IMG/VR virus record: IMGVR_UViG_3300044691_000116
Coordinates: 1 to 64,000 of that record
Strand: one strand, 5' to 3'
Source: a virus
Length of the DNA: 64,000 nt
Shown: one piece after another, positions 1 to 64,000 of the stretch
Layout: every line of letters starts with the position of its first letter
How positions within the stretch are numbered: position 1 is the first letter of the stretch
The notes under the pieces: model-generated
Databases searched by the model: none
The model's input: the letters and a program-made list of their open reading frames with translations, nothing else
What the model was told of the DNA's origin: nothing
Program-made: the position numbers and the translations under genes

Positions 1-1
1 C

Positions 2-199
2 ACGCGCCAGGAAGCGGCGCTCATCTTCGCGAACTGCCGCCCGCACGTCGATCCCCTGTGGCACTGGACGAGCGAAGAGCACGAATCGAACGACTCGTGT
101 GCCTGGGATTGCCACTTCAGCAACGGCTGCCAGGTCAACGGCAGCAAGTCCTCCGAGGGCAGCGCCCGAGCCGTCCGCTTGATTCACATCACCGACTGA
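2..199 (+). CDS. DGR target protein 1, C-terminal fragment (DUF1566/Lcl-like, carries VR1)
   Basis: The reading frame is open from the left edge, so only the last 65 residues are present. The fragment contains the WHWTSEE segment and the AW-x-C-x-F ... K-S-S-E-G-S-A-R-A-V-R ending typical of DUF1566/Lcl C-terminal domains, which adopt a C-type-lectin-like fold. Variable repeat VR1 covers almost the whole C-terminal end. The DNA from 1 to 88 is identical to 504-591 in the next gene, so the two genes are recent tandem duplicates that differ only inside VR and after it. The final residues (after the conserved VR end) differ from the second copy. Inferred role: a surface-exposed variable protein diversified by the adjacent retroelement; its ligand is unknown. 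Confidence 0.85.
   Translation, partial: TRQEAALIFANCRPHVDPLWHWTSEEHESNDSCAWDCHFSNGCQVNGSKSSEGSARAVRLIHITD
89..178 (+). repeat. VR1: DGR variable repeat VR1
   Basis: These 90 bases align without gaps to TR 1264-1353. They differ at nine positions (99, 107, 113, 120, 129, 135, 140, 141, 144), and every one corresponds to an adenine in TR. The last 34 bases are identical to TR despite containing adenines, as expected for the 3' initiation-of-mutagenic-homing (IMH) segment. The substitutions change codons for Tyr, Asn and Asp in TR to Cys, Asp, His, Ser, Cys, Val, Gly and Ser. Confidence 0.95.
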
Positions 200-218
200 A
201 TCCTTCAATCCTTCAGTC
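194..218 (+). other. Hairpin just downstream of VR1
   Basis: A 7-bp perfect inverted repeat (GACTGAA/TTCAGTC) with an 11-nt loop begins 16 bases past VR1 and overlaps the target stop codon. DGRs such as that of Bordetella phage BPP-1 have a DNA hairpin at this place that promotes homing. The match here is positional; function is inferred. Confidence 0.45.
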
Positions 219-237
219 CACTCGAGGAGATGACCCA

Positions 238-696
238 ATGACCGAAATCACGCTGCAGGCCGTTCGCGCCAAGCAGACCGAGTTGGCGACCATGATCGCC
301 GCCCTGATGAACCAGACCGCGACGACGGTCTCCGTCGACGCGATCGACATCGAGCTGCGCGACGGCGAGCACTACGCCGGCGCCGTCCTGAACGATGACG
401 GCACGATCAAGCACCACCTGGTGCTGATGGCCGAGAAGCCGGACGAGATGCTGCCGTGGGCGCGCGCCATGGTCTGGGCCGATAGCGTTGGTGGCTTGCT
501 GCCCACGCGCCAGGAAGCGGCGCTCATCTTCGCGAACTGCCGCCCGCACGTCGATCCCCTGTGGCACTGGACGAGCGAAGAGCACGAATCGAACGACTCG
601 TGTGCCTGGTATTGCTACTTCATCAACGGCTACCAGGACCTCAACTTCAAGTCCTCCGAGGGCAGCGCCCGAGCCGTCCGCAGATTGACTTCGTAA
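238..696 (+). CDS. DGR target protein 2 (DUF1566/Lcl-like, carries VR2)
   Basis: This is a 152-residue protein. The start at 238 is chosen for the GAGGAGA ribosome site 8 bases upstream. Residues 1-85 form a conserved phage domain that includes the ELRDGEHYAGAVL segment. Residues 88-152 are the DUF1566/Lcl-like C-terminal domain, with WHWTSEE followed by the variable face AWYCYFINGYQDLNFK and the constant SSEGSARAVR end. I recognise small proteins of this type from many phage early regions, where the function is not established. Here the C-terminal domain is under DGR control. It is probably co-transcribed with avd and the RT. No signal peptide or membrane segment is visible, so it may act in the cytoplasm or be a minor virion part. 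Confidence 0.88.
   Translation: MTEITLQAVRAKQTELATMIAALMNQTATTVSVDAIDIELRDGEHYAGAVLNDDGTIKHHLVLMAEKPDEMLPWARAMVWADSVGGLLPTRQEAALIFANCRPHVDPLWHWTSEEHESNDSCAWYCYFINGYQDLNFKSSEGSARAVRRLTS
504..681 (+). repeat. Second copy of the 178-bp target-gene duplication (first copy 1-178)
   Basis: Bases 1-178 and 504-681 are identical except at positions within VR that correspond to TR adenines. This shows that the two target genes arose by tandem duplication and that mutagenic homing is the main force separating them. Confidence 0.9.
592..686 (+). repeat. VR2: DGR variable repeat VR2
   Basis: These 95 bases align without gaps to TR 1264-1358. There are eight differences (602, 610, 616, 623, 640, 641, 646, 647), all at TR adenines. 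Seven of the eight replacements are T or C; the exception is the G at 602. The 3' part is identical to TR through CGCAGATT, five bases longer than in VR1. VR1 and VR2 share only the A-to-G change at TR 1274. Confidence 0.95.
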
Positions 697-699
697 GTC
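687..699 (+). other. Short hairpin abutting VR2
   Basis: GACTT and AAGTC form a 5-bp inverted repeat with a 3-nt loop directly after VR2, across the stop codon. Its position matches the post-VR hairpin of other DGRs, but the stem is short. Confidence 0.3.
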
Positions 700-728
700 C
701 TTCGATCCTTTGAATTGAGTCCCGCCAC

Positions 729-1091
729 ATGGCCATCCACGACCAACTGCCTATCTACCGCACCGGCGTGCGCCTGCTCGCCCTTGCGGTCAGAGTGCAG
801 GAGCAAATGCCGCGCAGCATCAAACGCATCTTGGGCGAGAAGATCACCCACCATTGCGTTGAGATGCTCGACCTGATGGCGTTCGCCAACGCGACCCAGA
901 AAGGCGTGCGCGCCAGGCACATCCAGGCGCTGCTGTCGCGGCAGCGCGCGGTGACCGTGCTTCTGCGGGTCAGCCACGATAGCCGATACCTCTCACCCAA
1001 GCTGTGGGCCGAGTCTGTCGAGTTGCTTGGCAGCATCGGCAGCCAAGCCGGCGGGTGGCTCAAGTCCGCAAATAGGGCGCCTGCAGCATGA
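729..1091 (+). CDS. avd: DGR accessory variability determinant
   Basis: This 120-residue, mostly helical protein has the Avd family pattern: an N-terminal YRTGVRLLALAVR helix, the MPRSIKRILGEKI helix, and the C-terminal ELLGSIGSQAGGWLKS end. Avd forms a pentamer of four-helix bundles that binds the DGR reverse transcriptase and template RNA and is needed for mutagenic cDNA synthesis. It lies between VR2 and TR, as in the BPP-1 order. Its TGA stop overlaps the ATG at 1088 of the RT frame, which suggests translational coupling. Length is typical of the family. Confidence 0.93.
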   Translation: MAIHDQLPIYRTGVRLLALAVRVQEQMPRSIKRILGEKITHHCVEMLDLMAFANATQKGVRARHIQALLSRQRAVTVLLRVSHDSRYLSPKLWAESVELLGSIGSQAGGWLKSANRAPAA

Positions 1092-2449
1092 CGGTCAAGG
1101 CCCTCATGCCCGTGCGCAATGTGAATCTGGTTGCGCCCCTCGCCTACCCGGCGACGGACATGCACACCACAGATACCGTCGCCTCTGTGCGGGCCGCGTC
1201 TGGTGCAGCTATCGACCTGATCGGCGCAAGCCTTCGGGTCGACGGCCTTGAAAGCGCGACAACAACGACTCGTATGCCTGGAATTGCAACTTCAACAACG
1301 GCTACCAGGACAACAACAACAAGTCCTCCGAGGGCAGCGCCCGAGCCGTCCGCAGATTCCAACCTGTTTCCCCTGCTCGTCGAGGCGTACCTCGATTGCC
1401 GGCGCACGAAGCGCAACAGCGCCAGCGCGCTCGCATTCGAGGCCCACCTCGAAAGCAACCTGTGTGACCTGCACGACGATCTGGTCTCTGGCGCCTACCG
1501 GCCTGGGCGATCGACGTGCTTCGTCACGCTGCGCCCCAAGCCACGCGAGATCTGGGCGGCCGGCTTCCGCGATCGGGTGGTCCATCACCTGCTCCACAAC
1601 CGGATCTCGCCCACCTTCTACCGGTCGTTCACGGCTGACACCTGTGCCTGCATCCCGGGCCGCGGCACGCTGTACGCCGCTCGTCGCCTCGAGGCACAGG
1701 TGCGCAGCCTCACCGAGAACTGGTCGCGGCCGGCGTACTACCTGAAGTGCGACCTGTCGAATTTCTTCGTTGCGATCGACAAGTACGTGTTGCGCGAGCA
1801 GCTGCTGCCGCGCATCGAGGGCGCCTGGTGGCAGGACCTCTCCGAGACGGTGCTGTTCCACGACCCGCGCGGTGACGTCGAAGTGCGCTCGCCGGCGGCC
1901 GTCATGCGCCTGGTGCCACCGCACAAGAGCCTGTTCAATGCGCCGGCCGACACCGGCCTGCCGATCGGCAACTTGTCGTCGCAGTTCTTCGCAAACGTGC
2001 ACCTCGACGCGCTCGACCAGTTCGCCAAGCACCAGCTACGCGCGCCGCGGTACGTGCGCTACGTCGACGACTTCGTTTTCACGCACGAGTCGACCGAGGT
2101 TCTTAGCGGCTGGCTGCGCCAGGTCGACGCGTTCCTGCCATTGCGGCTCGGCGCTCACCTGAACCCACGCAAGACCGTGCTGCAGCCCATCGCCCGCGGC
2201 ATCGACTTCGTGGGCCACGTCATCCGTCCGTGGCACCGCACGCTGCGGGCGAACGCCCTGCCGAACGCCTTGCGCCGGCTCAGCGCAACGCCTGATGACA
2301 CGCTCTTCGAGACGCTGAACAGCTACTTCGGCATGTTCCGCCAGGCGCCGGCTAGCCATCACGTCCGCGCCCAGCTGGCCAACGCAGCCCGGAACCGCGG
2401 CTTCTGCGTCAACGGCTCGCTCACAAAAGTTTATCGAAAGACAGCATGA
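1088..2449 (+). CDS. DGR reverse transcriptase (start uncertain)
   Basis: The RT domain begins near base 1360 (SNLFPLLVEAYLDCRR) and is about 360 residues long, similar to Bordetella Brt. Motif A is CDLSNFFVAID, the class-specific motif is GLPIGNLSSQFFAN (DGR RTs have an SQ here), and the catalytic box is YVDDF at bases 2060-2074, residues 325-329 if counted from 1088. The enzyme copies TR RNA with errors at adenines, together with Avd. The frame is open back to an ATG at 1088 that overlaps the avd stop, so a 453-residue form would translate TR itself into a Thr/Pro-rich stretch. The only other ATG before the conserved domain is 1274, inside TR. Which start is used is not resolved. Confidence 0.93.
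   Translation: MTVKALMPVRNVNLVAPLAYPATDMHTTDTVASVRAASGAAIDLIGASLRVDGLESATTTTRMPGIATSTTATRTTTTSPPRAAPEPSADSNLFPLLVEAYLDCRRTKRNSASALAFEAHLESNLCDLHDDLVSGAYRPGRSTCFVTLRPKPREIWAAGFRDRVVHHLLHNRISPTFYRSFTADTCACIPGRGTLYAARRLEAQVRSLTENWSRPAYYLKCDLSNFFVAIDKYVLREQLLPRIEGAWWQDLSETVLFHDPRGDVEVRSPAAVMRLVPPHKSLFNAPADTGLPIGNLSSQFFANVHLDALDQFAKHQLRAPRYVRYVDDFVFTHESTEVLSGWLRQVDAFLPLRLGAHLNPRKTVLQPIARGIDFVGHVIRPWHRTLRANALPNALRRLSATPDDTLFETLNSYFGMFRQAPASHHVRAQLANAARNRGFCVNGSLTKVYRKTA
1264..1358 (+). repeat. TR: DGR template repeat TR (transcribed donor)
   Basis: The 95-bp donor lies between avd and the RT domain. Read in the VR frame it is rich in AAC/AAT/TAT/TAC/GAC codons, eight of them hit in at least one VR, the codon style that gives broad diversity when adenines are replaced. 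12 of its 23 adenines between 1264 and 1322 are substituted in at least one VR. No VR difference occurs at a non-adenine. The template RNA probably starts in the 1092-1263 spacer and runs into the RT gene; its ends cannot be seen from sequence. Confidence 0.95.
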
Positions 2450-2709
2450 CGCCGAAGTTCACCGCTCCCGCCATGGTCGGCCGCATGTCCCCGCCGCTGT
2501 TCTCGCAAGGCTGCCTCATGGAGCCGCACAACCCGCGCTTCGCCAGCTACCCCTTCGTAGCGGTGCGGTACTGGATGCATGCCGATGGCTGTCGCCCGGG
2601 ATCATTCAGCTCACGCCCGGCCAATCGGCAGCGCGGCCGAGAGTCCGACTGGTTTCTGTGCGCTCTTCCGCCAGTGCAGGCCGAACTTTTTCAAGGATGC
2701 CTAGCATGA
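2446..2709 (+). CDS. Hypothetical protein, 87 aa
   Basis: The ATG overlaps the RT stop (ATGA) and its own TGA overlaps the next ATG at 2706, so it sits in a coupled chain. No domain is recognised. There are no membrane segments; cysteines and prolines are frequent. It could be a non-coding spacer that happens to be open, but overlaps at both ends favour a real gene. Confidence 0.5.
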   Translation: MTPKFTAPAMVGRMSPPLFSQGCLMEPHNPRFASYPFVAVRYWMHADGCRPGSFSSRPANRQRGRESDWFLCALPPVQAELFQGCLA

Positions 2710-3104
2710 GCGCCACTCCCAAAGCCGACCGTATCAACGCAGTCGCGCTGACCATGCAAGGCGTGATGGCTGGGCTGGTCGACTTCTACGACGACGCCGT
2801 CGGCGCTGGTCAGCACAACATCGTCTTGATCGTCAACGCAGGCGACACGTCGCAATACGTTGCAAACACCGAACGGCCCCAGGCCATCGGAATGATGCAA
2901 GGCGTCCTCGCCCGCTGGTCGCTCGGGATGCCCGACACGATGCCGGGCGAAAGCGCTCCTGGCGACACGCGGGCCTTCGAGTATCTGTTGAACGAGTTCG
3001 TCGCCGAACTCAAGCGCAGCGGCACTGAGATGAACACGTCGCGCGCCAACCTCGTCGCGCACGCCGGCAGTCTGGTAGCTCAGGCCAATCGGAGGCGCGC
3101 ATGA
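2706..3104 (+). CDS. Hypothetical phage protein, 132 aa
   Basis: The start at 2706 is set by the ATGA overlap with the gene before it; an earlier in-frame ATG at 2658 lacks a ribosome site. The protein looks soluble and mixed alpha/beta, with NIVLIVNAGDTSQYV in the first half. I do not recognise the family. It is followed by a 4-base overlap with the next gene, so this is one transcription unit running toward int. Confidence 0.65.
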   Translation: MSATPKADRINAVALTMQGVMAGLVDFYDDAVGAGQHNIVLIVNAGDTSQYVANTERPQAIGMMQGVLARWSLGMPDTMPGESAPGDTRAFEYLLNEFVAELKRSGTEMNTSRANLVAHAGSLVAQANRRRA

Positions 3105-3397
3105 GATCCGGCCACACCTTCTATGGTCATGAGGCCGGCCGCGCATCCCGCGAACTCGGGCAAGCGCTCACCCAAGCCAACACGTTTCGCAGCCTGCTCG
3201 CCGAGACGGATGCCGCCTTGCGCGGGGCGTGGGTTGCTGGCCGCTTGCCCGCCGGGATCATCTCAAACGACTTGATCGAACGAACGCGCGCCGCACTTGC
3301 TGGCGAAGCAGTCCGACGCGAAACCTTGGAGGAGTCGGTCGATCGTCTATCAAAACTTCCCGGCGCAATCACACAACTCACGAAAGCCGGCCCGTGA
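3101..3397 (+). CDS. Hypothetical phage protein, 98 aa
   Basis: The start is set by the ATGA overlap with the preceding stop, and the end overlaps a GTG start. The protein is helical (GRASRELGQALTQANTFRSLLAE), and probably forms a coiled-coil or small bundle. No family is recognised. Confidence 0.65.
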   Translation: MRSGHTFYGHEAGRASRELGQALTQANTFRSLLAETDAALRGAWVAGRLPAGIISNDLIERTRAALAGEAVRRETLEESVDRLSKLPGAITQLTKAGP

Positions 3398-3624
3398 ACA
3401 TCAAATCCGCGCTCTGGCCTGTCCTGCTGGTCACTGCCATCGCCCTCGGCTGCCTGGGCGCAGAACTGCACCAGCAGGAGCACGACACGTGGATCCAGTT
3501 CCGCACCACTCACCGCTGCGTCGACATCGGCAAGACCTCACCGCCAGCCGGCATCAGCACAACGCCAGGCAAGACCGCGTGGCTCTGCGACGACCAACTG
3601 ATCCACGTGCACGACACCGAATAA
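3394..3624 (+). CDS. Small exported or membrane-anchored protein, 76 aa
   Basis: It starts with GTG overlapping the previous stop (GTGA). The N-terminus is a short basic end plus a hydrophobic stretch (LWPVLLVTAIALGCLGA), consistent with an uncleaved anchor or a signal peptide. The remainder has two cysteines that could form a disulfide in the periplasm. Family unknown. Confidence 0.6.
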   Translation: MNIKSALWPVLLVTAIALGCLGAELHQQEHDTWIQFRTTHRCVDIGKTSPPAGISTTPGKTAWLCDDQLIHVHDTE

Positions 3625-3648
3625 CTCCGGCATTCACGAAAGCAAATC

Positions 3649-4056
3649 ATGAAGACCATCCTCGCGACCCTCGCCCTCATCGCTCCGCTGCTGGCGAGTG
3701 CTGCAACCGTCGAGCCGACGCCTTGCTACAACTACCCGGCCACGCAAGTCAACTGCGTTCCCCTCGTGGTCGATGGCATCACGTCGGCGAACATGGTTCG
3801 CTATTCCACGTCGGCCGGGTCATTCCTTGCGATCACGTTGGACAACGTGGTCTATACGACGCTGCCGAGCGCCTGGGTCACGACGTCGGTGGCGACCGGC
3901 CCTTATGACGCGAACCAAAACTGGGTCGGTCAAGCGTACTCCGGTGCGGCGGTGCTGTCGTTCAACCTGAACATGCACACGAAGCGCGGCATCTGCTCGG
4001 GCCGCGGGTGCCGGACGCCCTACAGCTACTCCGTGCTGGGCGGCTCGCTGCAGTAA
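3649..4056 (+). CDS. Secreted hypothetical protein, 135 aa
   Basis: It has a clear signal peptide (MKTILATLALIAPLLASAA) with an AxA-type cleavage site around residue 19. The mature part is beta-rich with four or more cysteines, including a C-terminal RGICSGRGC pair, which suggests a disulfide-bonded periplasmic or secreted protein. A 24-base gap precedes it. Function unknown; it could alter the lysogen surface. Confidence 0.65.
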   Translation: MKTILATLALIAPLLASAATVEPTPCYNYPATQVNCVPLVVDGITSANMVRYSTSAGSFLAITLDNVVYTTLPSAWVTTSVATGPYDANQNWVGQAYSGAAVLSFNLNMHTKRGICSGRGCRTPYSYSVLGGSLQ

Positions 4057-4104
4057 CCCCCACCCCTCCCACCAGGGCATTTACTACGTCAACGAAAGAT
4101 TGAG

Positions 4105-4971
4105 ATGACCGAAACCACTCAAGCCGCACGCCAGGTGCAAATCGTCAGCCGCTGGAATTCGTCCCGTGTGCTGTTCTCGTTCGATGTGCCGGCAACGGTC
4201 GCGAGCGGAATGGAGACGCGAGCAGCGCTGGAGTCCGCTGTGGCTGGCGGCGCCAACCTGCGCGGCGCCGACCTGAGCGACGCCGACCTGAGCGACGCCA
4301 ACCTGCGCGGCGCCGACCTGAGCGACGCCGACCTGAGCGACGCCAACCTGCGCGGCGCCGACCTGCGCGGCGCCAACCTGCGCGACGCCGACCTGAGCGG
4401 CGCCGACCTGCGCGGCGCCAACCTGAGCGACGCCAACCTGCGCGGCGCCGACCTGCGCGACGCCGACCTGCGCGACGCCAACCTGCGCGGCGCCGACCTG
4501 CGCGGCGCCAACCTGAGCGACGCCAACCTGCGCGGCGCCGACCTGCGCGACGCCGACCTGCGCGACGCCGACCTGCGCGGCGCCGACCTGCGCGGCGCCG
4601 ACCTGCGCGACGCCGACCTGCGCGGCGCCGACCTGCGCGACGCCAACCTGAGCCCAATCAAGGCCGACTACTTCGACGTGCTGCTGCGCGCGCCGCGCGA
4701 GATTCCTGCTCTACGCGCCGCCTTGGTTGCCGGCAAGGTGGACGGCTCCTGCTACGAGGGCGCGTGCGCGTGCCTTGTGGGCACGATCGCCAATGCTCGC
4801 GGTGCGCAGTACGACGCGCTCGGCTCCGGTCTGGCGCCGAATTCGAGCCGACCCATCGAGAGCTTTTTCATGTCAATCACGAGCGGCGACACGCCGGAAA
4901 CGAATCAGGTGTCAAAGCTGGCTGTCGAATGGCTCGACGAGTTCGCCGGCTTGTTGTCTGCCGCCGCCTGA
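4105..4971 (+). CDS. Pentapeptide-repeat protein
   Basis: This 288-residue protein has residues about 50-182 made of about 27 units of the A-(D/N)-L-x-x pattern. These predict a right-handed quadrilateral beta-helix. Residues 1-49 and 183-288 are non-repetitive; the C-terminal part ([19 protein letters not shown]) appears on other phage pentapeptide proteins that I recall. Pentapeptide proteins such as Qnr/MfpA mimic DNA and bind gyrase, but that role is not shown here. No membrane segment is seen. Confidence 0.88.
4252..4650 (+). repeat. 15-bp tandem repeat array encoding pentapeptides
   Basis: A nearly perfect array of 15-base units alternates GCCGACCTG or GCCAACCTG with CGCGGC, CGCGAC, AGCGAC or AGCGGC. 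About 27 units lie in phase with the reading frame. The DNA-level identity among units shows recent expansion, and the array is likely to be length-variable. Confidence 0.9.
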
Positions 4972-4998
4972 CCCCACGGGGCTTTATAGGAGATTGAG

Positions 4999-5355
4999 AT
5001 GGGACGAGAGCTTTTCCGAGTGCCGATGGATTTCCCGATGAACCCAACAGACGGGCAGATTGCTTACCGGCAAGGTCGGCAGCTCGCGTACAAATCTGGG
5101 CGATGCAAGCCTCCGGCCGGCTACCAAATGTGGCAGACCGTCAGCGACAGGCCTTACTCGCCGGTCTTTGCGACCGCTGAGGAATTGGCCCGTTGGTGCT
5201 CACTCAATCCGTGGGGTGCCGAGCGCGATAACCCAGTCAGCTACGAGACGTGGCTTCGTTTCATCAACGGCCCCGGGTGGGCGCCTTCGATGATCGCCAC
5301 CAACGGCAACATGCAAACCGGCGTCCACGCCCTCGCTACCGGAGCAACGCAATGA
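4999..5355 (+). CDS. Hypothetical phage protein, 118 aa
   Basis: A good ribosome site (AGGAG) lies ahead of the ATG. The protein is soluble and contains GYQMWQTVSDRPYSPVF and many aromatic residues. It overlaps the next gene by 4 bases. I do not recognise the family beyond its being a common type of small early phage gene. Confidence 0.65.
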   Translation: MGRELFRVPMDFPMNPTDGQIAYRQGRQLAYKSGRCKPPAGYQMWQTVSDRPYSPVFATAEELARWCSLNPWGAERDNPVSYETWLRFINGPGWAPSMIATNGNMQTGVHALATGATQ

Positions 5356-5612
5356 GCAAGCCGAAATTGACGCCGTGGTTTCCTGCCACCCAGAAACCTG
5401 TTCGCCCAGGCGTTTACGAGGTCATAACCCGTTGCTCCGAAGAGGGCCAGCCAGCGTATAGCCATTTCGACGGCGCCTACTGGAACGGCGGATGGGAGTC
5501 TCCAGAGCGCGCTGCGATCCGCGCGAACTTCTGCGACAAAACAGGTTCTCAGGGTAGTTGCGAATTGCTGCTGAATTGGCGCGGACTCGCTACCGGAGCA
5601 ACCCATGCGTGA
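5352..5612 (+). CDS. Hypothetical phage protein, 86 aa
   Basis: The ATG overlaps the preceding TGA. The sequence has the PATQKPVRPGVYEV opening followed by FDGAYWNGGW and ends LNWRGLA, a pattern I associate with small phage proteins seen beside early genes. Function unknown. Confidence 0.7.
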   Translation: MSKPKLTPWFPATQKPVRPGVYEVITRCSEEGQPAYSHFDGAYWNGGWESPERAAIRANFCDKTGSQGSCELLLNWRGLATGATHA

Positions 5613-5934
5613 GCCTCTGACGCCCAACGAAGCAGCGGGTCTACCGTCGATAGCCAGCGATTTGCACGCCATTGCGGCAAGAGCCGTTTTTGATTTTAAG
5701 GTTCCGACTAAAGCGAAAAGCCTCTACCCGGCACTACACGCGGTGGCTTATGCAATCGAGTGGCCCAACCAAGCTGAGGCACTTGGCGCAGTCTTCCGCA
5801 TCGTCGCGGGCGCGTGCGGAGTCAAGTATGGCTCGGAATACATGGGCAGGGTAATTGACGCTAGGCATCGGGACGGAACGCTTCAGTCGGTGCTGCGTGG
5901 CGCCATCAAGGATCACCATGACCAAACCAAATGA
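5605..5934 (+). CDS. Hypothetical phage protein, 109 aa
   Basis: It overlaps the preceding gene by 8 bases and the next by 17. The protein is helical and Ala-rich, with no membrane segment or recognised motif. Its place in a coupled row supports it. Confidence 0.6.
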   Translation: MREPLTPNEAAGLPSIASDLHAIAARAVFDFKVPTKAKSLYPALHAVAYAIEWPNQAEALGAVFRIVAGACGVKYGSEYMGRVIDARHRDGTLQSVLRGAIKDHHDQTK

Positions 5935-7069
5935 CGCCCAGGCAACCCAAGCCGCTTCGCCCAAGCAAGCGGAGCCGGCAGGGTGGAAGAGCCTTTCCGA
6001 TTGCGAATGGGTGAACATCGTCAACGCGCCGAGCGTTCTCGACCCGATGAACAGCAAGGATGATGCTGTTGCGGAAGCGTTCAAACTCATTGAGGCGAAG
6101 CTGCGCGAGAAGAATGCGGGCACGCACCCAGCAGAGCCGGCAGATTGGTCGGGTCGTGTGATCGAAGTTTTCTACGAGACGCATCGGGCGGTCATCCGTT
6201 ACGAAGGAGATCACCCTGAAATCAATCAGGCCGTCTATCTCGCCACCCCGCAACAAGCGGTATCAGCGCAGGAGCTGAGCGACGAGCAAATCAGCCTGCT
6301 CTGGATGGAAGCTCATCATCCGCATCGTGCGGGAAGCTCTACCGGCAATACACGCGTTAAGCGCTTCGCCCGTGCTGCTATCGCCGCTGCCCGCGCGCAA
6401 CAGGCCCCGCAAGCTTCCCCGAAGTCCGACGAGCCACTCGACATGCCCGAGAACGACGAAGCGCACGAGGCATGGGTATCGGCCTGCGAGGTGGACGGCG
6501 TCAAGCACAGCGGATCGGCGTTTGAGCGTGGATGGGAACTCGCGCTGTCGAACGGCTTGCCGGAATGGCCTACCTGGGCTTCGCAGATCCTGAAGATCGT
6601 TCGCGAGCACTCAGGATACGACGGCTTCGATGATGCCGATGGCGTTGACCTTGTCGAGGAAACTCGCGAGTGCCTTGGCGAGTTGGCGGCTATGGCTGAC
6701 CGTGCCCGGTCGGAACTGAAGGCGGCCCCGCAAGCCTTGGAGGTTAGGGACTGCATCGAATACCTGAACGACTGCTTCGTGGATGACGATGGCCGACTCA
6801 CCTTGACTCGTGATCGGATCGTGGAAACCTTGCAGGCGTTCACTACTCCGAAATCCCCGCAAGCTGTCGAGTCGCAGGGGCAGGTGCAGAAGGGTTGGAA
6901 GCTCGTGCCGATTGAGCCGACGATGGAAATGCTCGCGGCAGGCTACGAGAACCGCGAAGGCCCAACGCCCTATGCAGCGTACCGGCCTAGCGAAGTCGGC
7001 GCGATCTATCAGGACATGATCGCCGCAGCTCCTGACCGCACAGCTACTCCTGCTGGGGAGGGCGCATGA
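5918..7069 (+). CDS. Mosaic phage early protein, 383 aa
   Basis: The start at 5918 is preferred to an upstream ATG because it gives the usual small overlap. The protein is a string of short modules separated by Ala/Gln/Pro linkers: a SW-type segment, a FARAAIAAARAQQ helix, and a C-terminal W-K-L-V-P-I-E-P-T module ending IYQDMIAAAP. The same terminal module recurs in the gene at 10200. Modular proteins of this style are common in temperate phage early arms and have no assigned function. Confidence 0.65.
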   Translation: MTKPNDAQATQAASPKQAEPAGWKSLSDCEWVNIVNAPSVLDPMNSKDDAVAEAFKLIEAKLREKNAGTHPAEPADWSGRVIEVFYETHRAVIRYEGDHPEINQAVYLATPQQAVSAQELSDEQISLLWMEAHHPHRAGSSTGNTRVKRFARAAIAAARAQQAPQASPKSDEPLDMPENDEAHEAWVSACEVDGVKHSGSAFERGWELALSNGLPEWPTWASQILKIVREHSGYDGFDDADGVDLVEETRECLGELAAMADRARSELKAAPQALEVRDCIEYLNDCFVDDDGRLTLTRDRIVETLQAFTTPKSPQAVESQGQVQKGWKLVPIEPTMEMLAAGYENREGPTPYAAYRPSEVGAIYQDMIAAAPDRTATPAGEGA

Positions 7070-7317
7070 GCAAACGTTTATTCACTGCCGCAAATGGCGA
7101 AGTCCGCTGCGAATGGACTATCAGGCTGCGAGGCAAGGCGGCAAACCTCGGTAGCGATGACGTAGCGCAATGCATGAGGCGCAAGGTTGTCGGCGATCTT
7201 TGTGCTCAGCACGCCAAGATGGCAGACCGCTGGTCGTGCAACTACTGCGGCGGGAACGATGAACTTCCGCCCGACCACTGCATGGATTGCAGCCGCCCAC
7301 AGGACGTAAAAGCATGA
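7066..7317 (+). CDS. Small zinc-ligand protein, 83 aa
   Basis: It starts on an ATGA overlap. The C-terminal half has CNYCGG and CMDC pairs, plus an upstream C-x9-C spacing, compatible with a zinc ribbon. Possible nucleic-acid or protein adaptor; family not recognised. Confidence 0.6.
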   Translation: MSKRLFTAANGEVRCEWTIRLRGKAANLGSDDVAQCMRRKVVGDLCAQHAKMADRWSCNYCGGNDELPPDHCMDCSRPQDVKA

Positions 7318-7718
7318 CCCCCTCTATCGCACGACTGCGGCAGGCGCTGGAGAACCTCGATTCGCTCCCGAAGAATACGGGGTTCACGCCTGCCGAGAGA
7401 TTCCATGCGGCCGGCGATCGACGCAACGCATTCCGTAGCCTAGCAGACGCCGCGAACCCCGAGGCCATCCGCGAGGTGCTCGATCTTCTCGATGCAGCGG
7501 AGAAGGATGCGGGGCGGCTGAAAGCGAAGCTCGATGCTCTGGACAACCTTCCTGCCGAAGACTTCATCCGCAAGGTAGCGGGTCAGATGGGGCCGCCTCC
7601 GTTTAAAGAGTGGCCGGTGTCGCACGTCTGCCAGCAGAATGCCGACGAAGCCCGCGAACTCGTCGAAGCCTACGCCGCAATCTCGGCTCGCGCATCTACT
7701 GCGGGGAATTCCCTATGA
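7314..7718 (+). CDS. Hypothetical helical protein, 134 aa
   Basis: The start is set by the ATGA overlap. The sequence is strongly helical (EAIREVLDLLDAAEKDAGRL), with coiled-coil character from about residue 45 to 85. No known domain. Its stop overlaps the methyltransferase start. Confidence 0.6.
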   Translation: MTPSIARLRQALENLDSLPKNTGFTPAERFHAAGDRRNAFRSLADAANPEAIREVLDLLDAAEKDAGRLKAKLDALDNLPAEDFIRKVAGQMGPPPFKEWPVSHVCQQNADEARELVEAYAAISARASTAGNSL

Positions 7719-8860
7719 GCGCTTGGTACAACGAAAACGACCCCTACGTCGCCGAGTGGCTGCGCAACCTAATCACGGCCGGCCACATCGCGCCTGGCGT
7801 GGTCGACGAACGGAGTATCGAGGATGTCTTCCCCGACGACCTGCACGGATTCACGCAGTGCCATTTCTTCGCCGGCATCGGCGTCTGGAGCTACGCGCTA
7901 CGTCAAGCCGGTTGGGACGACTCACGACCTGTTTGGACAGGTTCCTGTCCGTGCCAACCTTTCAGCGACGCAGGCAAAGGCGCTGGGTTTGCTGACGAGC
8001 GGCACCTCTGGCCCGCGCTCTATCACCTTGTCACGCAGCATCGCCCTCCAGTCTTCTTTGGAGAGCAGGTTGCGAGCAAGGACGCAATGCCTTGGCTCGA
8101 CCTTGTTCAAGATGACATGGAAGCCGTGGGTTACGCCTTCGGGGCGATCCCGTTTCCGGCTGCGAGCGTCGGTGCTCCGCACATCCGTGACCGCTTGTAT
8201 TGGGTGGCCGACGAGCCGAGCAACAGACGGGGACAAGAACGTTCGCACGCTGGAAGGATCGCTGCGGGAAATCGCGCGCAAGGGCGGGCCACAGGACTTG
8301 AATCAGGCCGCGTGTCTGGCCTCCTGGGCAACGCCGGCAACGAGGGATTGGCACTCGGCGTCGGGTTCCCCGGAGTTCCTGGCGGGTCGTGCGGAGCAGA
8401 CGCGGGGCAAGCCTTTGTCGGAGCAGGTGTTCACGCTGGCGAGTTGGCCGACTGCGGCAGCCAGCGATGGATCGGGCGGGAAGGGTTTTCGGCCGGGCGT
8501 GAGTATGACGGGGCGGATGCCGGATGGGTCGAAGGTAACGATGGACTTGTCGGCCTCGGTAAAGCTGGCGATGCATCACGACGAGCCAGCCCGACTAACG
8601 GATTCTGGCGAGCTGCTGACTGGCTCAGATGCACGGATGACCGGTGGCGGCCAGTTGAACCCGGCACATTCCCGTTGGTTGCAGGGGTTGTCGATCGCGT
8701 GGGACGAGTGCGCGCCGATCAGGAACGCCTCGCCGCGCTCGCGCCACGCAAAGGCCAAGGTAACCGCATTGGCCGGCTCCGAGGATACGGCAACGCGATC
8801 AACGCGGAAGCCGCGATTTCCTGGATCGAAGCCTACGACTTGAAGGAAATCGCAGCATGA
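7715..8860 (+). CDS. DNA cytosine-C5 methyltransferase
   Basis: This 381-residue protein starts on an ATGA overlap. The N-terminal part has the FAGIGVWSYAL S-adenosylmethionine motif and the GSCPCQPFSDAGKG catalytic loop with the nucleophilic Cys near residue 79. It also has a motif that would be ENV in other C5 enzymes but reads GEQVAS here, and an HIRDRLYWVA motif. The C-terminus has FWRAADWLRC and GRLRGYGNAINAEAA, the family motif X end. It modifies cytosine at position 5, probably protecting phage DNA from host restriction; the recognition site is unknown. No cognate endonuclease gene is visible. A second long frame overlaps it almost completely (see 7824-8843). Confidence 0.88.
   Translation: MSAWYNENDPYVAEWLRNLITAGHIAPGVVDERSIEDVFPDDLHGFTQCHFFAGIGVWSYALRQAGWDDSRPVWTGSCPCQPFSDAGKGAGFADERHLWPALYHLVTQHRPPVFFGEQVASKDAMPWLDLVQDDMEAVGYAFGAIPFPAASVGAPHIRDRLYWVADEPSNRRGQERSHAGRIAAGNRAQGRATGLESGRVSGLLGNAGNEGLALGVGFPGVPGGSCGADAGQAFVGAGVHAGELADCGSQRWIGREGFSAGREYDGADAGWVEGNDGLVGLGKAGDASRRASPTNGFWRAADWLRCTDDRWRPVEPGTFPLVAGVVDRVGRVRADQERLAALAPRKGQGNRIGRLRGYGNAINAEAAISWIEAYDLKEIAA
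7824..8843 (+). CDS. Overlapping +1-frame ORF inside the methyltransferase gene, 339 aa
   Basis: This frame is open for 339 codons wholly within the methyltransferase gene. Its product has segments I recall as conserved in stand-alone phage ORFs, often labelled DNA methylase or hypothetical: FGQVPVRANLSATQAKALG, the SGTSGPRS and SRLRART segments, the MTWKPWVTPSGRS segment, WPTSRATDG, and GGQLNPAHSRWLQGL near the end. Such likeness in two frames suggests overprinted coding rather than chance. No ribosome site stands out. It could also be only a high-GC shadow; the evidence is recollection, not a search. Confidence 0.4.
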   Translation: MSSPTTCTDSRSAISSPASASGATRYVKPVGTTHDLFGQVPVRANLSATQAKALGLLTSGTSGPRSITLSRSIALQSSLESRLRARTQCLGSTLFKMTWKPWVTPSGRSRFRLRASVLRTSVTACIGWPTSRATDGDKNVRTLEGSLREIARKGGPQDLNQAACLASWATPATRDWHSASGSPEFLAGRAEQTRGKPLSEQVFTLASWPTAAASDGSGGKGFRPGVSMTGRMPDGSKVTMDLSASVKLAMHHDEPARLTDSGELLTGSDARMTGGGQLNPAHSRWLQGLSIAWDECAPIRNASPRSRHAKAKVTALAGSEDTATRSTRKPRFPGSKPTT

Positions 8861-9342
8861 TCCCCCACAACTCAGATGCTGGCCTGCCGGATGGCAAGGG
8901 GCTGCCAGAGCCGGCGATGCGCGAGATCAACCCGTACCTGGGCAACGGCGATCCCTACGGCGGCAAGACGCATCTCGAATGGTTCACTGCCGCCCAAATG
9001 GAAGCCTACGCCACCGCTCGCGTAGCGGCGAGCCAGGCCGAACGTGATTCTGCCCGCGCTCGCGCCGCCAGTCACCAAGCCGATGGCGCTGCATGGTGGA
9101 AGCTGGCCGATGAGCGAGCGGTCGAGATTGCGCGGCTGCGGGAGGCGCTTGCCGAGTTGATTGCCTGCAAGGATCTGAAGGACGCGATGCTGACCGTTCG
9201 CTCCGATCCCTACTACATCACCCAGGCCGACCGCATGGAATCGCAGTACGACCAGCGCAAGCCCGTCGCCTGGGAACGCGCTCGCGCCGCACTCAACCCA
9301 CCTCCCGCTGCGGGCGATAGCGCTGTGAAGGGGGCGCTGTGA
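8857..9342 (+). CDS. Hypothetical phage protein, 161 aa
   Basis: The start overlaps the methyltransferase stop (ATGA). It has the REINPYLGNG segment and the FTAAQMEAYA segment, followed by a long helical region (ADERAVEIARLREALAELI) likely to be a coiled coil. This layout is frequent in phage early genes; function unknown. Confidence 0.65.
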   Translation: MIPHNSDAGLPDGKGLPEPAMREINPYLGNGDPYGGKTHLEWFTAAQMEAYATARVAASQAERDSARARAASHQADGAAWWKLADERAVEIARLREALAELIACKDLKDAMLTVRSDPYYITQADRMESQYDQRKPVAWERARAALNPPPAAGDSAVKGAL

Positions 9343-9596
9343 AGGCCCGCCGCGTCACGCTTGCGCTTGGTCGGTCGGCGCTCGAAGAGGTGTTCTATGT
9401 CCCCGAGACTGTCCTCGATGCTGGCCGAGTCAGGGATTACGAACTCGCCGCGTGCCGCCTGTTCCTTGCGTGGCAGAACGGCTTCCCGCACGTTCGCCGT
9501 CCCATCTGTGAAATCGAAGGGCTACCGCTTGAGTCGGCGGCAATGAACAAGGCCCTATTCCGGTCACCGAAGTCCAGGAAGGAACAAGCAGTATGA
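9339..9596 (+). CDS. Hypothetical protein, 85 aa
   Basis: GTG start overlapping the previous TGA. Small soluble protein with RRVTLALGRSALEEVFYVP; no family recognised. Coupled at both ends. Confidence 0.6.
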   Translation: MKARRVTLALGRSALEEVFYVPETVLDAGRVRDYELAACRLFLAWQNGFPHVRRPICEIEGLPLESAAMNKALFRSPKSRKEQAV

Positions 9597-10207
9597 CCCC
9601 CACCGACCAGCCGATCAACCTGCCGCCGCTGCCCAGCGACCTGTCGATTTCCTACCTCGCGGCGAAGGCAAAGAACCCAGCGCCCGACACCGCAGACCGC
9701 TATATCGACGTTCTCGCAGACCGCGCAGCTCAATCCGAGGCTCAGTCACCCCAGGGGGGCGAAGCGGCACAGGCCGAGCCGGTTTGCGAGCGAAGAAGAT
9801 GCCGGCTGCATGACGCATGCTACGGGCACTGCCTGAAGACTGACGCCACTCCCGCTGCCGCACAGGCCGGCGCACCGGGACGAAGTGAGCGGGAGGGGCC
9901 GGTGGCGCTTGAGAACAGGCTCATGGGACTCGCAGCGCATCTCCGAATGGGAAGCGCGCCGGAGTTGGTCGCCGCCATTCTCGATGAAGTCGCGGGACGA
10001 AGTGAGCATGCGGTGCCGGAGCCGAGCGACCGCGTTCGCCTTCGTGCCGCGCAAGCCGCCGCTGTGATGCCCATGATCGGCCTGCTGCTCGACGCGTGGG
10101 AGCACGCGAGGCATCACATAGTCAATGACAGGGAATGCACCGAACTGTCGAAGCAACTTCGAGCCATCAACCGAGCCATGGAAGAGGCGGGAGACGATCA
10201 TGAGTGA
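9593..10207 (+). CDS. Hypothetical phage protein, 204 aa
   Basis: ATGA start. An Ala/Gln-rich linker connects an N-terminal segment with a CERRRCRLHDACYGHC cysteine cluster to a helical C-terminal half. The architecture is typical of mosaic early phage proteins. Function unknown. Confidence 0.6.
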   Translation: MTPTDQPINLPPLPSDLSISYLAAKAKNPAPDTADRYIDVLADRAAQSEAQSPQGGEAAQAEPVCERRRCRLHDACYGHCLKTDATPAAAQAGAPGRSEREGPVALENRLMGLAAHLRMGSAPELVAAILDEVAGRSEHAVPEPSDRVRLRAAQAAAVMPMIGLLLDAWEHARHHIVNDRECTELSKQLRAINRAMEEAGDDHE

Positions 10208-10565
10208 TTTCAAAATCCCTACCGGGTACGCCCTCGTGCCGCTGGAGCCGACGCCGAACATGGAACGTGCCGCCTCGGATGCCTACCTCGGATCGCATGG
10301 CTATGGTGCGGCGTGGATTCGCGCCGTCTTCGCGGCCATGTTGCGTGCAGCTCCCCCGCAACCCCTCATGCATGGGGCGCCAGAGAGCGTGCGACAGCCG
10401 CTGACGGAGGATGTCATCTCCGACATTGTCGACCGGCTTGAGGAATCGCCGACCTCACTGGCTCACGCAAAGCACGACGACATCGTTCTGCTCGTTCGCG
10501 CCATTGAGCTGGCGCATGGCATCGACTCGGCTACAGCAATGAAGGCAGCGGGAGCGCGGGAGTGA
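10200..10565 (+). CDS. Hypothetical phage protein with LVPLEPT module, 121 aa
   Basis: The start at 10200 overlaps the preceding gene by 8 bases. Residues 6-55 (GYALVPLEPTPNMERAA ... AAMLRAAP) repeat the module found at the end of the protein at 5918. The remainder is helical. Function unknown. Confidence 0.65.
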   Translation: MSDFKIPTGYALVPLEPTPNMERAASDAYLGSHGYGAAWIRAVFAAMLRAAPPQPLMHGAPESVRQPLTEDVISDIVDRLEESPTSLAHAKHDDIVLLVRAIELAHGIDSATAMKAAGARE

Positions 10566-11119
10566 GCGACACCCCATACACCCTCAAGGCGATGGCTCTG
10601 GCCCAGGCGTATCGCACTGCCGATTACGCTAGCCTCGACGCTACCCGCGAAGCCCTTCTCACCCACCTACGTGCTGCGCAAGCCGCTCCTGCCAACTTCA
10701 ATGTGGCATGGGATCGCGAGATCGCGAATAACAACGGTGTCCAGATCGGCGCCGACTACCGGCACTGGATGCTAATCGGATGGCGGGCTGCGCAGGCCGT
10801 GCCGGAAGCCCGCTGGTGCAAGCACTGCGGCGAGACAACGGTAGCCGGGCTGTGTCGATCCCCTGAACCCGTAGGCCACGAAGCCCGCCGCCGCGCTTAC
10901 CAGGAGGGCCACAGGGATGGAGAGGCTCAGGCCAGGGCGGAAGCGCTGGAGCAGGCTGCCAAGTTCGTCGAGGAGAACCGCCTCATCAGCGGCGGCAACG
11001 GCCCGAACTTCTCGTTCGGATGGGCGGAGGCGGTCGAAGCATCCGCGCTCGGCATCCGCGAGATTCTCATGAAGCCCAAACGCGCCACGAAGCCGGCTCA
11101 GGAGGGTGACCATGTCTGA
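10562..11119 (+). CDS. Hypothetical phage protein, 185 aa
   Basis: GTG start overlapping a TGA. It contains a CKHCGET pair midway and a long C-terminal helix (GEAQARAEALEQAAKFVEE). Another member of the mosaic early set; no assigned function. Confidence 0.6.
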   Translation: MSDTPYTLKAMALAQAYRTADYASLDATREALLTHLRAAQAAPANFNVAWDREIANNNGVQIGADYRHWMLIGWRAAQAVPEARWCKHCGETTVAGLCRSPEPVGHEARRRAYQEGHRDGEAQARAEALEQAAKFVEENRLISGGNGPNFSFGWAEAVEASALGIREILMKPKRATKPAQEGDHV

Positions 11120-11489
11120 TCGGGAGTTGCTTGAAGCTGCGGCTCGCGCCTTCTGGGCCGGTGAGATCGACGATGTCGTGTCGATCGAGTGGGGCACCCA
11201 GGACGACTGCATTCTGTACACCCACGCCGACAACCAAGACCACAACGGCCACGACCGCGCGTTTCGATGGGATCCACTGGAGGAAAATCACGACGCATTC
11301 GAGCTGGCGGTGAAACTCAATCTCATGATCTTTCCGGATGATGACCCAAAGGGGGATCGCCGCTACAGCCTCGTCGAATGCGGGATCACTGGCAAATTCG
11401 GATCGGTGGATTGGACTGACGATCCCTATGCCGCCACCCGTCGGGCCATCGTCCTCTGCGCCGCTGCTCTTGCGAAGGACACCCCATGA
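11112..11489 (+). CDS. Hypothetical acidic protein, 125 aa
   Basis: The ATG at 11112 is preferred; a GTG at 11106 is also in frame. The product is acidic, with DDDPKGDRRYSLVE and WTDDPYAATRRAI. No recognised domain. It lies directly upstream of the small gene before xis. Confidence 0.6.
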   Translation: MSDRELLEAAARAFWAGEIDDVVSIEWGTQDDCILYTHADNQDHNGHDRAFRWDPLEENHDAFELAVKLNLMIFPDDDPKGDRRYSLVECGITGKFGSVDWTDDPYAATRRAIVLCAAALAKDTP

Positions 11490-11653
11490 AACTCCGCAAC
11501 CTGAAGCACCACAACGTCTCCGCCCTGCTGGCAACGCCACGCGTCTATCTCCGCGTTCCCGGCGGAATTCCTCGCCAGGACGCCTACCGAGCACTGCGCA
11601 ACATGACCAAGAATGGCCGCATCGTGTGGCCGAAGAGGGAGGGGGCATGCTGA
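11486..11653 (+). CDS. Small basic protein, 55 aa
   Basis: The ATG overlaps the TGA of the preceding gene and the frame ends at 11653, 7 bases into the excisionase gene. The product is basic, with a helix-turn-helix-like second half (PRQDAYRALRNMTKNGRIVW), a size and place consistent with a DNA-binding accessory of the integration module. Not recognised otherwise. Confidence 0.5.
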   Translation: MKLRNLKHHNVSALLATPRVYLRVPGGIPRQDAYRALRNMTKNGRIVWPKREGAC

Positions 11654-11940
11654 CCGCTGCGCAACTTGCTACCGAACTGAACGTCAGCGTCCGCCACGTT
11701 GAGCGCTGCGCCGCGGCCGGGATGCCGTCCATTCTCGTCGGCGCCCGAGCCAAGAGGTACGATCCAAAGACCTGCCTATCCTGGCTTGCAGAGCACAGCG
11801 GAGAACTGTCCACATGCCGATCAAACGCACCCCGCAAGGCGGTTTCTCGGTTCGTGTCTGCGTCCGCGGTCAACGAGCTCACCGCCGCCTCGCGCCGGGC
11901 ACTCCTGCGTCTGACGCAAAGAGAGTCGAATCAGAGCTGA
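11647..11940 (+). CDS. xis: Excisionase-like MerR/AlpA-type DNA-binding protein
   Basis: The first 55 residues form a winged helix-turn-helix of the excisionase/AlpA kind: AQLATELNVSVRHVERC followed by G-MPSILVGARAKRYDP and CLSWL. Residues after about 60 overlap the integrase gene by 127 bases and look unstructured. Small DNA-binding proteins overlapping int usually bend att DNA and direct excision. The call rests on fold likeness and position. Confidence 0.65.
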   Translation: MLTAAQLATELNVSVRHVERCAAAGMPSILVGARAKRYDPKTCLSWLAEHSGELSTCRSNAPRKAVSRFVSASAVNELTAASRRALLRLTQRESNQS

Positions 11941-12797
11941 GGGTTGCGCTAGAGCGCAAGGCGCCCGAGAAGCGCTCGGTGGCTATCCCCGGCGACCCAC
12001 CCATGTTCGACGTGCTCACGCTCTACACCGAGGAGGCGGAGCACCTGCGCAGCCCGAAGACGAACCAGAGCCATGCCGCCCGGATCGCCGCCCACGTCCG
12101 GGAGTACCGGGCCAGTGACGCTCGAGCTTGTGCAGCAAACTTCGTGAAAAAGGCCCGCGCCGGGAAGTTCGCCGTTGGCACGATCAACCGCAGTTTGGGC
12201 TGCATGCGCCGCGGGCTGTATCTCGCGTGGGAGAAGGGGCTGACGCGCGAGGACTACAGCACCCAGGTCAAGGCGCTCCCCGAGCACAATGCCCGCGAGA
12301 CGCATCTTTCCGTCGCCGAGGTGCGCACGCTGGCCGATGCTGCGAGCGAGAACGTTCGGGCAGCCATCTGGATCGCGCTTCTGACGGGGTGCCGGCGAGG
12401 CGAGGTCTGCCAGATCAAGGCCAGCGACATCGGCGCCGACTCGATCCTGATCCGGGCCGGTAACACGAAGACCCTGAAGACGCGCACGGCGCCCATCTTC
12501 CCGGCCCTTCGGCCATGGTTGGGCTACCTGCCCCTTGCTATCAACTTCGAAGGCGTGAAATCTGGCTTCCGGCGCGCGCGTGAGGCTGTCGGAATGCAGC
12601 ATGTCCAGTACCGTGACCTGCGTCGGTCTTGCGGGATGCTGCTACTGTCGCTCGACGTTCCGCTCGACGTGATCCGCGACGTGCTCGGCCACGCCAGCAT
12701 TAAGACCACGGAGACGCACTACGCGCACGCGATCGTCTCGCGTCAGCGCTCGGCGCTGGAAAAGCTAGGCGCCCTGACCGAAGGCAAGGCCGCGTAA
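11814..12797 (+). CDS. int: Tyrosine-recombinase integrase
   Basis: This 327-residue protein is a little shorter than lambda Int. Residues 1-60 form an arm-binding-like domain, and 65-150 a SAM-like core-binding domain. The catalytic domain carries Arg in TGCRRGE (about 192), RDLRR (about 267-271, where the usual HxxR His is replaced by Arg), LGH near 293 and the nucleophile Tyr in ETHYAH near 302. It integrates phage DNA at attB. The gene ends one base from the CCA end of tRNA-Val, so the 3' part of that tRNA is the likely crossover site. Confidence 0.92.
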   Translation: MPIKRTPQGGFSVRVCVRGQRAHRRLAPGTPASDAKRVESELRVALERKAPEKRSVAIPGDPPMFDVLTLYTEEAEHLRSPKTNQSHAARIAAHVREYRASDARACAANFVKKARAGKFAVGTINRSLGCMRRGLYLAWEKGLTREDYSTQVKALPEHNARETHLSVAEVRTLADAASENVRAAIWIALLTGCRRGEVCQIKASDIGADSILIRAGNTKTLKTRTAPIFPALRPWLGYLPLAINFEGVKSGFRRAREAVGMQHVQYRDLRRSCGMLLLSLDVPLDVIRDVLGHASIKTTETHYAHAIVSRQRSALEKLGALTEGKAA

Positions 12798-12798
12798 A

Positions 12799-12873
12799 TG
12801 GTGGGCGGTGCAGGTTTCGAACCTGCGACCCCGTCCGTGTGAAGGACGTGCTCTACCCCTGAGCTAACCGCCC
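12799..12873 (-). tRNA. tRNA-Val (anticodon CAC)
   Basis: The minus-strand sequence folds into a complete cloverleaf. It has a 7-bp acceptor stem (GGGCGGT/ACCGCCC), a D stem GCTC/GAGC, an anticodon stem CGTCC/GGACG with loop TTCACAC, and a T stem GCAGG/CCTGC with TTCGAAA, then ACCA encoded. The anticodon CAC reads valine GTG codons. The 3' end faces int. It is probably both a functional tRNA and the phage attachment site. Confidence 0.95.
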
Positions 12874-12877
12874 GGCT

Positions 12878-13053
12878 ATGCACCAGTGCCATGCACCAGC
12901 AGCCGTAAGTAGTTGATTCATATGGTAAAGCCCTTGCCGTGTGAAGGCCATTTGGCGGGGCCTGTCGCCCTAGTGCTACCGGGCGTAGAGGGGTCTGCTG
13001 ACGGGCCGTTTCCGCGTCTGTCGGCCATGGTTTTGCACCAATCCATGCACCAG
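12878..13053. repeat. Repeated ATGCACCAG boxes, candidate integrase arm sites
   Basis: ATGCACCAG occurs at 12878-12886, 12891-12899 and 13045-13053, with a related TTGCACCAA at 13032-13040. They form two pairs at 13-base start-to-start spacing, 150 bases apart, next to the tRNA and int. Paired short direct repeats flanking a core are how lambda-type integrase arm sites look. Function is inferred from place and pattern. Confidence 0.45.
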
Positions 13054-13074
13054 CCTCAGCGCCAGAATGTCCGA

Positions 13075-13314
13075 ATGCTCTACGACCGCGCCCCCTCCTC
13101 CCCCGAGACCGGCCACCCCTGCTGGTACTGCCAGCACTACGGCGGCCCGGCCTGGGGCGACTCGAGCCTGGCGCTATGCAAGCGCGACGGTGAGCATTGC
13201 CGGTCGCAGGCTGAGCGCGGATGCGCGTACTTCGAACGCCTTCCCGGCGTCGACGATGATGGGTGGGAACCGGCGCCGATGGTCTACAAGCCGCTGAAGC
13301 CCATCAAGCGATGA
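13075..13314 (+). CDS. Small cysteine-rich phage protein, 79 aa
   Basis: The start chosen is the ATG at 13075; longer forms begin at 13027 or 13045 but run through the repeat region. It has HPCWYCQHYGG, then CKRDGEHC and a GCAYFER segment, a cysteine pattern that suggests zinc binding. I recall similar small proteins near phage attachment regions. Its stop overlaps the end of the convergent polymerase gene by 11 bases. Confidence 0.6.
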   Translation: MLYDRAPSSPETGHPCWYCQHYGGPAWGDSSLALCKRDGEHCRSQAERGCAYFERLPGVDDDGWEPAPMVYKPLKPIKR

Positions 13315-14515
13315 TGGCTGCCTTTGGCGGCGTTGCCGGCTTGCGCGTGTGGCCGTCGATCACGCGCTGCAGCAGGTTCAGCACGATCCCCGTGAACACG
13401 AGCTTGACCTGGATCTGGTACGGGTCGCGGAAGAAGATGAACGGCAGGATGCTGACCAGGAGGCAGTACAGCGCGCGGGAGTGCGGCGTTGTCGCCTTGA
13501 GGGCCGCGCGCCCCAAGAACGCGCCGACGGCACCGACGAACATCAGTCCACCGATGAACCCGAAATTTCCTATCGTGGCGACGATGATGCTTTGCGCGCC
13601 GAACGGCGACTGATATTCGGGGTAGAGGTCGGTCAACTGAACGATGTGGTCGACCTTGTCAGGCCAGATCGAGCTCGGGATTATGTTGACGAATGAGCTG
13701 ATGAACTCGCCGGGGAACGCGAACCAGTGCCAGTTGTCGCCGAGCACAAACGAGATCCCGGATATGTCCGTAAACAGCGGCTCGGCGAACAGGAAAAAAC
13801 CCAGGCCCGCGAGATCGAACGAACCCAGGCGCAGCATCCCGATCGCCGCGAACACCAGCGGCGCCACGACGATCCACTTGATAATGCGCAACCGATCTTT
13901 TCGTGTGCGCGCGACCCATTTCCAGCGATGGAAAATCACCGCTGCGAACGTCGACGCGACGTAGATCCGGCCGCCCATACTCAGGAGCGCCAACGAGGAC
14001 ACCAGCAACAGCAGGCCGAAGGCGAGCGAGTATCTGCGAAGGGCTGCCTCTTTGCACGCGATGTACTGATAGAGCAGAACCATTTCGAGGGTCGCGATCG
14101 GGCCCATGAGGCTTGGATCGACGCCGCCCACGTAACCGCCGAACAGGAGCTCGCGCGCCTGGAGCGCAAACGTGAGTAGCAGGAGCACATAGATCGGAAG
14201 AAGGAGCTTGCTCGAAAAGCGCGGCCGCACACCCGTACGAAAGGGCCTGGACTTGAACTGGCGTGCGACCCAGTTGCCCGCGATGTAGCAGGCCGGCAGC
14301 AACAACACGTAGGCCGCCAGTGCGTACCATCGGGCAGTGCGGAGGTCGAACTGATCGGCAAATGGCGCCGCCTGGTCGACGAGCGCGAACAGGTTGAAGT
14401 ACCCGGCAGCCATCGGCAGCCCCAGGTAGTAGACCCAGCCGATCAGGAACATATGGACGTGGGACAGCTTGCTCGGACTGGGGGTCATCGGCGGCTCGTG
14501 AATATCGAGCCGCAT
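13304..14515 (-). CDS. O-antigen/oligosaccharide polymerase-like membrane protein
   Basis: This protein of about 403 residues has roughly ten to twelve hydrophobic segments and a large periplasmic loop between about residues 250 and 330, the layout of Wzy-type O-antigen polymerases and related oligosaccharide-repeat-unit polymerases. The start is 14515 (MRLDIHEPP) or 14488 (MTPSPSKL). Wzy joins lipid-linked sugar repeats at the periplasmic face. In Pseudomonas phage D3, a phage wzy changes the lysogen serotype, and the same role is proposed here. It sits at the end of the late arm, behind two hairpins, so it is probably expressed separately as cargo. Confidence 0.72.
   Translation of the reverse strand: MRLDIHEPPMTPSPSKLSHVHMFLIGWVYYLGLPMAAGYFNLFALVDQAAPFADQFDLRTARWYALAAYVLLLPACYIAGNWVARQFKSRPFRTGVRPRFSSKLLLPIYVLLLLTFALQARELLFGGYVGGVDPSLMGPIATLEMVLLYQYIACKEAALRRYSLAFGLLLLVSSLALLSMGGRIYVASTFAAVIFHRWKWVARTRKDRLRIIKWIVVAPLVFAAIGMLRLGSFDLAGLGFFLFAEPLFTDISGISFVLGDNWHWFAFPGEFISSFVNIIPSSIWPDKVDHIVQLTDLYPEYQSPFGAQSIIVATIGNFGFIGGLMFVGAVGAFLGRAALKATTPHSRALYCLLVSILPFIFFRDPYQIQVKLVFTGIVLNLLQRVIDGHTRKPATPPKAAIIA
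14491..14513 (-). other. Hairpin across the polymerase start region
   Basis: GCGGCTCG and CGAGCCGC form an 8-bp perfect inverted repeat with a 7-nt loop. It lies between the two possible start codons (14515 and 14488), so folding in mRNA could affect which start is used. Confidence 0.4.
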
Positions 14516-14541
14516 TCTCGCATCCCGCCTGAGGTCAAAAT

Positions 14542-14579
14542 CCCCGCCGGCCGTGCAGGCGCCTGCAGCACCGGCGGGG
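14542..14579 (-). terminator. Strong inverted repeat with T-tract upstream of the polymerase gene
   Basis: CCCCGCCGG/CCGGCGGGG arms (9 bp) enclose a perfect 14-bp palindrome at 14554-14567. On the minus strand the hairpin is followed by ATTTTG. It can act as an intrinsic terminator ending late transcription, or as a regulator-binding palindrome. Confidence 0.55.
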
Positions 14580-14622
14580 CCACCCCAACGAAACGATCCC
14601 TGACACGAGCCCCAAAACGCAG

Positions 14623-14657
14623 AAAACCGCCCGACCGGCGCTAGGCCAGTCGGGCGG
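14623..14657 (-). terminator. Intrinsic terminator, end of late operon
   Basis: CCGCCCGAC/GTCGGGCGG forms a 9-bp stem with a 13-nt loop, followed on the minus strand by TTTT. It lies downstream of the last lysis-side gene (stop at 14826) and ahead of the polymerase gene. Confidence 0.65.
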
Positions 14658-14671
14658 ATGATCTGTGGATA

Positions 14672-14704
14672 ACCTGTTGACAGGTTATGTGGGTAACTTA
14701 CAAT
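14672..14704 (+). promoter_or_regulatory. Sigma70-type promoter with overlapping palindrome
   Basis: TTGACA at 14677-14682 and TACAAT at 14699-14704 are separated by 16 bases, near-consensus for both boxes. A perfect 9-bp inverted repeat (ATAACCTGT, TG, ACAGGTTAT) at 14669-14688 covers the -35 box and could be an operator. No protein gene lies on the + strand downstream before a terminator about 95 bases later. Confidence 0.6.
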
Positions 14705-14710
14705 GCGCGC

Positions 14711-14826
14711 ATCGTAGTCGGGAACTCTGACACGCGGGGGCTGCCAGGATGCGCATCCTGGAGAGTTGGCGTTGCGCCCCCTCCGACACGCGAAGAGGGC
14801 CGCCGTGCATGGCGGCCTTCGGTTTT
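14711..14826 (+). ncRNA. Candidate small RNA of about 115 nt
   Basis: This is the segment between a near-consensus promoter and a + strand intrinsic terminator. It can fold into an outer GGGGGC/GCCCCC stem (14736-14741 with 14776-14781) enclosing CCAGGAT/ATCCTGG (14744-14761, GCGC loop), then the terminator hairpin. No + strand reading frame of note starts here. An RNA of this size in a phage junction could act on host or phage mRNAs; this is inference. Confidence 0.45.
14797..14826 (+). terminator. Intrinsic terminator (+ strand)
   Basis: GGCCGCC/GGCGGCC stem of 7 bp with a GTGCAT loop, followed by TTCGGTTTT on the + strand. It ends the candidate small RNA; the minus-strand side has no T-tract. 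Confidence 0.6.
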
Positions 14827-15083
14827 CAGGGCCGCCGCGACAGCCTTCCGTGCAGCCACATCCCGGCCATCGCACCCAGGCCGGCACCGAACCCGATCGG
14901 CAGCACAATCCAGCCCCACCCGCGCGTCGCCGCCTGCCAAGTGACGTACACCTCGCAGACGGCCATCGCAAGCGACGTCGGCAACACCCACAGATACTTG
15001 CCGCTCGAGACGTTGAGTTGCTGAAACGATTTGAGCAGCACGAAGACGAAGGCGGACGAGAAGGCCAGGGCGAACAGCATCAT
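14826..15083 (-). CDS. Small inner-membrane phage protein, 85 aa
   Basis: The start is the first of two ATG codons at 15083. Two or three hydrophobic segments (FALAFSSAFVFVLL, YLWVLPTSLAMAVC, WIVLPIGFGAGLGAMAGMW) predict a membrane protein. I recall similar proteins in phage genomes next to DUF5664 genes; function is unknown. It overlaps the next upstream gene by 4 bases. Confidence 0.7.
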   Translation of the reverse strand: MMLFALAFSSAFVFVLLKSFQQLNVSSGKYLWVLPTSLAMAVCEVYVTWQAATRGWGWIVLPIGFGAGLGAMAGMWLHGRLSRRP

Positions 15084-15460
15084 GCGCCCGCGCCGGGCCG
15101 GCGCTTGTCCTTCAGGATCTCGAACAGCAGGCCCTGAGCGTTGAACAGGATCGCGCAGAGGTCGGCTTCCATATCCGGCGCCGCCATCGGGTCTTGAACG
15201 ACGAATCCACGGTGTCGCGTCCAGAGGTGCAGGACGTGTCGCCACATGCCCTTGACATAGGCCTCGCGCGGGATGCCCTTCTGCCAGTTGTCGCCGCTGC
15301 GCACCGACCCGTCAGGCTGCACGCGGTTGGCCTGCATGTATTCGCTGAAGCGTTCGATGACGATGGGCGACAGGAAGGCCTCGGGGTCATAGCGGCCGGC
15401 GTCGCTCGAGCGCGTGGCGCCTGTGTCGAAGGCGCGGACCAGAGCGGTTGGTTCAGTCAT
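15080..15460 (-). CDS. DUF5664-like (dATP/dGTP diphosphohydrolase-type) protein
   Basis: In 126 residues it shows the RYD...P opening, GDNWQKGIPREAYVKGMWRH, a long helix and a closing DLCAILFNAQGLLFEIL helix. This is the all-alpha pattern of the DUF5664 proteins often labelled dATP/dGTP diphosphohydrolase domain, distant relatives of MazG-type NTP pyrophosphatases. Expected role: adjusting purine dNTP pools. The start overlaps the end of the homing-endonuclease frame by 8 bases. Activity is not proven for this family member. Confidence 0.6.
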   Translation of the reverse strand: MTEPTALVRAFDTGATRSSDAGRYDPEAFLSPIVIERFSEYMQANRVQPDGSVRSGDNWQKGIPREAYVKGMWRHVLHLWTRHRGFVVQDPMAAPDMEADLCAILFNAQGLLFEILKDKRRPGAGA

Positions 15461-16366
15461 GCGGGCTTTCCGTGGTGGCTGCGCGCTTGCGCGCGATGGC
15501 GGCTTTCATCGACGCGGACCGCTTGGTGCGGGTTTCTAGAGAGATGTTGGCTGCTCGCTCTGCGCAAGCGCGTCGCTGCTCAACCGACAAGGGTTCGCGC
15601 GGGCGCCGGTTTGCGGCGGCATTTCGGGCGCGCCATTCAGGGTCTTGGGCGCGCCTCTCGGCCGCGTCCTTCATGTGGCGCCGCGATTCTGCAGAGAGTG
15701 GCCCGCGCGAATTCCGTGCCGCTACCAACCTCTCGCGCACTTCCGGGCGCATAAGGCCTTCATATCGCTTGGCAACCATCTCGGGGTGCTTTGCACGGTC
15801 GGACGCGGCGCGGCGGTACTCTTCAGCATCAGCCGACTGCCAGAAAGCAGACGTGCTTTCCGAAGTCTTTTGGCGAACTTCCGGCCTGCGCAGCACTGCG
15901 GTGCGTCTGGCGTGCATCGAAGGGCCCGCACAGCCGCCAGGAAGTTCGCGATACGCTCCGGGTCTTGGTGGCGCTCCAACATCATCTGGCGACGTGCGGC
16001 TTGGATGATGGGGTTGGCCGCCATCGCAAGCGCCCTTTGGCGCGTTGCCTCTCGCAACCGTTCCGAGACCACCACCCCAGGAGCGCCCCTACCGCCGCGC
16101 GTCTTGTTCACGAGTGAAACTCCCTCGGCGCCAAGGGCCGCTATCCACTCCCCTTCCGCCGCATATGCATCATCTTCCGCGTCAAAGTACGCGACGATCT
16201 CCGCATCGAAGCGCCCCTTATTCTTGAGGACAACGCTGTTCCAGTGGGCTCCGCGGCCGACACCGCTACGAGCGCGGTTGCCGCTGCCCTTGCCGACGTA
16301 GAAGACGGCGCCAGTGTCCGGACGGCGATGGATATAGACGTAGAACTTAGAATGGCGATCAGCCAT
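15453..16366 (-). pseudogene. GIY-YIG homing endonuclease, split by a frameshift
   Basis: The first frame (16366-15722) has a GIY-YIG nuclease domain at residues 8-75: YVYIH and FYVGKG for GIY and YIG, the catalytic Arg in NRARSG, and a Glu in AAEGEW. It then runs into NUMOD-like DNA-binding helices. Near 15917-15930 the NUMOD pattern stops in that frame and continues in a second frame (15917-15453, starting HARRTAVLRRPEV), with further repeats such as RPEVRERL and SAESRRHM. A one- or two-base shift would join them into about 300 residues. It is either a decayed free-standing homing endonuclease or a sequence error; a programmed shift is less likely. Confidence 0.75.
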
Positions 16367-16402
16367 GAGCCGAACCTCCGCAAAAGGTTGGTGATTGGTT
16401 AG

Positions 16403-16435
16403 GCCCCGCAGTCGTGTTAGCGCACGCTGCGGGGC
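16403..16435 (-). repeat. Inverted repeat between homing endonuclease and phosphoesterase genes
   Basis: GCCCCGCAG and CTGCGGGGC form a 9-bp stem with a 15-nt loop in the 100-bp gap. No T-tract follows on either strand, so it may be an mRNA processing or stability element rather than a terminator. Confidence 0.4.
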
Positions 16436-16466
16436 TGCCTGAATTCTAATGGATGTGCGTCAAGGA

Positions 16467-17660
16467 TCAAATCACCTCGTCTAGCATTTCGGGGACAACG
16501 GTGTTCCGCGCCACGAGCCCATGCGTCGAGTGAAAGGTCATCGCGGTCGCCTGGCGCTCGGCGATCCAGCCGCCGCGGGCTGCATAGGCATCGCGCGCCG
16601 TCAGCGTCGGGTGCTGAATCACGGTCATGCCGGAATGCTCTTTTTCCTCGACGTGGTGCCGATGGCCGCAATGGGCATAGCGCTTCGTCGTCGCGCCCCA
16701 CACCTTGGGGAACTGCGCCGCGAACAGCAGCGGGAGCTGGTCGTTTTTCTTCAGGTGCCCGTGATGCCAAGCGAGCATCGTCTGCCCATGCTCATAGACG
16801 TAGTACGGCAGCGGTGAATCGATCACTTCGACGCGCGGTTCGTTCTCGTACAGCGCCGCGAACAGCGTGCGCAGCCAGATTGATGACGAGATGTCGTGGT
16901 TGCCTTCGGCCATCAGGACGATGACCTTCGCATGCCGCATCAGCGCGACGTCGACCACGCGGCGCAGGATGCGCACGGCAATCTGCACGACCTTCGGGAA
17001 CCTGCCATCCGCATCGAGGACGAAGTGAGACGTCGGTGTCGTCGGGGAAATTGAGTCCTGGTGCAACCAGTCGCCGAGTTGAGCCACGATGCCGACGCCG
17101 GCCGCAGGGCTGCCGGCGACCATCTGCTCGAAGCAGCCCGTGAGGATGCGCTCGGCGATTTTTAGGTCCCAGTCTGCGCCGCCCTCGCGATTCCAGCAGA
17201 GGCTTCCGACGTGACTGTCCGTCAAAGTGTAGAGGTTGCAGAGGTGCGAGACCGTCAGTGACGGCAGTGGTGCAGGCGCGGCGCGTGGTACATCTTGGAC
17301 CATCGCCTGCACAGCAGCGCGCATGAGTGCTTCGCGCTGGGCGGCATCAGGCGATTGGCGTTCCCAAGTGTCCTTGACCTGACCGAGTTCATTGCGATGA
17401 ACCGTCACCTTGCCCATGAGGTAGCCGGGGGCGACGCCATTGTTGAAATGCCCAGGCGCATGGCCTTGTAGGGCATCCAACTTCCTCTGCTCCAGCGCTG
17501 CGCGATTCTTCAAGCCCTGCATGGAGTCGGAAACGCGCCCCTTGTTCATGCCGAGCGCTTTGGACGCCTTCGCCATGCTCCCGTGCTTCTCGATGGCCTC
17601 GATGTACTCGAGCTGCCGAACGGAGGCCCAGGTGCGGAGCTCGGCGTATTTGTCGATCAT
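16467..17660 (-). CDS. Phage metallophosphoesterase with N-terminal HTH
   Basis: This 397-residue protein starts at 17660, where the ATG overlaps the preceding stop. Residues 5-60 contain a helix-turn-helix-like segment (SMAKASKALGMNKGRVSDSM). The catalytic part has calcineurin-type metal motifs in order: LTDSHVG, QLGDWLH, EGNHD, an H in LAWHHGHLK and GHRHH. These phosphoesterases bind two metals and cleave phosphodi- or monoesters; substrate unknown. I have seen this family in several temperate phages between lysis genes and homing endonucleases. The HTH suggests a nucleic-acid substrate, by inference. Confidence 0.75.
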   Translation of the reverse strand: MIDKYAELRTWASVRQLEYIEAIEKHGSMAKASKALGMNKGRVSDSMQGLKNRAALEQRKLDALQGHAPGHFNNGVAPGYLMGKVTVHRNELGQVKDTWERQSPDAAQREALMRAAVQAMVQDVPRAAPAPLPSLTVSHLCNLYTLTDSHVGSLCWNREGGADWDLKIAERILTGCFEQMVAGSPAAGVGIVAQLGDWLHQDSISPTTPTSHFVLDADGRFPKVVQIAVRILRRVVDVALMRHAKVIVLMAEGNHDISSSIWLRTLFAALYENEPRVEVIDSPLPYYVYEHGQTMLAWHHGHLKKNDQLPLLFAAQFPKVWGATTKRYAHCGHRHHVEEKEHSGMTVIQHPTLTARDAYAARGGWIAERQATAMTFHSTHGLVARNTVVPEMLDEVI

Positions 17661-17878
17661 TGCGATCCGACGTGTTCGCCACATCGCTCCGTAGATTCAG
17701 TGATCGGCCATACGGTGCAGGCTTCCTCATCGTCAACGATGACGACCGGAGGGAAGCGGAGGCAGAAGCCAGCGGTTCCCTCAGAGTTGCCTTCCCAGTG
17801 GGCGCAGTTTCCGCAGGTGCCGCGCACGACGGCTAGAACGTCGCTCTGCTGAGTCGATTCGGAGGTTTTTCGACTCAT
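17657..17878 (-). CDS. Small zinc-ligand protein, 73 aa
   Basis: It has CGNCAHWEG and a later FCLRFPP cysteine, a pattern common in small phage proteins with a single zinc site. Stop and start overlap neighbours by 4 bases on both sides. Function unknown. Confidence 0.6.
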   Translation of the reverse strand: MSRKTSESTQQSDVLAVVRGTCGNCAHWEGNSEGTAGFCLRFPPVVIVDDEEACTVWPITESTERCGEHVGSQ

Positions 17879-18384
17879 GGCGTTGGTGTGCTTAGGGTTG
17901 AATAGGACCGCTCGCAGGCGAGGCCGGCGATTCGGTTGGCGTCAGCCTCTGCTGCCACGCCTGTCGCAAAGTCGTCAGCTTCTCCGAGCACTTGGGCGAG
18001 CACCCCGATGGGGTCACCGGCTGGCGCGCCTCCATTGGAAGCGGCGGGACTGCTGGCGCCGCGATGGGCAAGTACGTAGGCATTGAGTTGCAGCCGGAGA
18101 GAATCACGAGCGGCACTAGCGCGAGCAGCGCCAGCACGAGCAGCGTCAGCTTGAAGTTTGGCGTCATGGGCGATCCCTTGTTGGTCGGCGGCGATCTTTG
18201 CGGCCTTGGCTTGCTGCTCTTGGGCGAGCCGCATGGAAGCTTCGGCGGTCTCGGCCTTGTTCTTGGCCTCGCCGATGGCCTGCTGATGACTCACGAATGC
18301 TGCATACCCAGCCAGCAGCGCCAGCACGAGCAGGCCAATCCCGATCGCCTTAACGGCGAGCGTCGACAGGCCGAATGGCATCAC
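17875..18384 (-). CDS. Rz: Rz-like inner-membrane spanin
   Basis: 169 residues, with one N-terminal membrane segment (AIGIGLLVLALLAGYAAF) followed by a long periplasmic coiled coil (residues about 35-105). The start is GTG 18384 or ATG 18381. With Rz1 it spans the periplasm and fuses inner and outer membranes in the last step of lysis. Rz1 is encoded entirely within it in another frame, and both lie downstream of the endolysin as expected. Confidence 0.8.
   Translation of the reverse strand: MMPFGLSTLAVKAIGIGLLVLALLAGYAAFVSHQQAIGEAKNKAETAEASMRLAQEQQAKAAKIAADQQGIAHDAKLQADAARAGAARASAARDSLRLQLNAYVLAHRGASSPAASNGGAPAGDPIGVLAQVLGEADDFATGVAAEADANRIAGLACERSYSTLSTPTP
17892..18167 (-). CDS. Rz1: Rz1-like outer-membrane lipoprotein spanin (embedded in Rz)
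   Basis: 91 residues. The N-terminus is a lipoprotein signal with lipobox LSGC, giving a mature end at that Cys near residue 26. The mature part is rich in Pro, as in other Rz1 proteins. The gene lies wholly inside Rz in a different frame, the classic embedded arrangement. Confidence 0.82.
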   Translation of the reverse strand: MTPNFKLTLLVLALLALVPLVILSGCNSMPTYLPIAAPAVPPLPMEARQPVTPSGCSPKCSEKLTTLRQAWQQRLTPTESPASPASGPIQP

Positions 18385-18647
18385 TTCACCGCAGCGGTAG
18401 TGTTCAGGCGCGCAAGGGCCTGTTGCAGTGCTAGCGCCGTGGACTGCTTGCGCTCCGTCGCGGCGACGATCAGGGCGTCGTCATCGGTCGAGTTCGCGGC
18501 AGCCACCAGCACATCGACAGCGCCCTTGATCGCATCGATGCGCAGGATGGAAGACTTCTGGCGCGTGAACCAGGCGTGCACGGCGATGCCGGCGACGAAG
18601 AGAAGAACAGCGGCGGCAGCAAGGGCGATCAGTTGGAACGTGGTCAT
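18381..18647 (-). CDS. Small membrane protein in lysis cassette, 88 aa
   Basis: The start at 18647 follows a GGAG site 6 bases upstream. One N-terminal membrane segment (LIALAAAAVLLFVAGIAVHAWF) is followed by a helical, probably cytoplasmic or periplasmic, part. It could assist or antagonise the holin; no family recognised. Confidence 0.6.
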   Translation of the reverse strand: MTTFQLIALAAAAVLLFVAGIAVHAWFTRQKSSILRIDAIKGAVDVLVAAANSTDDDALIVAATERKQSTALALQQALARLNTTAAVK

Positions 18648-18699
18648 GGAGTTCTCCAATGGAATGGTGCGCGGAGAAAGGGCCGCGCGCGCCCTGGGT

Positions 18700-18960
18700 T
18701 CAGTTGGTGGCGGCCGAAGCGTCGCCCTTTAGGACGGACTTGATGCCGACGGCGACGCCGACAGCAGAGCCCAGAATGGTCATATGCTGCGAGTACTGTC
18801 CGAGGTCAGCTATGGTCAACATGTAGTGCTGATGGGCCAGCATGAAGCCGAGCAAGCCGTGATAGCCGCTGATCGCCAAGCCGCCTGCGACGCGGGTCGG
18901 GCAGAGCGTGGCGCCGTCCGGCTCTGTGAAGATCTGCAGGAGGCGTTCTTTGATGGTCAT
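18700..18960 (-). CDS. Small membrane protein, holin candidate, 86 aa
   Basis: It follows the endolysin by 2 bases. An amphipathic N-terminus precedes two hydrophobic segments (VAGGLAISGYHGLLGFML and MTILGSAVGVAVGIKSVL). Similar proteins occur beside phage endolysins that I recall. It may be a second holin or an antiholin. Confidence 0.6.
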   Translation of the reverse strand: MTIKERLLQIFTEPDGATLCPTRVAGGLAISGYHGLLGFMLAHQHYMLTIADLGQYSQHMTILGSAVGVAVGIKSVLKGDASAATN

Positions 18961-18962
18961 GA

Positions 18963-19583
18963 CTATTCCGAAAAGGCGTTGAGCGCCTGCTGGGTGTACT
19001 GCTTGCGCAGGGTCGCTTGCAGCATCGCGCGGCCATTGATCGCGCGGGTGATGGCATCTAAGGCCCCAGCATCGGCCAAGGCATTGAGCTTGTTTGTGTG
19101 CCAGAACCATGCGGCCGTCAGGCATGCGTCGGCGGGCAACGACACCAGCGATGGCGCGTTCAGGTAGTCGTGGGCGAGCCCAGTCGCGGCGTCGGAGTAA
19201 TGTTCTCGGCCCGTAACCTGCAGCAGGCCGCGGCCACGAAACGTGTATCCATCGCCGCTGGACTCGTCGCCGTTGCCGAGACGGTTGGCGTAGACGCGTG
19301 CGCCCAGCTTCGAAGGGTTCTTGGCGTACGGCGCCGCCTCCGATGCGCTCATGAAATGCGACGGGAAGACATCCCAGATGTGCGCTGGATCGCTGTAGAA
19401 GAGATTCTCTTCCGTGTGGATCAGGCGGTCGCTCTCGACCATGCACTGCCCGAGGAAGGCGGCGATACGCGCCGGCGTGTCGATGTCGAATCGAGCGCAT
19501 GCATCGTTGAGGGGTGCCGCGAACGTGCTGGCCTGCGTTGGAGCGATGCCTGCGGCGACGAGCTGCGATGCAGAGATATTCAT
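18963..19583 (-). CDS. GH19-type endolysin (chitinase-like)
   Basis: 206 residues cover a complete GH19 lysozyme/chitinase domain: FLGQCMVESDRL with the general acid Glu (about 50), the second Glu in IHTEENL, DGYTFRGRGLLQVTGREHY, and AAWFWHTNKLN. It cleaves peptidoglycan glycan strands during lysis. There is no signal peptide or SAR segment, so release depends on the holin encoded just upstream. Confidence 0.88.
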   Translation of the reverse strand: MNISASQLVAAGIAPTQASTFAAPLNDACARFDIDTPARIAAFLGQCMVESDRLIHTEENLFYSDPAHIWDVFPSHFMSASEAAPYAKNPSKLGARVYANRLGNGDESSGDGYTFRGRGLLQVTGREHYSDAATGLAHDYLNAPSLVSLPADACLTAAWFWHTNKLNALADAGALDAITRAINGRAMLQATLRKQYTQQALNAFSE

Positions 19584-19587
19584 GCGA

Positions 19588-19767
19588 TCAGCCCAGGTTG
19601 CCTGGAATCTTGGTGCTCAACTTCCCGTCCGAGCCGACTCCGACACCCTTCGCGGCGCCAGGAACCTGCGTCCAAGACGGCGAAGCCGGCACAGTGGCCG
19701 GCTTCGTGACTTTTTCTCCCAGCGGCCTGAACTTGGGCTCGCTGTCGGTCGGGTCGTTCGTTCTCAT
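19588..19767 (-). CDS. Hypothetical protein between holin and endolysin, 59 aa
   Basis: Its ATG at 19767 overlaps the stop of the holin-like gene. The product is a Pro/Lys-rich, likely disordered peptide (RPLGEKVTKPATVPASPSW). No family is recognised; the tight overlap supports expression. Confidence 0.5.
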   Translation of the reverse strand: MRTNDPTDSEPKFRPLGEKVTKPATVPASPSWTQVPGAAKGVGVGSDGKLSTKIPGNLG

Positions 19768-19937
19768 GGCGTACGCCTCACAATCTTGTCGCGGATGAGG
19801 ATGTAGAGCTGAACCACGGTGTAGACCAGGGTCGCGGCCAGCGCGAGGTTTTGCAGCGTGATGGAGCCGAAGAGGTAGCCGATCCAGGCGGCAGCGACCT
19901 TGAGGCAGGCAGCGAAAGGAGTGGTGTCGTCGTGCAC
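19764..19937 (-). CDS. Holin, 57 aa
   Basis: A GTG start at 19937 follows an AGGA site. The peptide has PFAACLKVAAAWIGYLFGS and a second hydrophobic segment with LVYTVVQLYILIRDKI, matching a phage holin family I recognise by its PFAACLKVAA segment. It lies right upstream of the endolysin gene. It would oligomerise in the inner membrane to release the endolysin. Confidence 0.75.
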   Translation of the reverse strand: MHDDTTPFAACLKVAAAWIGYLFGSITLQNLALAATLVYTVVQLYILIRDKIVRRTP

Positions 19938-19961
19938 TGGTTATCCTTTTGGAATGCTGCT

Positions 19962-21965
19962 TCAGACCAATGCGACTGCGGACGCCTGAAACGTCGCAGT
20001 GCCGCCGCCGGTATTCGTGATCGTGGCTGACGGGTCGTTCCCCGTGACGCCGAAGGTGATCGTGCCACCGGTGGCGGTGGAGCCCAGTGTCAAGACGAGT
20101 ACAGCCGCGCCGCTTGAACTTGACGTATAGAGCGCCCACCCACGAACGATGTGCGCCGTCCCGCTCGAGAACAATGAGACGAGAGTCAATCGCTCTTGGG
20201 CGCGCAGCGTTCCCGAGCCTGAACCAATGACGGGCATGACTACGGGATAACTGCCCGCAGCACTGCTACCGACGGCCACGATATTTCCGGTGACATCGCC
20301 TCCCAGCGTGACATCTTCGGAGAAGACTGCGGGCTGCAAAACACCGTTGAATGTGTTTTTTGTCAGCGTTGCAGCACCCAGAGGATTCAGTGCATTTCCC
20401 TGGAACGTGACTCCGGAAATGATGGTGCTGGGCGTCGCTGCCTGCGTGTAACCCACACCGGATTGAAAGGCCGTGATCAAGTAGTTCTGTGCGCCGGCGG
20501 TGTTGTCGGTCTTGATCAAGGTCATGGGTCCGACCGTGATGTTCGTCGCAGATCCGGCGGTTCCCGCTCCGAGATTGATCGCCGGTTGCTGCGAGGTCAC
20601 CTTGATCCTGCCGCCGCTAAGCGTCGAATCCTGTCCGATATTGACCAACGCGGCGCCCATGGCGCCCTCGATGTCGTTGTCGCCATAAGTACAGCTGTGA
20701 GCGAAGGAGACGGCATTGGCTGCGCCGCCGGTCGTGCATCGCACGGTGTTGCCCGTGAAGACGCCGGAGTCCGCCACCACCGCGCCGCCTTGAAATTCGA
20801 TAAACCGCGTATTGGTGATCGCGACCCGACCCAAGGCCGCCACACCCTTCTGTCCAGCGACCTGCGCCGATGACCAGAAGTTGCAGAAGTCGATTGAGAA
20901 CTCGCTGTTCACATCCGAATTCACGACAGTATCGAATAGGAATTCGGCTGTGACGCGCGAAATGTGGCTATCGCTGGTGAAGGTATCGCCCGTGATAGCG
21001 CGCGCGGCGGACGACACCCACAAGTCACGGTGCGTGACGCCGTTCATGTTGCTTCCGCAGCTCAGCGTGAGATTCTGAGAGGGCTGCGTGTAGCCCGACG
21101 GGCCGATCAGGCCCATGTCGCGAATCGTAGACGGCGTGCCGCTGATCCGATAGTTCCAGATCAGCTTGTAGTAATCGGCGGTGCCTACATGATTGGCCGC
21201 AAAGAAGGCCGCGTTATTCGACGTCGTGATCCTGGTCTCATAGGTGCCCGCTCCGTAGAACGTTGACTCTTGCCCAGTCATGCGAATCAAGCCATTCGGC
21301 CGCGCCGTGGTCAGGTTGATCAGGTACAGGCCTTCCGGCGCGTAGATGGACCTAGCGCCCGACCAGAGCGCGAGCTGACACCCGATGTAGTCCCAGGTGT
21401 CGGTGTCCTGAAACGGCTGGGCTGTCGGAGGGGCAAAGGTTCCGCCCGTGCCGTAAGGCGAATTCGCCAGGTTCGTCTTCAGTGGGTTGCCGTTCCAGGT
21501 ATTCCACGGCTTCGCCATGATGGAGATGCTCTGCGAAGCGGGAGTCGCGCCGGTGCCATCGCCAAGCGCCCCGAAGTCCTTCACACTGACTGTATCCGTC
21601 AGTTTGTTGAAGATCGTGCGGAGGATCCCGCCCGACAGGCTGGACAGGAAGCCGACCAATGTCGATCCAGCCGAACTAGCCAGGGTCGCCAAAAATCCCG
21701 TGAGCACGTTCCCCCACCGAATGCCGAGCGACTGAGTGCTGTCGGCAATCGGCGATGTTCCATCGGCTCCGACGGCGAGGCGCCCATCCGCTGCACTTCC
21801 GCGTGCGATCAAATCCCCTTTTGCAGTGGTCGGCGTGTAGAGATCCGCGATGTCTTGCGACGTCGCCTTGAAGTTGTCGCCCGCCTGGACGACTCGAATC
21901 AGTTCAGCGCCAGTGAGCGGGGCCGCGGCCGTTTCGCCGGAGGTCGTTTTGTTGACAAGAGGCAT
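19962..21965 (-). CDS. Tail spike with pectate-lyase-like beta-helix
   Basis: 667 residues. The N-terminal 120 residues resemble phage particle-binding segments (TTAKGDLIARGSAADGRLAVG). Then SVKDFGALGDG marks the start of a right-handed beta-helix of the pectate-lyase/tailspike kind, with many short turns between residues about 150 and 550 and a beta-rich C-terminal end. Tail spikes bind and often cleave host surface polysaccharide. No clear catalytic signature was identified. Confidence 0.8.
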   Translation of the reverse strand: MPLVNKTTSGETAAAPLTGAELIRVVQAGDNFKATSQDIADLYTPTTAKGDLIARGSAADGRLAVGADGTSPIADSTQSLGIRWGNVLTGFLATLASSAGSTLVGFLSSLSGGILRTIFNKLTDTVSVKDFGALGDGTGATPASQSISIMAKPWNTWNGNPLKTNLANSPYGTGGTFAPPTAQPFQDTDTWDYIGCQLALWSGARSIYAPEGLYLINLTTARPNGLIRMTGQESTFYGAGTYETRITTSNNAAFFAANHVGTADYYKLIWNYRISGTPSTIRDMGLIGPSGYTQPSQNLTLSCGSNMNGVTHRDLWVSSAARAITGDTFTSDSHISRVTAEFLFDTVVNSDVNSEFSIDFCNFWSSAQVAGQKGVAALGRVAITNTRFIEFQGGAVVADSGVFTGNTVRCTTGGAANAVSFAHSCTYGDNDIEGAMGAALVNIGQDSTLSGGRIKVTSQQPAINLGAGTAGSATNITVGPMTLIKTDNTAGAQNYLITAFQSGVGYTQAATPSTIISGVTFQGNALNPLGAATLTKNTFNGVLQPAVFSEDVTLGGDVTGNIVAVGSSAAGSYPVVMPVIGSGSGTLRAQERLTLVSLFSSGTAHIVRGWALYTSSSSGAAVLVLTLGSTATGGTITFGVTGNDPSATITNTGGGTATFQASAVALV

Positions 21966-21966
21966 T

Positions 21967-22278
21967 TCACACTCTCAATTCAAAGGAACCGTCTTCGCGA
22001 AGCTCGAAAGAGCCGTCTTCGCGAAGCTCAAAGGTGGGGGTAAGAATTTCTTGGATCGCCTTGAGCAACTGGCCCGGATCTGTCGGATCAAAGTCAAGGC
22101 CCGCAGCGATGATGACGGTGCGGAATTCCTCGTACATGCCCAGGAACCAGTCGCCGCCGATGTGCGTCGGCGGCGTGGATGTCACCGCATCGCCAGCCGT
22201 CGGAAATCCGATCGAATACTTGGTCTGCGGCGCCCATTCCGTAGGGGCTGCATTGGCAGTCCATAGAAAGTCGGCCAT
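21967..22278 (-). CDS. Short tail-associated protein 1 with AGL-x-PDPTD module, 103 aa
   Basis: It carries FRTVIIAAGLDFDPTDPGQ followed by a helix (LLKAIQEI), then a tandem FELREDGS motif repeat at the end. It is one of three adjacent small proteins sharing the R-x-VI-x-x-GL module. Position after the fibre protein suggests a tail fibre accessory or adhesin tip. Confidence 0.6.
   Translation of the reverse strand: MADFLWTANAAPTEWAPQTKYSIGFPTAGDAVTSTPPTHIGGDWFLGMYEEFRTVIIAAGLDFDPTDPGQLLKAIQEILTPTFELREDGSFELREDGSFELRV
21989..22036 (-). repeat. 24-bp tandem repeat (two units)
   Basis: Two units beginning CCGTCTTCGCGAAGCTC encode the repeated FELREDGS at the protein C-terminus. The units differ only in their last bases, so the repeat is recent. 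Confidence 0.75.
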
Positions 22279-22281
22279 GTG

Positions 22282-22533
22282 CTACAGCCCTCCGGCAGCC
22301 AGGATCTCGACTGCCTGATAGAACTGCTTCAGATTGGTCGGGTCAGGCGTCAGGCCGGCGGCGACGATCACATTGCGGATCGACTCGGCGACGTAGTAGA
22401 AGATGAACGGTCCCAGGACTGTCGTCGCCCCAGGTGTCCAGGCGGCGTTGTTGATTTGGGTAAACCCATACGCCCCCGGAAAAGGAGGGGACGTCGGCAA
22501 TCCACTTGCGTTGGAGGCGTAGACATGATCCAT
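22282..22533 (-). CDS. Short tail-associated protein 2 with AGL-x-PDPT module, 83 aa
   Basis: It contains IRNVIVAAGLTPDPTNLKQF and a following helix (YQAVEIL), paralogous to the genes on both sides. The N-terminal half is Gly/Pro-rich and variable. Likely a fibre-assembly or fibre-tip component. Confidence 0.6.
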   Translation of the reverse strand: MDHVYASNASGLPTSPPFPGAYGFTQINNAAWTPGATTVLGPFIFYYVAESIRNVIVAAGLTPDPTNLKQFYQAVEILAAGGL

Positions 22534-22545
22534 GCCTGACCCCGA

Positions 22546-22800
22546 TCAGATCGCGCCGGCGCGAATGCCGATGTTTCGGATGGCCTGGAACAGCTGCGTC
22601 GTATCGTACGGATCGGGGACGAGCCCGCCGCCAATGATCACGTTGCGGACCTCCTCGCCCCATCCGTAGTAGAACCACGCCCCCGGCGTCGTCGCGCGTA
22701 CCGTGGGCGTTGCGCCGCGAGGGTAGCCAGCAACGGACGTAGCGGGATAGGCGGGGGGCGTTCCGGCCGCTCCCGATTGGTAGGCGCGCGGCTCCATCAC
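22546..22800 (-). CDS. Short tail-associated protein 3 with GGL-x-PDP module, 84 aa
   Basis: It contains VRNVIIGGGLVPDPYDTTQ and a FQAIRNIGI helix. It overlaps the upstream tail fibre gene by 4 bases. Third member of the tandem paralogue set. Confidence 0.6.
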   Translation of the reverse strand: MMEPRAYQSGAAGTPPAYPATSVAGYPRGATPTVRATTPGAWFYYGWGEEVRNVIIGGGLVPDPYDTTQLFQAIRNIGIRAGAI

Positions 22801-23579
22801 TTGCCTCGCACATTCAGAAGAATACTTGTCGTGCTGCCAACCGGGATGGCGCCTATTGCCACCAAGCAGTTCGACAAGGTGTGTGAGATGACGGTGGCGC
22901 CGACGAAGTTGTTAGCTCCGCCACTGGTCGCACTCGGATTCGTCGCTGAGACGCGCGGCGTAAACGATGCCGTCGGGAACGCGATGGGGTAGGAAATCGT
23001 GATGATGGTGCTCGGGCCGGAGCTCGTTTCGCACCACTGCTCAATCATTCCACCTGGGAACTTCTGGTAGCCGTTGACCGCAATCGATTGATTCGCGCCC
23101 GTGAAGGCCGAGTTCAGAACAAACGACGGCGCGCCGGTGATCTGGCTCCACGGGTAGGTTCCCGGCTGGAGGACAGACCAGCCCGTCGCAGGAGAGGTCA
23201 AAGTCCCGGTGTCCGGATTGACCGTGTTGTTCTCCGCGGTCGAAACCCAGAAGGCGCTATAGGAGGCAGCCTTGAGGATGGCGCCAAGTGGGTAGCCTCC
23301 GATCGCCGCCTGGAAGGTCGCGTCGCGCTGGAACACGCCGCCCGCCTGAATCCAGCGCGAGCACGCCGACAACTGCTGCAAGATGCCGTTCATGTCCTCG
23401 CCGAAGAACGACACGCCGCCCGAGAGTGGGTCGATGAAGTTCGCGGGCGGGAAGCCCGTATCGAGGCTGGCGTAACCCAGCGTCGAGCTGGCCGCCGTCG
23501 GGATCGGTCGGATGTAGCTCGGCCCCGCGGAGTTACCCCACGGGATCGGGAACTTGGCGGGGATTTGGCTGCTGTTCAT
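22797..23579 (-). CDS. Tail fibre protein, 260 aa
   Basis: The N-terminal part (IPWGNSAGPSYIRPIP and the FFGEDMNGILQQ segment) resembles phage tail fibres that open with a baseplate-docking region. The C-terminal 110 residues (GYQKFPGGMIEQWC ... ISYPIAFPTA) match the putative fibre-tip/collar domain typical of gp37- or Gp53-like fibres. Likely a receptor-binding fibre. Confidence 0.75.
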   Translation of the reverse strand: MNSSQIPAKFPIPWGNSAGPSYIRPIPTAASSTLGYASLDTGFPPANFIDPLSGGVSFFGEDMNGILQQLSACSRWIQAGGVFQRDATFQAAIGGYPLGAILKAASYSAFWVSTAENNTVNPDTGTLTSPATGWSVLQPGTYPWSQITGAPSFVLNSAFTGANQSIAVNGYQKFPGGMIEQWCETSSGPSTIITISYPIAFPTASFTPRVSATNPSATSGGANNFVGATVISHTLSNCLVAIGAIPVGSTTSILLNVRGK

Positions 23580-23590
23580 GGAGGTCTAGG

Positions 23591-24247
23591 TCAAGGGGTG
23601 ACGATGGACATCAGCACGCCAGACGGGCTCGCGAAGGCGCCCGACTGCTGCAAGATGGCGAGGTCGAGAGGCGTAGGCGTGAAGTCGAAGACGTAGGCCG
23701 CAGTCATGCTACCGAGGTCGGAGACGTAGACGTTTCCCTGCCCGGCGAACATCTGCATCAGCGCTGCATTCATCGACGGGATCGAGCGATCGGAGATGTT
23801 CGAGAGCGCCTTGACGAGGATCAGCCTGCGGTAGTCGTCATCGAGCAGGATGTAGTTCGGCGTCTGGTGATTGCTCGTGTTGAACGGCGCTTGGCCGAAG
23901 CCGAACCACGTCGCCGACAGCGCTTCGGCGAACCCGGCAAGGCGTCCGGTCTGGCCGCCGGGCACGTAGAGCGCGCGGCGCACATTGACGATGCGGCCCC
24001 AGATGTCCAGACCGTAGCCTGTGGCCGTATCGATATTCAGGATCGAGTCGTAGAACAGATCACTCAGGCCATCGGCGTTGATGGCATCCGAGAAGGACTC
24101 GATCAGCGCCAGAATTCGTGGGCTGTTCGCGTACTGGCTCAGGATCGTCTGTGGCCAGACCGGCGGGATGCGAGGGTAGAGCTCCGGGCCGACGGGGAGA
24201 TCGACGGTCGAGTCAACCGTCGGATCGAGGAATCCGGGGAGCGCCAT
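23591..24247 (-). CDS. DUF2612-type baseplate protein
   Basis: 218 residues with the motif pattern of DUF2612: SPRILALIESFSDAI, then TGYGLDIWGRIVNV, and DDDYRRLILVKAL. It is found in contractile-tail phages between the J-like wedge protein and the fibres, and probably links fibres to the baseplate. Confidence 0.75.
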   Translation of the reverse strand: MALPGFLDPTVDSTVDLPVGPELYPRIPPVWPQTILSQYANSPRILALIESFSDAINADGLSDLFYDSILNIDTATGYGLDIWGRIVNVRRALYVPGGQTGRLAGFAEALSATWFGFGQAPFNTSNHQTPNYILLDDDYRRLILVKALSNISDRSIPSMNAALMQMFAGQGNVYVSDLGSMTAAYVFDFTPTPLDLAILQQSGAFASPSGVLMSIVTP

Positions 24248-24249
24248 GG

Positions 24250-25662
24250 TCAGGAGAAGGTCACGGCGATGTCAGTCGCCACGAGCTTCGGGATCTGATC
24301 CATGCGCATCAGGATCGAGTTCTGATTCGCGGCGGTGATGCCCAACAGGATCGAGTAGATCTGTGCCCACGCGCCAATCGATGCGATGCCCGCATAGAAC
24401 CGACTCGCGAAGATGGAGCTGGCGATCCGCGCCTTCAGGCCGCCATCCGTGCCGTTGAAGGCGGACATCACGGCCGCGCGGATCAAGGCGACGGCATTGG
24501 ACGGAACATTGCCGTTGGCCTGCATGGCAATCGCGAACTTCACCGCCGTCGGCGTCGGGATCTGGAAGCTGACGTTGTAGGCCGGAAAGCCTGCGGTGTA
24601 GGCCGGGTTCGTGTCCGCGACCGAGACTGTCGTGCTGCCGTTGTAGTCACAACCTGGATTCTTCTTGCGCAGGATGACGGCCCCGATGTCGGCCGCGGCG
24701 CCTCCGTAGGCCGCCACGTAGATCGAATGCGGCACCAGCGGGACACCGCCGAAGGCGGCCGTCAGCGTGGCCGATGCCACGGTGCCGGAGATGTTGACGG
24801 CATACGTCCCCGCCCCGCCCGTCGTACCGCTGATCTGCTGCGTGACCGCCGTCCCACTCGTCGTCGTGCCACCCGAGAGCATCATTCCTTGCGCGATGGT
24901 CCCCGTCACGCCCGATGCGGTCAGAACAGTGCCGGCGATCGACCCCGTGAAAACAGCGCCGCTGGTGACCGCAAGCGGGTTCTCGAGCGCGTAGGCGTCG
25001 AGCACGCCCGGAACCGCCAGCACTGCGGCGAGGACGGCGCCTGTCTGGCCGGTGGCATTGAGAGCGACCGACTGCCTGCGGCGAAATTCGAAGTCGGCGC
25101 GGGTCTCGACGTTGTTGCCCTGCACGCCGTCGGCGGGGTTCGTGATGGAGTCCCAGCCGGGGATCGACTGATAGATCGACGTCAGGCTTCCTGCCGGGCA
25201 GGCAATGGGGCCGGTCGTCGCGCACGCAAAGGTCAGCGTCACGAAACCGCCGACGGGAATCGTTCCGGCTTCGGTGGCAAAGTAGATGTTGCCGTCCGCG
25301 GCGACTGCCTGGGCTCCGATAGGGATGAAGACACCGACGAGTCCGTAGCAGTTGGCGGTCACGACCGTCGACGTCGCGGCGATCCGCTCGAGGAAGTAGA
25401 TGCGGGCCAGCGCGTCCTGAAACCGACCCGATGCCAGCGCGGGATCGAACCCGTTGGCGATCGCGAGCAGGCTGTCGTTGCAGGCGCCGATGATGGCCGT
25501 CTGCGACTGCGCCAGCTGGCCTTGCGGCGTCACCAACGACGGATTGAGGTCGCCGCCGAAGGCGCTCTGCATGTCGGCTTGCACGCCCGCGAGGATGGCG
25601 GACTCGGCCGGAACGACGATGCCGGACGGGCCGATCGTGATGGATGGGACATTGGTCGTCAT
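24250..25662 (-). CDS. Baseplate J-like wedge protein
   Basis: 470 residues. The start at 25662 is chosen over an upstream one. The N-terminus ([21 protein letters not shown]) and the middle ([32 protein letters not shown]) match baseplate J/gp47-like proteins. Residues about 235-304 are an inserted Gly/Thr-rich beta domain ([14 protein letters not shown] ... [13 protein letters not shown]) absent from simple J proteins; related inserts occur in the glycosidase at 43785. Confidence 0.82.
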
Positions 25663-25678
25663 GGGTGCCCTGAAACGC

Positions 25679-25702
25679 AAAAAGGCCACCCGAAGGCGGC
25701 CT
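25679..25702 (-). terminator. Intrinsic terminator between gp25-like and J-like genes
   Basis: On the minus strand AGGCCGCC, TTCG tetraloop and GGTGGCCT form an 8-bp stem followed by five Ts. It stands inside the late operon, so read-through or antitermination must be frequent. Confidence 0.75.
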
Positions 25703-25722
25703 CGTTGCTGGCGAAGAGGGTT

Positions 25723-26091
25723 CTAGAAGCTGGCGACCGACACCGTGCCGGTGGCATCGGTGACTTGCACTTGGCCGATGACCTTGCGGTCAGTGATGGC
25801 GCTGATGAAGACTTTCACGGAGGTCACGGTGGGCACATTCATCGCGGCGTTCACAAACTGCGACTTCAGAAGTTCGATCGAAGGCGCCTTGCCGATGATC
25901 TCGGCGAAGTACGGGATGCCCTTGGTCTGGTCGTAGTAGCACTCTTGGGCGAACGTCTTGATCTCCGACGCGGCGTCTTGCGCCAGCGCGTAGGGAGCCG
26001 AGGCTTTGGCGATGCTCCCGCTCGAGTCCAGGACCAAATCCCATGCGGTAGGGCTGGAGGGATCCGGATCGACGTACAGCGTAGAAGCCAT
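25723..26091 (-). CDS. gp25/W-like baseplate wedge protein
   Basis: 122 residues. It has an acidic start and the YALAQDAASEIKTFAQECYYDQTKGIPYF region that in gp25-like proteins precedes the lysozyme-like fold. Its place before the J-like gene matches contractile-tail baseplates (P2 W and J order). Confidence 0.78.
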   Translation of the reverse strand: MASTLYVDPDPSSPTAWDLVLDSSGSIAKASAPYALAQDAASEIKTFAQECYYDQTKGIPYFAEIIGKAPSIELLKSQFVNAAMNVPTVTSVKVFISAITDRKVIGQVQVTDATGTVSVASF

Positions 26092-26092
26092 G

Positions 26093-26842
26093 TCAGATCA
26101 CCGTTCCTGTGTGGCCCGTTGAGGTCATCGTGCCGTGGTCGTGTTCGTGGTTCGGGCCGACGTCCTTGGTCTGAGCAAGGAGTTGCGTCGTGGCGTTCAC
26201 CGTCGGCGCCAACACGGTGCCAGTGGACGTAACGTTGCCGTTGTTCACCTGATTCCCGTTGACCGTGAAGGTTGGCGTCGTGATCGCAGCCGATGTCGTC
26301 GCGGCAATCTCGAGCGTCGCGCAGCTGATCTGCACGTCTGGCGCCTCGAGCTTCACCAGCGTCGGCGAATGGAGCGTGATGCCGGCGTCAGAGAACTGCA
26401 CGTACTGCGTCGGCGCAGCATTCAGTACGCCTCCGAGGTACAGGCCGTCGGCCATGTCGAAACGCCGCGCGCTGCCGGGATTCGCTTGTCCCTTGTTGGC
26501 CGTCACGCTGCTGATGTCGCGATCGGCAAAGAGCGCAATGCCGAGGTCGCCGACTTGCGGATCCAAGATTACGGCGTTCGCCCCGCCCTGGAGACGAAAA
26601 TATGGACACTTGTAGATCGTTCCGTGTGGCACCGCCACGCCGGCGCCGTCGACTTGGTTGACCAGCGGCAGGAGGTCGACGAAGCCGACAGGAGACACGC
26701 CGCCGGCGTTCGTCACGGCCATCACCTTCGCAAGCGTGCAGGTCGCAAGGCGCTTGAGCAGCGCTTGCACCATGAAGGCCTGCGCGTTGAAATCGGACGC
26801 TGCTGTGCCGGGTCTCTGGAACCCGTTGAAGCCGTCAGCCAT
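26093..26842 (-). CDS. Baseplate spike protein (gpV/Gp138-type)
   Basis: 249 residues. The N-terminal OB-like domain has VMAVTNAGGVSPVGFVDLLPLVNQ, then VGDLGIALFADRDIS. A C-terminal beta-helical stretch of short repeats ends in an NHEHDHGTMTSTGHTG segment rich in His that may bind an iron ion at the tip, as in other spikes. It punctures the outer membrane on contraction. Confidence 0.78.
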   Translation of the reverse strand: MADGFNGFQRPGTAASDFNAQAFMVQALLKRLATCTLAKVMAVTNAGGVSPVGFVDLLPLVNQVDGAGVAVPHGTIYKCPYFRLQGGANAVILDPQVGDLGIALFADRDISSVTANKGQANPGSARRFDMADGLYLGGVLNAAPTQYVQFSDAGITLHSPTLVKLEAPDVQISCATLEIAATTSAAITTPTFTVNGNQVNNGNVTSTGTVLAPTVNATTQLLAQTKDVGPNHEHDHGTMTSTGHTGTVI

Positions 26843-27698
26843 TGAGACTCGCCCCGCTGAAGCGCGTGTACCACTGGCCGCCCGGGTCTTCGCTCTGGAG
26901 TTCGTGGCTCATGTTGAAGACCTGCCATGTGCCGTTGGCGACTTCCAGGCCGCTCTTGACCTGCACCTTGCCGCCCGGGCGAAGCAGTGGGTTGAACAGC
27001 GTCGTCAGCTCGATCCCGTAGACGCTGGTCGAGTAGTTTGGGTAGCCGACCATTCCCGTCTCCGGAGAGATCAAGGGAATCGAGCCGCCGCGCGTGCCGC
27101 CGATCGGGAAGATGGCCAGCGTTCCGTCATCGATCACCCATTCGAACTTGCCGGCCTCCGCGCACCGCTGAGCCTGCTCGCGAGGTGATCCCGGGAAGTA
27201 CGGCGTCGCCAGCTGCACAGAGACGCCGTTGTTCTCGAAGGCGTAGCCCATCAGGAACGCGAGATTCGACATGATCACGGCCGCGTTAGCACTGCCGGGG
27301 TAGCTGGATGGCGGCACGTTCTGCACGGCCGCGAAGGCGCCGGCTTGGGCCAGCACCATCAGCGCGGTGTCGGGCGCCGTGTTCAGCATGATCTGGCTGA
27401 CCTGGATTTGCCCCTGAAAGACAGTGGACATGCCTGAGATGTCGTCGCCGGCCAAGACAATGATCGTGTTCCGGCGGGTTGCCATGGTCGCTTGGTTGAG
27501 CGAGGACAGCTGATTCATCAGCGATGGCGTCAAGCCGTGAACGCGGATCTGCGCTTCGCCCATGCCGGGGCCGAAGACCTTGTCGATGTGGGCTTGCACG
27601 CGCAAGCCCTCCACCGTCACCGTGTTCGTGCCGCTCTCGCCAAACGTGCCGGTGCCGAGTTGGAATGTCAGGCTGACGCGACGCCGAACGAACGTCAT
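26835..27698 (-). CDS. Baseplate hub protein
   Basis: 287 residues that fit the hub proteins of myoviruses with DUF3383 sheaths (VEGLRVQAHIDKVFGPGMGEAQIRV at the start in shorter pieces, and an LQSEDPGGQWYTRFSG end). It lies between the plug and spike genes. It would form the central ring on which the spike sits. Confidence 0.7.
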   Translation of the reverse strand: MTFVRRRVSLTFQLGTGTFGESGTNTVTVEGLRVQAHIDKVFGPGMGEAQIRVHGLTPSLMNQLSSLNQATMATRRNTIIVLAGDDISGMSTVFQGQIQVSQIMLNTAPDTALMVLAQAGAFAAVQNVPPSSYPGSANAAVIMSNLAFLMGYAFENNGVSVQLATPYFPGSPREQAQRCAEAGKFEWVIDDGTLAIFPIGGTRGGSIPLISPETGMVGYPNYSTSVYGIELTTLFNPLLRPGGKVQVKSGLEVANGTWQVFNMSHELQSEDPGGQWYTRFSGASLNG

Positions 27699-28015
27699 GC
27701 CGGAAGACCCGCTGCCGTAAGGTCTGTGGCCTCGATGTACATCAGCAGAAAACGCGTGCCGAGACCAGGACTCGACGGATCATCGGTGCCCTGCGTGTCC
27801 TGGAACATCAGCTCACCCGCGAAGCCCAGGTAGTCGGAAATGACGACCCGGCTCAGATTGCGACAGGCCACGCCGCCGACGATCAGGACATCACTGACGT
27901 ACAGGTCGCAGTAGAAGCCGGTCGACTTCGTGTACAGGTTGATCGTGCAGGCCTGCCCACCGAGATTCACGGACAGCGTCTGCGAGACGACGTCGACCAA
28001 GGGAATGATCTGCAT
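27695..28015 (-). CDS. Baseplate plug protein (Pam3 gp18-like)
   Basis: 106 residues in the size and pattern of the cyanophage Pam3 plug family: IPLVDVVSQTLSVNLGGQ, INLYTKSTGFYCDLYVSD, and LGFAGELMFQDTQG. It seals the tail tube against the baseplate. It overlaps the hub gene by 4 bases. Confidence 0.72.
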   Translation of the reverse strand: MQIIPLVDVVSQTLSVNLGGQACTINLYTKSTGFYCDLYVSDVLIVGGVACRNLSRVVISDYLGFAGELMFQDTQGTDDPSSPGLGTRFLLMYIEATDLTAAGLPA

Positions 28016-28692
28016 CAGGGCACCACCGTCGCACCGCCGGCGAAGGCGTCGGAAAGCTTTTCGAGCGCGGTTGCTGGCTGAGTGGTCTGCGCCGGCGTGG
28101 GCTTCTGGGGCTGGACGGTACCCGCGCTGACCGGGTCCGCCCCGCTAGGCTTGGCTGGAGACTTGATCGCCGCAACAGGTGCGCCGCCACCTGTTGTAGT
28201 GGTGAACAGCGGCGCCAGGGCTTGCCGAACTTCGCTGAACGCCAGCTGCACCGTCAGCAGCGTGACCCCGTTGTGAGCCGACCGCTGATAGCTGTACTGG
28301 ATGATGTTGGCGTTTGAGTAGGTCGCCTCGGGGGTGACGATGTCGTACAGGTTCAGCGACTTCGCGGCGGCGTCGACGGCGGCCAGGAACGCTTGCCTCT
28401 CGCTGCTGCTGTGGCCGCCCTTGGTCATCGAGATTCGCGAATCGAAGGGAGAAGCGACCTTGTTGTACGACTGGAAGGCCCCCGCCTCTTGCGGCGCATT
28501 CGAAATCCGCCAGTCGTTCTTGTATTCGACCTTGACGATCGAATCTGCTGCGATGGCCAGCGCGCCCTTGAGGTAGATGCCCCATGTCGGCTTCGCCGCC
28601 TGCGCCTGAACGCCCGGCGCATCCGATGTCATCAGCGCCGGCGCGGGGGGTGCTGGCGCGGGGGTCAGCAGCGACGGAACGCCATTGGCCAT
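28015..28692 (-). CDS. Putative baseplate/tail protein with disordered ends, 225 aa
   Basis: A folded core of about 110 residues (VVKVEYKNDWRISNAP-like region, FDSRISMTKGGHSSSE, QYSYQRSAHNGVTLL) is flanked by Pro/Ala-rich ends. It lies between tape measure and plug genes, where Dit-like or LysM-type tail proteins are placed in related phages. Exact role not assigned. Confidence 0.6.
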   Translation of the reverse strand: MANGVPSLLTPAPAPPAPALMTSDAPGVQAQAAKPTWGIYLKGALAIAADSIVKVEYKNDWRISNAPQEAGAFQSYNKVASPFDSRISMTKGGHSSSERQAFLAAVDAAAKSLNLYDIVTPEATYSNANIIQYSYQRSAHNGVTLLTVQLAFSEVRQALAPLFTTTTGGGAPVAAIKSPAKPSGADPVSAGTVQPQKPTPAQTTQPATALEKLSDAFAGGATVVP

Positions 28693-30326
28693 CAGTTCAC
28701 CCCGCTATTGGCCTGCGAGGCGAAGGCGAAGTTACGCATTTCGCGGCCGATGTCGCGAGCGATGCCCTTGGCGTCCGTGGCCGCAGTGTGCACATGGATG
28801 TCGCCGGTCGTCACGTGCGTGGATCCGCTGCCGCCCTGCCCTGCGCCCATGTTGCCCATGATCCCGTTGATGTACCCCCGGGTTTCGTCGGGCATGTAGC
28901 CCTTGGCGAGGTTGCCGGGGCCTTCGTTGTAGGCGGCCAGCGCCATCGGCAGGTTGCCGCCATAGCGCTTGAGCAGGTCGCTCAGAAGGTGCGCAGCAGC
29001 AGCGGCCGATTCTGTCGGGTCGTCAGGATTCTTCAGGCCGTACTGTGCAGCGGTGCCGGGCATGAACTGGAACGGGCCGCGCGCGCCAGCCGAGCTCACA
29101 GCACCCACTCCGGAGCCCTTGCCGGTTTCTTGGTTCTTCACAGCGGACAGCAGGCCCGCCGGCAGACCCCAAGCCTGCTCAAGCGCGGAATACGAGGATC
29201 CGCCACCCGAGTGGAAGGGATCGAAGCCGGCAACGTCTCCGAGTCGGCCCTGAGCGCTGGCGCTGAGCGTCACACCATCGCGGCTCTTGGCCTGAACAAG
29301 ATCGATCGTCGCCTTGACCAGGCCATAGACCTCATACAGGGATGCCGCTGCGATGCCGAGCATACCCAGGCGCCCCATGAGCGTTGCCGCCGCCGTGCCG
29401 ACCACGCCCATCGCGCCAGACCAGCCGGCGGCCCATGTCGCCAGTTTGAACCCGGTCAGCACAGTCGCTGTCGAGATGAGCGCAAGCAGTAGGCCATTGG
29501 CGTACGGGACATGCTGCTCCAGGAATCCGAAGACGGATTGCAGGCCCCTGAGGAAGGACACGAGCGCCGGCGTCACTTCGTTGGCGATCTTTCGCCCGAA
29601 GCCGACCATCGTCTCCGTCAAGTCGTTCCAGGCCTTCTCGCGGGACATGGCAATGTCTGCGTCTTCCTTGGAGACGACGTTCATCTTCTTCTGTTGGTCG
29701 ACCAGATCGCCGAGGGCGAAGCGGGTCTGCAGAAGGATGTTCAATGACTCTTCGCTGAAGCCGGCTTGCTGCCCGAAGCGCTGCGCATCCTGCGGCGTCA
29801 GTTTCTTCAGGGCGTCCGACAGCATCAACAGGCGTTGCGTGTAGGTCGTCGCCTTGTCATTGAATTTGCCGATGTCCAGGCCGGCACGCGCGAGAGGCGT
29901 CAGGGCTTCCGACCCGCCGGTGAGTTTGATGTCCTCGAGGATCTTGTTGACGCCGCGAAACATGCCGTCGGCATCGCCCGAGCTCGCGCCCAGGCGTTTT
30001 GCGACACCCTCCCAGGCGGACAGTTCTTCCGTCGCGACGCCGAGGTTCTTCGACAGCCGGCCAACCGCGGCGTCGTTGGCGGTCAGGTACTGCAGGAAGT
30101 CTTTGCCGGCGACCGCCCCGATGATGGCCGCGGTGATCTCGAGGATGCCGTCGCGAACCTTCTTGTAGCTCTCGGCCGTGCGCTTGGCGGCGTCGTCGAG
30201 TTCCTTCTGCTGCTTCCGAGCGGCTTTGCCGGTCTTCCCTAGCGCCTCTTGAGCATCTTTCTGGCCCTTGGTGAAGCCAGTTGCGTCCAAACCCAGGGTT
30301 ACGAACAAGGCGTCAATGATGTTCAT
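28692..30326 (-). CDS. Tape measure protein with transglycosylase domain
   Basis: 544 residues. The first 110 form a coiled coil, the middle is helical with membrane-like segments (ALISTATVLTGFKLATWAAG), and residues about 395-500 form a soluble lytic transglycosylase domain: KNQETGKGSGVGAVSSAGAR with catalytic Glu, then GPFQFMPGTA, and AAYNEGPGN. It sets tail length and opens peptidoglycan during DNA entry. A tape of this size predicts a tail of about 80 nm. Confidence 0.88.
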   Translation of the reverse strand: MNIIDALFVTLGLDATGFTKGQKDAQEALGKTGKAARKQQKELDDAAKRTAESYKKVRDGILEITAAIIGAVAGKDFLQYLTANDAAVGRLSKNLGVATEELSAWEGVAKRLGASSGDADGMFRGVNKILEDIKLTGGSEALTPLARAGLDIGKFNDKATTYTQRLLMLSDALKKLTPQDAQRFGQQAGFSEESLNILLQTRFALGDLVDQQKKMNVVSKEDADIAMSREKAWNDLTETMVGFGRKIANEVTPALVSFLRGLQSVFGFLEQHVPYANGLLLALISTATVLTGFKLATWAAGWSGAMGVVGTAAATLMGRLGMLGIAAASLYEVYGLVKATIDLVQAKSRDGVTLSASAQGRLGDVAGFDPFHSGGGSSYSALEQAWGLPAGLLSAVKNQETGKGSGVGAVSSAGARGPFQFMPGTAAQYGLKNPDDPTESAAAAAHLLSDLLKRYGGNLPMALAAYNEGPGNLAKGYMPDETRGYINGIMGNMGAGQGGSGSTHVTTGDIHVHTAATDAKGIARDIGREMRNFAFASQANSGVN

Positions 30327-30328
30327 GG

Positions 30329-30942
30329 TCAGTCCACCTTGTTCGCGAGGCGCTGATTGAACGCGTCGACGGTCATGATCTCGAGGAAATCGAACAGGTC
30401 TTCGACCCCGTAGACCGTCCCAAGCTCATGCAATGTCGCGAGCCTCAGCGGGCTAGCCAGCACGGAAGCGATCGTGCGCGGCACGTTCACACACTGAGCG
30501 AAGCGCCGGCCGCCACCGCCGCCGAACTCGTCGATGTCGAGCGGGCGGCGCGTGCGAAAAAATCGGTGTGCAGTTCGAACACCTGTTTGCGCAGGTAGAA
30601 GCGCGTCGCCACTTCCTCGATGTCCGATTCCACGAGGTTACGAATTACCTTGGGCTGCCCGGGATCCGGAATGAACTGAACGCACCCCATCATCTCGTCG
30701 AGCAGCGGCTTTGCGTCGGCATAGTTCATGCTGCCCAGAAGGGTCTTGAAGCCGAGGATCGCGATGCCCGCGATGCTCTGCGGGATCTGATCCGGGATCT
30801 CGGCGCCGCCCTTGGCAATGGCCATGAAGGCGCGGATGGCCCAGGCCTCGGCTTGCGTCGCCGGCATTTCGGTCAGCAAGAACGTGCGCCCCTTGTCACG
30901 CCCTTCGGCGTCGATCGCGACGCAAGAGACCTTGCGCCCCAT
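30329..30942 (-). CDS. Tail assembly chaperone with -1 frameshift extension
   Basis: The zero-frame product (30942-30487) has 151 residues. After slipping at TTTTTTC (30562-30556) the ribosome enters the -1 frame at residue 129 and continues 75 codons to a stop at 30329, 2 bases before the tape measure start. The extension encodes PLDIDEFGGGGGRRF, then VNVPRTIASVLASPLRLATL, and no stop until the end. This matches the lambda G/G-T system, in which both products chaperone the tape measure. Total extended length is about 204 residues. Confidence 0.8.
30556..30562 (-). promoter_or_regulatory. Ribosomal -1 frameshift site T TTT TTC
   Basis: In the chaperone zero frame the codons read GAT TTT TTC, giving the heptamer T-TTT-TTC that allows tandem slippage of two Phe tRNAs. 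It lies 22 codons before the zero-frame stop, with the -1 frame open beyond it for 75 codons. Confidence 0.8.
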
Positions 30943-31376
30943 TACAGCGGCGCTCCGACCATCTTGTTCCAGGTGATCACAAAGCTTCTCGGCTGCAGGA
31001 TCTTCTTGGCGTCAGGCATCATCGAGAAGCTCGAGAGAACACCATTCGTCAGCGTCCACGTCGCGCCCAGGCCGGGCAGCGTGATGACGGCGCCGGCGGT
31101 GAACTTGTCGCGAGCCTGCTCTTCGGCGTTGATCCAGTCATCGAAGATCGTCGCCGACGGGCTGTTGGCCTGGATGTGAAACGTCTGCACGCGCGTCGTG
31201 AAGACGTAGCCGTACGACATGACGCCGTCGGCACCCATGACGACCTCGGCATTCGAGACCATGGCCGTATCGAAGATGTCCTCGGCGGCGAACTCTTGCA
31301 GTTGCTGGGGCGAGTCGTAGAGACCCGCGACGGTCAGCATGATGATGCTGTTGGCGGAAGTGAGATTGTTGGCCAT
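30942..31376 (-). CDS. Tail tube protein (DUF3277-like)
   Basis: 144 residues, directly between sheath and chaperone genes. The sequence starts NNLTSANSIIMLTVAGLYDSP and ends QPRSFVITWNKMVG, resembling DUF3277-type tube proteins of contractile phages. It would form the inner tube. Confidence 0.72.
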   Translation of the reverse strand: MANNLTSANSIIMLTVAGLYDSPQQLQEFAAEDIFDTAMVSNAEVVMGADGVMSYGYVFTTRVQTFHIQANSPSATIFDDWINAEEQARDKFTAGAVITLPGLGATWTLTNGVLSSFSMMPDAKKILQPRSFVITWNKMVGAPL

Positions 31377-31399
31377 GGCTTGTTCCTATTCGTGTCGGG

Positions 31400-32902
31400 T
31401 CACTGCACTTCGACGCTAGCCAGATTGATCTTGTTGACCGATCCGCCGTCCATGTACCAGAGCGTGCAGGGCGGTGATTTCCGCTGCCCACGCACCAGCG
31501 CAGTCGCATCGAGGATCTGGAGATACCAACCTTGCGACGACAAGGTCGTGTCGATCTTGGTTCCCGCCGCGTTGTTGACCTCGGAGATCTGGAGCGCCGA
31601 CAACGTCACGCCCGGCTGGATCGCGCCGAAGTTGACGCCTTGGTTGATCGGGTCCATGCATGCCGCGTAGATCGCGGCTCGGCCCGGGGCGTTGTAGGGG
31701 ATGCTTTTGAACGCCACCAGCAGTTGCACCAGCGCCAGCTGCAGCGCGTTGTTCAGCCAGATCTGGTTGACGTAGGAGTCCATCCACTTGAAGGGGCCAG
31801 ACACGCGGCCATCCTGGAAGTTCTGGAAGTTCTGGTTGCGCGTAGCGATGGCGACGTAGGCGTTGTAGCCATTGGCGACGAGGTTCGAGTACGACGTGAC
31901 GTCGGTGACGTCGGGCGACAGCCCAGTCTGCGAGCGCCAAGCGAAGTTCGTTCGGCCATTCTTCTGCGTGAAGTCGACCGCGGCCACCGCACCAGAGATG
32001 AACGCCGCCTTGTCGTAGGTCGGCGCGTAGATCGGGCACGTGCCGGAGCTGTTCGAGGCACCCAGGAGATAGGCCAAGCTGGTCGTCGCCGTGGCGGAAC
32101 TCAGCGGCGCCAGATCCGGATCCCACGCGATATAGGCGAAGCCGTTGCCCTGCGCGTTCGTCCAGGCGGCGAAGGCCTGCTTCAGGGTGTTTCCGCTGCC
32201 GCCGTCCGGATCGAAGATCGTGAAGAACGTGGCCCAGTTTTGCGTCACACCAGCGACCGAGTCCATGAACGTGCCCGGAACCGCAGCGATCGCACCCTGC
32301 GAGTTCACGGCGCCATCGGCCAGCCGCAGGTTCAACGCATCCGCCAGCGTGCCCGACGCGAAGCTGATCGTGGAGCTCACGCCCGTCGTGGCGCTGGTCA
32401 GGAGAAAGCCCGACGACACACTGTCGAAGACGAGCGTGAAGCCCGGCGACGTGAAGGCCGCCAGGGTGATGGTCGCCGCGTTGCTGAAGCTGGTGGCCGC
32501 CGAGAGGTTGATCGTGCTCGAGGTCTTGACAACGCCGTCGACAGTCACGATGAGCGTACCGGTCAGGGCCTGCAGCTGCGTCAGCGTCATGGCCGACAGG
32601 GAGGCGCCCCGAAGCCATGCCGCTACCGGGCCGGTGTTGTACTGGGCCATGAGCAGCCCGCCCGGCTTGACGTTCGAGTTGTCGAAGCCGGCGAAGTAGA
32701 TGGCCGCCATCGCTGCTTCCGCCGAGGCGCCTCCGAAGTACGCCGAGACCGAGGTCGCGGCCGGGAACTGGAGGACGGATCCAATCGGGATGCGCGTGCT
32801 CGTGGTCAGCGCAAGGCCGTTCAGGTCAAGGGCCGATCCGCCGGCGCTGATGACGCCCGGCACGATCGACACGAAATAGCTGGCGGGAATGGATTTCGTC
32901 AT
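31400..32902 (-). CDS. Tail sheath protein (DUF3383)
   Basis: 500 residues. A DUF3383 pattern opens the protein (MTKSIPASYFVSIVPGVIS) and includes FAGFDNSNVKPGGLL, a WDPDLAPLSS segment and QILDATALVRGQRKSP near the end. Sheath subunits contract to drive the tube into the cell. This gene is the best evidence that the phage has a contractile tail. Confidence 0.82.
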   Translation of the reverse strand: MTKSIPASYFVSIVPGVISAGGSALDLNGLALTTSTRIPIGSVLQFPAATSVSAYFGGASAEAAMAAIYFAGFDNSNVKPGGLLMAQYNTGPVAAWLRGASLSAMTLTQLQALTGTLIVTVDGVVKTSSTINLSAATSFSNAATITLAAFTSPGFTLVFDSVSSGFLLTSATTGVSSTISFASGTLADALNLRLADGAVNSQGAIAAVPGTFMDSVAGVTQNWATFFTIFDPDGGSGNTLKQAFAAWTNAQGNGFAYIAWDPDLAPLSSATATTSLAYLLGASNSSGTCPIYAPTYDKAAFISGAVAAVDFTQKNGRTNFAWRSQTGLSPDVTDVTSYSNLVANGYNAYVAIATRNQNFQNFQDGRVSGPFKWMDSYVNQIWLNNALQLALVQLLVAFKSIPYNAPGRAAIYAACMDPINQGVNFGAIQPGVTLSALQISEVNNAAGTKIDTTLSSQGWYLQILDATALVRGQRKSPPCTLWYMDGGSVNKINLASVEVQ

Positions 32903-32955
32903 GGACGCTCCGGGTCAGGTTGTTGCGGGCGTGCCGCGGCGAACAGAAATGAAAT

Positions 32956-32973
32956 AGCCGCCCGAAGGCGGCT
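32956..32973 (-). terminator. Weak intrinsic terminator or hairpin upstream of sheath gene
   Basis: On the minus strand AGCCGCC, TTCG and GGCGGCT form a 7-bp stem, followed by ATTTCATTTC rather than a full T-tract. It may stabilise the upstream mRNA end or reduce read-through before the sheath gene. Confidence 0.5.
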
Positions 32974-32995
32974 AGTGCGGTTAGTGCGGCGCCGG

Positions 32996-33541
32996 TCAGG
33001 GCGCGTAGGTGGCGTCGACGTTGATCACGCCGACCGTCAGGTGATCCGCGAAGTCCTGCGCTGTCGTAACGACAGGGTTGCAATGCAGATTCGCGTCCAC
33101 CGTGTAGCGCTTCTCGACTTGGCGCCCCTCGTTGACGAACGGGATCTGTCGCGGCTCACTCGTGTAGAGCGGCGTCACGTCAAAGCCCGAGGTGGCGAAC
33201 TGGTCGCACCCATAGCTCGAGCGGAACAGCGTCGTGAAGACCTGCGCGTTGTCGGCTGCCAGCGGGCCGTGGATGTCGATCTGCACCGTCACTTGTGTGG
33301 GCTGCATGTCGGCGCGTGTCTGCGGGTTGGACGGGTAGCCGTCCGTGAAGGCCGTCAGGTTCGTCGCCAGGCGCGTCTTCAGGATCGGCGTCATGACGAT
33401 GTAGTTGTCGGCGGTCGGCGCGGGGACGCGGTTGTCCTGGCCGACGACGACCGTCGTTCCGGCCGGCATGATCGCGACAAGGAAGTTCCCAAGCGCCGTG
33501 AGGGTCTGGCTCTCGGTGAGGCTGAGGGTCGGAGCGGTCAC
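32996..33541 (-). CDS. Tail terminator/neck protein (LIC_12616-like)
   Basis: 181 residues, with NYIVMTPILKTRLATN and TVQIDIHGPLAADNAQVFTTLFRS segments of the LIC_12616/neck-terminator family. Located between sheath and head-completion genes, as expected for the protein that caps the tail tube. Confidence 0.7.
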   Translation of the reverse strand: MTAPTLSLTESQTLTALGNFLVAIMPAGTTVVVGQDNRVPAPTADNYIVMTPILKTRLATNLTAFTDGYPSNPQTRADMQPTQVTVQIDIHGPLAADNAQVFTTLFRSSYGCDQFATSGFDVTPLYTSEPRQIPFVNEGRQVEKRYTVDANLHCNPVVTTAQDFADHLTVGVINVDATYAP

Positions 33542-33915
33542 GACTTCTGCCTAAGAATTGCAGCGTGGGTCCAGCCGTCGATTCGCGCCCAGTCTTCCAG
33601 TACCACCACCACCAACCAGATCGACCCATCCGGGAGGGTGATCAGGTCGCCGCCCGTGTTGTCCGGCCGGCTGACGCCCTCCAACAGGCCGTTGACGTAG
33701 ATCGCAAGTTTCTCGCCCTGCAGGTTCAAACTTGATATTTGCTCCAATTCGGGCGAGCTCAGCGCCTGGACGTCGGCCTTCATGGTCGTCGTCGAATAGG
33801 TCGGCGTCCGCGTGAAATCAGCGTTCTGGGTCGATCCCGTGCTGTGCCGAACGGTCACCGTGAGCGGCGGGCTGATGACCCGCACTGCGCCGGCGGCGAG
33901 CGCGTTGAGGTTCAC
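33538..33915 (-). CDS. Head-tail joining protein, 125 aa
   Basis: Beta-rich small protein with SIWLVVVVLEDWARIDGWTH at the C-terminus, in the position of neck or stopper proteins. Overlaps neighbours by 4 bases. Assigned by place and size. Confidence 0.6.
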   Translation of the reverse strand: MNLNALAAGAVRVISPPLTVTVRHSTGSTQNADFTRTPTYSTTTMKADVQALSSPELEQISSLNLQGEKLAIYVNGLLEGVSRPDNTGGDLITLPDGSIWLVVVVLEDWARIDGWTHAAILRQKS

Positions 33916-34457
33916 TCCGCGTCTCCGACGATGCTGGTCAAGGTCGAGATGAGCAGGCCGGAATCATGCAAGGCTTGCGTGCGGCTGCTGCCCTCTTCGC
34001 CCGCGGCCACGCGCGCCGCGGCCTCTCCGACAACCCGGCCGGTGACGACCAGCGACGGATCCGCATCGCGCATCTTGCGCAGCATCAGGGTGATGTCCGA
34101 CAACTTGGTGAAGTCGCCGCTCGCGAGCGTGACGCCAATATCAGCCGAAGCCTGTAAACCGACGCCCTCGAGGACATCGTTGGCGTCCGCATTGCCCTTG
34201 ATCACCGCGCGCACGCCGTCGGCCATCACCTTGACCCAGGCCGCCTTGCGGTCGGCGATGGTCGGGCGAATGAAGGGCCGCGGCGGAATGCCGTTGGCCG
34301 GAGAGCCGTTCTCCTGGATCGTAGCGACGTACGCTACAGGCGTGCCGTCTTTGTACTGCGCGGACGGGAACCAGCCGACCTTGGCGACGCGATCGGCGAA
34401 CCCATCCGGGATGGCATCGAGCTTCGCCTTGATCTTGTCGAAGTTCAGCTCTTTCAT
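33912..34457 (-). CDS. gp10-like head-tail connector/morphogenesis protein
   Basis: 181 residues starting at 34457 with MKELNFDKIKAKLDAIP. VGWFPSAQYKDGTPVAYVA and PPRPFIRPTIADRK are typical of HK97 gp10-like or virion-morphogenesis proteins, which share a PPRPF-type motif. A later helical part ends LISTLTSIVG. Confidence 0.75.
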   Translation of the reverse strand: MKELNFDKIKAKLDAIPDGFADRVAKVGWFPSAQYKDGTPVAYVATIQENGSPANGIPPRPFIRPTIADRKAAWVKVMADGVRAVIKGNADANDVLEGVGLQASADIGVTLASGDFTKLSDITLMLRKMRDADPSLVVTGRVVGEAAARVAAGEEGSSRTQALHDSGLLISTLTSIVGDAE

Positions 34458-34885
34458 CAGAATCGGCCGCCACTTTTGCGGAACGCAGCGCGCTCGAGCG
34501 ACCCGCCGATGATGAGACCGCCGGCAACCCGCTGACTCAGCAGAGCCCAGAGCTGCAGGCCGTACGGAGTCGTTGCCAGCCAGAACTGCCAGCCACTCGT
34601 GGCCGGCGGGGGCTGCATCGAGATGGTCACGCTGCCTTGCGTGGCTCCGGTGACTGGCGCGGCCGTGGTCTGGCCAGCCGCCAGCATGTTCGAGAGCTGC
34701 GTCAGGTGCGCAGTCATCAGGTTCAGGGCCAACTGCAACTGAGCGCCCGACAGGATGCACCCGTCATTCGCATTCATGTACGCCGTCGCCATCGTCCAAT
34801 AGTTCCCCAGCTGCGTGGGGTTCTGTGCGGCGAGCGCCGGGAACGACGACTGGAACAGCGTCAGATCGAACGTGTGCAGGGCCAT
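34457..34885 (-). CDS. DUF4054 head-tail connector
   Basis: 142 residues with the DUF4054 pattern: FQSSFPALAAQNPTQLGNYW, LQLALNLMTAHL, and a C-terminal GWQFWLATTPYGLQLWAL followed by the IIGGSLERAAFRKSG end. Family members are helical adaptors binding the portal. Confidence 0.8.
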   Translation of the reverse strand: MALHTFDLTLFQSSFPALAAQNPTQLGNYWTMATAYMNANDGCILSGAQLQLALNLMTAHLTQLSNMLAAGQTTAAPVTGATQGSVTISMQPPPATSGWQFWLATTPYGLQLWALLSQRVAGGLIIGGSLERAAFRKSGGRF

Positions 34886-34892
34886 GACATGC

Positions 34893-35279
34893 TCAAGAGT
34901 TCTTCGCCGACGGCTTGGCCGTGGTTTCTTCGTTCACTCCGATGTAGTCGGCGGGCGTCTTCGGGCTCGACGGGTCGGCGCGGTTCATGTCGGCGGCGAC
35001 CTTTTCGACGTCGGTCGACTTTTTTTGCACGGACATGTGCCCGTTCGTCTTGTGCAGCAGGAACACGTTGTTCTTGTGCAGCATCTCGAGCTCGGCGTCG
35101 TCCACCTCGGTCATGACGCCGAGCGGTGTAACGATGCGGTCATTGGCAACGCCAGCGCCGCCCTTGATGAAGACCGTCGGGCCTTCGGAGGCCATCGCGC
35201 CAGCATCGGCACCCGGAATCCAGTGCGTGTATCGCATGTCCGTCGCCAGGGTCGAGAACACGAAATGTCGTTGGGCCAT
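34893..35279 (-). CDS. Hypothetical structural protein, 128 aa
   Basis: Located between the capsid and DUF4054 genes. The middle part (IVTPLGVMTEVDDAELEML) looks like proteins placed after the capsid in related phages. Its C-terminus is Lys/Pro-rich. Exact role not known; it could be a minor head protein. Confidence 0.6.
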   Translation of the reverse strand: MAQRHFVFSTLATDMRYTHWIPGADAGAMASEGPTVFIKGGAGVANDRIVTPLGVMTEVDDAELEMLHKNNVFLLHKTNGHMSVQKKSTDVEKVAADMNRADPSSPKTPADYIGVNEETTAKPSAKNS

Positions 35280-35296
35280 CTTTCACTTCTCCAATG

Positions 35297-35326
35297 AAAA
35301 AGGCCCCGCGGGATTGCCGCGAGGCC
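35297..35326 (-). terminator. Intrinsic terminator after the major capsid gene
   Basis: A 10-bp stem (one G-T pair) with a 5-nt loop followed by five Ts on the minus strand. It ends the mRNA for the capsid gene and is a common device to raise capsid expression relative to downstream genes. Confidence 0.8.
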
Positions 35327-35359
35327 TTCGGGGTTGAAACGCTCAGTACGGCGCGAATT

Positions 35360-36472
35360 TCACGTGCCTGAGCCCCGAACAACGGCATAAGGCCTTTTGC
35401 ACAGCAGGCCCGCCGTCGACATGGAATAGTCCTCGAGGTACGACTTCGCCTTCTTCTCCACGCCGAGCGCCATGAACTTGGCCGGCACGATCTGCTCGAA
35501 CACGCGGCTGTTGTCCGAGGCGCCGTCATCGACGGACTCGGCGTACAGGTAGAACACGTTCGCGCCACCGTTGGCCGCGTTCAGTTGCGGCGCCGATTCG
35601 ACACGCATCTGCGGGTAGGTCTCGCGGATCCAGCCCATGACGGACTGGTTGCCGTAGACCGCCACGGTCGACAGATACCCGTAGGTGTTCGTCGACACGA
35701 CCAGGGTGGTCGGCGTGGTGCCCGGGTTGATGGTGTCTTGCGACTGCGTCTGCAGCTTCACGACCGCCTGGCGGATGTCGGCGGTGATCTCGGTGAACGT
35801 CTTGGACGACCACAGGGGCGAACCGCTGACACCGTTGGCGATGGTGTAGTACGACGGCAGGCTCGGGTCGTTCAGGAAACCGTACGTGCGGTTGTTGCCC
35901 GAGTTGTAGCCGAAGAAGCCGATGACGTTGCGCTGCACCTCGAGCGACTGAGCGGCGCTGTTGCGCTTCTCGGCCGCCGAATTGATGCGGATGCGCGCCG
36001 CGCGGGCTTCCTCGAGCACGCTGACTTGCAGACCCTTCTCGAAGCGCACGATGGTGCGGCGCTCGAAGTTGGTGTTCCAGCTCGAGAGCGGAACCTGCGT
36101 CAGGTCACCGTACGGAACGGCAACGCCGATCGGCTCGAGGACGCCCTGCACGACTTCCTCGTCTTCCCACGAACCGATGGTCGTGACGCCGACGAGGGTG
36201 TCGATCTTGCGCGCCGCGGTGATCGTCTTCACGAAGCCGGGCAGCCATGCTTGCAGGAACTGCACGGGCGTGGTGATCGATGCGGTGGTGATCAGACCTT
36301 GCTGATCGTCCATGCCGAATCCGGCGAAGCCAGCCATCTTGTTGACGACCGCTTCTGAGAAACCGATGCCGACGCCGCCAAGGGCTGCGAAGTCATTCAC
36401 ATCCTCCGCGGTCATCACCATCGGGCGCACATCGCGCGGGGCGATGTAGCTGCGTTCTTGAGACTTGATCAT
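35360..36472 (-). CDS. Major capsid protein (DUF2184 family)
   Basis: 370 residues with an HK97-like fold inferred from family DUF2184: TTPVQFLQAWLPGFVKTITA, WEDEEVVQGVLEPIG, and an ERRTIVRFEKGLQVS segment, then a C-terminal YAVVRGSG. The preceding gene encodes the probable decoration protein. It forms the icosahedral shell. Confidence 0.85.
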   Translation of the reverse strand: MIKSQERSYIAPRDVRPMVMTAEDVNDFAALGGVGIGFSEAVVNKMAGFAGFGMDDQQGLITTASITTPVQFLQAWLPGFVKTITAARKIDTLVGVTTIGSWEDEEVVQGVLEPIGVAVPYGDLTQVPLSSWNTNFERRTIVRFEKGLQVSVLEEARAARIRINSAAEKRNSAAQSLEVQRNVIGFFGYNSGNNRTYGFLNDPSLPSYYTIANGVSGSPLWSSKTFTEITADIRQAVVKLQTQSQDTINPGTTPTTLVVSTNTYGYLSTVAVYGNQSVMGWIRETYPQMRVESAPQLNAANGGANVFYLYAESVDDGASDNSRVFEQIVPAKFMALGVEKKAKSYLEDYSMSTAGLLCKRPYAVVRGSGT

Positions 36473-36485
36473 GTCAGTGCTCCGA

Positions 36486-36992
36486 TCAGTTGGTCAGGCG
36501 GATGGCCACGAGGCCGGCCACCGAAGTGAGGTTGCGCACGACGCAGTTCGGAACGAACGCGTTGCCCGAGCCAGCGGCAGCACCCGGAGCGACTGCACCG
36601 AGAGCGCCCGTCGCTGTGGCGTAGACCACGAGGTCGCCGATGTTGGCGGCGGTCGTGAGGGCCACGACCATCGTTCCCATCAGGACGAAGTCGCCGTCCG
36701 ATTGATCGGGCAGCGTCAGCGTCGGGGTCAGCGTTCCGGACGTGGTGCCCGAAGTCGAGTATTCCTTCGGGTTGGCCAGGATGCCGGCGAAGACGGTCGA
36801 GCCGTTCGTGATCGCGCCGCCGACCGTTGCGATGTCCGTGGTGTTGGACTTCGTATAGGCGTAGCCGATGACGTTGGGCGTGCCCGACGAATTGATGGTG
36901 GCCTTGCTCGCGCGCAGCGGGCCATCGTTGATGAGTTCACCGATGACGCCGTAGGCGTAGGTGATGTTCACAGTGGATTGGAAAGCGCTCAT
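36486..36992 (-). CDS. Capsid decoration/cement protein candidate
   Basis: 168-residue beta-rich protein just upstream of the capsid gene, with no charged runs (VVYATATGALGAVAPGAAAG). Position and composition match head-stabilising proteins next to DUF2184 capsids. Assigned by context. Confidence 0.62.
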   Translation of the reverse strand: MSAFQSTVNITYAYGVIGELINDGPLRASKATINSSGTPNVIGYAYTKSNTTDIATVGGAITNGSTVFAGILANPKEYSTSGTTSGTLTPTLTLPDQSDGDFVLMGTMVVALTTAANIGDLVVYATATGALGAVAPGAAAGSGNAFVPNCVVRNLTSVAGLVAIRLTN

Positions 36993-36995
36993 GGC

Positions 36996-38528
36996 TTAGG
37001 CCCCCTTGTTGAGGTGACGGGTGACGAAGTTGCTGCCGGTGCCCGTGTCCATCGCTGCGGCGGTCTTGGCCGTCGCAGCCTTGGCGGGATCGCCCTTGGC
37101 GAGCAGGTAGCCCGAGAGAACCGCGGCTTCTTGGCCGGCTTGGGCCTTGATGCCCAGCTGCTTGACGCCGTAGGAGGCGACTTCAGCTTCGTTCATCTCG
37201 GAGTGGTCGAAGGTGCCGATGTGGGCGGACAGCTGCTTGGCGAGCGTGTCGCGGCGAGCGATCTGGCCAACGAGTTCCTTGAAGGTCAGGGCGGCGTCCA
37301 TCGACATGTCGGGGTTCTTGTCGGAGTCAGCCGCTTTGGCTTCCTCTTTCTTGTCGTCCTTCTTGTCGTCGTCCTTCTTCTCGAAGTCGGCGTCTTCAGC
37401 CTTCTTCTCGTCGTCCTTGTCGTCCTTCTTTTCGTCGGACTTCTCGGCTTCGTCCATGATCATCTTGATCGCGGGCATCGCCTGCTTGAGGGTCGCGAGT
37501 GCAGCGTCCAGCGTCATGCCGGAGCCGCCCTCGTTTTCTTTGTCAGCCATGGGTGGCTCCTTGGGTAGTGAGGTGGATTGATCGATCGAGTCCAAGACCG
37601 CAACGTCTGGCCCCATGCGCCCGGAATGAACCAGCGCCAAGTGATTGCCGCGAATCGTTCGCTGGATAGCGTCGTAGGCCGCACCTTGGAAAACTCCCTT
37701 GGTGAAGTCATAGACACAGCGATAGCCGCACGACAATTCCCGCTTCCCGGCTTCGATCAGGCCCGCCATGGATTGGGAGAAAACTTTCAGATTCCCGTAG
37801 AGGGTTCCGTCTTCGAAGAACACGTCTTCGCCGATCACGCCCTGAATGCCCTTGCGCTCGGCGGGCATCAACCCGTCCTCTTCGCTGCCCAGCATCACGT
37901 GGTCATCGATCCACGGCAGGAGGCGGAAGCTGTCGATGCATTCCGGATCGGCGAGCTCTTCGGCCGGCCGGTAGACCCGGTACTGACGGTCAGGGTTTTC
38001 CGCGTCGCCGACCTGGCGGCCGAGGTAGGGGAAGACGCCGACCTTGGAGAGCGGGTTGCGCGAAATCTCCGGCCAGCCGTTCGTATCTACGGTTCGCGCT
38101 GACTCGTCCATCGAGACCGCGTCGGTAAGCGCAAGGTTGATCGCCGCAACGGCTTGGAAGGCACCTGTTATCTGGTCCGCAACGGCCGGATGCAAGGGAC
38201 TCGGCAAGTCGGACGTCGTTGCCCAGACATAGCCGTCGTGTTCTTCGTTGAGGGTGGGCGCGAAGGTATCGCCGACGCACAGGAACAGCACGAAGCCGCC
38301 GCGCTCTTCGAGGAGCGTGATGGCGCTGGGTGCATGACCGGTCTCTTCGACGGATTCGCGCACCGCTGCTTGCTCTCCGCTCTCGCCCTCCTCGATTCCG
38401 CCAGCCGGGAATCCCCATGTCGACGGGTTCGAGGCGGCATTGGCTGCGCGCTTGAGCAGCAGCACGCGGTCGCCAGTGATGTAGGCGATGCCGGCAGCCG
38501 TGGCAACAGGGGGGAGTTCTTGGGTCAT
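36996..38528 (-). CDS. Nudix hydrolase fused to DUF2213 prohead protease/scaffold
   Basis: 510 residues in three parts. Residues about 5-135 are a Nudix domain with box GGIEEGE ... REsVEEtG. Residues 150-330 are DUF2213, a phage head protease-like domain ([40 protein letters not shown]). Residues 330-510 begin with an Asp/Lys/Glu run, as in scaffolds, and end in helices. The last part probably guides capsid assembly and is removed by the protease. The Nudix part hydrolyses nucleoside diphosphate-linked substrates of unknown kind. Most DUF2213 proteins that I know lack it. Confidence 0.82.
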
Positions 38529-38541
38529 GGCTGCACAATTG

Positions 38542-38565
38542 AAAAAGCCCGCGAGGTGCGGGCTT
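38542..38565 (-). terminator. Intrinsic terminator upstream of the protease/scaffold gene
   Basis: AAGCCCGC and GCGGGCTT form an 8-bp stem with a 5-nt loop and a T-tract on the minus strand. It stands between the 82-residue gene and the protease gene inside the late operon. Confidence 0.75.
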
Positions 38566-38584
38566 GGAATCGAAGTGGTCGAGG

Positions 38585-38833
38585 CTACTCGTTGACGATC
38601 TGGTCAACCGGATTCGGAGCGAGTAGCTCGTCCTCCCAGGCCTTCTCGCAGTGGCGGGCCTCGAACAGGTTCAAGAACTGGCAGACGTAGCCGCAGAACT
38701 TGCACTTGCCTTCGAGGATGTCGTGACCCATGCGAGCCGACAGCGTCATGCGCGGGTCGCCGCCGAAGAGCGTGTTGATCGATTGATCGAAGAGGTGCGC
38801 CCAGTTGAAGAGGTATTGCAGGAATTTGCGCAT
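38585..38833 (-). CDS. Small phage head-module protein, 82 aa
   Basis: The start at 38833 is a better-placed ATG than the upstream one. [21 protein letters not shown] and [19 protein letters not shown] match a small phage family with three or four Cys that I recall from the head gene block. Possible zinc site. Function unknown. Confidence 0.65.
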
Positions 38834-38843
38834 GGCAGGCTCT

Positions 38844-39695
38844 TCAGTCGGTGTCGAAAGTGACAAGGGGGCGCATCTTGCAGCGGCAGCCTGGAAGGTC
38901 GCCGGGCTTGCCGTAGACCTTCTCGCCATACATATCGCCGATGTAGGGCGGCTCATCGAGTCGATAGACATTGCCGTTCATGGCGACATGCAGCGGGCGG
39001 GGCTCTTTGCTTCCGCCGGCGTGGACCCATTCGTAGGTCTTCACGCCGATCGCATCCATGCGCGCGGTATTGATGTTGTTGAAGGACTTGCGTACCTGAT
39101 CCATCGACACATTCCGCGCGTGCCGAATGTTGCCTTGGTACTGCTTTTCCAGAAACGGCACGAGATCTTTCATGCCGTTCCCGCTCGTGATGGATCGCAT
39201 CACGGCGCCCTGCACCTTGCCGAGGTAGTTCGTCGGGATCAACTTGATCAGTCCTACCGCCTCGGTCGTGCTGGCCGTGATGATGTCCAGCAGCTTGGGC
39301 GTCATCTGCTTCGGGTCGAGCGTGACCGAGGCGCTGATCTCGCGCAGGGACATGCCGAGCGTGACCGCACTGTTCTTGACCGTGCGGTCGATCATTCGCT
39401 TCGTCGCCCGCTTGGCGAACTTGTTGAACATCGCCTCGTACTTGTCCAGCAGCCGATTCGTCGCGATGCGCGCCTGACTGCTGATGTTCGTGTGGCCAGC
39501 GATCGCGCCTTCGATCGGCTTGGCGTCCATGGCGTCGTGCGCTGCTTCGAAGAAGAGTGTCGTCAACTCCTTCTTCGTCTCGTCGGCCATGCGGCGAATC
39601 AGCGTCAGGATCGCCCAGGTGAACTCCTGTTCAATCGCCGCGCTCGGGTTCAGGACGCCGCCCTTGAGCGGCTCATTCCTCCGCGTCGGGGTCAT
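38844..39695 (-). CDS. Head morphogenesis protein (SPP1 gp7/Mu gpF-like)
   Basis: 283 residues starting at 39695, overlapping the portal gene by 23 bases. The C-terminal part has the minor-head motifs RNVSMDQVRKSFNNINTARM, then YEWVHAGGSKEPRPLHVAMNG, and GDLPGCRCKMRPL with the conserved Cys pair. It enters the prohead with the portal. Confidence 0.82.
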   Translation of the reverse strand: MTPTRRNEPLKGGVLNPSAAIEQEFTWAILTLIRRMADETKKELTTLFFEAAHDAMDAKPIEGAIAGHTNISSQARIATNRLLDKYEAMFNKFAKRATKRMIDRTVKNSAVTLGMSLREISASVTLDPKQMTPKLLDIITASTTEAVGLIKLIPTNYLGKVQGAVMRSITSGNGMKDLVPFLEKQYQGNIRHARNVSMDQVRKSFNNINTARMDAIGVKTYEWVHAGGSKEPRPLHVAMNGNVYRLDEPPYIGDMYGEKVYGKPGDLPGCRCKMRPLVTFDTD

Positions 39696-41166
39696 CGTCC
39701 AACGGAGGTTCAACTTCCTGCGACAGGTCAACGCCCGCATAGCCGCTGGCCGGATCCAGGCCGAGGCGCTGGCGCTCGTCTTCGCTGGCAAGGGCGCCGG
39801 ACGCAATCAACGCTGCGCCAGTCTGTGCTTTCACTAGATTCGTGTCGGCCTGCTCCTTGGCGGTCGGGCTATCGAGCGGGCGCCATTCGACAGTGGTCTC
39901 GATCTTCTTGTTGCCGACCTCGGAGCGCATAACCAGCAGGTGATGACGCTCGATGAATGGCGTCAGGTCGTGCGCTTGGATGCTCTCCAACTCTTCGTGG
40001 TAGCTGGCCTCTTCGTAATCTCCCGTGGCGTTGAAGCCCTTTGGCGTCGTGCCAAGTAGCTTCGTGCTCGGGATGTTCGCTGCGGCCGCCACGATCTGGT
40101 ATTGCGTCATGATGACGCTATCCAGGTCGGCGAGGCTGGTGTCGAATTGGTTGAATTCGTCGCCTTCCTTGTCGCCGAGCTTGATCGCGTAGTTATCGCG
40201 GAACGCCACCCAGTCGTTCATGCGGCTGACGGCTTCATCGCCGAGCGCCACGAACTTGGCCATGTCCGTCATGAACACCGTCGTGCGCTTCGTCTGCGCC
40301 AGCTGCGGAGCCTCGTTGGCGACGCGCTCGGCCGCATAGACCCGCTCCATGATCCGCTGCGGCAACGGAACGCCCCCATACATGTACTGCGGCTTGAGCA
40401 GGTCGGGCAGGTCGCCGTTGCGGTAGATGATCAGGTGCGAGCGGTGGTAGCGCACGCCGTTGATCTGCCACCATGTCGGCTCGTAGAAGTGCCTCGTGTC
40501 CGGGCGCGACGACGAGGCCTGATCGAGTTGCGGCGCCGTCCAGTACGGGTCGACCTGCACGATGCCTTTGTAAGAGCCGGGCGTCACGCCGTCGGCGTTG
40601 AACGGCTTCGTGTAGTACTCGGGATCGCTCGAATCGACCTTGAACAGCGCGATGCGGATGCCAAAGATCCGGCCCATGCGCACGAATTGCTCGAGATTCC
40701 AGTTCAGCCGCATCGAGCGATCGGCCTTGTGGAGGATCTTGAGCGTCTTCTCGTCCATGTCGTCGCCGTCGACATTCACGACGTCGAAGCCCTGACGGAT
40801 TGCGTCGCGCGCCGGGACGGTGCAGGCCTTGTCGATCAGCCAGTGTTGCGCCAGGATCGCGCACATCTGGTGCCCGATGAACGTCTGCGAGGCGTACCAC
40901 ATCGCCAGGACTTCTGGCAGGTTCTGCGCGGTCGCGGCCATCTTGAGCGCGATGCCGCCCGAGCCGTCGTCGTCCATGACGCCGCCCACCTGGATCTTTG
41001 GCGCCTTGTTGATTAGCTCCCGAATATGGTCGCCTATCTGGAATAAGCGCCCACGTTCTTCGGCAAAGTGCGTGCTCCAGAATGAGCCGCCGGCCTCTTT
41101 CGACGCGGCTGGTTGCGGCGGCGCCGAGGTTTCCCGGTTGCCGAAGACCCACGAGAACATGCCCAT
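39673..41166 (-). CDS. Portal protein (DUF1073 family)
   Basis: 497 residues from a start at 41166 that overlaps the terminase stop (TGATG). It has the DUF1073 pattern, including IRELINKAPKIQVGG, VPARDAIRQGFDVVN, and PSTKLLGTTPKGFNATGDYE. It forms the 12-subunit DNA channel. The family is sometimes named Acb1-like in automatic annotation, but the portal role fits the context. Confidence 0.85.
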   Translation of the reverse strand: MGMFSWVFGNRETSAPPQPAASKEAGGSFWSTHFAEERGRLFQIGDHIRELINKAPKIQVGGVMDDDGSGGIALKMAATAQNLPEVLAMWYASQTFIGHQMCAILAQHWLIDKACTVPARDAIRQGFDVVNVDGDDMDEKTLKILHKADRSMRLNWNLEQFVRMGRIFGIRIALFKVDSSDPEYYTKPFNADGVTPGSYKGIVQVDPYWTAPQLDQASSSRPDTRHFYEPTWWQINGVRYHRSHLIIYRNGDLPDLLKPQYMYGGVPLPQRIMERVYAAERVANEAPQLAQTKRTTVFMTDMAKFVALGDEAVSRMNDWVAFRDNYAIKLGDKEGDEFNQFDTSLADLDSVIMTQYQIVAAAANIPSTKLLGTTPKGFNATGDYEEASYHEELESIQAHDLTPFIERHHLLVMRSEVGNKKIETTVEWRPLDSPTAKEQADTNLVKAQTGAALIASGALASEDERQRLGLDPASGYAGVDLSQEVEPPLDDDPDAEE

Positions 41167-42539
41167 CAGCCGAACCAGCTCGTCTTCTTCATCACGCCCG
41201 GCAGGAACGCCATGATGAAGGCGTCCGCCAGATTGGGAGAGGCGACCTCGCGTTTGGCAAGATCCTTCTTGCTCTCGACCTTGACCCGCCCGGCGGCGTC
41301 GTAGTCGCGCAGCGGGGTTGAGAGTTCGTCCATGAGCTTGTCCAGGTTCGGCATCGCGCTGTCGATGAAGATCATGTCTTCGTCGGCAAACTTCTGCCCG
41401 TTGCGCACGGCGTTGTAGGTGTTGCGCAGCCTGTCGGCCACGAGCCACCACGCCTGTGCTTTGATGTTCGAGAAGAAGTCTTTGTTCTTCATCTCGGTGT
41501 CGCCGTACTTGGCGTCGGGTCGGAAAACCGCGCCGCCGGCGAAGAACTTCATGTGCTCGACGTTCGGGCCATCGGTCGCGTTGAGCTCGTTGAACTTGGC
41601 CCCGGCGCTGGCGCCTACGCCGATGGCGTCGTAGATGACCAGTGACCCGTGGGTCCGGGCATCTGAGTGCACGCGGGTGCACGACTTCAGGAGCTCGTCT
41701 TCCTTGCCGCGCCACGTGTCCGATGACGTGGCAAGCGGGCCGACCGCGTCAACCGTAGCACAGGCATCCTCGCCAGCATCGGCGATGTCGAAGCCTTTGC
41801 GCTTGCTACCGCGGATCTCAATCTCGAGCGCCTTGTGCGCATCCAATGCGGCCATGAGCCACGATCGCTTGATGACGACGCGCTCGTCGTCGAGCATCGG
41901 AACGCCTTCGTAGACGTGCAGATAGTTGTCGTAGTCCGCCGCCTTTCGCTTCTCGATCACCTTGCGGCTGGTGTCCGAGAGGAATGGGTTTTCGTCGTAG
42001 TTGATCTTCCGGACGATCGTGTCGCCATCCGGATTGAGCACGAAGGTCTTGTAGACAAAGTCCGTCGCCAACTTCGGGTTGAAGACGACCCAGACCTGTG
42101 ACCCGTTCTTGCGAATCGTGGGCTCCAGGATGTCCCACTGCGCTTTCGTGAGGTAGTGGCCCTCCTCGATCCAGAGGATGTCCACGCCCTCTAGGGACTT
42201 CACCTCGGCGATGTTGCGCGCCAAGCCGTAGAACAGGAACTCCGTCCCGGTGATCCGGTTCGTGATCTTGTTGTGCAGGATCTCGAAGCGATTCGAAAGC
42301 CCGAACCGTTCGATCTGGATCTTCAGGAGGGCGTAGACGCTCTCTTCGATTTTGTTCTGGAACTGCCGGGTGCACAGGATCCGGAGCTTCGCCGCATTCG
42401 CCAGGAACGTCGCCATGCCAGCGGCGTCCCACGACTTCGACGAGTCCCGCCCACCGTACAAGACTCGGTTCCGGTATCCCTTGGCTTCCCAGAATGGCCG
42501 CAGGGCCGGGTTCAGCGTCGGGAGGCTATCGCTCCCCAT
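41166..42539 (-). CDS. terL: Terminase large subunit (PBSX/Terminase_3 type)
   Basis: 457 residues from a start at 42539. YGGRDSSKSWDAA is the Walker-A-like motif, with GGRDSSKS replacing the usual GxxxxGKT. VDILWIEEGHYL is Walker B. The nuclease domain contains YDAIGVGASAG and PNLADAFIMAF. It packages DNA into the prohead and cuts concatemers. It overlaps the small subunit by 14 bases. Confidence 0.9.
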   Translation of the reverse strand: MGSDSLPTLNPALRPFWEAKGYRNRVLYGGRDSSKSWDAAGMATFLANAAKLRILCTRQFQNKIEESVYALLKIQIERFGLSNRFEILHNKITNRITGTEFLFYGLARNIAEVKSLEGVDILWIEEGHYLTKAQWDILEPTIRKNGSQVWVVFNPKLATDFVYKTFVLNPDGDTIVRKINYDENPFLSDTSRKVIEKRKAADYDNYLHVYEGVPMLDDERVVIKRSWLMAALDAHKALEIEIRGSKRKGFDIADAGEDACATVDAVGPLATSSDTWRGKEDELLKSCTRVHSDARTHGSLVIYDAIGVGASAGAKFNELNATDGPNVEHMKFFAGGAVFRPDAKYGDTEMKNKDFFSNIKAQAWWLVADRLRNTYNAVRNGQKFADEDMIFIDSAMPNLDKLMDELSTPLRDYDAAGRVKVESKKDLAKREVASPNLADAFIMAFLPGVMKKTSWFG

Positions 42540-43152
42540 AGAAGAAGCCCAACCCCGCCGGCGCCTTGTCGTCGCCTCCCGCCTCGGCCCCGATGTTGTA
42601 GGCCTCGCGCTCGAGACCAACCAGATGGCGCAAGGTTTCGGCCAGCGCCTTCATGGTCTTGGTGCGTTCCGGCAGGCTGATGACCGCTTGGTAGATGTCG
42701 TTCAGCTTGTCGACGCCGTTCTCGTTTTCCTTGCGCAGCATGACGCCGAGGTCGACCAGGGCCGGGAGGTTGCCGGTCTGGCTCTCGAGTTCGGCGATTA
42801 GGGTCTCGGTCAACTCCTGAGCCCTCGCGGCCATGCGGCGATGCTTGATGCGGACGCCGGCCTGCTGTGCGGCCACGCTCTCCACAACCTCGCGCTCGGT
42901 GGCCGCCGGTACGCCACTTTCTTGCGTACCGGTCTTGCGTACCGACTCCTTGCGTACCAAGTCATCGGCCTTCGCCTTGATCTTGGCGCCGATGTCTCGC
43001 GTCCAGCCGTCGCGCTTGACGCGCTTGCGGATCGATCCCTCGGTGATGCCCCCCACCTGGGAAGCGATCTCGCGCAGGGTCAGGATGCCGGCCCGGTAGG
43101 CGATCTCGATCCGCTCCCAGTCGATCACTCGGCGAGGCTTGGGGTCGGTCAT
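42526..43152 (-). CDS. terS: Terminase small subunit
   Basis: 208 residues. Residues 10-50 form a DNA-binding helix-turn-helix (LTLREIASQVGGITEGSIRKR), followed by a central helical oligomer region and a C-terminal AYNIG motif seen in phage small terminases. It binds pac/cos DNA and recruits the large subunit. Confidence 0.85.
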   Translation of the reverse strand: MTDPKPRRVIDWERIEIAYRAGILTLREIASQVGGITEGSIRKRVKRDGWTRDIGAKIKAKADDLVRKESVRKTGTQESGVPAATEREVVESVAAQQAGVRIKHRRMAARAQELTETLIAELESQTGNLPALVDLGVMLRKENENGVDKLNDIYQAVISLPERTKTMKALAETLRHLVGLEREAYNIGAEAGGDDKAPAGLGFFYGER

Positions 43153-43269
43153 AGGGGGTTACTCAACAATGGACAACCACTCGGGGCCGTTTAGACTGAC
43201 CCAGCGGCGGGATGGGTGCGTGAGGCGCCCTCCCCGCTGCGGGTTCTGTTCTTCAACTGAGGGGGAAAC

Positions 43270-43821
43270 ATGAAACGCTACTTCTTGGCGGGAGCCGCTG
43301 CATTGCTGGCGAGCTCCGCAGCGCTGGCCGACGTGACTTTTGCGATCCCGCTCTCGGGGACGATGACGTACTCGGCCGACATCTGCGACCATCCGGACGG
43401 ATCAACGGATGGCTGCTCGATCACGACACCGTTCACGGGGCCGCTTGAGGTGGTCCTACCTTCGGCGGCTGACGGGTTCTACTTCGCGCCAGGGATCACG
43501 ATGTTTCTGGGCTCGCCTGCGTACAGCATCACGAGCTCGTCGGACTATCAGTTCGGTGTCACCGTCTTGGGCGGCAGGATCACCGACATCTATGCAGACG
43601 CTGCGGTGGGCAGCGGGTACATGGCTGTGAATATGGGCGGTCCGACCGGGTTGCACCTGGAGGACGGGGATGTACACGGGTACACCGTGATTGATGCGGC
43701 GCTGATCGTGCCAGAACCTAGCGCTGCGGGCTTGGTTCTCGCCGGGGTCGGCCTTTTGGCGACCCGCTCCCGGCGTCGAGCAGGTTACGGGAAGACTGTC
43801 GCCGGCACTGCCAGCGATTGA
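43270..43821 (+). CDS. PEP-CTERM sorting-signal protein (cargo gene)
   Basis: 183 residues with a GAGGGGG-type ribosome site ahead of the ATG. The N-terminus is a signal peptide (KRYFLAGAAALLASSAALA). The C-terminus has PEP at residues 148-150, a hydrophobic stretch (AAGLVLAGVGLLA) and an RSRRR cluster, the full PEP-CTERM signal recognised by exosortase in gram-negative bacteria that make exopolysaccharide. The gene is on the strand opposite to the late operon, between terS and the glycosidase gene, so it should have its own promoter. Likely expressed in the lysogen. Partner: host exosortase, by inference. Confidence 0.85.
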   Translation: MKRYFLAGAAALLASSAALADVTFAIPLSGTMTYSADICDHPDGSTDGCSITTPFTGPLEVVLPSAADGFYFAPGITMFLGSPAYSITSSSDYQFGVTVLGGRITDIYADAAVGSGYMAVNMGGPTGLHLEDGDVHGYTVIDAALIVPEPSAAGLVLAGVGLLATRSRRRAGYGKTVAGTASD

Positions 43822-46800
43822 AGGATCGGCACGACCTGCTGGCCGAACGGCGTAAGTTCGGCCGGGTTTGAGGTCTGATAGCCGCCGCCGCCGGCATTGT
43901 AGGAGCCCGCAAGGCGAATCATCGCGTATGGGTTCCCGCCGTTATTGTTGCTCGGGTCATCTAGCGCCCATGGCAGCCAGCCCAGGAGGTTGGCTTCCGC
44001 AACAGCGATCAATTCGAGGGCATCCAGGTTGGTGAAATTGCCGCTTTGTTGGTTCTGATATGCGGGGCCGAACTCTCCGATACAGTAGGTCGGGCCACCT
44101 ATTGCGTTCGCGGCCGTGCTCATGGCCACAGCCGCGGCCGTGAAGCCTCCTGTCCGGTAGCCACCGTAGATGTGTGCGGAGAACATCGTGTTGACCTGAG
44201 TATCGGTTGCGAGGACGTTCTGCCCATGATGGGTCAGTGTCCAGAAGTTCCCGGCGCCGCCCAAATCCTGGCCGGAGCCCGGCGCATCGATCATGATCGT
44301 GCATTTGTAGCCGGCGGTACGGAGGGCCGCGACCATGGCGTTGTAGGCCTCCCTCCAGGTCACGTCGTCGAACGACGTTGCGACAGATACTGCCTGACCC
44401 GGGGTCACGGCATAGGTGGCGCCGATCGCGCCGGCCGTTCCGGTCAGTGGCGTGGCGCTCACAATCTGGAAAGGCGTAACGCCTGTGGCGCCAAGATACA
44501 TCCGAGTCCGAATCGGAGTCGCCGCTGATACCGCCGCCGTGAGCGTCAGAGTCGTTCCGGAGATCGTACCGTGAACAACACCCGTTATGCCGGCAGTTCC
44601 CCACTCGTTGACGATGTTCAGGATCATGTAGCGCTCGTACGCCGCCCAGCGCGGATACTGCTCGACCCATTGCTGCGTAGCTGCCGCCAGGACTGCGACG
44701 CTGGTGTTTCCTGACGTGGGGCAGTAGTACCCCATCGTGCTCGTCGACGCGACCGTCTGCGCCGCGCCGCTGATGGTGTAGGTTCCCTCTTTGCCTTGGA
44801 TGCCTGAGCCGTTCGTGTTCGTCAGCTGCGCGGTAATGATCGCGGAGCCAGTGACACCTGTTCCTGACAGGCCCGTACCATTGGGCTGCGAGGTGCCGTT
44901 CGATACTGCAATGACTCCACGGTCGGTGCCATCAGACGCATGCGCCATCGCGGTCACGGTAAGCGTGTTGCCGCTGACGCTGCCCGTGAAGTAGGCCTTC
45001 ACAGCCGCAATGACCGGAATCGGGACGCACTGGTGATTCGGCGACGTCGAAATCATGTCGTCGATCAGTGGTTTGTTCTTCGTCGTCCAGTCCTGCGTCA
45101 TGTCGGTGAACATGCGCTGGCAGTTGGCCTTGGTGTTGAATAGGCCGACCGTTCCGGTTACCGGGGTATTGGAATCCCAGTGCAGGCGGTTCGCCCCGCG
45201 CGGGCGCCACTTGTTGCCATTCGCATCGTAGAGCGTTCCGTGGGCCGTCCAGAAGCCGACGCCCGTGCTCGTGCCCGGCCGCGTCATGGTGGACGGAGCG
45301 GTATCGGTGAGAGAGTCCGCACACGCTGCCGTGCTGAGGCTTGCAACAATCTTGAGTGAGGTGCTGAAGAACGAGCCGTAGGCGGTCAGATTCCCAAGCG
45401 CCGTTGTGCCGGCATAAACACCAGGGGCCAGCACCGAGTCGATGTAGTGGGTGCCGATGTAGACCCGGATCTGCGAAACCGCCTGTACCGTGATGCCCGC
45501 GTTCTCGCCGAGACCGCCGATGTTCAAGCCGGCGCCGGGGCTGGCCGCGGTCTGAACCGCCGTCTGCGAGACCACCGTGTGGGTCGCCGTGAATTCAGTA
45601 CTGGCGTAGGTGCCGCTTGGGGTCGTGACGCGCACACTGAACCACTTGCCCACGTCGCCTGTGACCGGCGTGTAGGTTGAGCCCGTCGCGCCGCTGATCG
45701 CCACCGGGCCGGAAGTGCCAGCATTGGCATGCCACTGTTGCGATGTGATCGGGCCGGTATAGCCTGGTGTGACGTAGGTCAGGGCTTGGCCCTTGACCGG
45801 AATCCCGAGGATCACGGGCGTGAACGGCGTCGGGTTGATGTAGGCCGCCCCGATCAGTCGCGCCAGCTGAGTCATCGACAACACGATGGGCAGCACGATC
45901 GCGCCGAGAGTCTCGAGCGCCGTTGCACCCCAGCCGTCGGCCGCCGTCCAGGCCTCAACGTTGGTAGTCGTCGTGGGAGGCGTCCAATAGAACGTCCCGT
46001 TTGCCTGAACACCGACGCTGCCGCCCTTGGTGTCGTAGGCGACTTGATTCGCGGCCGCGAGATCAGCACTGGCGGTGAGGCGATTGGCCGTCGTCGCATA
46101 GGGCGTGGCCAGGGTGACGTAGGCCCAGCCGGCTTGCGGCAGGATGCCCGTGACCAACGCGGAGGTGTTGCTAGTCGCGCCACCGTTGACGGTCACGACG
46201 AGGCTGACGGCAGTTCCGTAGCCATTCGTTCCGCGGGCGACCGTGACGGTGATGGACGTATCCGACCAGGACGTTACGGCGCAAACAGTTCCGCCCAACG
46301 CGACCGAGCCCGTGCCCTGCGTCGCCCCGAAGTTGACGCCAGTGAGCGTCAGCGACCCGAGGTGCCGCGGCGTCTTCGTACTGACGCCGGTGATGGTGGG
46401 TGCAGTGGTCGAGCCCTTGATGATGAACGCCGCGGCGGACCAGAAAGTTGAGGCCGACAGCGTCCAGCCTGGCGTCCATGTTCCCGTCGTCGTCGTGGCG
46501 CGCGTGATGATGCGCAGTTGCTGCGCCGAGCCCACGTTGTCGTTGCCAATGAGCGGCGTATACCCGGACAGCGGCGTCGCCGTGGCAAAGGCCACGTTGC
46601 GCGTGACCATGAAGCCAACGACCAGGTCGTTCGTGAAGGTGTTCGGGCCGACGGCTACTTGCGGCGCCGTGCTGCCAGCGTTGAATGCCGTCGTGACCGC
46701 GGCGTCCAGCAGGTCGGCATGCTCGCCCGTCACCGCGAAGATGGCGGCGCTGACTTCGACCGAGCTACCCGCCTTGCCGAACGTGACGGTCGGCGTGGTG

Positions 46801-47060
46801 CCATTCGTGGCGACATTCGCGACCGCCTGCCAGACGCCCAGCCCGCGCGTGTCGTTGACATCCGCGATCTGCGTCCAGGTATTGCCCCGGTTATCAGAAA
46901 TAACGAGGTTGTGGGCGGAGGTATTGTTCGTCGCCGCGACCGCGTACATCAGGTCGCCGGTCGCGATGCCGCCGGCGCTGGAGAAGGTGACGGTTTTGTT
47001 GGTCGTGTTGTTGGAGGAATCGGTTCCCCCATCGACCGCGCTATAGATCGTGATCGTCAT
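43785..47060 (-). CDS. GH5-like glycosidase tail protein (1091 aa)
   Basis: Domain order: an N-terminal beta domain at 1-220 of a type seen in phage structural proteins, an IPT/TIG-like domain (about 225-310), an Ig-like segment (about 410-500), then a GH5-type TIM barrel from about 600 to the end. The barrel has LNIVNEWG with the acid Glu 819 and YCIGEFGPAY with the nucleophile Glu 996. Two beta inserts interrupt it, at about 690-775 and 830-893, both Gly/Thr-rich. GH5 enzymes cut beta-glucans and mannans; here it probably degrades capsule or exopolysaccharide. Its end overlaps the PEP-CTERM gene by 37 bases. Confidence 0.75.
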   Translation of the reverse strand: MTITIYSAVDGGTDSSNNTTNKTVTFSSAGGIATGDLMYAVAATNNTSAHNLVISDNRGNTWTQIADVNDTRGLGVWQAVANVATNGTTPTVTFGKAGSSVEVSAAIFAVTGEHADLLDAAVTTAFNAGSTAPQVAVGPNTFTNDLVVGFMVTRNVAFATATPLSGYTPLIGNDNVGSAQQLRIITRATTTTGTWTPGWTLSASTFWSAAAFIIKGSTTAPTITGVSTKTPRHLGSLTLTGVNFGATQGTGSVALGGTVCAVTSWSDTSITVTVARGTNGYGTAVSLVVTVNGGATSNTSALVTGILPQAGWAYVTLATPYATTANRLTASADLAAANQVAYDTKGGSVGVQANGTFYWTPPTTTTNVEAWTAADGWGATALETLGAIVLPIVLSMTQLARLIGAAYINPTPFTPVILGIPVKGQALTYVTPGYTGPITSQQWHANAGTSGPVAISGATGSTYTPVTGDVGKWFSVRVTTPSGTYASTEFTATHTVVSQTAVQTAASPGAGLNIGGLGENAGITVQAVSQIRVYIGTHYIDSVLAPGVYAGTTALGNLTAYGSFFSTSLKIVASLSTAACADSLTDTAPSTMTRPGTSTGVGFWTAHGTLYDANGNKWRPRGANRLHWDSNTPVTGTVGLFNTKANCQRMFTDMTQDWTTKNKPLIDDMISTSPNHQCVPIPVIAAVKAYFTGSVSGNTLTVTAMAHASDGTDRGVIAVSNGTSQPNGTGLSGTGVTGSAIITAQLTNTNGSGIQGKEGTYTISGAAQTVASTSTMGYYCPTSGNTSVAVLAAATQQWVEQYPRWAAYERYMILNIVNEWGTAGITGVVHGTISGTTLTLTAAVSAATPIRTRMYLGATGVTPFQIVSATPLTGTAGAIGATYAVTPGQAVSVATSFDDVTWREAYNAMVAALRTAGYKCTIMIDAPGSGQDLGGAGNFWTLTHHGQNVLATDTQVNTMFSAHIYGGYRTGGFTAAAVAMSTAANAIGGPTYCIGEFGPAYQNQQSGNFTNLDALELIAVAEANLLGWLPWALDDPSNNNGGNPYAMIRLAGSYNAGGGGYQTSNPAELTPFGQQVVPILQSLAVPATVFP

Positions 47061-48997
47061 GTGCCAATCCCCTGCGTCGCGCCGATGTCATTGAAGGTGA
47101 CGCTCGGCACGCCCGTCCCTGTCTGTGGTCGCGCGATGGCGTAGAAGTCGGTCGCTATCGCAACAGGCTCGGCCGCGACGACGGCGCCAAGGCACGGACT
47201 GCCCGCGGCCAACGTCAGGTCGAATGTCGACAGGCTGGTGAACAGCGGATTGCTATAAGCGGTACCCGCGTGCAGATCTTTCGATGGGGCAGTTAATACG
47301 ACGCCGCCAAAATCAAAGTACTTGTTGTAGTCGAGCGTGACGGCGGTATCGCCGGCGCCAAAGTTATTGAAGTCGAGAAACGAGTTATGCCCCGTCATCA
47401 GGCACAAAATGTTGTGATTGATATTGACCGTGCCGCTCGTGATCGCGCCGCCGTCATTGACCAACAGGTACGGATAGGCGCCCGTCGTTGCCGTCTGGAC
47501 GATCGTGTTGTGGGTGAAGTTGATCGCTCGCGACGCGACGTTGTCGCTGATCTTGAACGAGCCGCCGTTCTGGGGGCCACCGCAGCAGTTGATGAAGATG
47601 TTGTTGTAGATGTCGACCGATTGCACCGAACTCGCGCAGGTCAGACCGTTCTTCGCGGCGCTCTTGATCCAGTTGCCGTAGACCTTGTGGCCCGTGAACT
47701 TGTCACCCGAGCCCTGCGTGTCGTTGAACTGAATGCCTGAGCCACCCGTGATGTCCTCGACCCGATTCCACCGAATGATCCAGTTGTGCGAGCACGGGCC
47801 GTTGAAGCCGCCCGAGATGGACTGATTGCCCGAGCCGACATAGATCCCGTGGTTGGTCATGCTCGTCTGCAGGCAACCGACGTCGTGGACGTAGTTGAAT
47901 TGCAGAACGACGTTGTCGCCCTGTCCAGGAATGCCGCCCGCGAGCGCACCCGTCAGCGTCGGCCACGAGACTTCGCAGTTCGACACCCACCAGTTGTCGG
48001 CGCCTTGTTGCAGGTTGATCGGTGCGCCGTCGGTCGCGCTCGATGCAGCCGCGCTGAAGACCTTGAGTCCGCTCAGCTTGACGTACTGCCCCGACGTGAG
48101 GGCGCCGGCGTTTGCGTGGGCGCTGATCGGCCCCATAATGCCGCCGCGGCCGCTGCTCGGATCTTGGTAGTACGGCGTCTCGGGCGCGTTGCCGAGAATC
48201 GGGCCGGGATAGCGCGTGATTCGAATGTTGCCGTGCCCCGCGGCGCCGGTGGCAGGTGATCCGTTGTGGCGATTCTCTTGGAAGCGCGCCCACCGGTTGT
48301 CGAATCCCACCTGATCCACGTAGGGCGTCCCCGAGTTCGCGCGCACGACGATGCAGTCACCGGGGAGCAGTCCTGCATCGCCCTGCGCGGTCGTGGCGGC
48401 CCACAGCGACCCCGCGACGGCCGTGTTTGCGCCGCCGTAGTTCTGGAGATACTGGAACGGCTTGGTGATGTCGTCAGGTTTGCCGGTGGCATCGTTGCCA
48501 GCGACGTTGTCGACGTACCACGTGCGCCCCGGCTGCACGATGAACGCCGCGGTCAGGATGTTGGTGTCGACGCCGTTGACGGTGAGTTTTACGTCGAGTG
48601 CGCGGCCGGCAGTCATCAGGCCGCCCAGCGAGCCAATCTGAAACAGGATCGCCATCAACTGGTGCGTGACGAAAACGTTTGGCAGCGTCAGTGCGCGATA
48701 GTTGTCGACCTCATGCCATGCGTTGTCACCCAGCGGGTCACGAAAGAACACGCGCGCACCCGTCGCCTGTCCTAACTGGTCCGACCGCCCGAGGGCGTAG
48801 CCATAGGCCTCGAGCGTGAACCCCTTGTTGTTCTCGCCGCCCGTCAGCGAACCCGAGTCCGTGTCGAGAGCAAGCAGCCTCGGCGCCACCTGATAGCCGG
48901 TCGGCTTGTCGCCAGCTGGCCACGCGCTCCAAATGCGCCCATCGAAACTGGTGAGCCAGCTCGACCAGTCTTTGGCGACAATGTTCTTTGCGGCCAT
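47057..48997 (-). CDS. Right-handed beta-helix tail spike/polysaccharide lyase-like protein
   Basis: 646 residues. The first 160 form a beta-rich docking part. Residues about 160-600 have a pectin-lyase-like right-handed beta-helix with frequent N-x-I and G-x-N turns (e.g. NNIFINCCGGPQNGGSF). It overlaps the glycosidase gene by 4 bases. Probably binds or cleaves surface polysaccharide. Confidence 0.78.
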   Translation of the reverse strand: MAAKNIVAKDWSSWLTSFDGRIWSAWPAGDKPTGYQVAPRLLALDTDSGSLTGGENNKGFTLEAYGYALGRSDQLGQATGARVFFRDPLGDNAWHEVDNYRALTLPNVFVTHQLMAILFQIGSLGGLMTAGRALDVKLTVNGVDTNILTAAFIVQPGRTWYVDNVAGNDATGKPDDITKPFQYLQNYGGANTAVAGSLWAATTAQGDAGLLPGDCIVVRANSGTPYVDQVGFDNRWARFQENRHNGSPATGAAGHGNIRITRYPGPILGNAPETPYYQDPSSGRGGIMGPISAHANAGALTSGQYVKLSGLKVFSAAASSATDGAPINLQQGADNWWVSNCEVSWPTLTGALAGGIPGQGDNVVLQFNYVHDVGCLQTSMTNHGIYVGSGNQSISGGFNGPCSHNWIIRWNRVEDITGGSGIQFNDTQGSGDKFTGHKVYGNWIKSAAKNGLTCASSVQSVDIYNNIFINCCGGPQNGGSFKISDNVASRAINFTHNTIVQTATTGAYPYLLVNDGGAITSGTVNINHNILCLMTGHNSFLDFNNFGAGDTAVTLDYNKYFDFGGVVLTAPSKDLHAGTAYSNPLFTSLSTFDLTLAAGSPCLGAVVAAEPVAIATDFYAIARPQTGTGVPSVTFNDIGATQGIGT

Positions 48998-49003
48998 GCG
49001 GGC

Positions 49004-50176
49004 TTATGCGTGCACTTGGCTGAAGGCTTGGCCGACATTGACCAGGACGGTCGTCGCGCTCAGTGCGATACCAATGATCTGGTCAACGTTGCCGGTCGCG
49101 GCGGGCAGCGTTTGCGTCAACGTGCCGGCGGTCGTCGACATGTAGACCAAGCCGCCCGGCGTCCATGTCCACGCGTCATGGCGCGCGATGCCGTGGTTCA
49201 GGAATTCCGTGGCAGCACTCGATGCATAGCCAGCGATGGCCAAGCCCATGCACAAGATGCCGTTGCTGGCGCCGGCGAGCGCGACTTGTCCCGAACTGTT
49301 GATGCCGACAGCCTGCCAGAGGGTGATCGTTGCCGCCGCCACCAGCCCTTGCACAGTCGTGCCAGTGAAGGTATCCGTGGCGGCCGGCAGGACAAGCTGA
49401 AGTTTGGGAACGGGTGCGGCGATCCTCGACCACGTGTTGGCGCCCCCTTGGCCGAACAGGGCGATGTCGCCGATCGCCCAATTCGTGAGGCCGTCCAGCG
49501 TGGTGGTTCCTGCAGTCGTGACGACGTACGCATTGGCGATGCCAGTTGGCGCCGTGCTGGTGACCAGGGCCGGCACGTTGGTCGATGCGTTCCAGCCAAG
49601 CGGGACGCTGATTCGCGAAGTGGCCGAGGTGGCCGCATTTGCGGCAGCCGTCGCAATGTTGCCCACCGAGGTATTGATGCTGACAATGTCAGCCGTGACG
49701 TTGTCGGCCAGCGCGGCGAAGAGATTGGCGCCGCCGTTCACAAGGCGCGACCACGTGCTCGAGCCACCCACGCCGAAGACCGCGACATCACCCACAACCC
49801 ATGTGAAGATGCCGTCCAGAGCCGTAGACCCGGGAGTCGTCACGATGTAGCTGTTGCTGGCGGCGGCCGTTCCGCTGGTGAGCGTCGGCGTGTTGGTACC
49901 CGCATTCCAGCCAAGCGGCACGGCGACCCGGCCCGTGACGGCGGTCGAAAGCGCTCCGACGCCTGTGTTGGTGCCGACAATGTCGGCCGTGATTTTGTCC
50001 GTCAACGCCGAGAACGACGTGACGCCCCCACCGCCACCCATGGCTGTGGAGACCTGCGCACCCACGTTGTTGAGCGTGAGCATCGTCGGGACACCCGTCG
50101 TCGGATCAACGGCGACTCCAATGCCGGGAGTGAGAGTCTGGTTTTTGTCGACCAGAAAGGCGTTGGGAGCGGTCAT
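49004..50176 (-). CDS. Fibre-like structural protein with two internal repeats
   Basis: 390 residues. A module starting VPLGWNA and containing TTPGSTALDGIFTWVVGDVAVFG is present twice (about residues 85-150 and 185-255). The C-terminal 140 residues are beta-rich. Low charge and Thr/Gly abundance suggest a virion fibre or decoration protein. No enzyme motif is visible. Confidence 0.68.
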   Translation of the reverse strand: MTAPNAFLVDKNQTLTPGIGVAVDPTTGVPTMLTLNNVGAQVSTAMGGGGGVTSFSALTDKITADIVGTNTGVGALSTAVTGRVAVPLGWNAGTNTPTLTSGTAAASNSYIVTTPGSTALDGIFTWVVGDVAVFGVGGSSTWSRLVNGGANLFAALADNVTADIVSINTSVGNIATAAANAATSATSRISVPLGWNASTNVPALVTSTAPTGIANAYVVTTAGTTTLDGLTNWAIGDIALFGQGGANTWSRIAAPVPKLQLVLPAATDTFTGTTVQGLVAAATITLWQAVGINSSGQVALAGASNGILCMGLAIAGYASSAATEFLNHGIARHDAWTWTPGGLVYMSTTAGTLTQTLPAATGNVDQIIGIALSATTVLVNVGQAFSQVHA

Positions 50177-50266
50177 ATTTGCTTCTTTGCTGCAATGCGC
50201 ATGGGTCGAGGCGTCGCCTCAGCCCCCAAGCGGGATAGACTGCGTATCCATTTGTAAGGACGCCGC

Positions 50267-50494
50267 ATGCTCTGGTCTCACCCGTACTGGCTCGCCGTCG
50301 TGGCTGTGGCGGCCGTGGCCGCCCTCGTGTGGATCAACTTGCGAGCGCGCAAGCTGCCGCAGGATCCCGCTGAGGAGATCGACCACGCGTATTTCCTATA
50401 CGGCGAGGCGTCGCTCGATCGACCCACGCCGCCACCCACCAGCGAGCCGGCGTCGGTGAGAGCCGCGGGTCAGGAAGTCGGGGGGGCGTTGTAG
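50267..50494 (+). CDS. Small single-span membrane protein, 75 aa
   Basis: Its AAGGA ribosome site lies 5 bases before the ATG. One N-terminal membrane segment (YWLAVVAVAAVAALVWI) precedes a polar Pro-rich tail (PTPPPTSEP). It faces opposite to the late genes and overlaps the SGNH gene end by 25 bases. It may be expressed from the prophage. Not recognised. Confidence 0.5.
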   Translation: MLWSHPYWLAVVAVAAVAALVWINLRARKLPQDPAEEIDHAYFLYGEASLDRPTPPPTSEPASVRAAGQEVGGAL

Positions 50495-52467
50495 AACGGG
50501 TGAGTCGTCGGCAGGACGCTGGCTTGCAGACCTTGACGCCAGGCAATATCGCCTTCGACCTTCTGGCGATTCGCCGTCGACAGCGCGCTGTCGAACATGT
50601 CGAATTCGCGGGCGACGATCGCCACCAGTAGCGAGTTCAGCGTAGCGATCGTCACGTTGTTCGAGGTCGTCGCGGAGAACGTTGTCGCCCCCGAAGTCAC
50701 GAAGGTGCCGGTGGCCGTGACGGTGCCGTTCAGGGACAGCGTCGTCACATTGTTGGCAGCGTCAAAGACTCCGACCACGAGGGTCGGCGTGTTCGTCGCA
50801 AGAGCAACGCTTGAGGTAATCGTCGTGGCTGCGTCAGCGTCTTGCCGGCGATAGGTCATCGTCGGGAAGCCGCTCGAGTTGACGCCGAGGATCGCGCGCT
50901 CGCTGTTGGAGCCGGTTATCGTGGCGCCGAAGATGCAGCGCGATCCGCCCGGCACGGTAGTGAGTTGGTACAGGGCCGCCAGCGTGACGCCGGCCAGACC
51001 GCTCGTGAACGGCTTGAGGCTTGAGGCGTCGCCAAGCAGGCCCTGAGTCGTGCCGTTGAACGTGTAGCCCGGGCCGCCATTGAAAGACGTGGCCCCGTAG
51101 GTCGGCGCAACGCTGCCCGTCCAGGAATAGCCGGAACCGCAGCCGTTCAGTCCCGTCCCGGTCGTCGGCGTCGTGGCTGGATTCGAGAAGTCCGTCCAGA
51201 GCACCGATTTCAGCGGGTCGACGTTCAGCGACAACATGCTGAACTGCGGCAATGGGAACAGGCCAGCTAACTGTGGGCCGCTGATGACGCCAGAGGCAAC
51301 GATTGCGGCGTAACCAGCGGCGTCACAGTGCAAGCCGTCACCCGTGTAGTTCGCCAACCAGACATCCGTGAGGGTCGTGTCCTGCGTCTGCGCAGCGATG
51401 TCGACGGTGTATTTGTATGGCGCAGGCTTGGTCAGCATCCATGCGTCGAATGTCTGGCGCGCCGCAGCGTTTCCATCTGCTGTCTGCCCGCCCGCAGTGG
51501 TAAACGTGCCCGTCGTGGCTGGCGAAAGCGTGCAGCCGATGACTGTCTTGGTCGGGAAACGCTTGGCGGCGATGGTGAAGTCGCCTTGCAGTTGGAGCGC
51601 CGTCCGGTTCCCGCCTGCCGTGCGGATGTCGTTGATGCCGTAGCCGTTGATGACGTGGCTGCAGTACGTGTTGCCGAGGATCTGGCGCTTGCGGCCACCC
51701 GTGTTGAACTGCGAGAGCTGCGAGCCACCGACGCCGCAGTTGATGAAGCCGTAGCCGACGCCAAGCGACTGCGCGACCTGGCCCATGTTGCCGTTGCTGT
51801 CGGGTGCCGTCGAACCGCCTGCGCTGGTTGAACCGATCGTGCGGCTGTCGCCCAGCAAGAAGAACGAGGCCTTCGTGGTCGTCGCAACGATGCACATGGG
51901 GTAGATGAACGCGCCAGAGCCGCCATCCGTGATCGTGCCGCCCAACGACAGATCCGAGAGGCTAGTTGCCGAAAAGGCACACGCCTCTCCTTGAGCCGCC
52001 CATCGCGTAGATACCGTCGCTTGCGTGCTAATGATCCCGCCGCCCGTTCCTGTCGCTGTTTTGACGAACGGGCGCAACCAGAATATCGACCCTTTCGGGA
52101 TGACGACCGCTACAGGATCGCAAAGGCCGGTATCGCCGTTTTGCGGTGCGACTCCTGGGCTGGCGCCCGACCAAAGCGCCTGCGTGAAAGTGCCCGATGG
52201 GTATTCGACCCCGATGGCGTAGTTCAGTACTGCTGTTGCCGTACTCTCGGTGGATGGGCAAAACCAGCCGGGATACTTGAACTGGATGGCAGTCAGGTCT
52301 TCGGTCGCAACGTGCGCGGTCCGACAGTTCGCGTAGTTGTTCGTTCCGCTCGACACATTCGGAATGTGCGAGCGGGTTGCGACAACACCAAGATAAGGCG
52401 CGAGCACGAAGGGCGACGCCGACGCGCTCCCGGAAAGCGCGCGCAGAAACAGCGAGGCGTAGCTCAC
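50470..52467 (-). CDS. SGNH/GDSL esterase with concanavalin-like domain (tail protein)
   Basis: 665 residues from a GTG start at 52467, five bases after the preceding stop. Residues 1-190 form a beta-rich particle domain. LLGDSRT holds the nucleophile Ser 208. GYGINDIRT and the D377-G-L-H380 pair complete the SGNH hydrolase signature. The C-terminal part (about 430-630) looks like a LamG/concanavalin fold (LAALYQLTTVPGGSRCIFG). It likely removes acetyl groups from host surface sugars. Confidence 0.78.
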   Translation of the reverse strand: MSYASLFLRALSGSASASPFVLAPYLGVVATRSHIPNVSSGTNNYANCRTAHVATEDLTAIQFKYPGWFCPSTESTATAVLNYAIGVEYPSGTFTQALWSGASPGVAPQNGDTGLCDPVAVVIPKGSIFWLRPFVKTATGTGGGIISTQATVSTRWAAQGEACAFSATSLSDLSLGGTITDGGSGAFIYPMCIVATTTKASFFLLGDSRTIGSTSAGGSTAPDSNGNMGQVAQSLGVGYGFINCGVGGSQLSQFNTGGRKRQILGNTYCSHVINGYGINDIRTAGGNRTALQLQGDFTIAAKRFPTKTVIGCTLSPATTGTFTTAGGQTADGNAAARQTFDAWMLTKPAPYKYTVDIAAQTQDTTLTDVWLANYTGDGLHCDAAGYAAIVASGVISGPQLAGLFPLPQFSMLSLNVDPLKSVLWTDFSNPATTPTTGTGLNGCGSGYSWTGSVAPTYGATSFNGGPGYTFNGTTQGLLGDASSLKPFTSGLAGVTLAALYQLTTVPGGSRCIFGATITGSNSERAILGVNSSGFPTMTYRRQDADAATTITSSVALATNTPTLVVGVFDAANNVTTLSLNGTVTATGTFVTSGATTFSATTSNNVTIATLNSLLVAIVAREFDMFDSALSTANRQKVEGDIAWRQGLQASVLPTTHPFYNAPPTS

Positions 52468-52471
52468 AGCC

Positions 52472-53377
52472 TCAGTTCTGGAAGATTTCCAGGTATGCGG
52501 TGAAGACCTCGGAACTGGTCGGCGTGTAGGCGCCGCGCGCCTCGAGCAGGCCGTAGATCGTCGTGCCGGAGGACAGTGCGAAGGTGATGTCGCTGCCAAT
52601 CAGGGGGGCACCGTTGCCGGCTGCGCCATCCGTGCAGGCGATCATGCTGGTGACGTCGAGCGCACCCAGGTAGTTCGCGGCGCCGACAGGGACGAAGGCG
52701 CCCCCGTCACCATTCGTGGGGGCCAATGGCGATGCGCTGAAGAGGTGCAGCCGGAAAGCTGCGTTCGTCGTCGACGTGCTGGTCTTGCTCAGGCGTCCGC
52801 GGCGGATGGTCGCCGAGCCGGCAGCCAGCCTGGAGGCCGTGAACTGTAATGCGGTGACGCTGCCGGCGGTCGTGCTGTTGGCGACGAGTTGGCCGACCAC
52901 GTAGGCCGTCGTGTTCGCGGGTCGCGTGACCGTGGTTGACGGCGTAGCCACAATGCCGGCCGTCTTGCCGATGATGTTCTCGCCGGCCGCCAGGACGATG
53001 TTGGCGATCAAGTCGCGCGAGATGGAGCGCAGCTTGGCGAGGACCGTCCCAACGGCGCCGGCGGTGACCGCAGCATCCGCCGTTGTCCCGATGCCGTTCG
53101 CCGTAGCTTGCTCGGCGGTGATCTGGGTAGCCTGGTCCCGCGAAATCGACCGGAGCTTGGCAGAGATGGTGCCGGCTGCGCCAGCCGTGACCGCAGCGTC
53201 GGCGATCGCGCCTTCAGCCACGTCTGCGCCGTCAGCGACCGTGGCCGCGCCACCGCCTCCACCGCCGCCAGTGGTCGCGATCTTCAGGGCGAATGTTCCA
53301 TCGCCCTGGTCGACGAACCGGACAGGGATTCCTGTGCCGGAAGGCAACGCCTCCACGCCTACGATTTTGTCTGCCAT
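52472..53377 (-). CDS. Virion fibre protein with repeated ADAAVTAGA modules
   Basis: 301 residues. ADAAVTAGAAGTISAKLRSISRD and a second ADAAVTAGAVGTVLAKLRSISRD-like unit are near-identical repeats of about 40 residues. The C-terminal half is a beta-rich domain that resembles phage structural proteins (RLHLFSASPLAPTNGDGGAF). Probable trunk of a fibre or capsid decoration. Confidence 0.68.
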   Translation of the reverse strand: MADKIVGVEALPSGTGIPVRFVDQGDGTFALKIATTGGGGGGGAATVADGADVAEGAIADAAVTAGAAGTISAKLRSISRDQATQITAEQATANGIGTTADAAVTAGAVGTVLAKLRSISRDLIANIVLAAGENIIGKTAGIVATPSTTVTRPANTTAYVVGQLVANSTTAGSVTALQFTASRLAAGSATIRRGRLSKTSTSTTNAAFRLHLFSASPLAPTNGDGGAFVPVGAANYLGALDVTSMIACTDGAAGNGAPLIGSDITFALSSGTTIYGLLEARGAYTPTSSEVFTAYLEIFQN

Positions 53378-53443
53378 GGAGTTTCCTTACAGGGGTGCTC
53401 GTGCTCTCCGCAGCGCCCGATCGAAGTGGGGTCTACGGACCGT

Positions 53444-53572
53444 TCAGGTCTTGTGCGGGTGGTGGTGCGCGATGCGCAGATCCAGCGCGATTGGGATGCG
53501 AACGATTCGCCGACGGAAGCGGCGCTCCAGCAGGATCGCGAGCCAGATCCAGAACCCAATGCGCGCGCCCAT
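53444..53572 (-). CDS. Possible small membrane/arginine-rich peptide, 42 aa
   Basis: An ATG at 53572 starts a hydrophobic segment (GFWIWLAILL) followed by ERRFRRRIVRI. The GAGGAA upstream is very close to the start. Could be a tiny holin-like or membrane peptide; could be chance. Confidence 0.35.
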   Translation of the reverse strand: MGARIGFWIWLAILLERRFRRRIVRIPIALDLRIAHHHPHKT

Positions 53573-53592
53573 TTCCTCGTCGTCTTCGTCGA

Positions 53593-53925
53593 TCACGCCG
53601 AGACGGACAGATCCATCGCGGACGGCACATTCACCATGACAACGACGACATCAGTCACAACCAGCGGACCCGGCTGACCCCCGTTGACGGTGGCGACTGC
53701 CGGCGCGGTGAGCGCATTCCCAGCAGCATCGGACGCGACGATCGTGGCGCTCCACGAACCAGCGTCCAGAGTGACTGCTACCGCAATGCCGTCGATGGGA
53801 AGGCTGACCGTCTGCGTTGCGCCGGCAGCCTCGGTGAAGACTGCGGTGTAGTGGTCAACGGCGTCGGCGAGCGACGATGCAGCGACAGCCAGAAGGGTAA
53901 CGGTACCAACAACAGAACGGGACAT
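53593..53925 (-). CDS. Ig-like structural protein, 110 aa
   Basis: Starts at 53925 (SRSVVGTVTLLAVAASSLADAV). The central portion (YTAVFTEAAGATQTVSLPI and WSATIVASDAAGNALT) looks like an immunoglobulin-like beta domain. No lipobox. Probably a virion accessory linked to fibres. Confidence 0.55.
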   Translation of the reverse strand: MSRSVVGTVTLLAVAASSLADAVDHYTAVFTEAAGATQTVSLPIDGIAVAVTLDAGSWSATIVASDAAGNALTAPAVATVNGGQPGPLVVTDVVVVMVNVPSAMDLSVSA

Positions 53926-53944
53926 GATGCTTCCTTGCACAACG

Positions 53945-53978
53945 AAAGAAGCCCGTGCGGCGCAATGCCGGACGGGCT
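53945..53978 (-). terminator. Hairpin/weak terminator
   Basis: AGCCCGT and ACGGGCT form a 7-bp outer stem with a long inner region, followed by TTCTTTC on the minus strand. It lies between the lipoprotein gene (54230-54000) and the Ig-like gene. Confidence 0.5.
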
Positions 53979-53999
53979 GGAATGTGGAAAGGGTATGGG

Positions 54000-54230
54000 C
54001 TAGACGGAGTCGCCGCAGACACCCTTGTTCGACCATCGAATGGTCACGGTGCCGGGGCCTTCGACTTGCAGGAGAAGCGCATCGACGCCGCCGCGGTCAT
54101 CGCAGTGATTGGCCTTGACTTGCACGCTTCCCGGGTGCGGGTCATCGTGGGCGACAGGGGGGGGTGCGGTCGCACAGGAAGCCAGCGAGGCCGCCAGAGT
54201 CAGGATTGCGAGGGTGGCGGCACGGTGCAT
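54000..54230 (-). CDS. Small lipoprotein, 76 aa
   Basis: A GGAG site lies 5 bases ahead of the ATG at 54230. The N-terminus is a lipoprotein signal ending LASC, so the mature protein starts at that Cys near residue 19. The remainder has two further Cys. It may sit in the lysogen outer membrane or be a virion-associated protein; it could affect superinfection. Confidence 0.6.
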   Translation of the reverse strand: MHRAATLAILTLAASLASCATAPPPVAHDDPHPGSVQVKANHCDDRGGVDALLLQVEGPGTVTIRWSNKGVCGDSV

Positions 54231-54246
54231 AGGGGCTCCAGAATGC

Positions 54247-54276
54247 AAAAAGCCCGCAGAGCGAATCTGGCGGGCT
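54247..54276 (-). terminator. Intrinsic terminator upstream of lipoprotein gene
   Basis: AGCCCG/CGGGCT plus CAGA/TCTG with one bulge form a 10-bp hairpin followed by five Ts on the minus strand. Confidence 0.7.
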
Positions 54277-54308
54277 GATTTGGCGATGGCTTCGCCCCAG
54301 CAGGGGCT

Positions 54309-54323
54309 ACCGGTCGAACCGGT
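54309..54323. other. Palindromic repeat in a 170-bp intergenic gap
   Basis: ACCGGT occurs twice with a 3-base spacer, and TTCGCGATCGAA-like palindromes follow within 30 bases. A 47-codon + strand frame (54286-54429) crosses the gap but has no ribosome site. The gap may hold a control element of the late operon. Confidence 0.3.
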
Positions 54324-54446
54324 TTACGCGATAGTTCGCGATCGAATTACCCAACGGGACAAAACCAAGCTGGGCATGCGGACTTTAGCGCGAGAAGTCG
54401 GGGAGCGCAAGCGGATCGTTGCGGCCTAGTTGGCGGCGGCGCATCT

Positions 54447-54677
54447 TCATGGGGCGCCCTTGCAAACCAACGTCCAGCGTGCACCGTCATTTGGAACATG
54501 AATCCATTGGCCGCCGCCGTTAGGGCACGCGACGACGGGTTTCTCTGCGACGATCGGCGGCAATGGCGGTGCCGGTGGTTCCGGGTGATGCTGGGAACGC
54601 ATGATTGTCGCCACCGCTTGGAAGAAGCTGAAGATAGAGATGCCGACGACGGCGGGAAGGAAGCTGCCGTGGCTCAT
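54447..54677 (-). CDS. Small membrane-anchored protein, 76 aa
   Basis: One N-terminal hydrophobic segment (FLPAVVGISIFSFFQAVATI) followed by a Pro-rich linker (PEPPAPPLPPI) and a short C-terminal domain with two Cys (VACPNGGGQW). It overlaps the next gene by 4 bases. No family is recognised. Confidence 0.55.
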   Translation of the reverse strand: MSHGSFLPAVVGISIFSFFQAVATIMRSQHHPEPPAPPLPPIVAEKPVVACPNGGGQWIHVPNDGARWTLVCKGAP

Positions 54678-55060
54678 GGCAGCTCCACCGTCTCGCCGAG
54701 CTTGCTGGCAACGTAGGCGCGCATCGCTGCAACGAGGGGCCCTTCAAATGCGATGACACTCCCCTCTTCCGGGTAGTAGCCATGAGGCCCCGGCATCTTA
54801 GCCGTCCAACAGTTGTGACCTGGCTGAACTTCGCTTCCGGCTATCAAAGCGATCCGCTCGCGCTCGATGATCGGGCCGCCGTCCAGCCAAACGGTCGAAG
54901 GCGAGTATGTCCTGCCGGTCCGTCCCTCTCGAATGCCGACTCCGATGATTCTCGCAGGGTTGGTGAGCGTGCGAGCGTACTCAAATTGTCCTTTCTCGCA
55001 GAGAGAGACAGCGTAGTCGAGCAGCACGCCGCCCAACTCAGAGGTCTTGTAGGTGGTCAT
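54674..55060 (-). CDS. DUF2591 phage protein
   Basis: 128 residues starting at 55060. TSELGGVLLDYAV opens the sequence, GGPIIERERIAL is in the middle, and AMRAYVASKLGETVEL ends it. All of these match the DUF2591 family of phage accessory proteins. Function not established. Confidence 0.82.
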   Translation of the reverse strand: MTTYKTSELGGVLLDYAVSLCEKGQFEYARTLTNPARIIGVGIREGRTGRTYSPSTVWLDGGPIIERERIALIAGSEVQPGHNCWTAKMPGPHGYYPEEGSVIAFEGPLVAAMRAYVASKLGETVELP

Positions 55061-55305
55061 ATGCAATACCTCTTGTACGCCTCGGCGAACCCATCGTTCG
55101 CTTCCCACTCCGTCGGGAACAATTGACCCCAGTCGAATACGTCGCCATTCTCAGCGATCTGGAAGTACTCGCTGTCCCCGCAAAGCTTCTTGCACGCGTC
55201 TTGGAACGTCTCGGCTTCCGCGCGACCGACAAGGAAGGCGGGGCTCGGGATCGTCTGGCCCATATCTGTCGGCAAGTAGGCGTGCCATACCTCGAATGTC
55301 TTCAT
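55057..55305 (-). CDS. Hypothetical phage protein, 82 aa
   Basis: The start at 55305 fits the overlap pattern. It contains FEVWHAYLPTDMGQTIPS and QDACKKLCGDSEYF, looks soluble, and has no known domain. Confidence 0.6.
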   Translation of the reverse strand: MKTFEVWHAYLPTDMGQTIPSPAFLVGRAEAETFQDACKKLCGDSEYFQIAENGDVFDWGQLFPTEWEANDGFAEAYKRYCI

Positions 55306-55337
55306 GCTGAAATCCTTCCTTCCGGCTCCTGCCGTCA

Positions 55338-56213
55338 TCAACGATTGGCCTGTTGCTCAGCAAGAGACAGCGTCGTCTTTGCCTCATCGACTGTCTCACG
55401 GGCCAGCCTCATCTGGCGCTCTACCTCGGTCAGCATCATCGAAGACTCGTCGAAGAGGTAGAGGGCGAAGTCATGCTGAGCGGGATTCTTGCCCAAGGTC
55501 GTCTTGCGTCGCCCGGATCCGCCGCAGCCCTGACGCCGGGTGCACAGAATCTGCGGCGATCCATCGTACCCTCCACTGAAGCCGCGCCCTTGGCACTCAT
55601 GGCACGTCGGGTCGAGCAGCGCGTCGAGCACGCGACCGGACAGTGCGTTGACGATGGTGAGGCGATCCCGAACGCGCTCGCGCCATGCGTGGAAGGCGGC
55701 GTCCTTATCCGGGTCAGTCTTCGGCATCGGCCCACATTCCATGAAGCCGACACGCTGGGCGATGCTCATGGACCATGCGCCGAACCTCTGTTTCACTTCC
55801 GGCAGGCTCTTGAGTTTGAGCAGCACGAAGGCGTGAGCCATCTGGGTTTCGTGTTTGGCTTGCTCTCGGATTGCCTTGGCGAGCTCAACGACAAGAGCCT
55901 GCGCGTCGAGTGGGGACAGGTCGGGGTCGCCGCGCCGCCGACGGCGATGTTCCTCGGCCGCCATACGGAGACTCAACTCGGCCTTTGCGCGCGCGGCCGA
56001 CGCATCCGAGTTCCGTCGCGCGAGCGAGCAATCTCCGCGAGCATTGTCGTATTCGGCCATGAGGCGATAGAGCATCGTACCCATGGTCTCCTTGACCAGG
56101 CCGGCGGCGATTATCAAATCGACATCTCCGCGCCTCAGCGTGGACATCTCGAGATGGCTCGTCCCCATAGCGCGGGAGTAGCGCTCGCCGAGAGTTGGTG
56201 CGTCAGTGCTCAT
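55338..56213 (-). CDS. Q-like antitermination protein candidate (zinc finger), 291 aa
   Basis: Residues about 200-240 hold CHECQGRGFSGG and ILCTRRQGCGGSGRR, a four-Cys pattern that resembles the zinc finger of phage Q antiterminators (CxxCxGxG ... C-x-C-x-G). The N-terminal and middle parts are helical. It stands downstream of NinB and just ahead of the late region, where Q is found in lambdoid phages. If Q-like, it would load on RNA polymerase at the late promoter and let it pass the hairpins downstream. No late promoter was identified with confidence. Confidence 0.5.
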   Translation of the reverse strand: MSTDAPTLGERYSRAMGTSHLEMSTLRRGDVDLIIAAGLVKETMGTMLYRLMAEYDNARGDCSLARRNSDASAARAKAELSLRMAAEEHRRRRRGDPDLSPLDAQALVVELAKAIREQAKHETQMAHAFVLLKLKSLPEVKQRFGAWSMSIAQRVGFMECGPMPKTDPDKDAAFHAWRERVRDRLTIVNALSGRVLDALLDPTCHECQGRGFSGGYDGSPQILCTRRQGCGGSGRRKTTLGKNPAQHDFALYLFDESSMMLTEVERQMRLARETVDEAKTTLSLAEQQANR

Positions 56214-56240
56214 GGTCTCCGCTCCTCAGCGTGTCGTGTT

Positions 56241-56693
56241 TCATTGGCCGCGATAGTCTTCCCAGCGTTTTTCGCTGAAGATGACGCCTAGGTCGACCGC
56301 ACCGAAGGCTAGGACTTTCTCAAGGTATTCGCTCATCTTTTTCACGGACAGGCCAGTCGTCGAGCGCAGGCGCCGCAGTACCGATGTGCGCTTGCGCCCC
56401 GCGACCTTGACCTTCTTGATCTCGTAGCCGAGGAACTGTCGCTTGCACAGCTCGTGATATGCCTCGGCCGCGAATTGGTCGCCATTGATGCGCGCCTGTT
56501 CGGAGATTTCCTTTAGGACGACGCCCCAATAGAATCGCAGTTGCCGCAGGGTGCGGTCGCTCTCAGCCTCTTCGGCCCGAATACGCACCTCCTTGCCGTC
56601 GGCGATCAGCATCTGCGCGCGCTCGTAGGCCAGCTTCGCGACCTTGTGCGCGCCCTGGCGGGTGCTGACGATGACGTCGAGGGGTTCGGTCAA
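56241..56693 (-). CDS. ninB: NinB-like recombination protein
   Basis: 150 residues from a TTG start at 56693 with a GGAGGG site 4 bases upstream; an ATG at 56714 has no such site. RQLRFYWGVVLKEISEQARING and the FLGYEIKKVKVAGRK segment match NinB (lambda Orf family), which binds single-stranded DNA and replaces RecF/O/R functions. It overlaps the DUF7696-like gene by 4 bases. Confidence 0.82.
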   Translation of the reverse strand: MTEPLDVIVSTRQGAHKVAKLAYERAQMLIADGKEVRIRAEEAESDRTLRQLRFYWGVVLKEISEQARINGDQFAAEAYHELCKRQFLGYEIKKVKVAGRKRTSVLRRLRSTTGLSVKKMSEYLEKVLAFGAVDLGVIFSEKRWEDYRGQ

Positions 56694-56926
56694 GCACCCT
56701 CCCCTTTGGGCCATTCCGCGCGAACACGCTCCCGCAACCGGCGCCCCGCTTCAGCGCCTTCGAGGAAGTCCACTTGCTCGATGAAGGCGGCCCGCTTGCC
56801 GCGGTTCGAGTTCCCGCGCATCGACAGAATCTCCTGAACTTGGCGGTGACGATGCAGACACTCAGCCCTCCACTCGGGCGAATCGCTTTCGACCTCGCGG
56901 CCATCGGAGAGGGTGACGGTGGTCAT
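56690..56926 (-). CDS. DUF7696-like small phage protein, 78 aa
   Basis: Starts at 56926. LSDGREVESDSPEWRAECLHR and a C-terminal GKRAAFIEQV helix match a small phage family often placed near ninB. Its role is unknown. Confidence 0.7.
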   Translation of the reverse strand: MTTVTLSDGREVESDSPEWRAECLHRHRQVQEILSMRGNSNRGKRAAFIEQVDFLEGAEAGRRLRERVRAEWPKGEGA

Positions 56927-57429
56927 GCGGCGCCCGTCCAATCCAAGGATTTGTCTTGCATCCAAAGGCGCTCGCGCGGACCACCTTCGTAGGGTGAAAC
57001 ATTGAATAGTTCGCAGAGTTTCAGGAAGTCGCGCCAACTCAACCCCTCGTGGCCGTCCGTCTTGACGAAGCGTGGCAGTTGCTCGTCGAGCATGTCTGAA
57101 TCATCGTCAAGGATTGCGTACTCGATGACCTCGGGATGAGCCTTGAGCCAGTCGGCGATTTGCTGCCCGCGTGGACCCATTCCGTTGCCCGTCTTGCTCA
57201 TGATCGGCAGCCTCAGCGCGTTCGCCACGTCGTGCGGGTCGCGCCCCAGACGCCATGCCGATGAAAGGCATATGCTCAAACCACCCACCTCGCAAAGCCG
57301 GCGAATCATGCCAAGCGCCGCTTGATCAAACGCCGCTTGATGCTCCAACTCAAACGGGTAGCCGCCGAAAGCGAGCGCCGTCCGTGTGCTATTCAACACG
57401 CCATCGATGTCGAGGAATAGAACCCTCAT
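56923..57429 (-). CDS. HAD-superfamily phosphatase (HAD_SAK_2-like)
   Basis: 168 residues. LFLDIDGVLNSTR has the DxD nucleophile motif, LSSAWRLGRD is motif II and DDDSDMLDEQLPRF is motif IV. These are typical for HAD domains linked to RNA-repair proteins. Substrate could be a nucleic acid 5' or 3' end phosphate; not proven. It overlaps the next gene by 4 bases. Confidence 0.75.
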   Translation of the reverse strand: MRVLFLDIDGVLNSTRTALAFGGYPFELEHQAAFDQAALGMIRRLCEVGGLSICLSSAWRLGRDPHDVANALRLPIMSKTGNGMGPRGQQIADWLKAHPEVIEYAILDDDSDMLDEQLPRFVKTDGHEGLSWRDFLKLCELFNVSPYEGGPRERLWMQDKSLDWTGAA

Positions 57430-57950
57430 GCGGTTGTTCCTCTAATGAGTCCGACCCGGGCCAGTACCGCCCTCAACTTCGCATCGCCCGCAGCGTTGGT
57501 GATCAGCGTGGCCTGCGTATCGGCAGCTGCTCGGAGTTCGAAGGCGCGTTTCTCGCCGCGGTTCATCAGCGCCGTCATGCCTACCAAAAAATGGCATCCG
57601 GGCGCATCGAAGCCTCGCGCGACACACCCAGGCCAACAGGTGAGATCGCAAGCCTTGATGCGCTCACCTTTCCCGTCCGCTCCAGAATCCGAATGGCAGG
57701 CATTCGAGAATCCGACGATGCCGCATCGGTAGCATGGCAACGCGGCCACTGCGCGTCGATAGCCTTCGTCGACCACGTACTCGCGCTTGGGCTGCGGGTT
57801 GAACACCGCCGCACTTGGCGCTGGCACCCGGTACAGCCGCGGCGCGATGCGTTCGAGGGTGACGACGAGGTCGTCGTCGAGCGGGAGCGTCACGCGCACC
57901 GGCGGTTTACGCTTGAATGCGGTTCTCCGAAGTGGCGCGCCGCGGTTCAC
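57426..57950 (-). CDS. HNH-like nuclease (DUF1364-type)
   Basis: 174 residues with GTG start. CYRCGIVGFSNACHSDSG, then CDLTCWPGC and GCHFLVG make a Cys/His cluster like that of phage HNH-type proteins near ninB (DUF1364/NinG region). Might process recombination intermediates. Assignment is by motif and place. Confidence 0.6.
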   Translation of the reverse strand: MNRGAPLRRTAFKRKPPVRVTLPLDDDLVVTLERIAPRLYRVPAPSAAVFNPQPKREYVVDEGYRRAVAALPCYRCGIVGFSNACHSDSGADGKGERIKACDLTCWPGCVARGFDAPGCHFLVGMTALMNRGEKRAFELRAAADTQATLITNAAGDAKLRAVLARVGLIRGTTA

Positions 57951-58126
57951 GACACCATCCCCCAGAGCAAGATCAGCGCGCCGACTGCGGCCAGAAAAAC
58001 ACCGAACACTCCGCAGACCGCAATCGCGTCATGTTTCTGGTCCCACGTCTCGTGGAGCGCTGGTGTCGGGTAGAGGTATTCGGCCAGAATCGCGACGAGG
58101 AACATCAAACAGCCGAGCGTGATCAC
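57947..58126 (-). CDS. Small membrane protein, 59 aa
   Basis: GTG at 58126 overlaps a TGA, and the stop overlaps the next GTG. Two hydrophobic segments (LGCLMFLVAILAEYLY and AVCGVFGVFLAAVGALILLW) predict a small inner-membrane protein. No function assigned. Confidence 0.6.
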   Translation of the reverse strand: MITLGCLMFLVAILAEYLYPTPALHETWDQKHDAIAVCGVFGVFLAAVGALILLWGMVS

Positions 58127-58446
58127 GCTGCCACCTCTTCAGGCCGGCCGGTGATGATCACCATCTCGTCGACCGCATCTGCGCCCGGGTCGCGGAGGGG
58201 ACGAAGCATCGCATCCGGGATGTCGACGAGACTGCCCATCGTGGGGTTTTGCCAGTGCCCGTCGCAACAGGCCAACAGGCCGCCGCTTGCCGAACGAATC
58301 GCCCAATGAAATCGCGAGTCGCCGTCCGAGCTCCAATCGTCACCAGCCTCGACCACCCGCACGAATTTTCCTACATCCATTTCACTCCATGGATCCTCAG
58401 CCCCCACAATCACAGCGATGTCGCCGACCTTGCAATTGAGTTTCAT
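58123..58446 (-). CDS. Hypothetical phage protein, 107 aa
   Basis: Starts MKLNCKVGDIAVIV, a beginning common in small phage proteins with an SH3-like first part. The rest has HWAIRSASGGLLACCDG. It overlaps the next gene by 4 bases and follows the dnaB gene by 3. Confidence 0.65.
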   Translation of the reverse strand: MKLNCKVGDIAVIVGAEDPWSEMDVGKFVRVVEAGDDWSSDGDSRFHWAIRSASGGLLACCDGHWQNPTMGSLVDIPDAMLRPLRDPGADAVDEMVIITGRPEEVAA

Positions 58447-58449
58447 TGG

Positions 58450-59793
58450 TTAATCCGCCTCAAAGTGACGCTTGCCACGCGAAGCGGCAGCGATGGGTTT
58501 GATGTCCTCGGAGCTCTCGTTCCAGAGTTGGTAGCGCCCCTGGAAGTCCAGGCCGAACTTCCCCGTGGATCCGCTTCGGTTCGCCGCGACGCCACAGGCG
58601 ATCAACTTGTGCCCGAACGTATCGAAGTCGCGCACCGGCCAGAGGAAGATCACGGCGTCAGCGTCCTGCTCGATCGATCCGGACTCGCGCAGGTCAGAGA
58701 GCCGCGGCTCTTTGTCGGGTCGGCTCTCCACGTCGCGGTTCAACTGCGACAGCAGCAGAACGGCGCAGTCCAACTCCTTCGCCAGCGTCTTGATACCGCG
58801 GCTGATCTCGCCGATCTCCTCGTTTCGATTGGCGCCGGCTCGACCAGTGCTGCCTGAGCACAGCTGCAAGTAGTCGATCACCAGTAGCTTCAAGCCCTTG
58901 ACGGCGCGCGCCTTGCTACGGATGTCGTTGAGCGTCAGGCCGCCCTGATCGTCGATCCAGATCGGCACCCGGGACAGCGTCTCAACACCCTCGGTCATGC
59001 AGCCCCAGTCGTCGTTCGTCAGCTTGCCGGTCATGAGATTGCTGTAGGGGACTCGACCAACGTTGGAGATCGCGCGGTCTGTCACCTCGGTGTCCGGCAT
59101 CTCCTGGGTGAGGATCAGCGACGGCAGCCCGTCGTCTTTGGCGAACGTCGTTGCGATTTGGGCGCACAGACTGGTCTTGCCGACCTTCGGTCGCGCAGCC
59201 ACGACGTAGACCTTGCCTCCGCGCAGTCCACCGGATAGGAGGCGATCCAGAGTTGGGATCCGTGTTCGCCAGGCGCTCGGGATCTCGCCCATGGACAACG
59301 CGGTGTAGTAGTCGATCCGGTTGATCAGAAGATCACTGATCAGCCGCGGCATCTTGCGCACGGTCTTGTGTGCCATGCCGCTAAAGAGCGCCGTGATCTG
59401 CTCAAGTCGGCCGTTCAACTCGCCATCACCCTCGGCGATCGCTGCCGCCTCCTCGATGGCCGCGGACAGGTTTCGCTCAATCGAGGCGATGCGCAGGATC
59501 TCGGCGTAGCGCCGCGCCGCGCGTGGACTGCCCAGGCTCTGCGCAATCGCGTTGATGTCCGTAACGGACAGGTCGTGCGTGCCGAGTTCGCCGAGCTTCT
59601 GGTGCACCGTGAGCACATCCACGGCCTTGCTCGCCATCACGAGCGCCGACACCGCAACGAAGATGGCTCGATTGCCGACGTTGACGAAGTCCCGCTCGGT
59701 GACCACGTCCGCCACCCGGTCAAAAGTCTCCGGGTGCGTGATGATCGCCGACAGCAGTGCATGCTCGGTGTCGAGGCTGAAGGTACGGCTCAT
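58450..59793 (-). CDS. dnaB: Replicative DNA helicase DnaB-like
   Basis: 447 residues. An N-terminal helical domain (EHALLSAIITHPETF, VTERDFVNVGNRAIF) is followed by a RecA-like motor: ARPKVGKTSLCAQIA (Walker A about residue 205), LILTQEMPDTE, and LLVIDYLQLCSG (Walker B). It ends with LSDLRESGSIEQDADAVIF. The phage brings its own helicase, so only a loader and host polymerase are needed. It overlaps the upstream replication protein gene by 4 bases. Confidence 0.92.
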   Translation of the reverse strand: MSRTFSLDTEHALLSAIITHPETFDRVADVVTERDFVNVGNRAIFVAVSALVMASKAVDVLTVHQKLGELGTHDLSVTDINAIAQSLGSPRAARRYAEILRIASIERNLSAAIEEAAAIAEGDGELNGRLEQITALFSGMAHKTVRKMPRLISDLLINRIDYYTALSMGEIPSAWRTRIPTLDRLLSGGLRGGKVYVVAARPKVGKTSLCAQIATTFAKDDGLPSLILTQEMPDTEVTDRAISNVGRVPYSNLMTGKLTNDDWGCMTEGVETLSRVPIWIDDQGGLTLNDIRSKARAVKGLKLLVIDYLQLCSGSTGRAGANRNEEIGEISRGIKTLAKELDCAVLLLSQLNRDVESRPDKEPRLSDLRESGSIEQDADAVIFLWPVRDFDTFGHKLIACGVAANRSGSTGKFGLDFQGRYQLWNESSEDIKPIAAASRGKRHFEAD

Positions 59794-60722
59794 GCGGGCA
59801 CCTCTTCAGTCTCTTCTTCGTCCGGAACGTAGCCCTGGTCGTGGTAGTCGCTCTCCAGAACGCGATTCCACTTCTCCTGCGCCACGATCCACTCAAGCTT
59901 CGCAAAGAATCGCCGCCGACCCGGCGAGGGTTCAACCTTACCCGTGAGGAACGGGCTCGTCGCGACGAATCGAAACAGCTTGGCAAAGAAGCGAAGGCCG
60001 TCATCCTGCGTCTTCCAGCCTTTCTCCTTGGCAGTTTCGCGCCAACGAGTTCGGAGAGCCTCCGCACGCTTGCCGTTCCACAACGCTGGGTTGTGGCGCG
60101 GATTGTCCGGCAGCAGCTTTTCCCACAAGGCAAGGATTTCGCCGTGAGGGCAGTCGGGGTATGCCAACTTCCGAGCCTTGCCGCCAGTCGCGGTGGGCGA
60201 ATCGCCAGATTCGGACGAAGCATCACCGTTAGGTGATGCTGGGTTTACTTCTTCTCTCCTCTCCTCTTCTCTAGGCGTGACATCGTCATCGGTGGCGTGA
60301 CATGGCGTGACATGGCGTGATGTGTCTTCGTTTGGTTTTGTTTGGTTGTCGGCGTCGGCGTCACGGGCGCGTTGCCGGCGCTTTCTCTCCGTTGCGTTGT
60401 CGTCGTCCCGCTCGCGCTTTGGCTGGCGCCTGTCCCATGCCTCAAGCCGCCCCGATGCGCGAATCACCATGGCCTTGTCGACCATGACGCCGTAAACGCG
60501 CTCAGCGTCACCTTCTTCCATGCCGAGCAGGAAGTCGATGGATTCAAAGTCGGGCATACCGGGGTTGCCGCGATCTTCCGAGGCGCTGGCTGCCTCCATG
60601 AGTAGGTGCCACATCGCGATGACATCGCCGCGACGCACCCTAGCCTTCGATGCCACAAGCCCGAGTTTCGGGTCCGACACCGTGCCGTGGTGCGCGCGAT
60701 ACCATTCGATGCCACCAGCCAT
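59790..60722 (-). CDS. Phage replication protein (O-like/DUF1376-type)
   Basis: 310 residues from an ATG at 60722. Residues 1-110 form a winged-helix replication domain (MAGGIEWYRAHHGTVSDPKL, RRGDVIAMWHLLMEAAS). A charged linker follows (EREDDDNATERKRRQRARDADADN in pieces). The C-terminal part resembles proteins placed before DnaB in phages (LPDNPRHNPALWNGKRAEAL, KLEWIVAQEKWNRV). Likely binds the phage origin and recruits DnaB. Confidence 0.72.
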   Translation of the reverse strand: MAGGIEWYRAHHGTVSDPKLGLVASKARVRRGDVIAMWHLLMEAASASEDRGNPGMPDFESIDFLLGMEEGDAERVYGVMVDKAMVIRASGRLEAWDRRQPKRERDDDNATERKRRQRARDADADNQTKPNEDTSRHVTPCHATDDDVTPREEERREEVNPASPNGDASSESGDSPTATGGKARKLAYPDCPHGEILALWEKLLPDNPRHNPALWNGKRAEALRTRWRETAKEKGWKTQDDGLRFFAKLFRFVATSPFLTGKVEPSPGRRRFFAKLEWIVAQEKWNRVLESDYHDQGYVPDEEETEEVPA

Positions 60723-60943
60723 CAGCGCAGGCCCTCCTGCTTGCGGTGGGCGGCCAGCAGCCGCTCCGACTCTGAGCGCGAGTTCAGGCCCGCGGCCTTG
60801 ACCGCGTCGAGATCGAGCATGTCGATGCCGGTCGTCTCGGGCGGAAATACCTCGCAAGCCGTCAGGCCGTGGCGACGTGCGATCTCGCGGCACTCCGCGA
60901 TGGCGTGCAGGCGATCATTTGCCAATTGGAGAGGCTGGCTCAC
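60722..60943 (-). CDS. Hypothetical helical protein, 73 aa
   Basis: GTG at 60943 overlaps a TGA (GTGA). Sequence LQLANDRLHAIAECREIARR is a helix, followed by TGIDMLDLDAVKAAGLNSRS. Probable small DNA-binding or replication accessory. Overlaps the replication gene by one base. Confidence 0.55.
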   Translation of the reverse strand: MSQPLQLANDRLHAIAECREIARRHGLTACEVFPPETTGIDMLDLDAVKAAGLNSRSESERLLAAHRKQEGLR

Positions 60944-61239
60944 GAGAACAACGCTCCCTGCGCTTCGCCGACCGCGGCCAGCCGGACGGGGTGGATCTGC
61001 CTGCCGGAGACGTTGCAAGCGCGCGTCGGGCCGAGCTCTAGCACACCCAGGTGGCGAAGGTCATTGCACCGACCAGACACCGTATTGATCGGAAGCCCCG
61101 TCGCGCGGCACAACTCCTGCAAGCTGTAATTCCTGCCGACAGAGATGGCGTCGACGATGATCTGCTGCTGCCGCGAGAGGGTACCGTCCGCGCGGATGGC
61201 TTCGTAGGCCTCGCGGCTGGTTGAGGCGACGTTTGTCAT
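60940..61239 (-). CDS. Winged-helix DNA-binding protein, 99 aa
   Basis: Starts at 61239. It has LSRQQQIIVDAISVG and YSLQELCRATGLPINTVSGRCNDLRHLGVL, a complete winged helix as seen in early phage regulators next to replication genes. No cofactor domain. Could bind the replication origin or an early promoter. Confidence 0.72.
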   Translation of the reverse strand: MTNVASTSREAYEAIRADGTLSRQQQIIVDAISVGRNYSLQELCRATGLPINTVSGRCNDLRHLGVLELGPTRACNVSGRQIHPVRLAAVGEAQGALFS

Positions 61240-61778
61240 GCGACCCCGTTCCAGTTGAAGGCGCTCGCCGCAGGGATCACCACAGACTTTCTGGCGGTTC
61301 CGCGCCGAATGTTCCCGGCGTGCGTCTTGCTGATACCGTGTCGTGCCGCGCACGCATCGAGGCTGTCGGTGCTAGCGCGAATATCAGTGATATGCGAATC
61401 ATCCAGGCGCGACTGCGCTCGGCGCCCTATCGCCACCTTTGCGGCGTGCAACATGGGGTTTTTGCGCGGGTGTCTCTGGCACGCAGCCGATAGCGTACCG
61501 GCGCGCCAATGCCCTGGATTGGCGCAAGTGCTGACGCCGCAGTGCGGATACCAGACCACATCCGGCGCCGGCCGCTTCCCCGTCTTCAGAAAGCAGATGA
61601 CGCCGCCGATTGTGACGGTGGCGCGAAACTCAGCGAACCAGAGTTTCGGGGTGCCGCGGCAGTCCAGCGCCAGTTGCCAGAGCCAGCACGCATCCTCACC
61701 GTCTGCGACGCGGGATCGCGCTTTGAGGTCGTTGGCGGAACGAACGCCGCCGAGGTATTTTCCAAGCACGTGCGCCAT
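61236..61778 (-). CDS. HNH-like homing endonuclease
   Basis: 180 residues from an ATG at 61778. DGEDACWLWQLALD, the HCGVSTCANPGHWRAGT segment (an HNH_3-type core with a Cys pair), then a C-terminal helix-turn-helix (LDACAARHGISKTHAGNIRRG). This is the architecture of free-standing HNH endonucleases in phages. The usual first catalytic His is not obvious, so it may be inactive. Confidence 0.6.
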   Translation of the reverse strand: MAHVLGKYLGGVRSANDLKARSRVADGEDACWLWQLALDCRGTPKLWFAEFRATVTIGGVICFLKTGKRPAPDVVWYPHCGVSTCANPGHWRAGTLSAACQRHPRKNPMLHAAKVAIGRRAQSRLDDSHITDIRASTDSLDACAARHGISKTHAGNIRRGTARKSVVIPAASAFNWNGVA

Positions 61779-61779
61779 C

Positions 61780-62124
61780 TCAACTCCTCGCCTTCGGCTG
61801 CCAAGCCGGCACGACGACGGAATCGAATTTCGACGAGAAGCCCGGTGGCCAATCGAGGCGAAAGACCGGCATTGGTGGCACCGGCGCCCCATCCATCGGA
61901 GTCATCCGCCACATGATTCGTCCGGTCGAATTCCTCATTCGCTCGACCCAGCCAGCCTCGACAGCAGCCTTGAGCGTCGACGGGACGGCGTTACCTTCGA
62001 CGCCGAGCGCCCTGGCCATCACGCAGTTTCGTGACCAGGCGCCAGCTGGCTTGCTGCGTTGCTGGGTCTTGAGCCAAGCGACCATTCGAGCCTCGTCGGA
62101 TCCTTGCTTCGGCGCGTAGCTCAT
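61780..62124 (-). CDS. Winged-helix-like phage protein, 114 aa
   Basis: MVAWLKTQQRSKPAGAW and VMARALGVEGNAVPSTLKAAVEAGWVER resemble a winged helix typical of phage early regulators. The last third is Pro-rich. It overlaps the next gene by 4 bases. Confidence 0.6.
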   Translation of the reverse strand: MSYAPKQGSDEARMVAWLKTQQRSKPAGAWSRNCVMARALGVEGNAVPSTLKAAVEAGWVERMRNSTGRIMWRMTPMDGAPVPPMPVFRLDWPPGFSSKFDSVVVPAWQPKARS

Positions 62125-62387
62125 ACCGCCGGTCTCCCCGCCTCGAACGCGTCGCGAAAGCCATTGGCGATCTCGGTGCCGATGTCGAGCGGTGCGGCAT
62201 CAGCGGGCCGGCGCGCGATCCATTCCGGCATCCTCGATTGGTCGCCACGGTTGCGGCACACGCCTTGCCTCGCCAAGTCGTCGGTGATGCGATCGATCTC
62301 GACAATATCCCCGCGGGAAGCGGCATGGATAAGTGCGTCCCTTTCGTTCAGTCCGAACGTGAGGGCGATGTGTGGGTGCGTGAGCAT
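62121..62387 (-). CDS. Hypothetical protein, 88 aa
   Basis: Starts at 62387 (MLTHPHIALTFGLNERDAL). Small soluble protein containing IDRITDDLARQGVCRN; it overlaps the next gene by 4 bases. No domain recognised. Confidence 0.55.
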   Translation of the reverse strand: MLTHPHIALTFGLNERDALIHAASRGDIVEIDRITDDLARQGVCRNRGDQSRMPEWIARRPADAAPLDIGTEIANGFRDAFEAGRPAV

Positions 62388-62440
62388 GGTGGGTTCCTCG
62401 AAGGAAATCAGTTGGTGCGGCGCCAGCAAGCGCCCTTCAA

Positions 62441-62875
62441 TCAGGTGGCGCGAATTTCCTTGAAGATCCGGCGCTCTATCTCGCGCTCCATCCTTTCGCG
62501 CTTCAACTCCTCCAACGCGATGCGGAGCCGCATCTCCGTCTGGGTCTCCACGTGGCGCAGCGTCGTAATGTCGTAATTGCGCGAGTGCAGCAGCCACAAC
62601 ATCGGCGCCTCGTTCTCGGCGACATCCATGAACAAGTTCAACTTGTCCTGTGGAAAATTCGCGGATCCGGCCTGTCCCATGATTCGAGACCACTGCGCCT
62701 GATCCTTCACGACACCGGTAGCGCCGTAGAACTGCGCGTCATCCTTACCGCTCAACGTCTGGCACAGATGCAGCGCCTTCGTGAACGTCGGCTGTTTGTA
62801 GATCAGCGCCGGGTCGATCGCCTGCATTGCTGGGCGATTGGTCATTTCAAACTGCATCGCCGCATCATTCGTCAT
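62441..62875 (-). CDS. Early regulatory-type protein, 144 aa
   Basis: The sequence (KALHLCQTLSGKDDAQFYGATG, then SRIMGQAGSANFPQDKLNLFM) fits phage proteins with an HTH-like region at the head of the early operon. The last 45 residues form a long charged helix (EELKRERMEREIERRIF). It is the first gene in the leftward early row visible before the divergent start region. Possible regulator of early/late switch; not certain. Confidence 0.55.
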   Translation of the reverse strand: MTNDAAMQFEMTNRPAMQAIDPALIYKQPTFTKALHLCQTLSGKDDAQFYGATGVVKDQAQWSRIMGQAGSANFPQDKLNLFMDVAENEAPMLWLLHSRNYDITTLRHVETQTEMRLRIALEELKRERMEREIERRIFKEIRAT

Positions 62876-62922
62876 GATTTATGACTCGGCATGACTCGTT
62901 CAGTTGGGCAAAAAAAGTTGCA
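62876..62922. promoter_or_regulatory. Candidate operator/promoter region with ATGACTCG repeats
   Basis: ATGACTCG occurs at 62881-62888 and 62891-62898, and GTCAT at 62871-62875 makes an inverted copy of ATGAC. The stretch lies between a minus-strand gene start (62875) and a possible + strand start (62923) with a CATAAA-like box at the minus-strand start. It looks like a control region but no consensus promoter is clear. Confidence 0.35.
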
Positions 62923-63144
62923 ATGAATGCATGGACAACTTCAGCGACGCAACGAGTGAAACCAACCAACGACATGTGGGCGATGGCTGCCGTCCAATCG
63001 CTCCTCAAGCGAGCCTGTACGACGATCTCGCGGGAATACGCCTTCCTGGCCGGGGACATTGCGGTGCCAGATACGAAGCTGTTGGCGCAAGCCTTGGAGA
63101 AGGCACGCAGGAAGGCACCAGGAAGGCCGACACGGAGGGGTTGA
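62923..63144 (+). CDS. Hypothetical small protein on the + strand, 73 aa
   Basis: An ATG at 62923 starts a helical protein (MWAMAAVQSLLKRACTTISRE, LLAQALEKARRKAPGRP). It would be divergent from the gene at 62441 and convergent with 63159. An earlier in-frame ATG at 62881 lies too near the other gene. A minus-strand frame overlaps it, but its product is less protein-like. Uncertain. Confidence 0.4.
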   Translation: MNAWTTSATQRVKPTNDMWAMAAVQSLLKRACTTISREYAFLAGDIAVPDTKLLAQALEKARRKAPGRPTRRG

Positions 63145-63158
63145 ACGGCCCGCATGCC

Positions 63159-63527
63159 CTACCCCTTCACCGCTTCAGCGGCTTCCTCGCGGAGCGTGTC
63201 GATGGCGAACTGCGGCACGTTGTAGCCAATACCCCTCAGGAATTCGAGCTGGTCGGCGCAAGTGGCAGCGTCGGGCAACGAGAAGGATTCGCCGTCGTAC
63301 GGCAAGCCGATCTCGGCGCGCAGGGACGCATCGAGAATGCGCATGACTTCTTGATGGCGCGCGACGTAGGCGTCCACGTTCGCAGCGGTCATTTCCACGC
63401 GGGGCGGGAATGGCTCGCACGGCACAACACGATTGCCAGCGACGTAGATTTGGAAGTAGCCGTCGCAGTGCTCGAAACAGTAGATGTCCGAGGCAAAGTC
63501 GTCGGAGCTGAATCGACAGTAGCTCAT
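63159..63527 (-). CDS. Hypothetical phage protein, 122 aa
   Basis: Starts MSYCRFSSDDFASDIYCFE, a beginning I recognise from a common small phage protein. The second half is helical (EVMRILDASLRAEIGLP). Function unknown. Confidence 0.65.
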   Translation of the reverse strand: MSYCRFSSDDFASDIYCFEHCDGYFQIYVAGNRVVPCEPFPPRVEMTAANVDAYVARHQEVMRILDASLRAEIGLPYDGESFSLPDAATCADQLEFLRGIGYNVPQFAIDTLREEAAEAVKG

Positions 63528-63530
63528 GAC

Positions 63531-63740
63531 TCAGCACCCTCCCCGCAGCCGACGCCGGATTTCAGCGTCGGCTGCGACGGCTTTACGATGCCGCTCGGGC
63601 GCTTGCATCTGGTACTTCAGGTACGCCCACTGGATCTCCACGCTCCAGTAAGGGATGCGCTCTTGCAACGCCGCCGCAAGCGTGCCCATGGTCCGACCAA
63701 TTGGGCCTGCCGTCAGAGAGATCCAAGTAACGAGGCGCAT
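63531..63740 (-). CDS. Hypothetical protein, 69 aa
   Basis: An AGGAG site lies 7 bases before the ATG at 63740, supporting this start. Contains PYWSVEIQWAYLKYQMQAPE. No domain is recognised. Confidence 0.55.
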   Translation of the reverse strand: MRLVTWISLTAGPIGRTMGTLAAALQERIPYWSVEIQWAYLKYQMQAPERHRKAVAADAEIRRRLRGGC

Positions 63741-63743
63741 CGC

Positions 63744-64000
63744 TTACTCCTGCGACCAGCGCCCGCAGCGATGGTCGATCGGTGCGACCATCAACAGGCC
63801 ACGCGGAGTGGTGTTGACCGGCTCCGGGGCCTTGCGGATCAGCGCGAGAGCTGCAGCGAGTTCGTCGGCGTCGACCTTCTCACCGCGGAAGTAGATGGTG
63901 CTGGGCGCAGGGGCCTGCGCGTTCTTGGCGTCCATGGCGGCAATGCCAGGCTCATCGTCAGGACGAACATAGTTCCTCTCGGCCAGCCATTCGCCGAAGT
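63744..64000 (-). CDS. Hypothetical protein, 5' end beyond the window
   Basis: The frame is open from the right edge through FGEWLAERNYVRP to a stop at 63744, so at least 85 residues are present. An internal ATG at 63935 is possible but has no ribosome site. The C-terminal half has TIYFRGEKVDADELAAALA. Not recognised. Confidence 0.55.
   Translation of the reverse strand, partial: FGEWLAERNYVRPDDEPGIAAMDAKNAQAPAPSTIYFRGEKVDADELAAALALIRKAPEPVNTTPRGLLMVAPIDHRCGRWSQE

Follow-up and report, generated by a model that had tools for sequence, protein, structure and literature searches.

The first 2,449 nucleotides of this 64,000-nt stretch of phage DNA (the window) raise the question of how the template RNA of a diversity-generating retroelement (DGR) is set up for reverse transcription, and how its recipient repeats (VR) are told from the donor (TR). 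DGRs as such are familiar, and having two targets is nothing unusual. We place at about 0.85 the probability that the locus is a functional DGR carried by a temperate phage, for which a mechanism built on the structured RNA RT-15 as a scaffold and on a helix joining it to TR (helix H) offers the best explanation of the sequence comparisons. The argument uses the following features.

1–199, + strand: 3′ part of a truncated target gene, a hybrid of a B-type head (1–106 = 504–609) and an A-type tail (144–270 = record 73107–73233)
89–178, + strand: VR1, departing from TR only at adenines (9 positions)
144–270, + strand: exact 127-nt overlap with the right end of the record, closing the circle
196–219, + strand: 8-nt repeats after the VR in the gene A tail, CTGAATCC TTCAATCC TTCAGTCC
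238–696, + strand: target gene B, 152 aa, C-type-lectin fold with an N-terminal helix, VR2 near the C terminus
592–686, + strand: VR2, departing from TR only at adenines (8 positions)
693–722, + strand: 8-nt repeats after VR2, around TTCGATCC
729–1091, + strand: avd, accessory variability determinant, 120 aa (PF22296, phrog_3206)
1075–1266, + strand: RT-15 structured RNA (RF03018), proposed DGR RNA scaffold, 5′ of TR (covariance model, covariation)
1088–2449, + strand: RT open frame, its start overlapping the avd stop (ATGA), reading through RT-15 and TR
1123–1129, + strand: helix H, 5′ strand, GAATCTG
1264–1358, + strand: TR, template repeat
1353–1359, + strand: helix H, 3′ strand, CAGATTC, at the 3′ end of TR

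The VR, avd, TR and DGR-class RT named in the first-pass annotation were all recovered, from VR1 (89–178) to the RT open frame (1088–2449), with the conserved RT core beginning at about 1370. The RT carries the motifs that had been reported for it, IGNLSSQ (the IGxxxSQ motif) and YVDD; it matches PHROG 1423 (E 5e-103), the DGR RT 8ub7 as best PDB match (E 1.3e-33) and BPP-1 brt (E 1e-32, 30% identity over 89%), its class being assigned from motifs and nearest matches. A defence RT was rejected, the PADLOC matches being at the RT-family level and spread across many unrelated groups. The identification of Avd agrees with PF22296 (E 1.2e-10) and phrog_3206 (“Avd protein of DGR,” E 2.7e-22); the match to NCBIfam NF033474 lies below the cut-off of that family.

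Recounting over the common 90-nt block, which holds 26 TR adenines, reproduced the 9 differences given for VR1 and the 8 given for VR2, with 17/17 at TR adenines and none at a third codon position. The probability of adenine-only placement by chance is 4e-6 for VR1 and 2e-5 for VR2. In VR0, the repeat of the intact first target gene, 13/13 differences from TR fall at adenines. Non-adenine differences, singled out beforehand as evidence against a DGR, were found in none of VR0, VR1, and VR2 as assembled (30/30 at adenines), and the constant 3′ segment described as common to the repeats is indeed present (33 nt, AAGTCC..GTCCGC). The other counter-indication named in advance, an RT outside the DGR clade, is not what the RT matches show.

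The description of the DGR as complete with two targets stands as regards its parts, but the first target gene is truncated by the contig start, position 1 lying inside the VR-bearing gene. The first 106 nt are identical to the part of gene B around VR2, and 144–270 repeats the final 127 nt of the 73,233-nt record; from this exact end overlap it follows that the record is circular, at about 72,963 bp. Gene A, the first target gene in its intact form (with VR0), lies at the far end of the record (72755–73162). The “VR1” copy joins the 5′ part of gene B to the 3′ part of gene A, and the contig-edge identities led us to discount it as an ordinary intact target. To judge from these identities, it is probably a minor variant or an assembly chimera, and probably not a separate gene. 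A genuine third target is possible if rather doubtful; it would have arisen when the VRs of the two genes crossed over unequally, leaving an array A – B/A hybrid – B, with the window starting in the 3′ part of the hybrid. A B-identical head with an A-identical tail is the exact product of a crossover within the 33-nt constant segment, VR1 carries its own set of adenine changes, and some relatives have three targets; however, the closest relatives are two-target, with the same 38-nt A–B spacing in L004 and L072, and 106 nt of contig precede the point of VR1/VR2 divergence, fewer than a full 127-nt k-mer, which resembles a low-support dead-end path. An exact scan of the viral contig collection with the VR 3′ constant segment gave no match, so that sister contigs of the same phage were unavailable for comparison.

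The DGR belongs to a clade whose members are Pseudomonas and Burkholderiales phages and prophages. Across the clade, 2172/2285 TR/VR differences are at adenines, a proportion biased upward because a pair had to reach at least 70% to be included. In three pairs of near-identical contigs (L053/L054, L004/L072, and L006/L007) all 20 of the 20 differences lie inside VRs, and 17/20 are at TR adenines; the exceptions are one of the four VR differences of L004/L072 and both of L006/L007. Since the near-identical pairs differ in their VRs only, the clade appears to be active, and the earlier wording “active or recently active” is thus supported at the level of the clade. It is very improbable that the DGR is a decayed or inactive remnant: nothing speaks directly for this, the nearest hint being a close relative (L072) that lacks the C-terminal half of its RT through deletion or assembly error, whereas here all ORFs are intact, the catalytic motifs are present, non-adenine TR/VR drift is absent and the relatives diverge in their VRs only.

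In its order of target gene with VR, avd, TR, and RT, in adenine-directed change and in a C-type-lectin target, the locus resembles the BPP-1 DGR (mtd-avd-TR-brt). The canonical architecture does not extend to the RNA. In BPP-1 the RNA RF03022 lies 3′ of TR in a spacer of about 145 nt (PMC12875486), whereas here RT-15 lies 5′ of TR, and TR abuts or overlaps the RT. The RF03022 model, which matched 3′ of TR in BPP-1 itself, gave no match in window positions 1–5000 at E 1 or better.

RT-15 scores 156.5 bits against a gathering score of 82 and covers the full model (1–192/192). Among the clade members tested, it adjoins the 5′ edge of TR in all 28 of the viral or phage loci and all 15 of the bacterial ones; some of its conservation may be coding, because it overlaps the end of avd and the RT frame. 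The locus thus agrees with the Rfam family in a full-length match above the gathering score, and every clade locus tested has RT-15 in this position, but the Rfam model ends at the TR edge, without the helix to the TR 3′ end. In helix H, GAAUCUG of RT-15 pairs with CAGAUUC at the TR 3′ end, exactly where TR/VR0 homology stops (1353). The helix was first spotted by eye through a nearly invariant AATCTG and tested afterwards: 91.4% of cells are paired, covariation is 0.165 against 0.036 in shuffled data (0/500), and further support comes from a permutation across 72 loci and from its presence in the unconstrained fold. Some clade members have an imperfect helix H (pair 51/324 is broken in 8/30 sequences); the helix is not favoured alone in several relatives and was not reported by RNAalifold by itself. 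In DGRs with a 3′ spacer, or in distant ones, upstream complementarity was mostly at chance level.

Alternatively, RT-15 could be a regulatory RNA for RT translation, and priming would then fall to a BPP-1-like spacer concealed within RT coding sequence on the 3′ side of TR. RT-15 is placed like a leader, overlapping the end of avd and preceding the RT; the BPP-1 spacer does lie 3′ of TR; and a weak consensus pairing of TR with the RT coding sequence is predicted (columns 265–268 with 392–395). We nevertheless consider this unlikely, since only 14–53 nt separate the TR end from the conserved RT core in the clade (about 14 nt here), no Rfam DGR RNA was found between TR and the RT core, and a covarying helix joins RT-15 to the TR 3′ end. 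A link of RF03018/RT-15 with DGRs was not found in the literature searched, which covers RT-15 incompletely.

The 8-nt repeats stand behind VRs and never behind TR. They follow 98/131 VRs and 0/62 TRs, a count for which the pattern was defined after the data had been seen; in a count whose pattern had been set in advance the figures are 33/43 VRs and 0/19 TRs. Some of the bacterial loci are duplicates of viral ones. BPP-1-type DGRs instead have a GC-rich hairpin with a GRNA tetraloop after the VR (PMC3240598). Here the post-VR stems (7 bp with an 11-nt loop at VR0, 5 bp with a 3-nt loop at VR2) have no GRNA loop. Overall, stems after VRs, with a mean length of 5.2 bp against 4.2 bp shuffled, exceed chance only modestly, and TR is similar to shuffled; the BPP-1 hairpin is unconvincing as a recipient mark in this DGR. 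At the level of sequence comparison, the position of RT-15 on the 5′ side of TR, the covariation of helix H and the restriction of the octamers to post-VR sites are thereby shown.

In the scaffold mechanism that we favour, a single RNA comprising the end of avd, RT-15, TR, and the start of RT would be bound by RT and Avd, with RT-15 acting as the scaffold. Helix H would keep the TR 3′ end at this scaffold, so that cDNA synthesis would begin just inside it, as the end of TR/VR0 homology at 1353 suggests. The RT would misread adenines of the template, and the mutated cDNA would replace the VR of each target gene (A and B), these VRs being marked as recipients by the post-VR repeats or by a stem there. 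The residues that vary would map to the lectin fold of both target products, small soluble proteins.

Regarding these proteins, gene B encodes a product matching Lcl_C (E 5e-5, below the Pfam cut-off), and its AlphaFold model (pLDDT 95) has the Lcl C-terminal domain 8q4e as its nearest PDB structure; in keeping with a DGR target, it has the C-type-lectin fold and carries its VR close to its C-terminal end. Two tandem small targets of this type occur in 64/78 clade loci. Targets A and B are probably small soluble lectin-fold binding proteins. They could still be virion receptor-binding proteins encoded away from the tail cluster and serving classic tropism switching, a reading that we hold to be a serious possibility, albeit short of even odds: the lectin fold is the usual receptor-binding scaffold of DGRs, and viral DGR targets are in most cases annotated as tail proteins (PMC8144416). 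However, the targets are single small domains without an obvious tail-attachment part, and the cassette belongs to the early/integration region, away from the tail cluster and encoded on the strand opposite to that of the tail genes, whereas BPP-1 has one tail-protein target beside its tail genes. Phages that carry a sheath gene and phages that lack one share this cassette, and all have a tail-fibre or host-specificity gene of their own; since tail type varies among these phages and the cassette is not part of their tail modules, the targets need not be tail fibres.

Burkholderia phage Magia (MT701587), Pseudomonas phage Cruim01, and Shewanella phage QDWS belong to the same clade (RT 64–66% identical) and share RT-15, Avd, and two or three small lectin targets in the early/integration region, but differ from the present DGR in sequence and target number, Magia having an additional target about 7 kb upstream. 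RT-15 is annotated as misc_RNA in Cruim01 and was detected in Magia and QDWS in the present analysis. GenBank already flags Magia proteins as possible DGR targets. Cassettes with several VRs (pattern G2/G4; PMC6642488) and two-target phage DGRs (PMC10743442) have been described and reported to cluster together; like the present locus, they use one TR for several VRs, and DUF1566 targets are reported among them, whereas their tentaclin-type target is absent here.

We lean slightly towards the existence of two DGR RNA architectures: one with a 3′ structure (BPP-1 and RT-14 types), and an RT-15 “5′-scaffold” type in which helix H captures the TR 3′ end, TR overlaps the RT start, octamers mark the recipients and the targets are small soluble non-tail lectins. 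The clade offers an alternative to the BPP-1 DGR RNA that can be put directly to the test, and RT-15, an Rfam orphan, would gain a function as a DGR template-RNA scaffold. Two predictions follow, a specific RNA helix positioning the template 3′ end and a cis-element telling recipients from donor. The clade also shows DGRs at work on small lectins encoded away from the tail cluster, across phages that differ in tail type, and so prompts one to ask what temperate phages may gain from such diversity beyond tail-based host recognition.

All DGR elements that the first-pass annotation had placed at the start of the window were present there, and a further target gene was found at the right end (locus L003) of the record, which is 73,233 nt long and has the window as its first 64,000 nt:

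Window contig start, plus strand: truncated gene with VR1
Window 238-696, plus strand: target gene with VR2 (gene B)
Window 729-1091, plus strand: avd
Window 1264-1358, plus strand: TR
Window 1088-2449, plus strand: RT ORF
Record 72755-73162, plus strand: target gene with VR0 (gene A)

Over a 90-nt common block re-aligned in register, which holds 26 TR adenines, VR1 differed from TR at nine sites (9/9 on TR adenines; hypergeometric P = 4e-6) and VR2 at eight (8/8; P = 2e-5), exactly as had been counted by eye; every difference lay at the first or second position of its codon. The assignment of the RT to the DGR class was likewise confirmed: it exceeded the PF00078 cut-off, matched PHROG 1423 (E 5e-103) and brt of BPP-1 (E 1e-32), and carried the motifs IGNLSSQ and YVDD, while its top PDB match (E 1.3e-33) was 8ub7, named “reverse transcriptase” in that match, which is a DGR RT. 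The Avd identification agrees with matches to PF22296 and phrog_3206. The element has every testable feature of a DGR.

The description of the element as complete does not hold within the window, as gene A lies at the record's right end; VR0 differed from TR at 13 sites, 13/13 at adenines. The last 127 nt of the record (73107-73233) are identical to window 144-270, apparently a k-mer overlap left by assembly, and the record therefore closes as a circle of ~72,963 bp. IMG/VR classes it as linear despite this repeat; circularity was hidden because the contig start falls inside a variable VR. On its upstream side the VR1 copy has 106 nt identical to gene B, and on its downstream side 127 nt identical to gene A. 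The closest relatives (L004, L072, and L005) have two targets ahead of avd, with the same A-B spacing in L004 and L072 as in the window phage (38 nt). The simplest reading of these sequences is that the phage has two targets, A and B, and that VR1 is a recombinant minority sequence or a chimera; a genuine third gene arising by unequal crossing-over is also conceivable.

The Rfam family RT-15 (RF03018) matched window 1075-1266 with 156.5 bits (threshold 82), the match stopping at the 5' edge of TR. It occupied the equivalent place at 28/28 viral-contig and phage loci examined in the clade and at 15/15 bacterial-genome loci examined, some of which duplicate viral loci. In BPP-1, by contrast, RF03022 (“Phage_DGR”) sits 3' of TR, between TR and brt, and TR is separated from the conserved RT core by ~200 nt, compared with just 14-53 nt in the window clade. 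In every clade member the RT frame runs open across no less than the 3' portion of TR, and in most the RT start codons lie within TR or farther upstream; therefore, TR overlaps the RT coding sequence. The window DGR is not of the BPP-1-type RNA architecture. Rfam RT-14, which DGRs of Paenibacillus and BalMu-1 (L082, L114, L115, L117) carry 3' of TR, also looks like a DGR RNA, in the BPP-1 arrangement.

A nearly invariant GAAUCUG of RT-15 (1123-1129), unpaired in the Rfam model, and the conserved CAGAUUC at the 3' end of TR (1353-1359) are reverse complements. In 30 diverse sequences this proposed helix H was paired in 91.4% of cells, with a covariation score of 0.165 (0.036 when shuffled; 0/500 shuffles reached 0.165), and sliding the partner by 1-3 nt reduced pairing to 14-52%. 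At the outer pair GC, CG, UA, and AU are all seen, while a second pair is either UA or CG and a third either AU or UA; a permutation test over 72 loci agrees. The whole structure of RT-15 with helix H showed 95.6% pairing and two-sided changes at 36/55 pairs. Unconstrained folding of the window RNA gave helix H in both minimum-energy and centroid structures; in several relatives it was not favoured alone. Both the RT-15 core and the entire TR lie between the strands of helix H, which would bring the TR 3' end beside the proposed RT-15 scaffold. TR/VR0 homology stops at 1353, the first base of the helix, where we infer that the cDNA starts. In Bacteroides phages F2 and F4 (L116, L125) and in L126, whose DGR RTs are 30-36% identical and whose TR is close to the RT, an upstream GTTATCTG is complementary to TR 3' CAGATAAC (p ~0.07 per sequence); this may resemble helix H and is a lead only.

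Consecutive 8-nt units resembling TTCAATCC follow the VRs (window 196-219 and 693-722) and are absent behind TR. Two units 8 nt apart occurred in 98/131 VR downstreams, versus 0/62 TR downstreams and 17/2620 shuffles, and pattern-free autocorrelation peaked at lag 8. With the pattern fixed beforehand, bacterial-genome loci gave 33/43 for VR, 0/19 for TR, and 17/2150 for shuffles. These repeats may mark the recipient. The hairpin with a GRNA loop that follows the VR of BPP-1 (PMC3240598) has no clear counterpart behind the window VRs.

The element had been considered active or recently active. Among 85 loci, comprising 80 relatives fetched from viral contigs and five cultured phages, 2172/2285 TR/VR differences fell at adenines, a proportion biased upward by admitting only pairs with at least 70% of differences at adenines. 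Natural near-clones are the best activity test. L053 and L054 (4.18 kb) differed at 14 sites, every one of them at a TR adenine within a single VR (4 written by the aligner as gaps); L004 and L072 (4.58 kb) at 4 sites, all within one VR, 3/4 at adenines; and L006 and L007 at 2 sites, both inside a VR, 0/2 at adenines. TR was identical within every pair, and VRs make up ~5% of the compared length. No VR differences were found in the near-identical L008/L009 and L021/L023/L026. Judged from these comparisons, the near-clones show DGR activity for the clade; for the window phage itself we infer it. L072 is 99.9% identical to L004, yet its RT is halved and fused to sequence 3.4 kb further on, and 127 nt at this junction (L072 4579-4705) are common to L004 7945-8071, suggesting a genuine deletion or, alternatively, a joint made during assembly.

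The gene B protein was predicted (pLDDT 95) to have an N-terminal helix followed by a C-type-lectin fold whose closest matches are the C-terminal domain of Legionella Lcl and phage DUF1566 proteins. The helix, ITLEQIEADHARIGALI-like, recurs in gene B proteins (window 238-310 and relatives), is missing from gene A of the window phage, and may serve in oligomerisation or docking. Most targets in the clade consist of a single domain; they are typically 125-230 aa long and usually stand in tandem pairs. Two VRs were counted in 64/78 loci and three in 10/78, the count being limited by the flanks.

Most phage DGR targets are tail proteins (PMC8144416). The cassette is flanked by an exonuclease/recombination region (record ~69-72 kb) and by DNA methyltransferase and integrase genes (7.6-12.8 kb); the head, tail sheath, baseplate, and tail genes lie on the opposite strand (~19-43 kb). 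The same cassette is also away from the phage's own tail genes in Magia, which has a sheath gene, and in Cruim01 and Haboob, which have none annotated. Hosts of the relatives are Pseudomonas, Burkholderiales, and a few others. tRNA or tmRNA genes in the fetched flanks of L102, L104, L106, L107, and L065 are possible attachment sites. Elsewhere in the window, 4105-4971 encodes a pentapeptide-repeat protein through a tandem array of 15-nt units; 13304-14971 (minus strand) encodes a large membrane-like protein resembling O-antigen polymerase by eye, with no PHROG match, possibly a surface-modifying cargo gene; and 15722-16366 (minus strand), next to the lysis/tail half of the genome, is an ORF that by eye is GIY-YIG endonuclease-like.

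Two-target DGRs and DUF1566 targets were already known (PMC6642488, PMC10743442). What appears to be new, with the caution that the literature searched did not include the paper defining RT-15, is the proposed RT-15 5'-scaffold, helix H, and the octamer mark, none of them described in that literature.

What the first reader, a model, noticed from the sequence alone, without database searches (positions are those of the whole stretch)
1..696. Tandem duplicated DGR targets that differ only where mutagenesis acts
Bases 1-178 and 504-681 are identical outside VR substitution sites. Both VRs are served by one TR. This gives two independently diversified copies of the same domain, which lets one copy keep a working binding face while the other samples.
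Basis: seen in the sequence. Interest (0 to 1): 0.75.

Follow-up and report, generated by a model that had tools for sequence, protein, structure and literature searches.

The report
Phage mutation-target gene array with hybrid copy
A phage carries at least three side-by-side copies of a small binding-protein gene that one mutation machine (a diversity-generating retroelement) keeps rewriting, and the middle copy is a fresh hybrid whose join lies inside the rewritten segment, which suggests that this segment is where such arrays grow by recombination.

Summary
Window 1-178 and 504-681 differ at 11 sites, all at adenines of the single template repeat (TR) at about 1266-1358. It is only part of the array. 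The window is bases 1-64000 of a 73,233-bp phage record, whose right end holds a third target gene (A, record 72755-73162) followed by the start of another. L048, a relative with the same gene order, shows that the two ends belong together, so the array reads A-B-C-avd-TR/RT. The best explanation is one unequal recombination between the VRs of A and C, followed by renewed mutagenic retrohoming. Two or more small C-type-lectin targets upstream of avd are normal in this phage clade (Magia, QDWS and about 50 relatives), and their bodies are mostly under purifying selection. Multi-target DGRs formed by duplication were described in 2012. The 'one copy backs up the other' idea is untested. In passing I found 8-nt direct repeats immediately 3' of nearly every VR in this clade, where BPP-1 has its required hairpin. 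The assembly gap leaves the exact copy number open.

The parts
2..199 (+). Target gene B, 3' part only (65 aa); 5' portion identical to gene C, 3' tail identical to gene A
   Evidence: ORF; body 106/106 = C, tail 92/92 = A
91..178 (+). VR of gene B; mutated adenine sites at 107-144
   Evidence: Alignment to TR
193..224 (+). 8-nt direct-repeat element 3' of VR-B (TCCTTCAA TCCTTCAG), over the stop codon and start of the spacer
   Evidence: Scores 21/24 to (YCMTTYAR)x3; same element 3' of A and C
238..696 (+). Target gene C, 152 aa, C-type-lectin fold (Lcl_C/DUF1566-like)
   Evidence: Weak Pfam Lcl_C hit E 5e-5, below the curated cut-off; AF2 pLDDT 95; PDB 8q4e E 2e-5, 8oks Z 14.1
594..686 (+). 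VR of gene C
   Evidence: Alignment to TR
690..713 (+). 8-nt direct-repeat element 3' of VR-C (TCCTTCGA TCCTTTGA)
   Evidence: Score 19/24
729..1091 (+). avd, accessory variability determinant
   Evidence: Pfam bAvd 42.2 bits over cut-off 40; PHROG 3206 Avd of DGR E 3e-22
1075..1266 (+). RT-15 structured RNA directly 5' of TR
   Evidence: Rfam RF03018, 156.5 bits, E 8.6e-39
1266..1358 (+). Template repeat (TR), the only one in the record; lies inside the RT open frame
1088..2449 (+). DGR reverse transcriptase (start codon uncertain)
   Evidence: Pfam RVT_1 42.4 bits, PHROG 1423 E 5e-103

Best explanation
This is a multi-target DGR of a temperate phage. Its target array has just grown by unequal homologous recombination inside the variable repeats. 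The ancestral order was A-C-avd-TR/RT. The VRs of A and C stay alike because both are rewritten from one TR, so the VR of C on one genome copy paired with the VR of A on another. The crossover produced A-B-C, where B has C's body and A's tail and is followed by the same spacer and a second C. Each copy kept a complete VR and its own 3' element, so each remains a target, and RT/Avd have since rewritten adenine sites so that B and C differ only there. Shown by sequence: the three genes, the hybrid structure of B, one TR, and differences only at TR adenines. Inferred: the crossover as a single event, RT-driven rewriting after it, and binding as the function of the targets.
For: At sites where A and C differ, B reads C at the first 33 sites, is mixed inside the VR, then reads A at every remaining site. 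Body B/C 106/106, tail B/A 92/92, A against C only 20/92 in the tail. The spacer and start codon region after A and after B are identical, as a crossover predicts and a plain copy of C does not. Outgroups L048 and L044 have the A-type tail on A and the C-type tail on C, and L009 is consistent with this, so B's tail is A-type. L048 has the order exonuclease-region gene - A - C - avd with no B, which gives the ancestral state and joins the record's two ends. The tree places A with L009_0/L044_0 and C with L009_1/L044_1. Six B-private VR states show activity after the duplication. Avd, RT, RT-15 RNA and TR are present.
Against: B's 5' two-thirds is not assembled, so the A-B-C order rests on the matching ends, the 31 bp of gene start after A, and synteny. 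Reads were not available. The left end extends 106 bp, not 127, before the first B/C difference, which one extra copy or allele could cause. None of 76 within-locus target pairs in relatives shows a second fresh hybrid, so generality is not shown. A two-step route (duplication, then conversion of the tail) gives the same sequence.
Confidence: 0.78

Rival explanations
1. Plain tandem duplication of C, followed by gene conversion of the B tail and spacer from A.
For: Also yields a C-body/A-tail gene; the A and C VRs share sequence that could seed conversion.
Against: Needs two events, and conversion must cover the tail, the whole spacer and at least the first 31 bases of the next gene (92+ bp identical); one crossover explains all of it.
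Confidence: 0.12
2. Assembly artefact: the contig falsely joined C-body reads to A-tail reads through the conserved VR core.
For: The record ends inside the repeat, and A, B and C share a 31-bp identical core (TR positions 70-100).
Against: Collapse normally removes copies rather than adding them. The nearest C-specific and A-specific sites flanking the VR are about 90 bp apart, shorter than the 127-bp terminal overlap that suggests k=127, so reads should span the join. B's VR also carries 6 private states found in neither parent.
Confidence: 0.08
3. Two phage strains in one sample (one A-C, one B-C) merged into a single record.
For: Metagenomic record; the body of B is missing from the assembly.
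Against: B itself would still be the hybrid product of VR recombination; this only changes whether A is present in the same genome.
Confidence: 0.1
4. One reading: the duplication is kept because one copy stays as a working backup while the other samples.
For: B and C share the same body and have different VRs. The idea is in the DGR literature (PMC3521204).
Against: Both VRs show mutated adenines; nothing marks one copy as protected. In the clade two diverged targets are both kept, mostly with dN/dS 0.05-0.32, which suggests separate roles.
Confidence: 0.2

Closest known systems
DGR of Burkholderia phage Magia (MT701587; PMC7883833)
   Same: Same RT (58% identity over nearly the full query), Avd, TR inside the RT frame, small lectin-fold targets next to avd, located between RecT/exonuclease genes and the integrase
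   Different: Targets all diverged from each other; no hybrid or near-identical copy; a third target near the immunity repressor
Multi-VR DGRs in the DiGReF survey (PMC3521204) and later surveys (PMC6642488)
   Same: One TR serving 2-4 paralogous targets thought to arise by gene duplication
   Different: No recombination breakpoint inside a VR is reported in the passages read; this case has one
Bordetella phage BPP-1 DGR (Mtd/Avd/Brt)
   Same: VR-avd-TR-RT order, C-type-lectin target, adenine-specific changes
   Different: One tail-fibre target; an 8-bp GC hairpin 3' of VR. Here there are small stand-alone targets, no hairpin, and 8-nt direct repeats
Two-target gut phages nd4/nd12 (tentaclins, PMC10743442)
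   Same: Phage DGR with two targets for one TR
   Different: There the two targets are different proteins; here they are paralogues in tandem

Membership tests
Diversity-generating retroelement (DGR) | Reverse transcriptase of the DGR type | tested here: met
   RVT_1 and PHROG 1423 hits; YVDD motif in the frame; aligned full length with annotated DGR phages
Diversity-generating retroelement (DGR) | TR/VR pair differing at TR adenines | tested here: met
   11/11 B-C differences at adenines, p 5e-10; from TR position 29 to 100 every TR-VR difference in A, B and C is at an adenine
Diversity-generating retroelement (DGR) | Avd accessory protein | tested here: met
   PF22296 above cut-off, PHROG 3206; NCBIfam Avd hit below its cut-off
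Diversity-generating retroelement (DGR) | C-type-lectin target with VR at the C terminus | tested here: met
   AF2 model pLDDT 95; Lcl C-terminal domain 8q4e and Bd2740 8oks Z 13-14
Diversity-generating retroelement (DGR) | Active mutagenic retrohoming | not testable with these tools
   Only indirect: six B-private states in an otherwise identical copy
BPP-1-type target site | GC-rich inverted repeat (7-10 bp stem) just 3' of VR | tested here: not met
   Stem of 7 or more in 3 of 107 flanks against 1.3 in shuffles; longest own stems 4 and 5; BPP-1 control 8
Multi-target DGR with paralogous targets | Two or more VR genes served by one TR | tested here: met
   A, B, C and one TR; two or more VRs in nearly all relatives with enough upstream sequence

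The most novel reading that the evidence does not exclude
The 8-nt direct repeats (consensus YCMTTYAR, TT nearly invariant) directly 3' of nearly every VR in this clade are a DGR target-recognition element that replaces the BPP-1 hairpin. VR plus this element would form a mobile 'target cassette': recombination within VRs duplicates complete cassettes, which is how these phages build and turn over arrays of diversified genes.
Probability: 0.4. Interest if true: 0.7.

Novelty: new variant of a known kind. Interest (0 to 1): 0.5.

Why it matters
Multi-target DGRs have been put down to gene duplication without a captured intermediate. Here a fresh intermediate has its breakpoint inside the VR. 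This suggests that the sequence a DGR keeps uniform among its targets also serves as the recombination handle for gaining and losing targets. It gives a natural clock too: no changes outside the VR adenines, many at them. The 8-nt repeat element offers a testable answer to how a DGR without the BPP-1 hairpin finds its targets.

Tried and rejected
Hairpin/cruciform 3' of the VR as in BPP-1: rejected for this clade. Other fresh hybrids in relatives: none in 76 pairs; longest shared stretch beyond the VR 35 bp. Nearest copies of the same array in IMG/VR by exact DNA patterns: none found, though very near records may be hidden from me. dN/dS for B against C: undefined, because there are no substitutions outside the VR. 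A against C is saturated. A 'late-gene tail fibre' reading of the targets was rejected: structural genes lie at about 22-42 kb on the other strand, and the DGR lies by the exonuclease and integrase genes. Literature search found no report of VR-internal unequal crossover or of direct repeats 3' of VR, but it covers only open-access papers, and Wu et al. 2018 was not held. The k=127 and metagenome-assembler argument is from general knowledge, not tested.

Full report
Observation. Bases 1-178 and 504-681 differ at 11 positions, 107 to 144 of the first copy. Aligned to the template repeat (TR, window 1266-1358), all 11 are TR adenines; the chance of this is 5e-10. No other base differs. The tails differ completely after base 178.

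What lies left of the window. The window is bases 1-64000 of a 73,233-bp virus record. Its last bases carry another target gene, A (record 72755-73162, L004:12756-13163, GTG start, 135 aa). After A come a spacer and the first 31 bases of a gene starting MTEITLQAVRA, identical to the spacer and start of gene C in the window. The identity runs over window 144-270, exactly 127 bases, and then the record stops. The record begins 106 bases before the first B/C difference. I read this as a circular or permuted genome whose contig broke in a tandem repeat. L048, a separate phage contig, confirms the join: the homologue of the record's right-end gene R3 lies just before A, then C, then avd and a later gene of the window. 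The array is therefore A-B-C-avd-TR/RT with at least three targets; the body of B is in the gap and extra copies cannot be excluded.

The hybrid gene. Taking only sites where A and C differ, B matches C at 33 sites in a row, is mixed inside the VR, and matches A at every site after it. In counts: body B/C 106 of 106 and B/A 73 of 106; tail B/A 92 of 92 and B/C 20 of 92. In L048 and L044 the A-position gene has the CTTGATTC/CCTGATTC-type tail and the C-position gene the CAG-type tail, and L009 is consistent. B is thus a C-body/A-tail hybrid with its joint inside the VR. One unequal crossover between the VR of C and the VR of A predicts exactly this gene, flanked by A with an identical spacer on the left and by C on the right. 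After the event the VRs were rewritten: six B sites carry a base seen in none of A, C and TR. All three copies share G at TR position 21 and differ from TR at non-adenine sites further 5', so the rewritten part in these copies starts between TR positions 21 and 29.

Machinery. RT, Avd and TR are present. Rfam finds RT-15 RNA at 1075-1266, directly before TR. The target protein C folds as a C-type lectin with high confidence (pLDDT 95); the nearest solved structures are the Legionella Lcl C-terminal domain and a Bdellovibrio domain. The changed codons are residues 125-137, in the last strands of the fold.

Clade. The RT finds 43 viral contigs, 8 Burkholderiaceae/Burkholderiales genome loci and named phages Magia, QDWS and Cruim01. 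Almost all loci with enough upstream sequence have two or more VR-bearing genes before avd, usually about 120 and 153 aa. The upstream and avd-proximal genes mostly form separate groups in a tree; in the window phage, L009 and L044 the two are sisters (support 94/90, few columns), so the upstream gene was probably replaced by a copy of the other in that lineage. Body dN/dS is 0.05-0.32 for both kinds, apart from one pair with almost no synonymous change (1.5). No relative shows another near-identical pair. In these phages the DGR lies near recombination genes and the integrase, not in the tail module; in BPP-1, VHML, VP58.5, ACA1 and Lagaffe it lies by tail or baseplate genes.

The 3' element. 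The 45 bases after the VR have an 8-nt period: lag-8 self-match 0.404 against 0.260 in shuffles (z 23), with none after TR (0.218). Three copies of YCMTTYAR (18 or more of 24) occur there in 110 of 113 targets, against 33 positions in 591 kb elsewhere and 40 on the other strand. The pattern was drawn from these data, so I tested loci not used for it: Haboob 21 and 17, SC_8_H2H8 20 and 17, L048 19 and 18, phPA-G 19 and 17, LPPA56 16 and 18; BPP-1 only 15. The BPP-1 hairpin, required there for retrohoming (PMC3240598), is absent in this clade (3 of 107 flanks with a 7-bp stem, 1.3 expected). Phages Lagaffe and BalMu-1 show 8-nt repeats of other sequence. A role in target recognition is my inference from position and exclusivity.

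Interpretation. The duplication, the single TR and independent diversification are right. The backup-copy benefit is untested; long-term retention of two constrained targets points at least as much to separate roles. Gene duplication as the source of multi-VR DGRs was stated in 2012 (PMC3521204). What is new here is the captured intermediate with its breakpoint in the VR, and the 8-nt element.

Limits. No reads were available, the body of B is not assembled, and the functional steps are inferred.

Noticed in passing
window 193-224 and 690-713; L004 13157-13188; 3' flank of VRs in L005-L063: 8-nt direct repeats (YCMTTYAR) directly 3' of VR in 110 of 113 targets and nearly nowhere else; BPP-1 hairpin absent in this clade.
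   Followed up: yes
L072 (Lagaffe), L069 (BalMu-1): Distant DGR phages also show 8-nt periodic repeats 3' of VR, of different sequence and without a long hairpin, so an 8-nt class of target flank may be wider.
   Followed up: partly
window 1088-2449 with TR at 1266-1358: TR lies inside the RT open frame, which is open through TR in 52 of 52 loci including the window; only 10 have an ATG within 150 nt after TR. A TR overlapping the RT ORF is a known arrangement (group 3 in PMC3521204).
   Followed up: partly
L048 6488-7513: A relative whose avd is truncated and whose TR and most of the RT are replaced by an HNH-like gene, with an RT C-terminal remnant left; both targets remain open.
   Followed up: partly
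L061 11164-11628: Magia gene 46 carries a VR too, although the genome announcement names only genes 47 and 57 as targets.
   Followed up: partly
window 4105-4971: Pentapeptide-repeat-like protein with about 25 tandem 15-nt units (ADLRGANL...) in the same region.
   Followed up: no
L031: A relative with four VRs, one about 3.6 kb from the others, sharing up to 35 bp beyond the VR between copies.
   Followed up: no
A, B, C at TR position 21 (window 99 and 602): The same A-to-G change (Tyr to Cys codon) in all three VRs, at or just outside the 5' edge of the rewritten part.
   Followed up: partly
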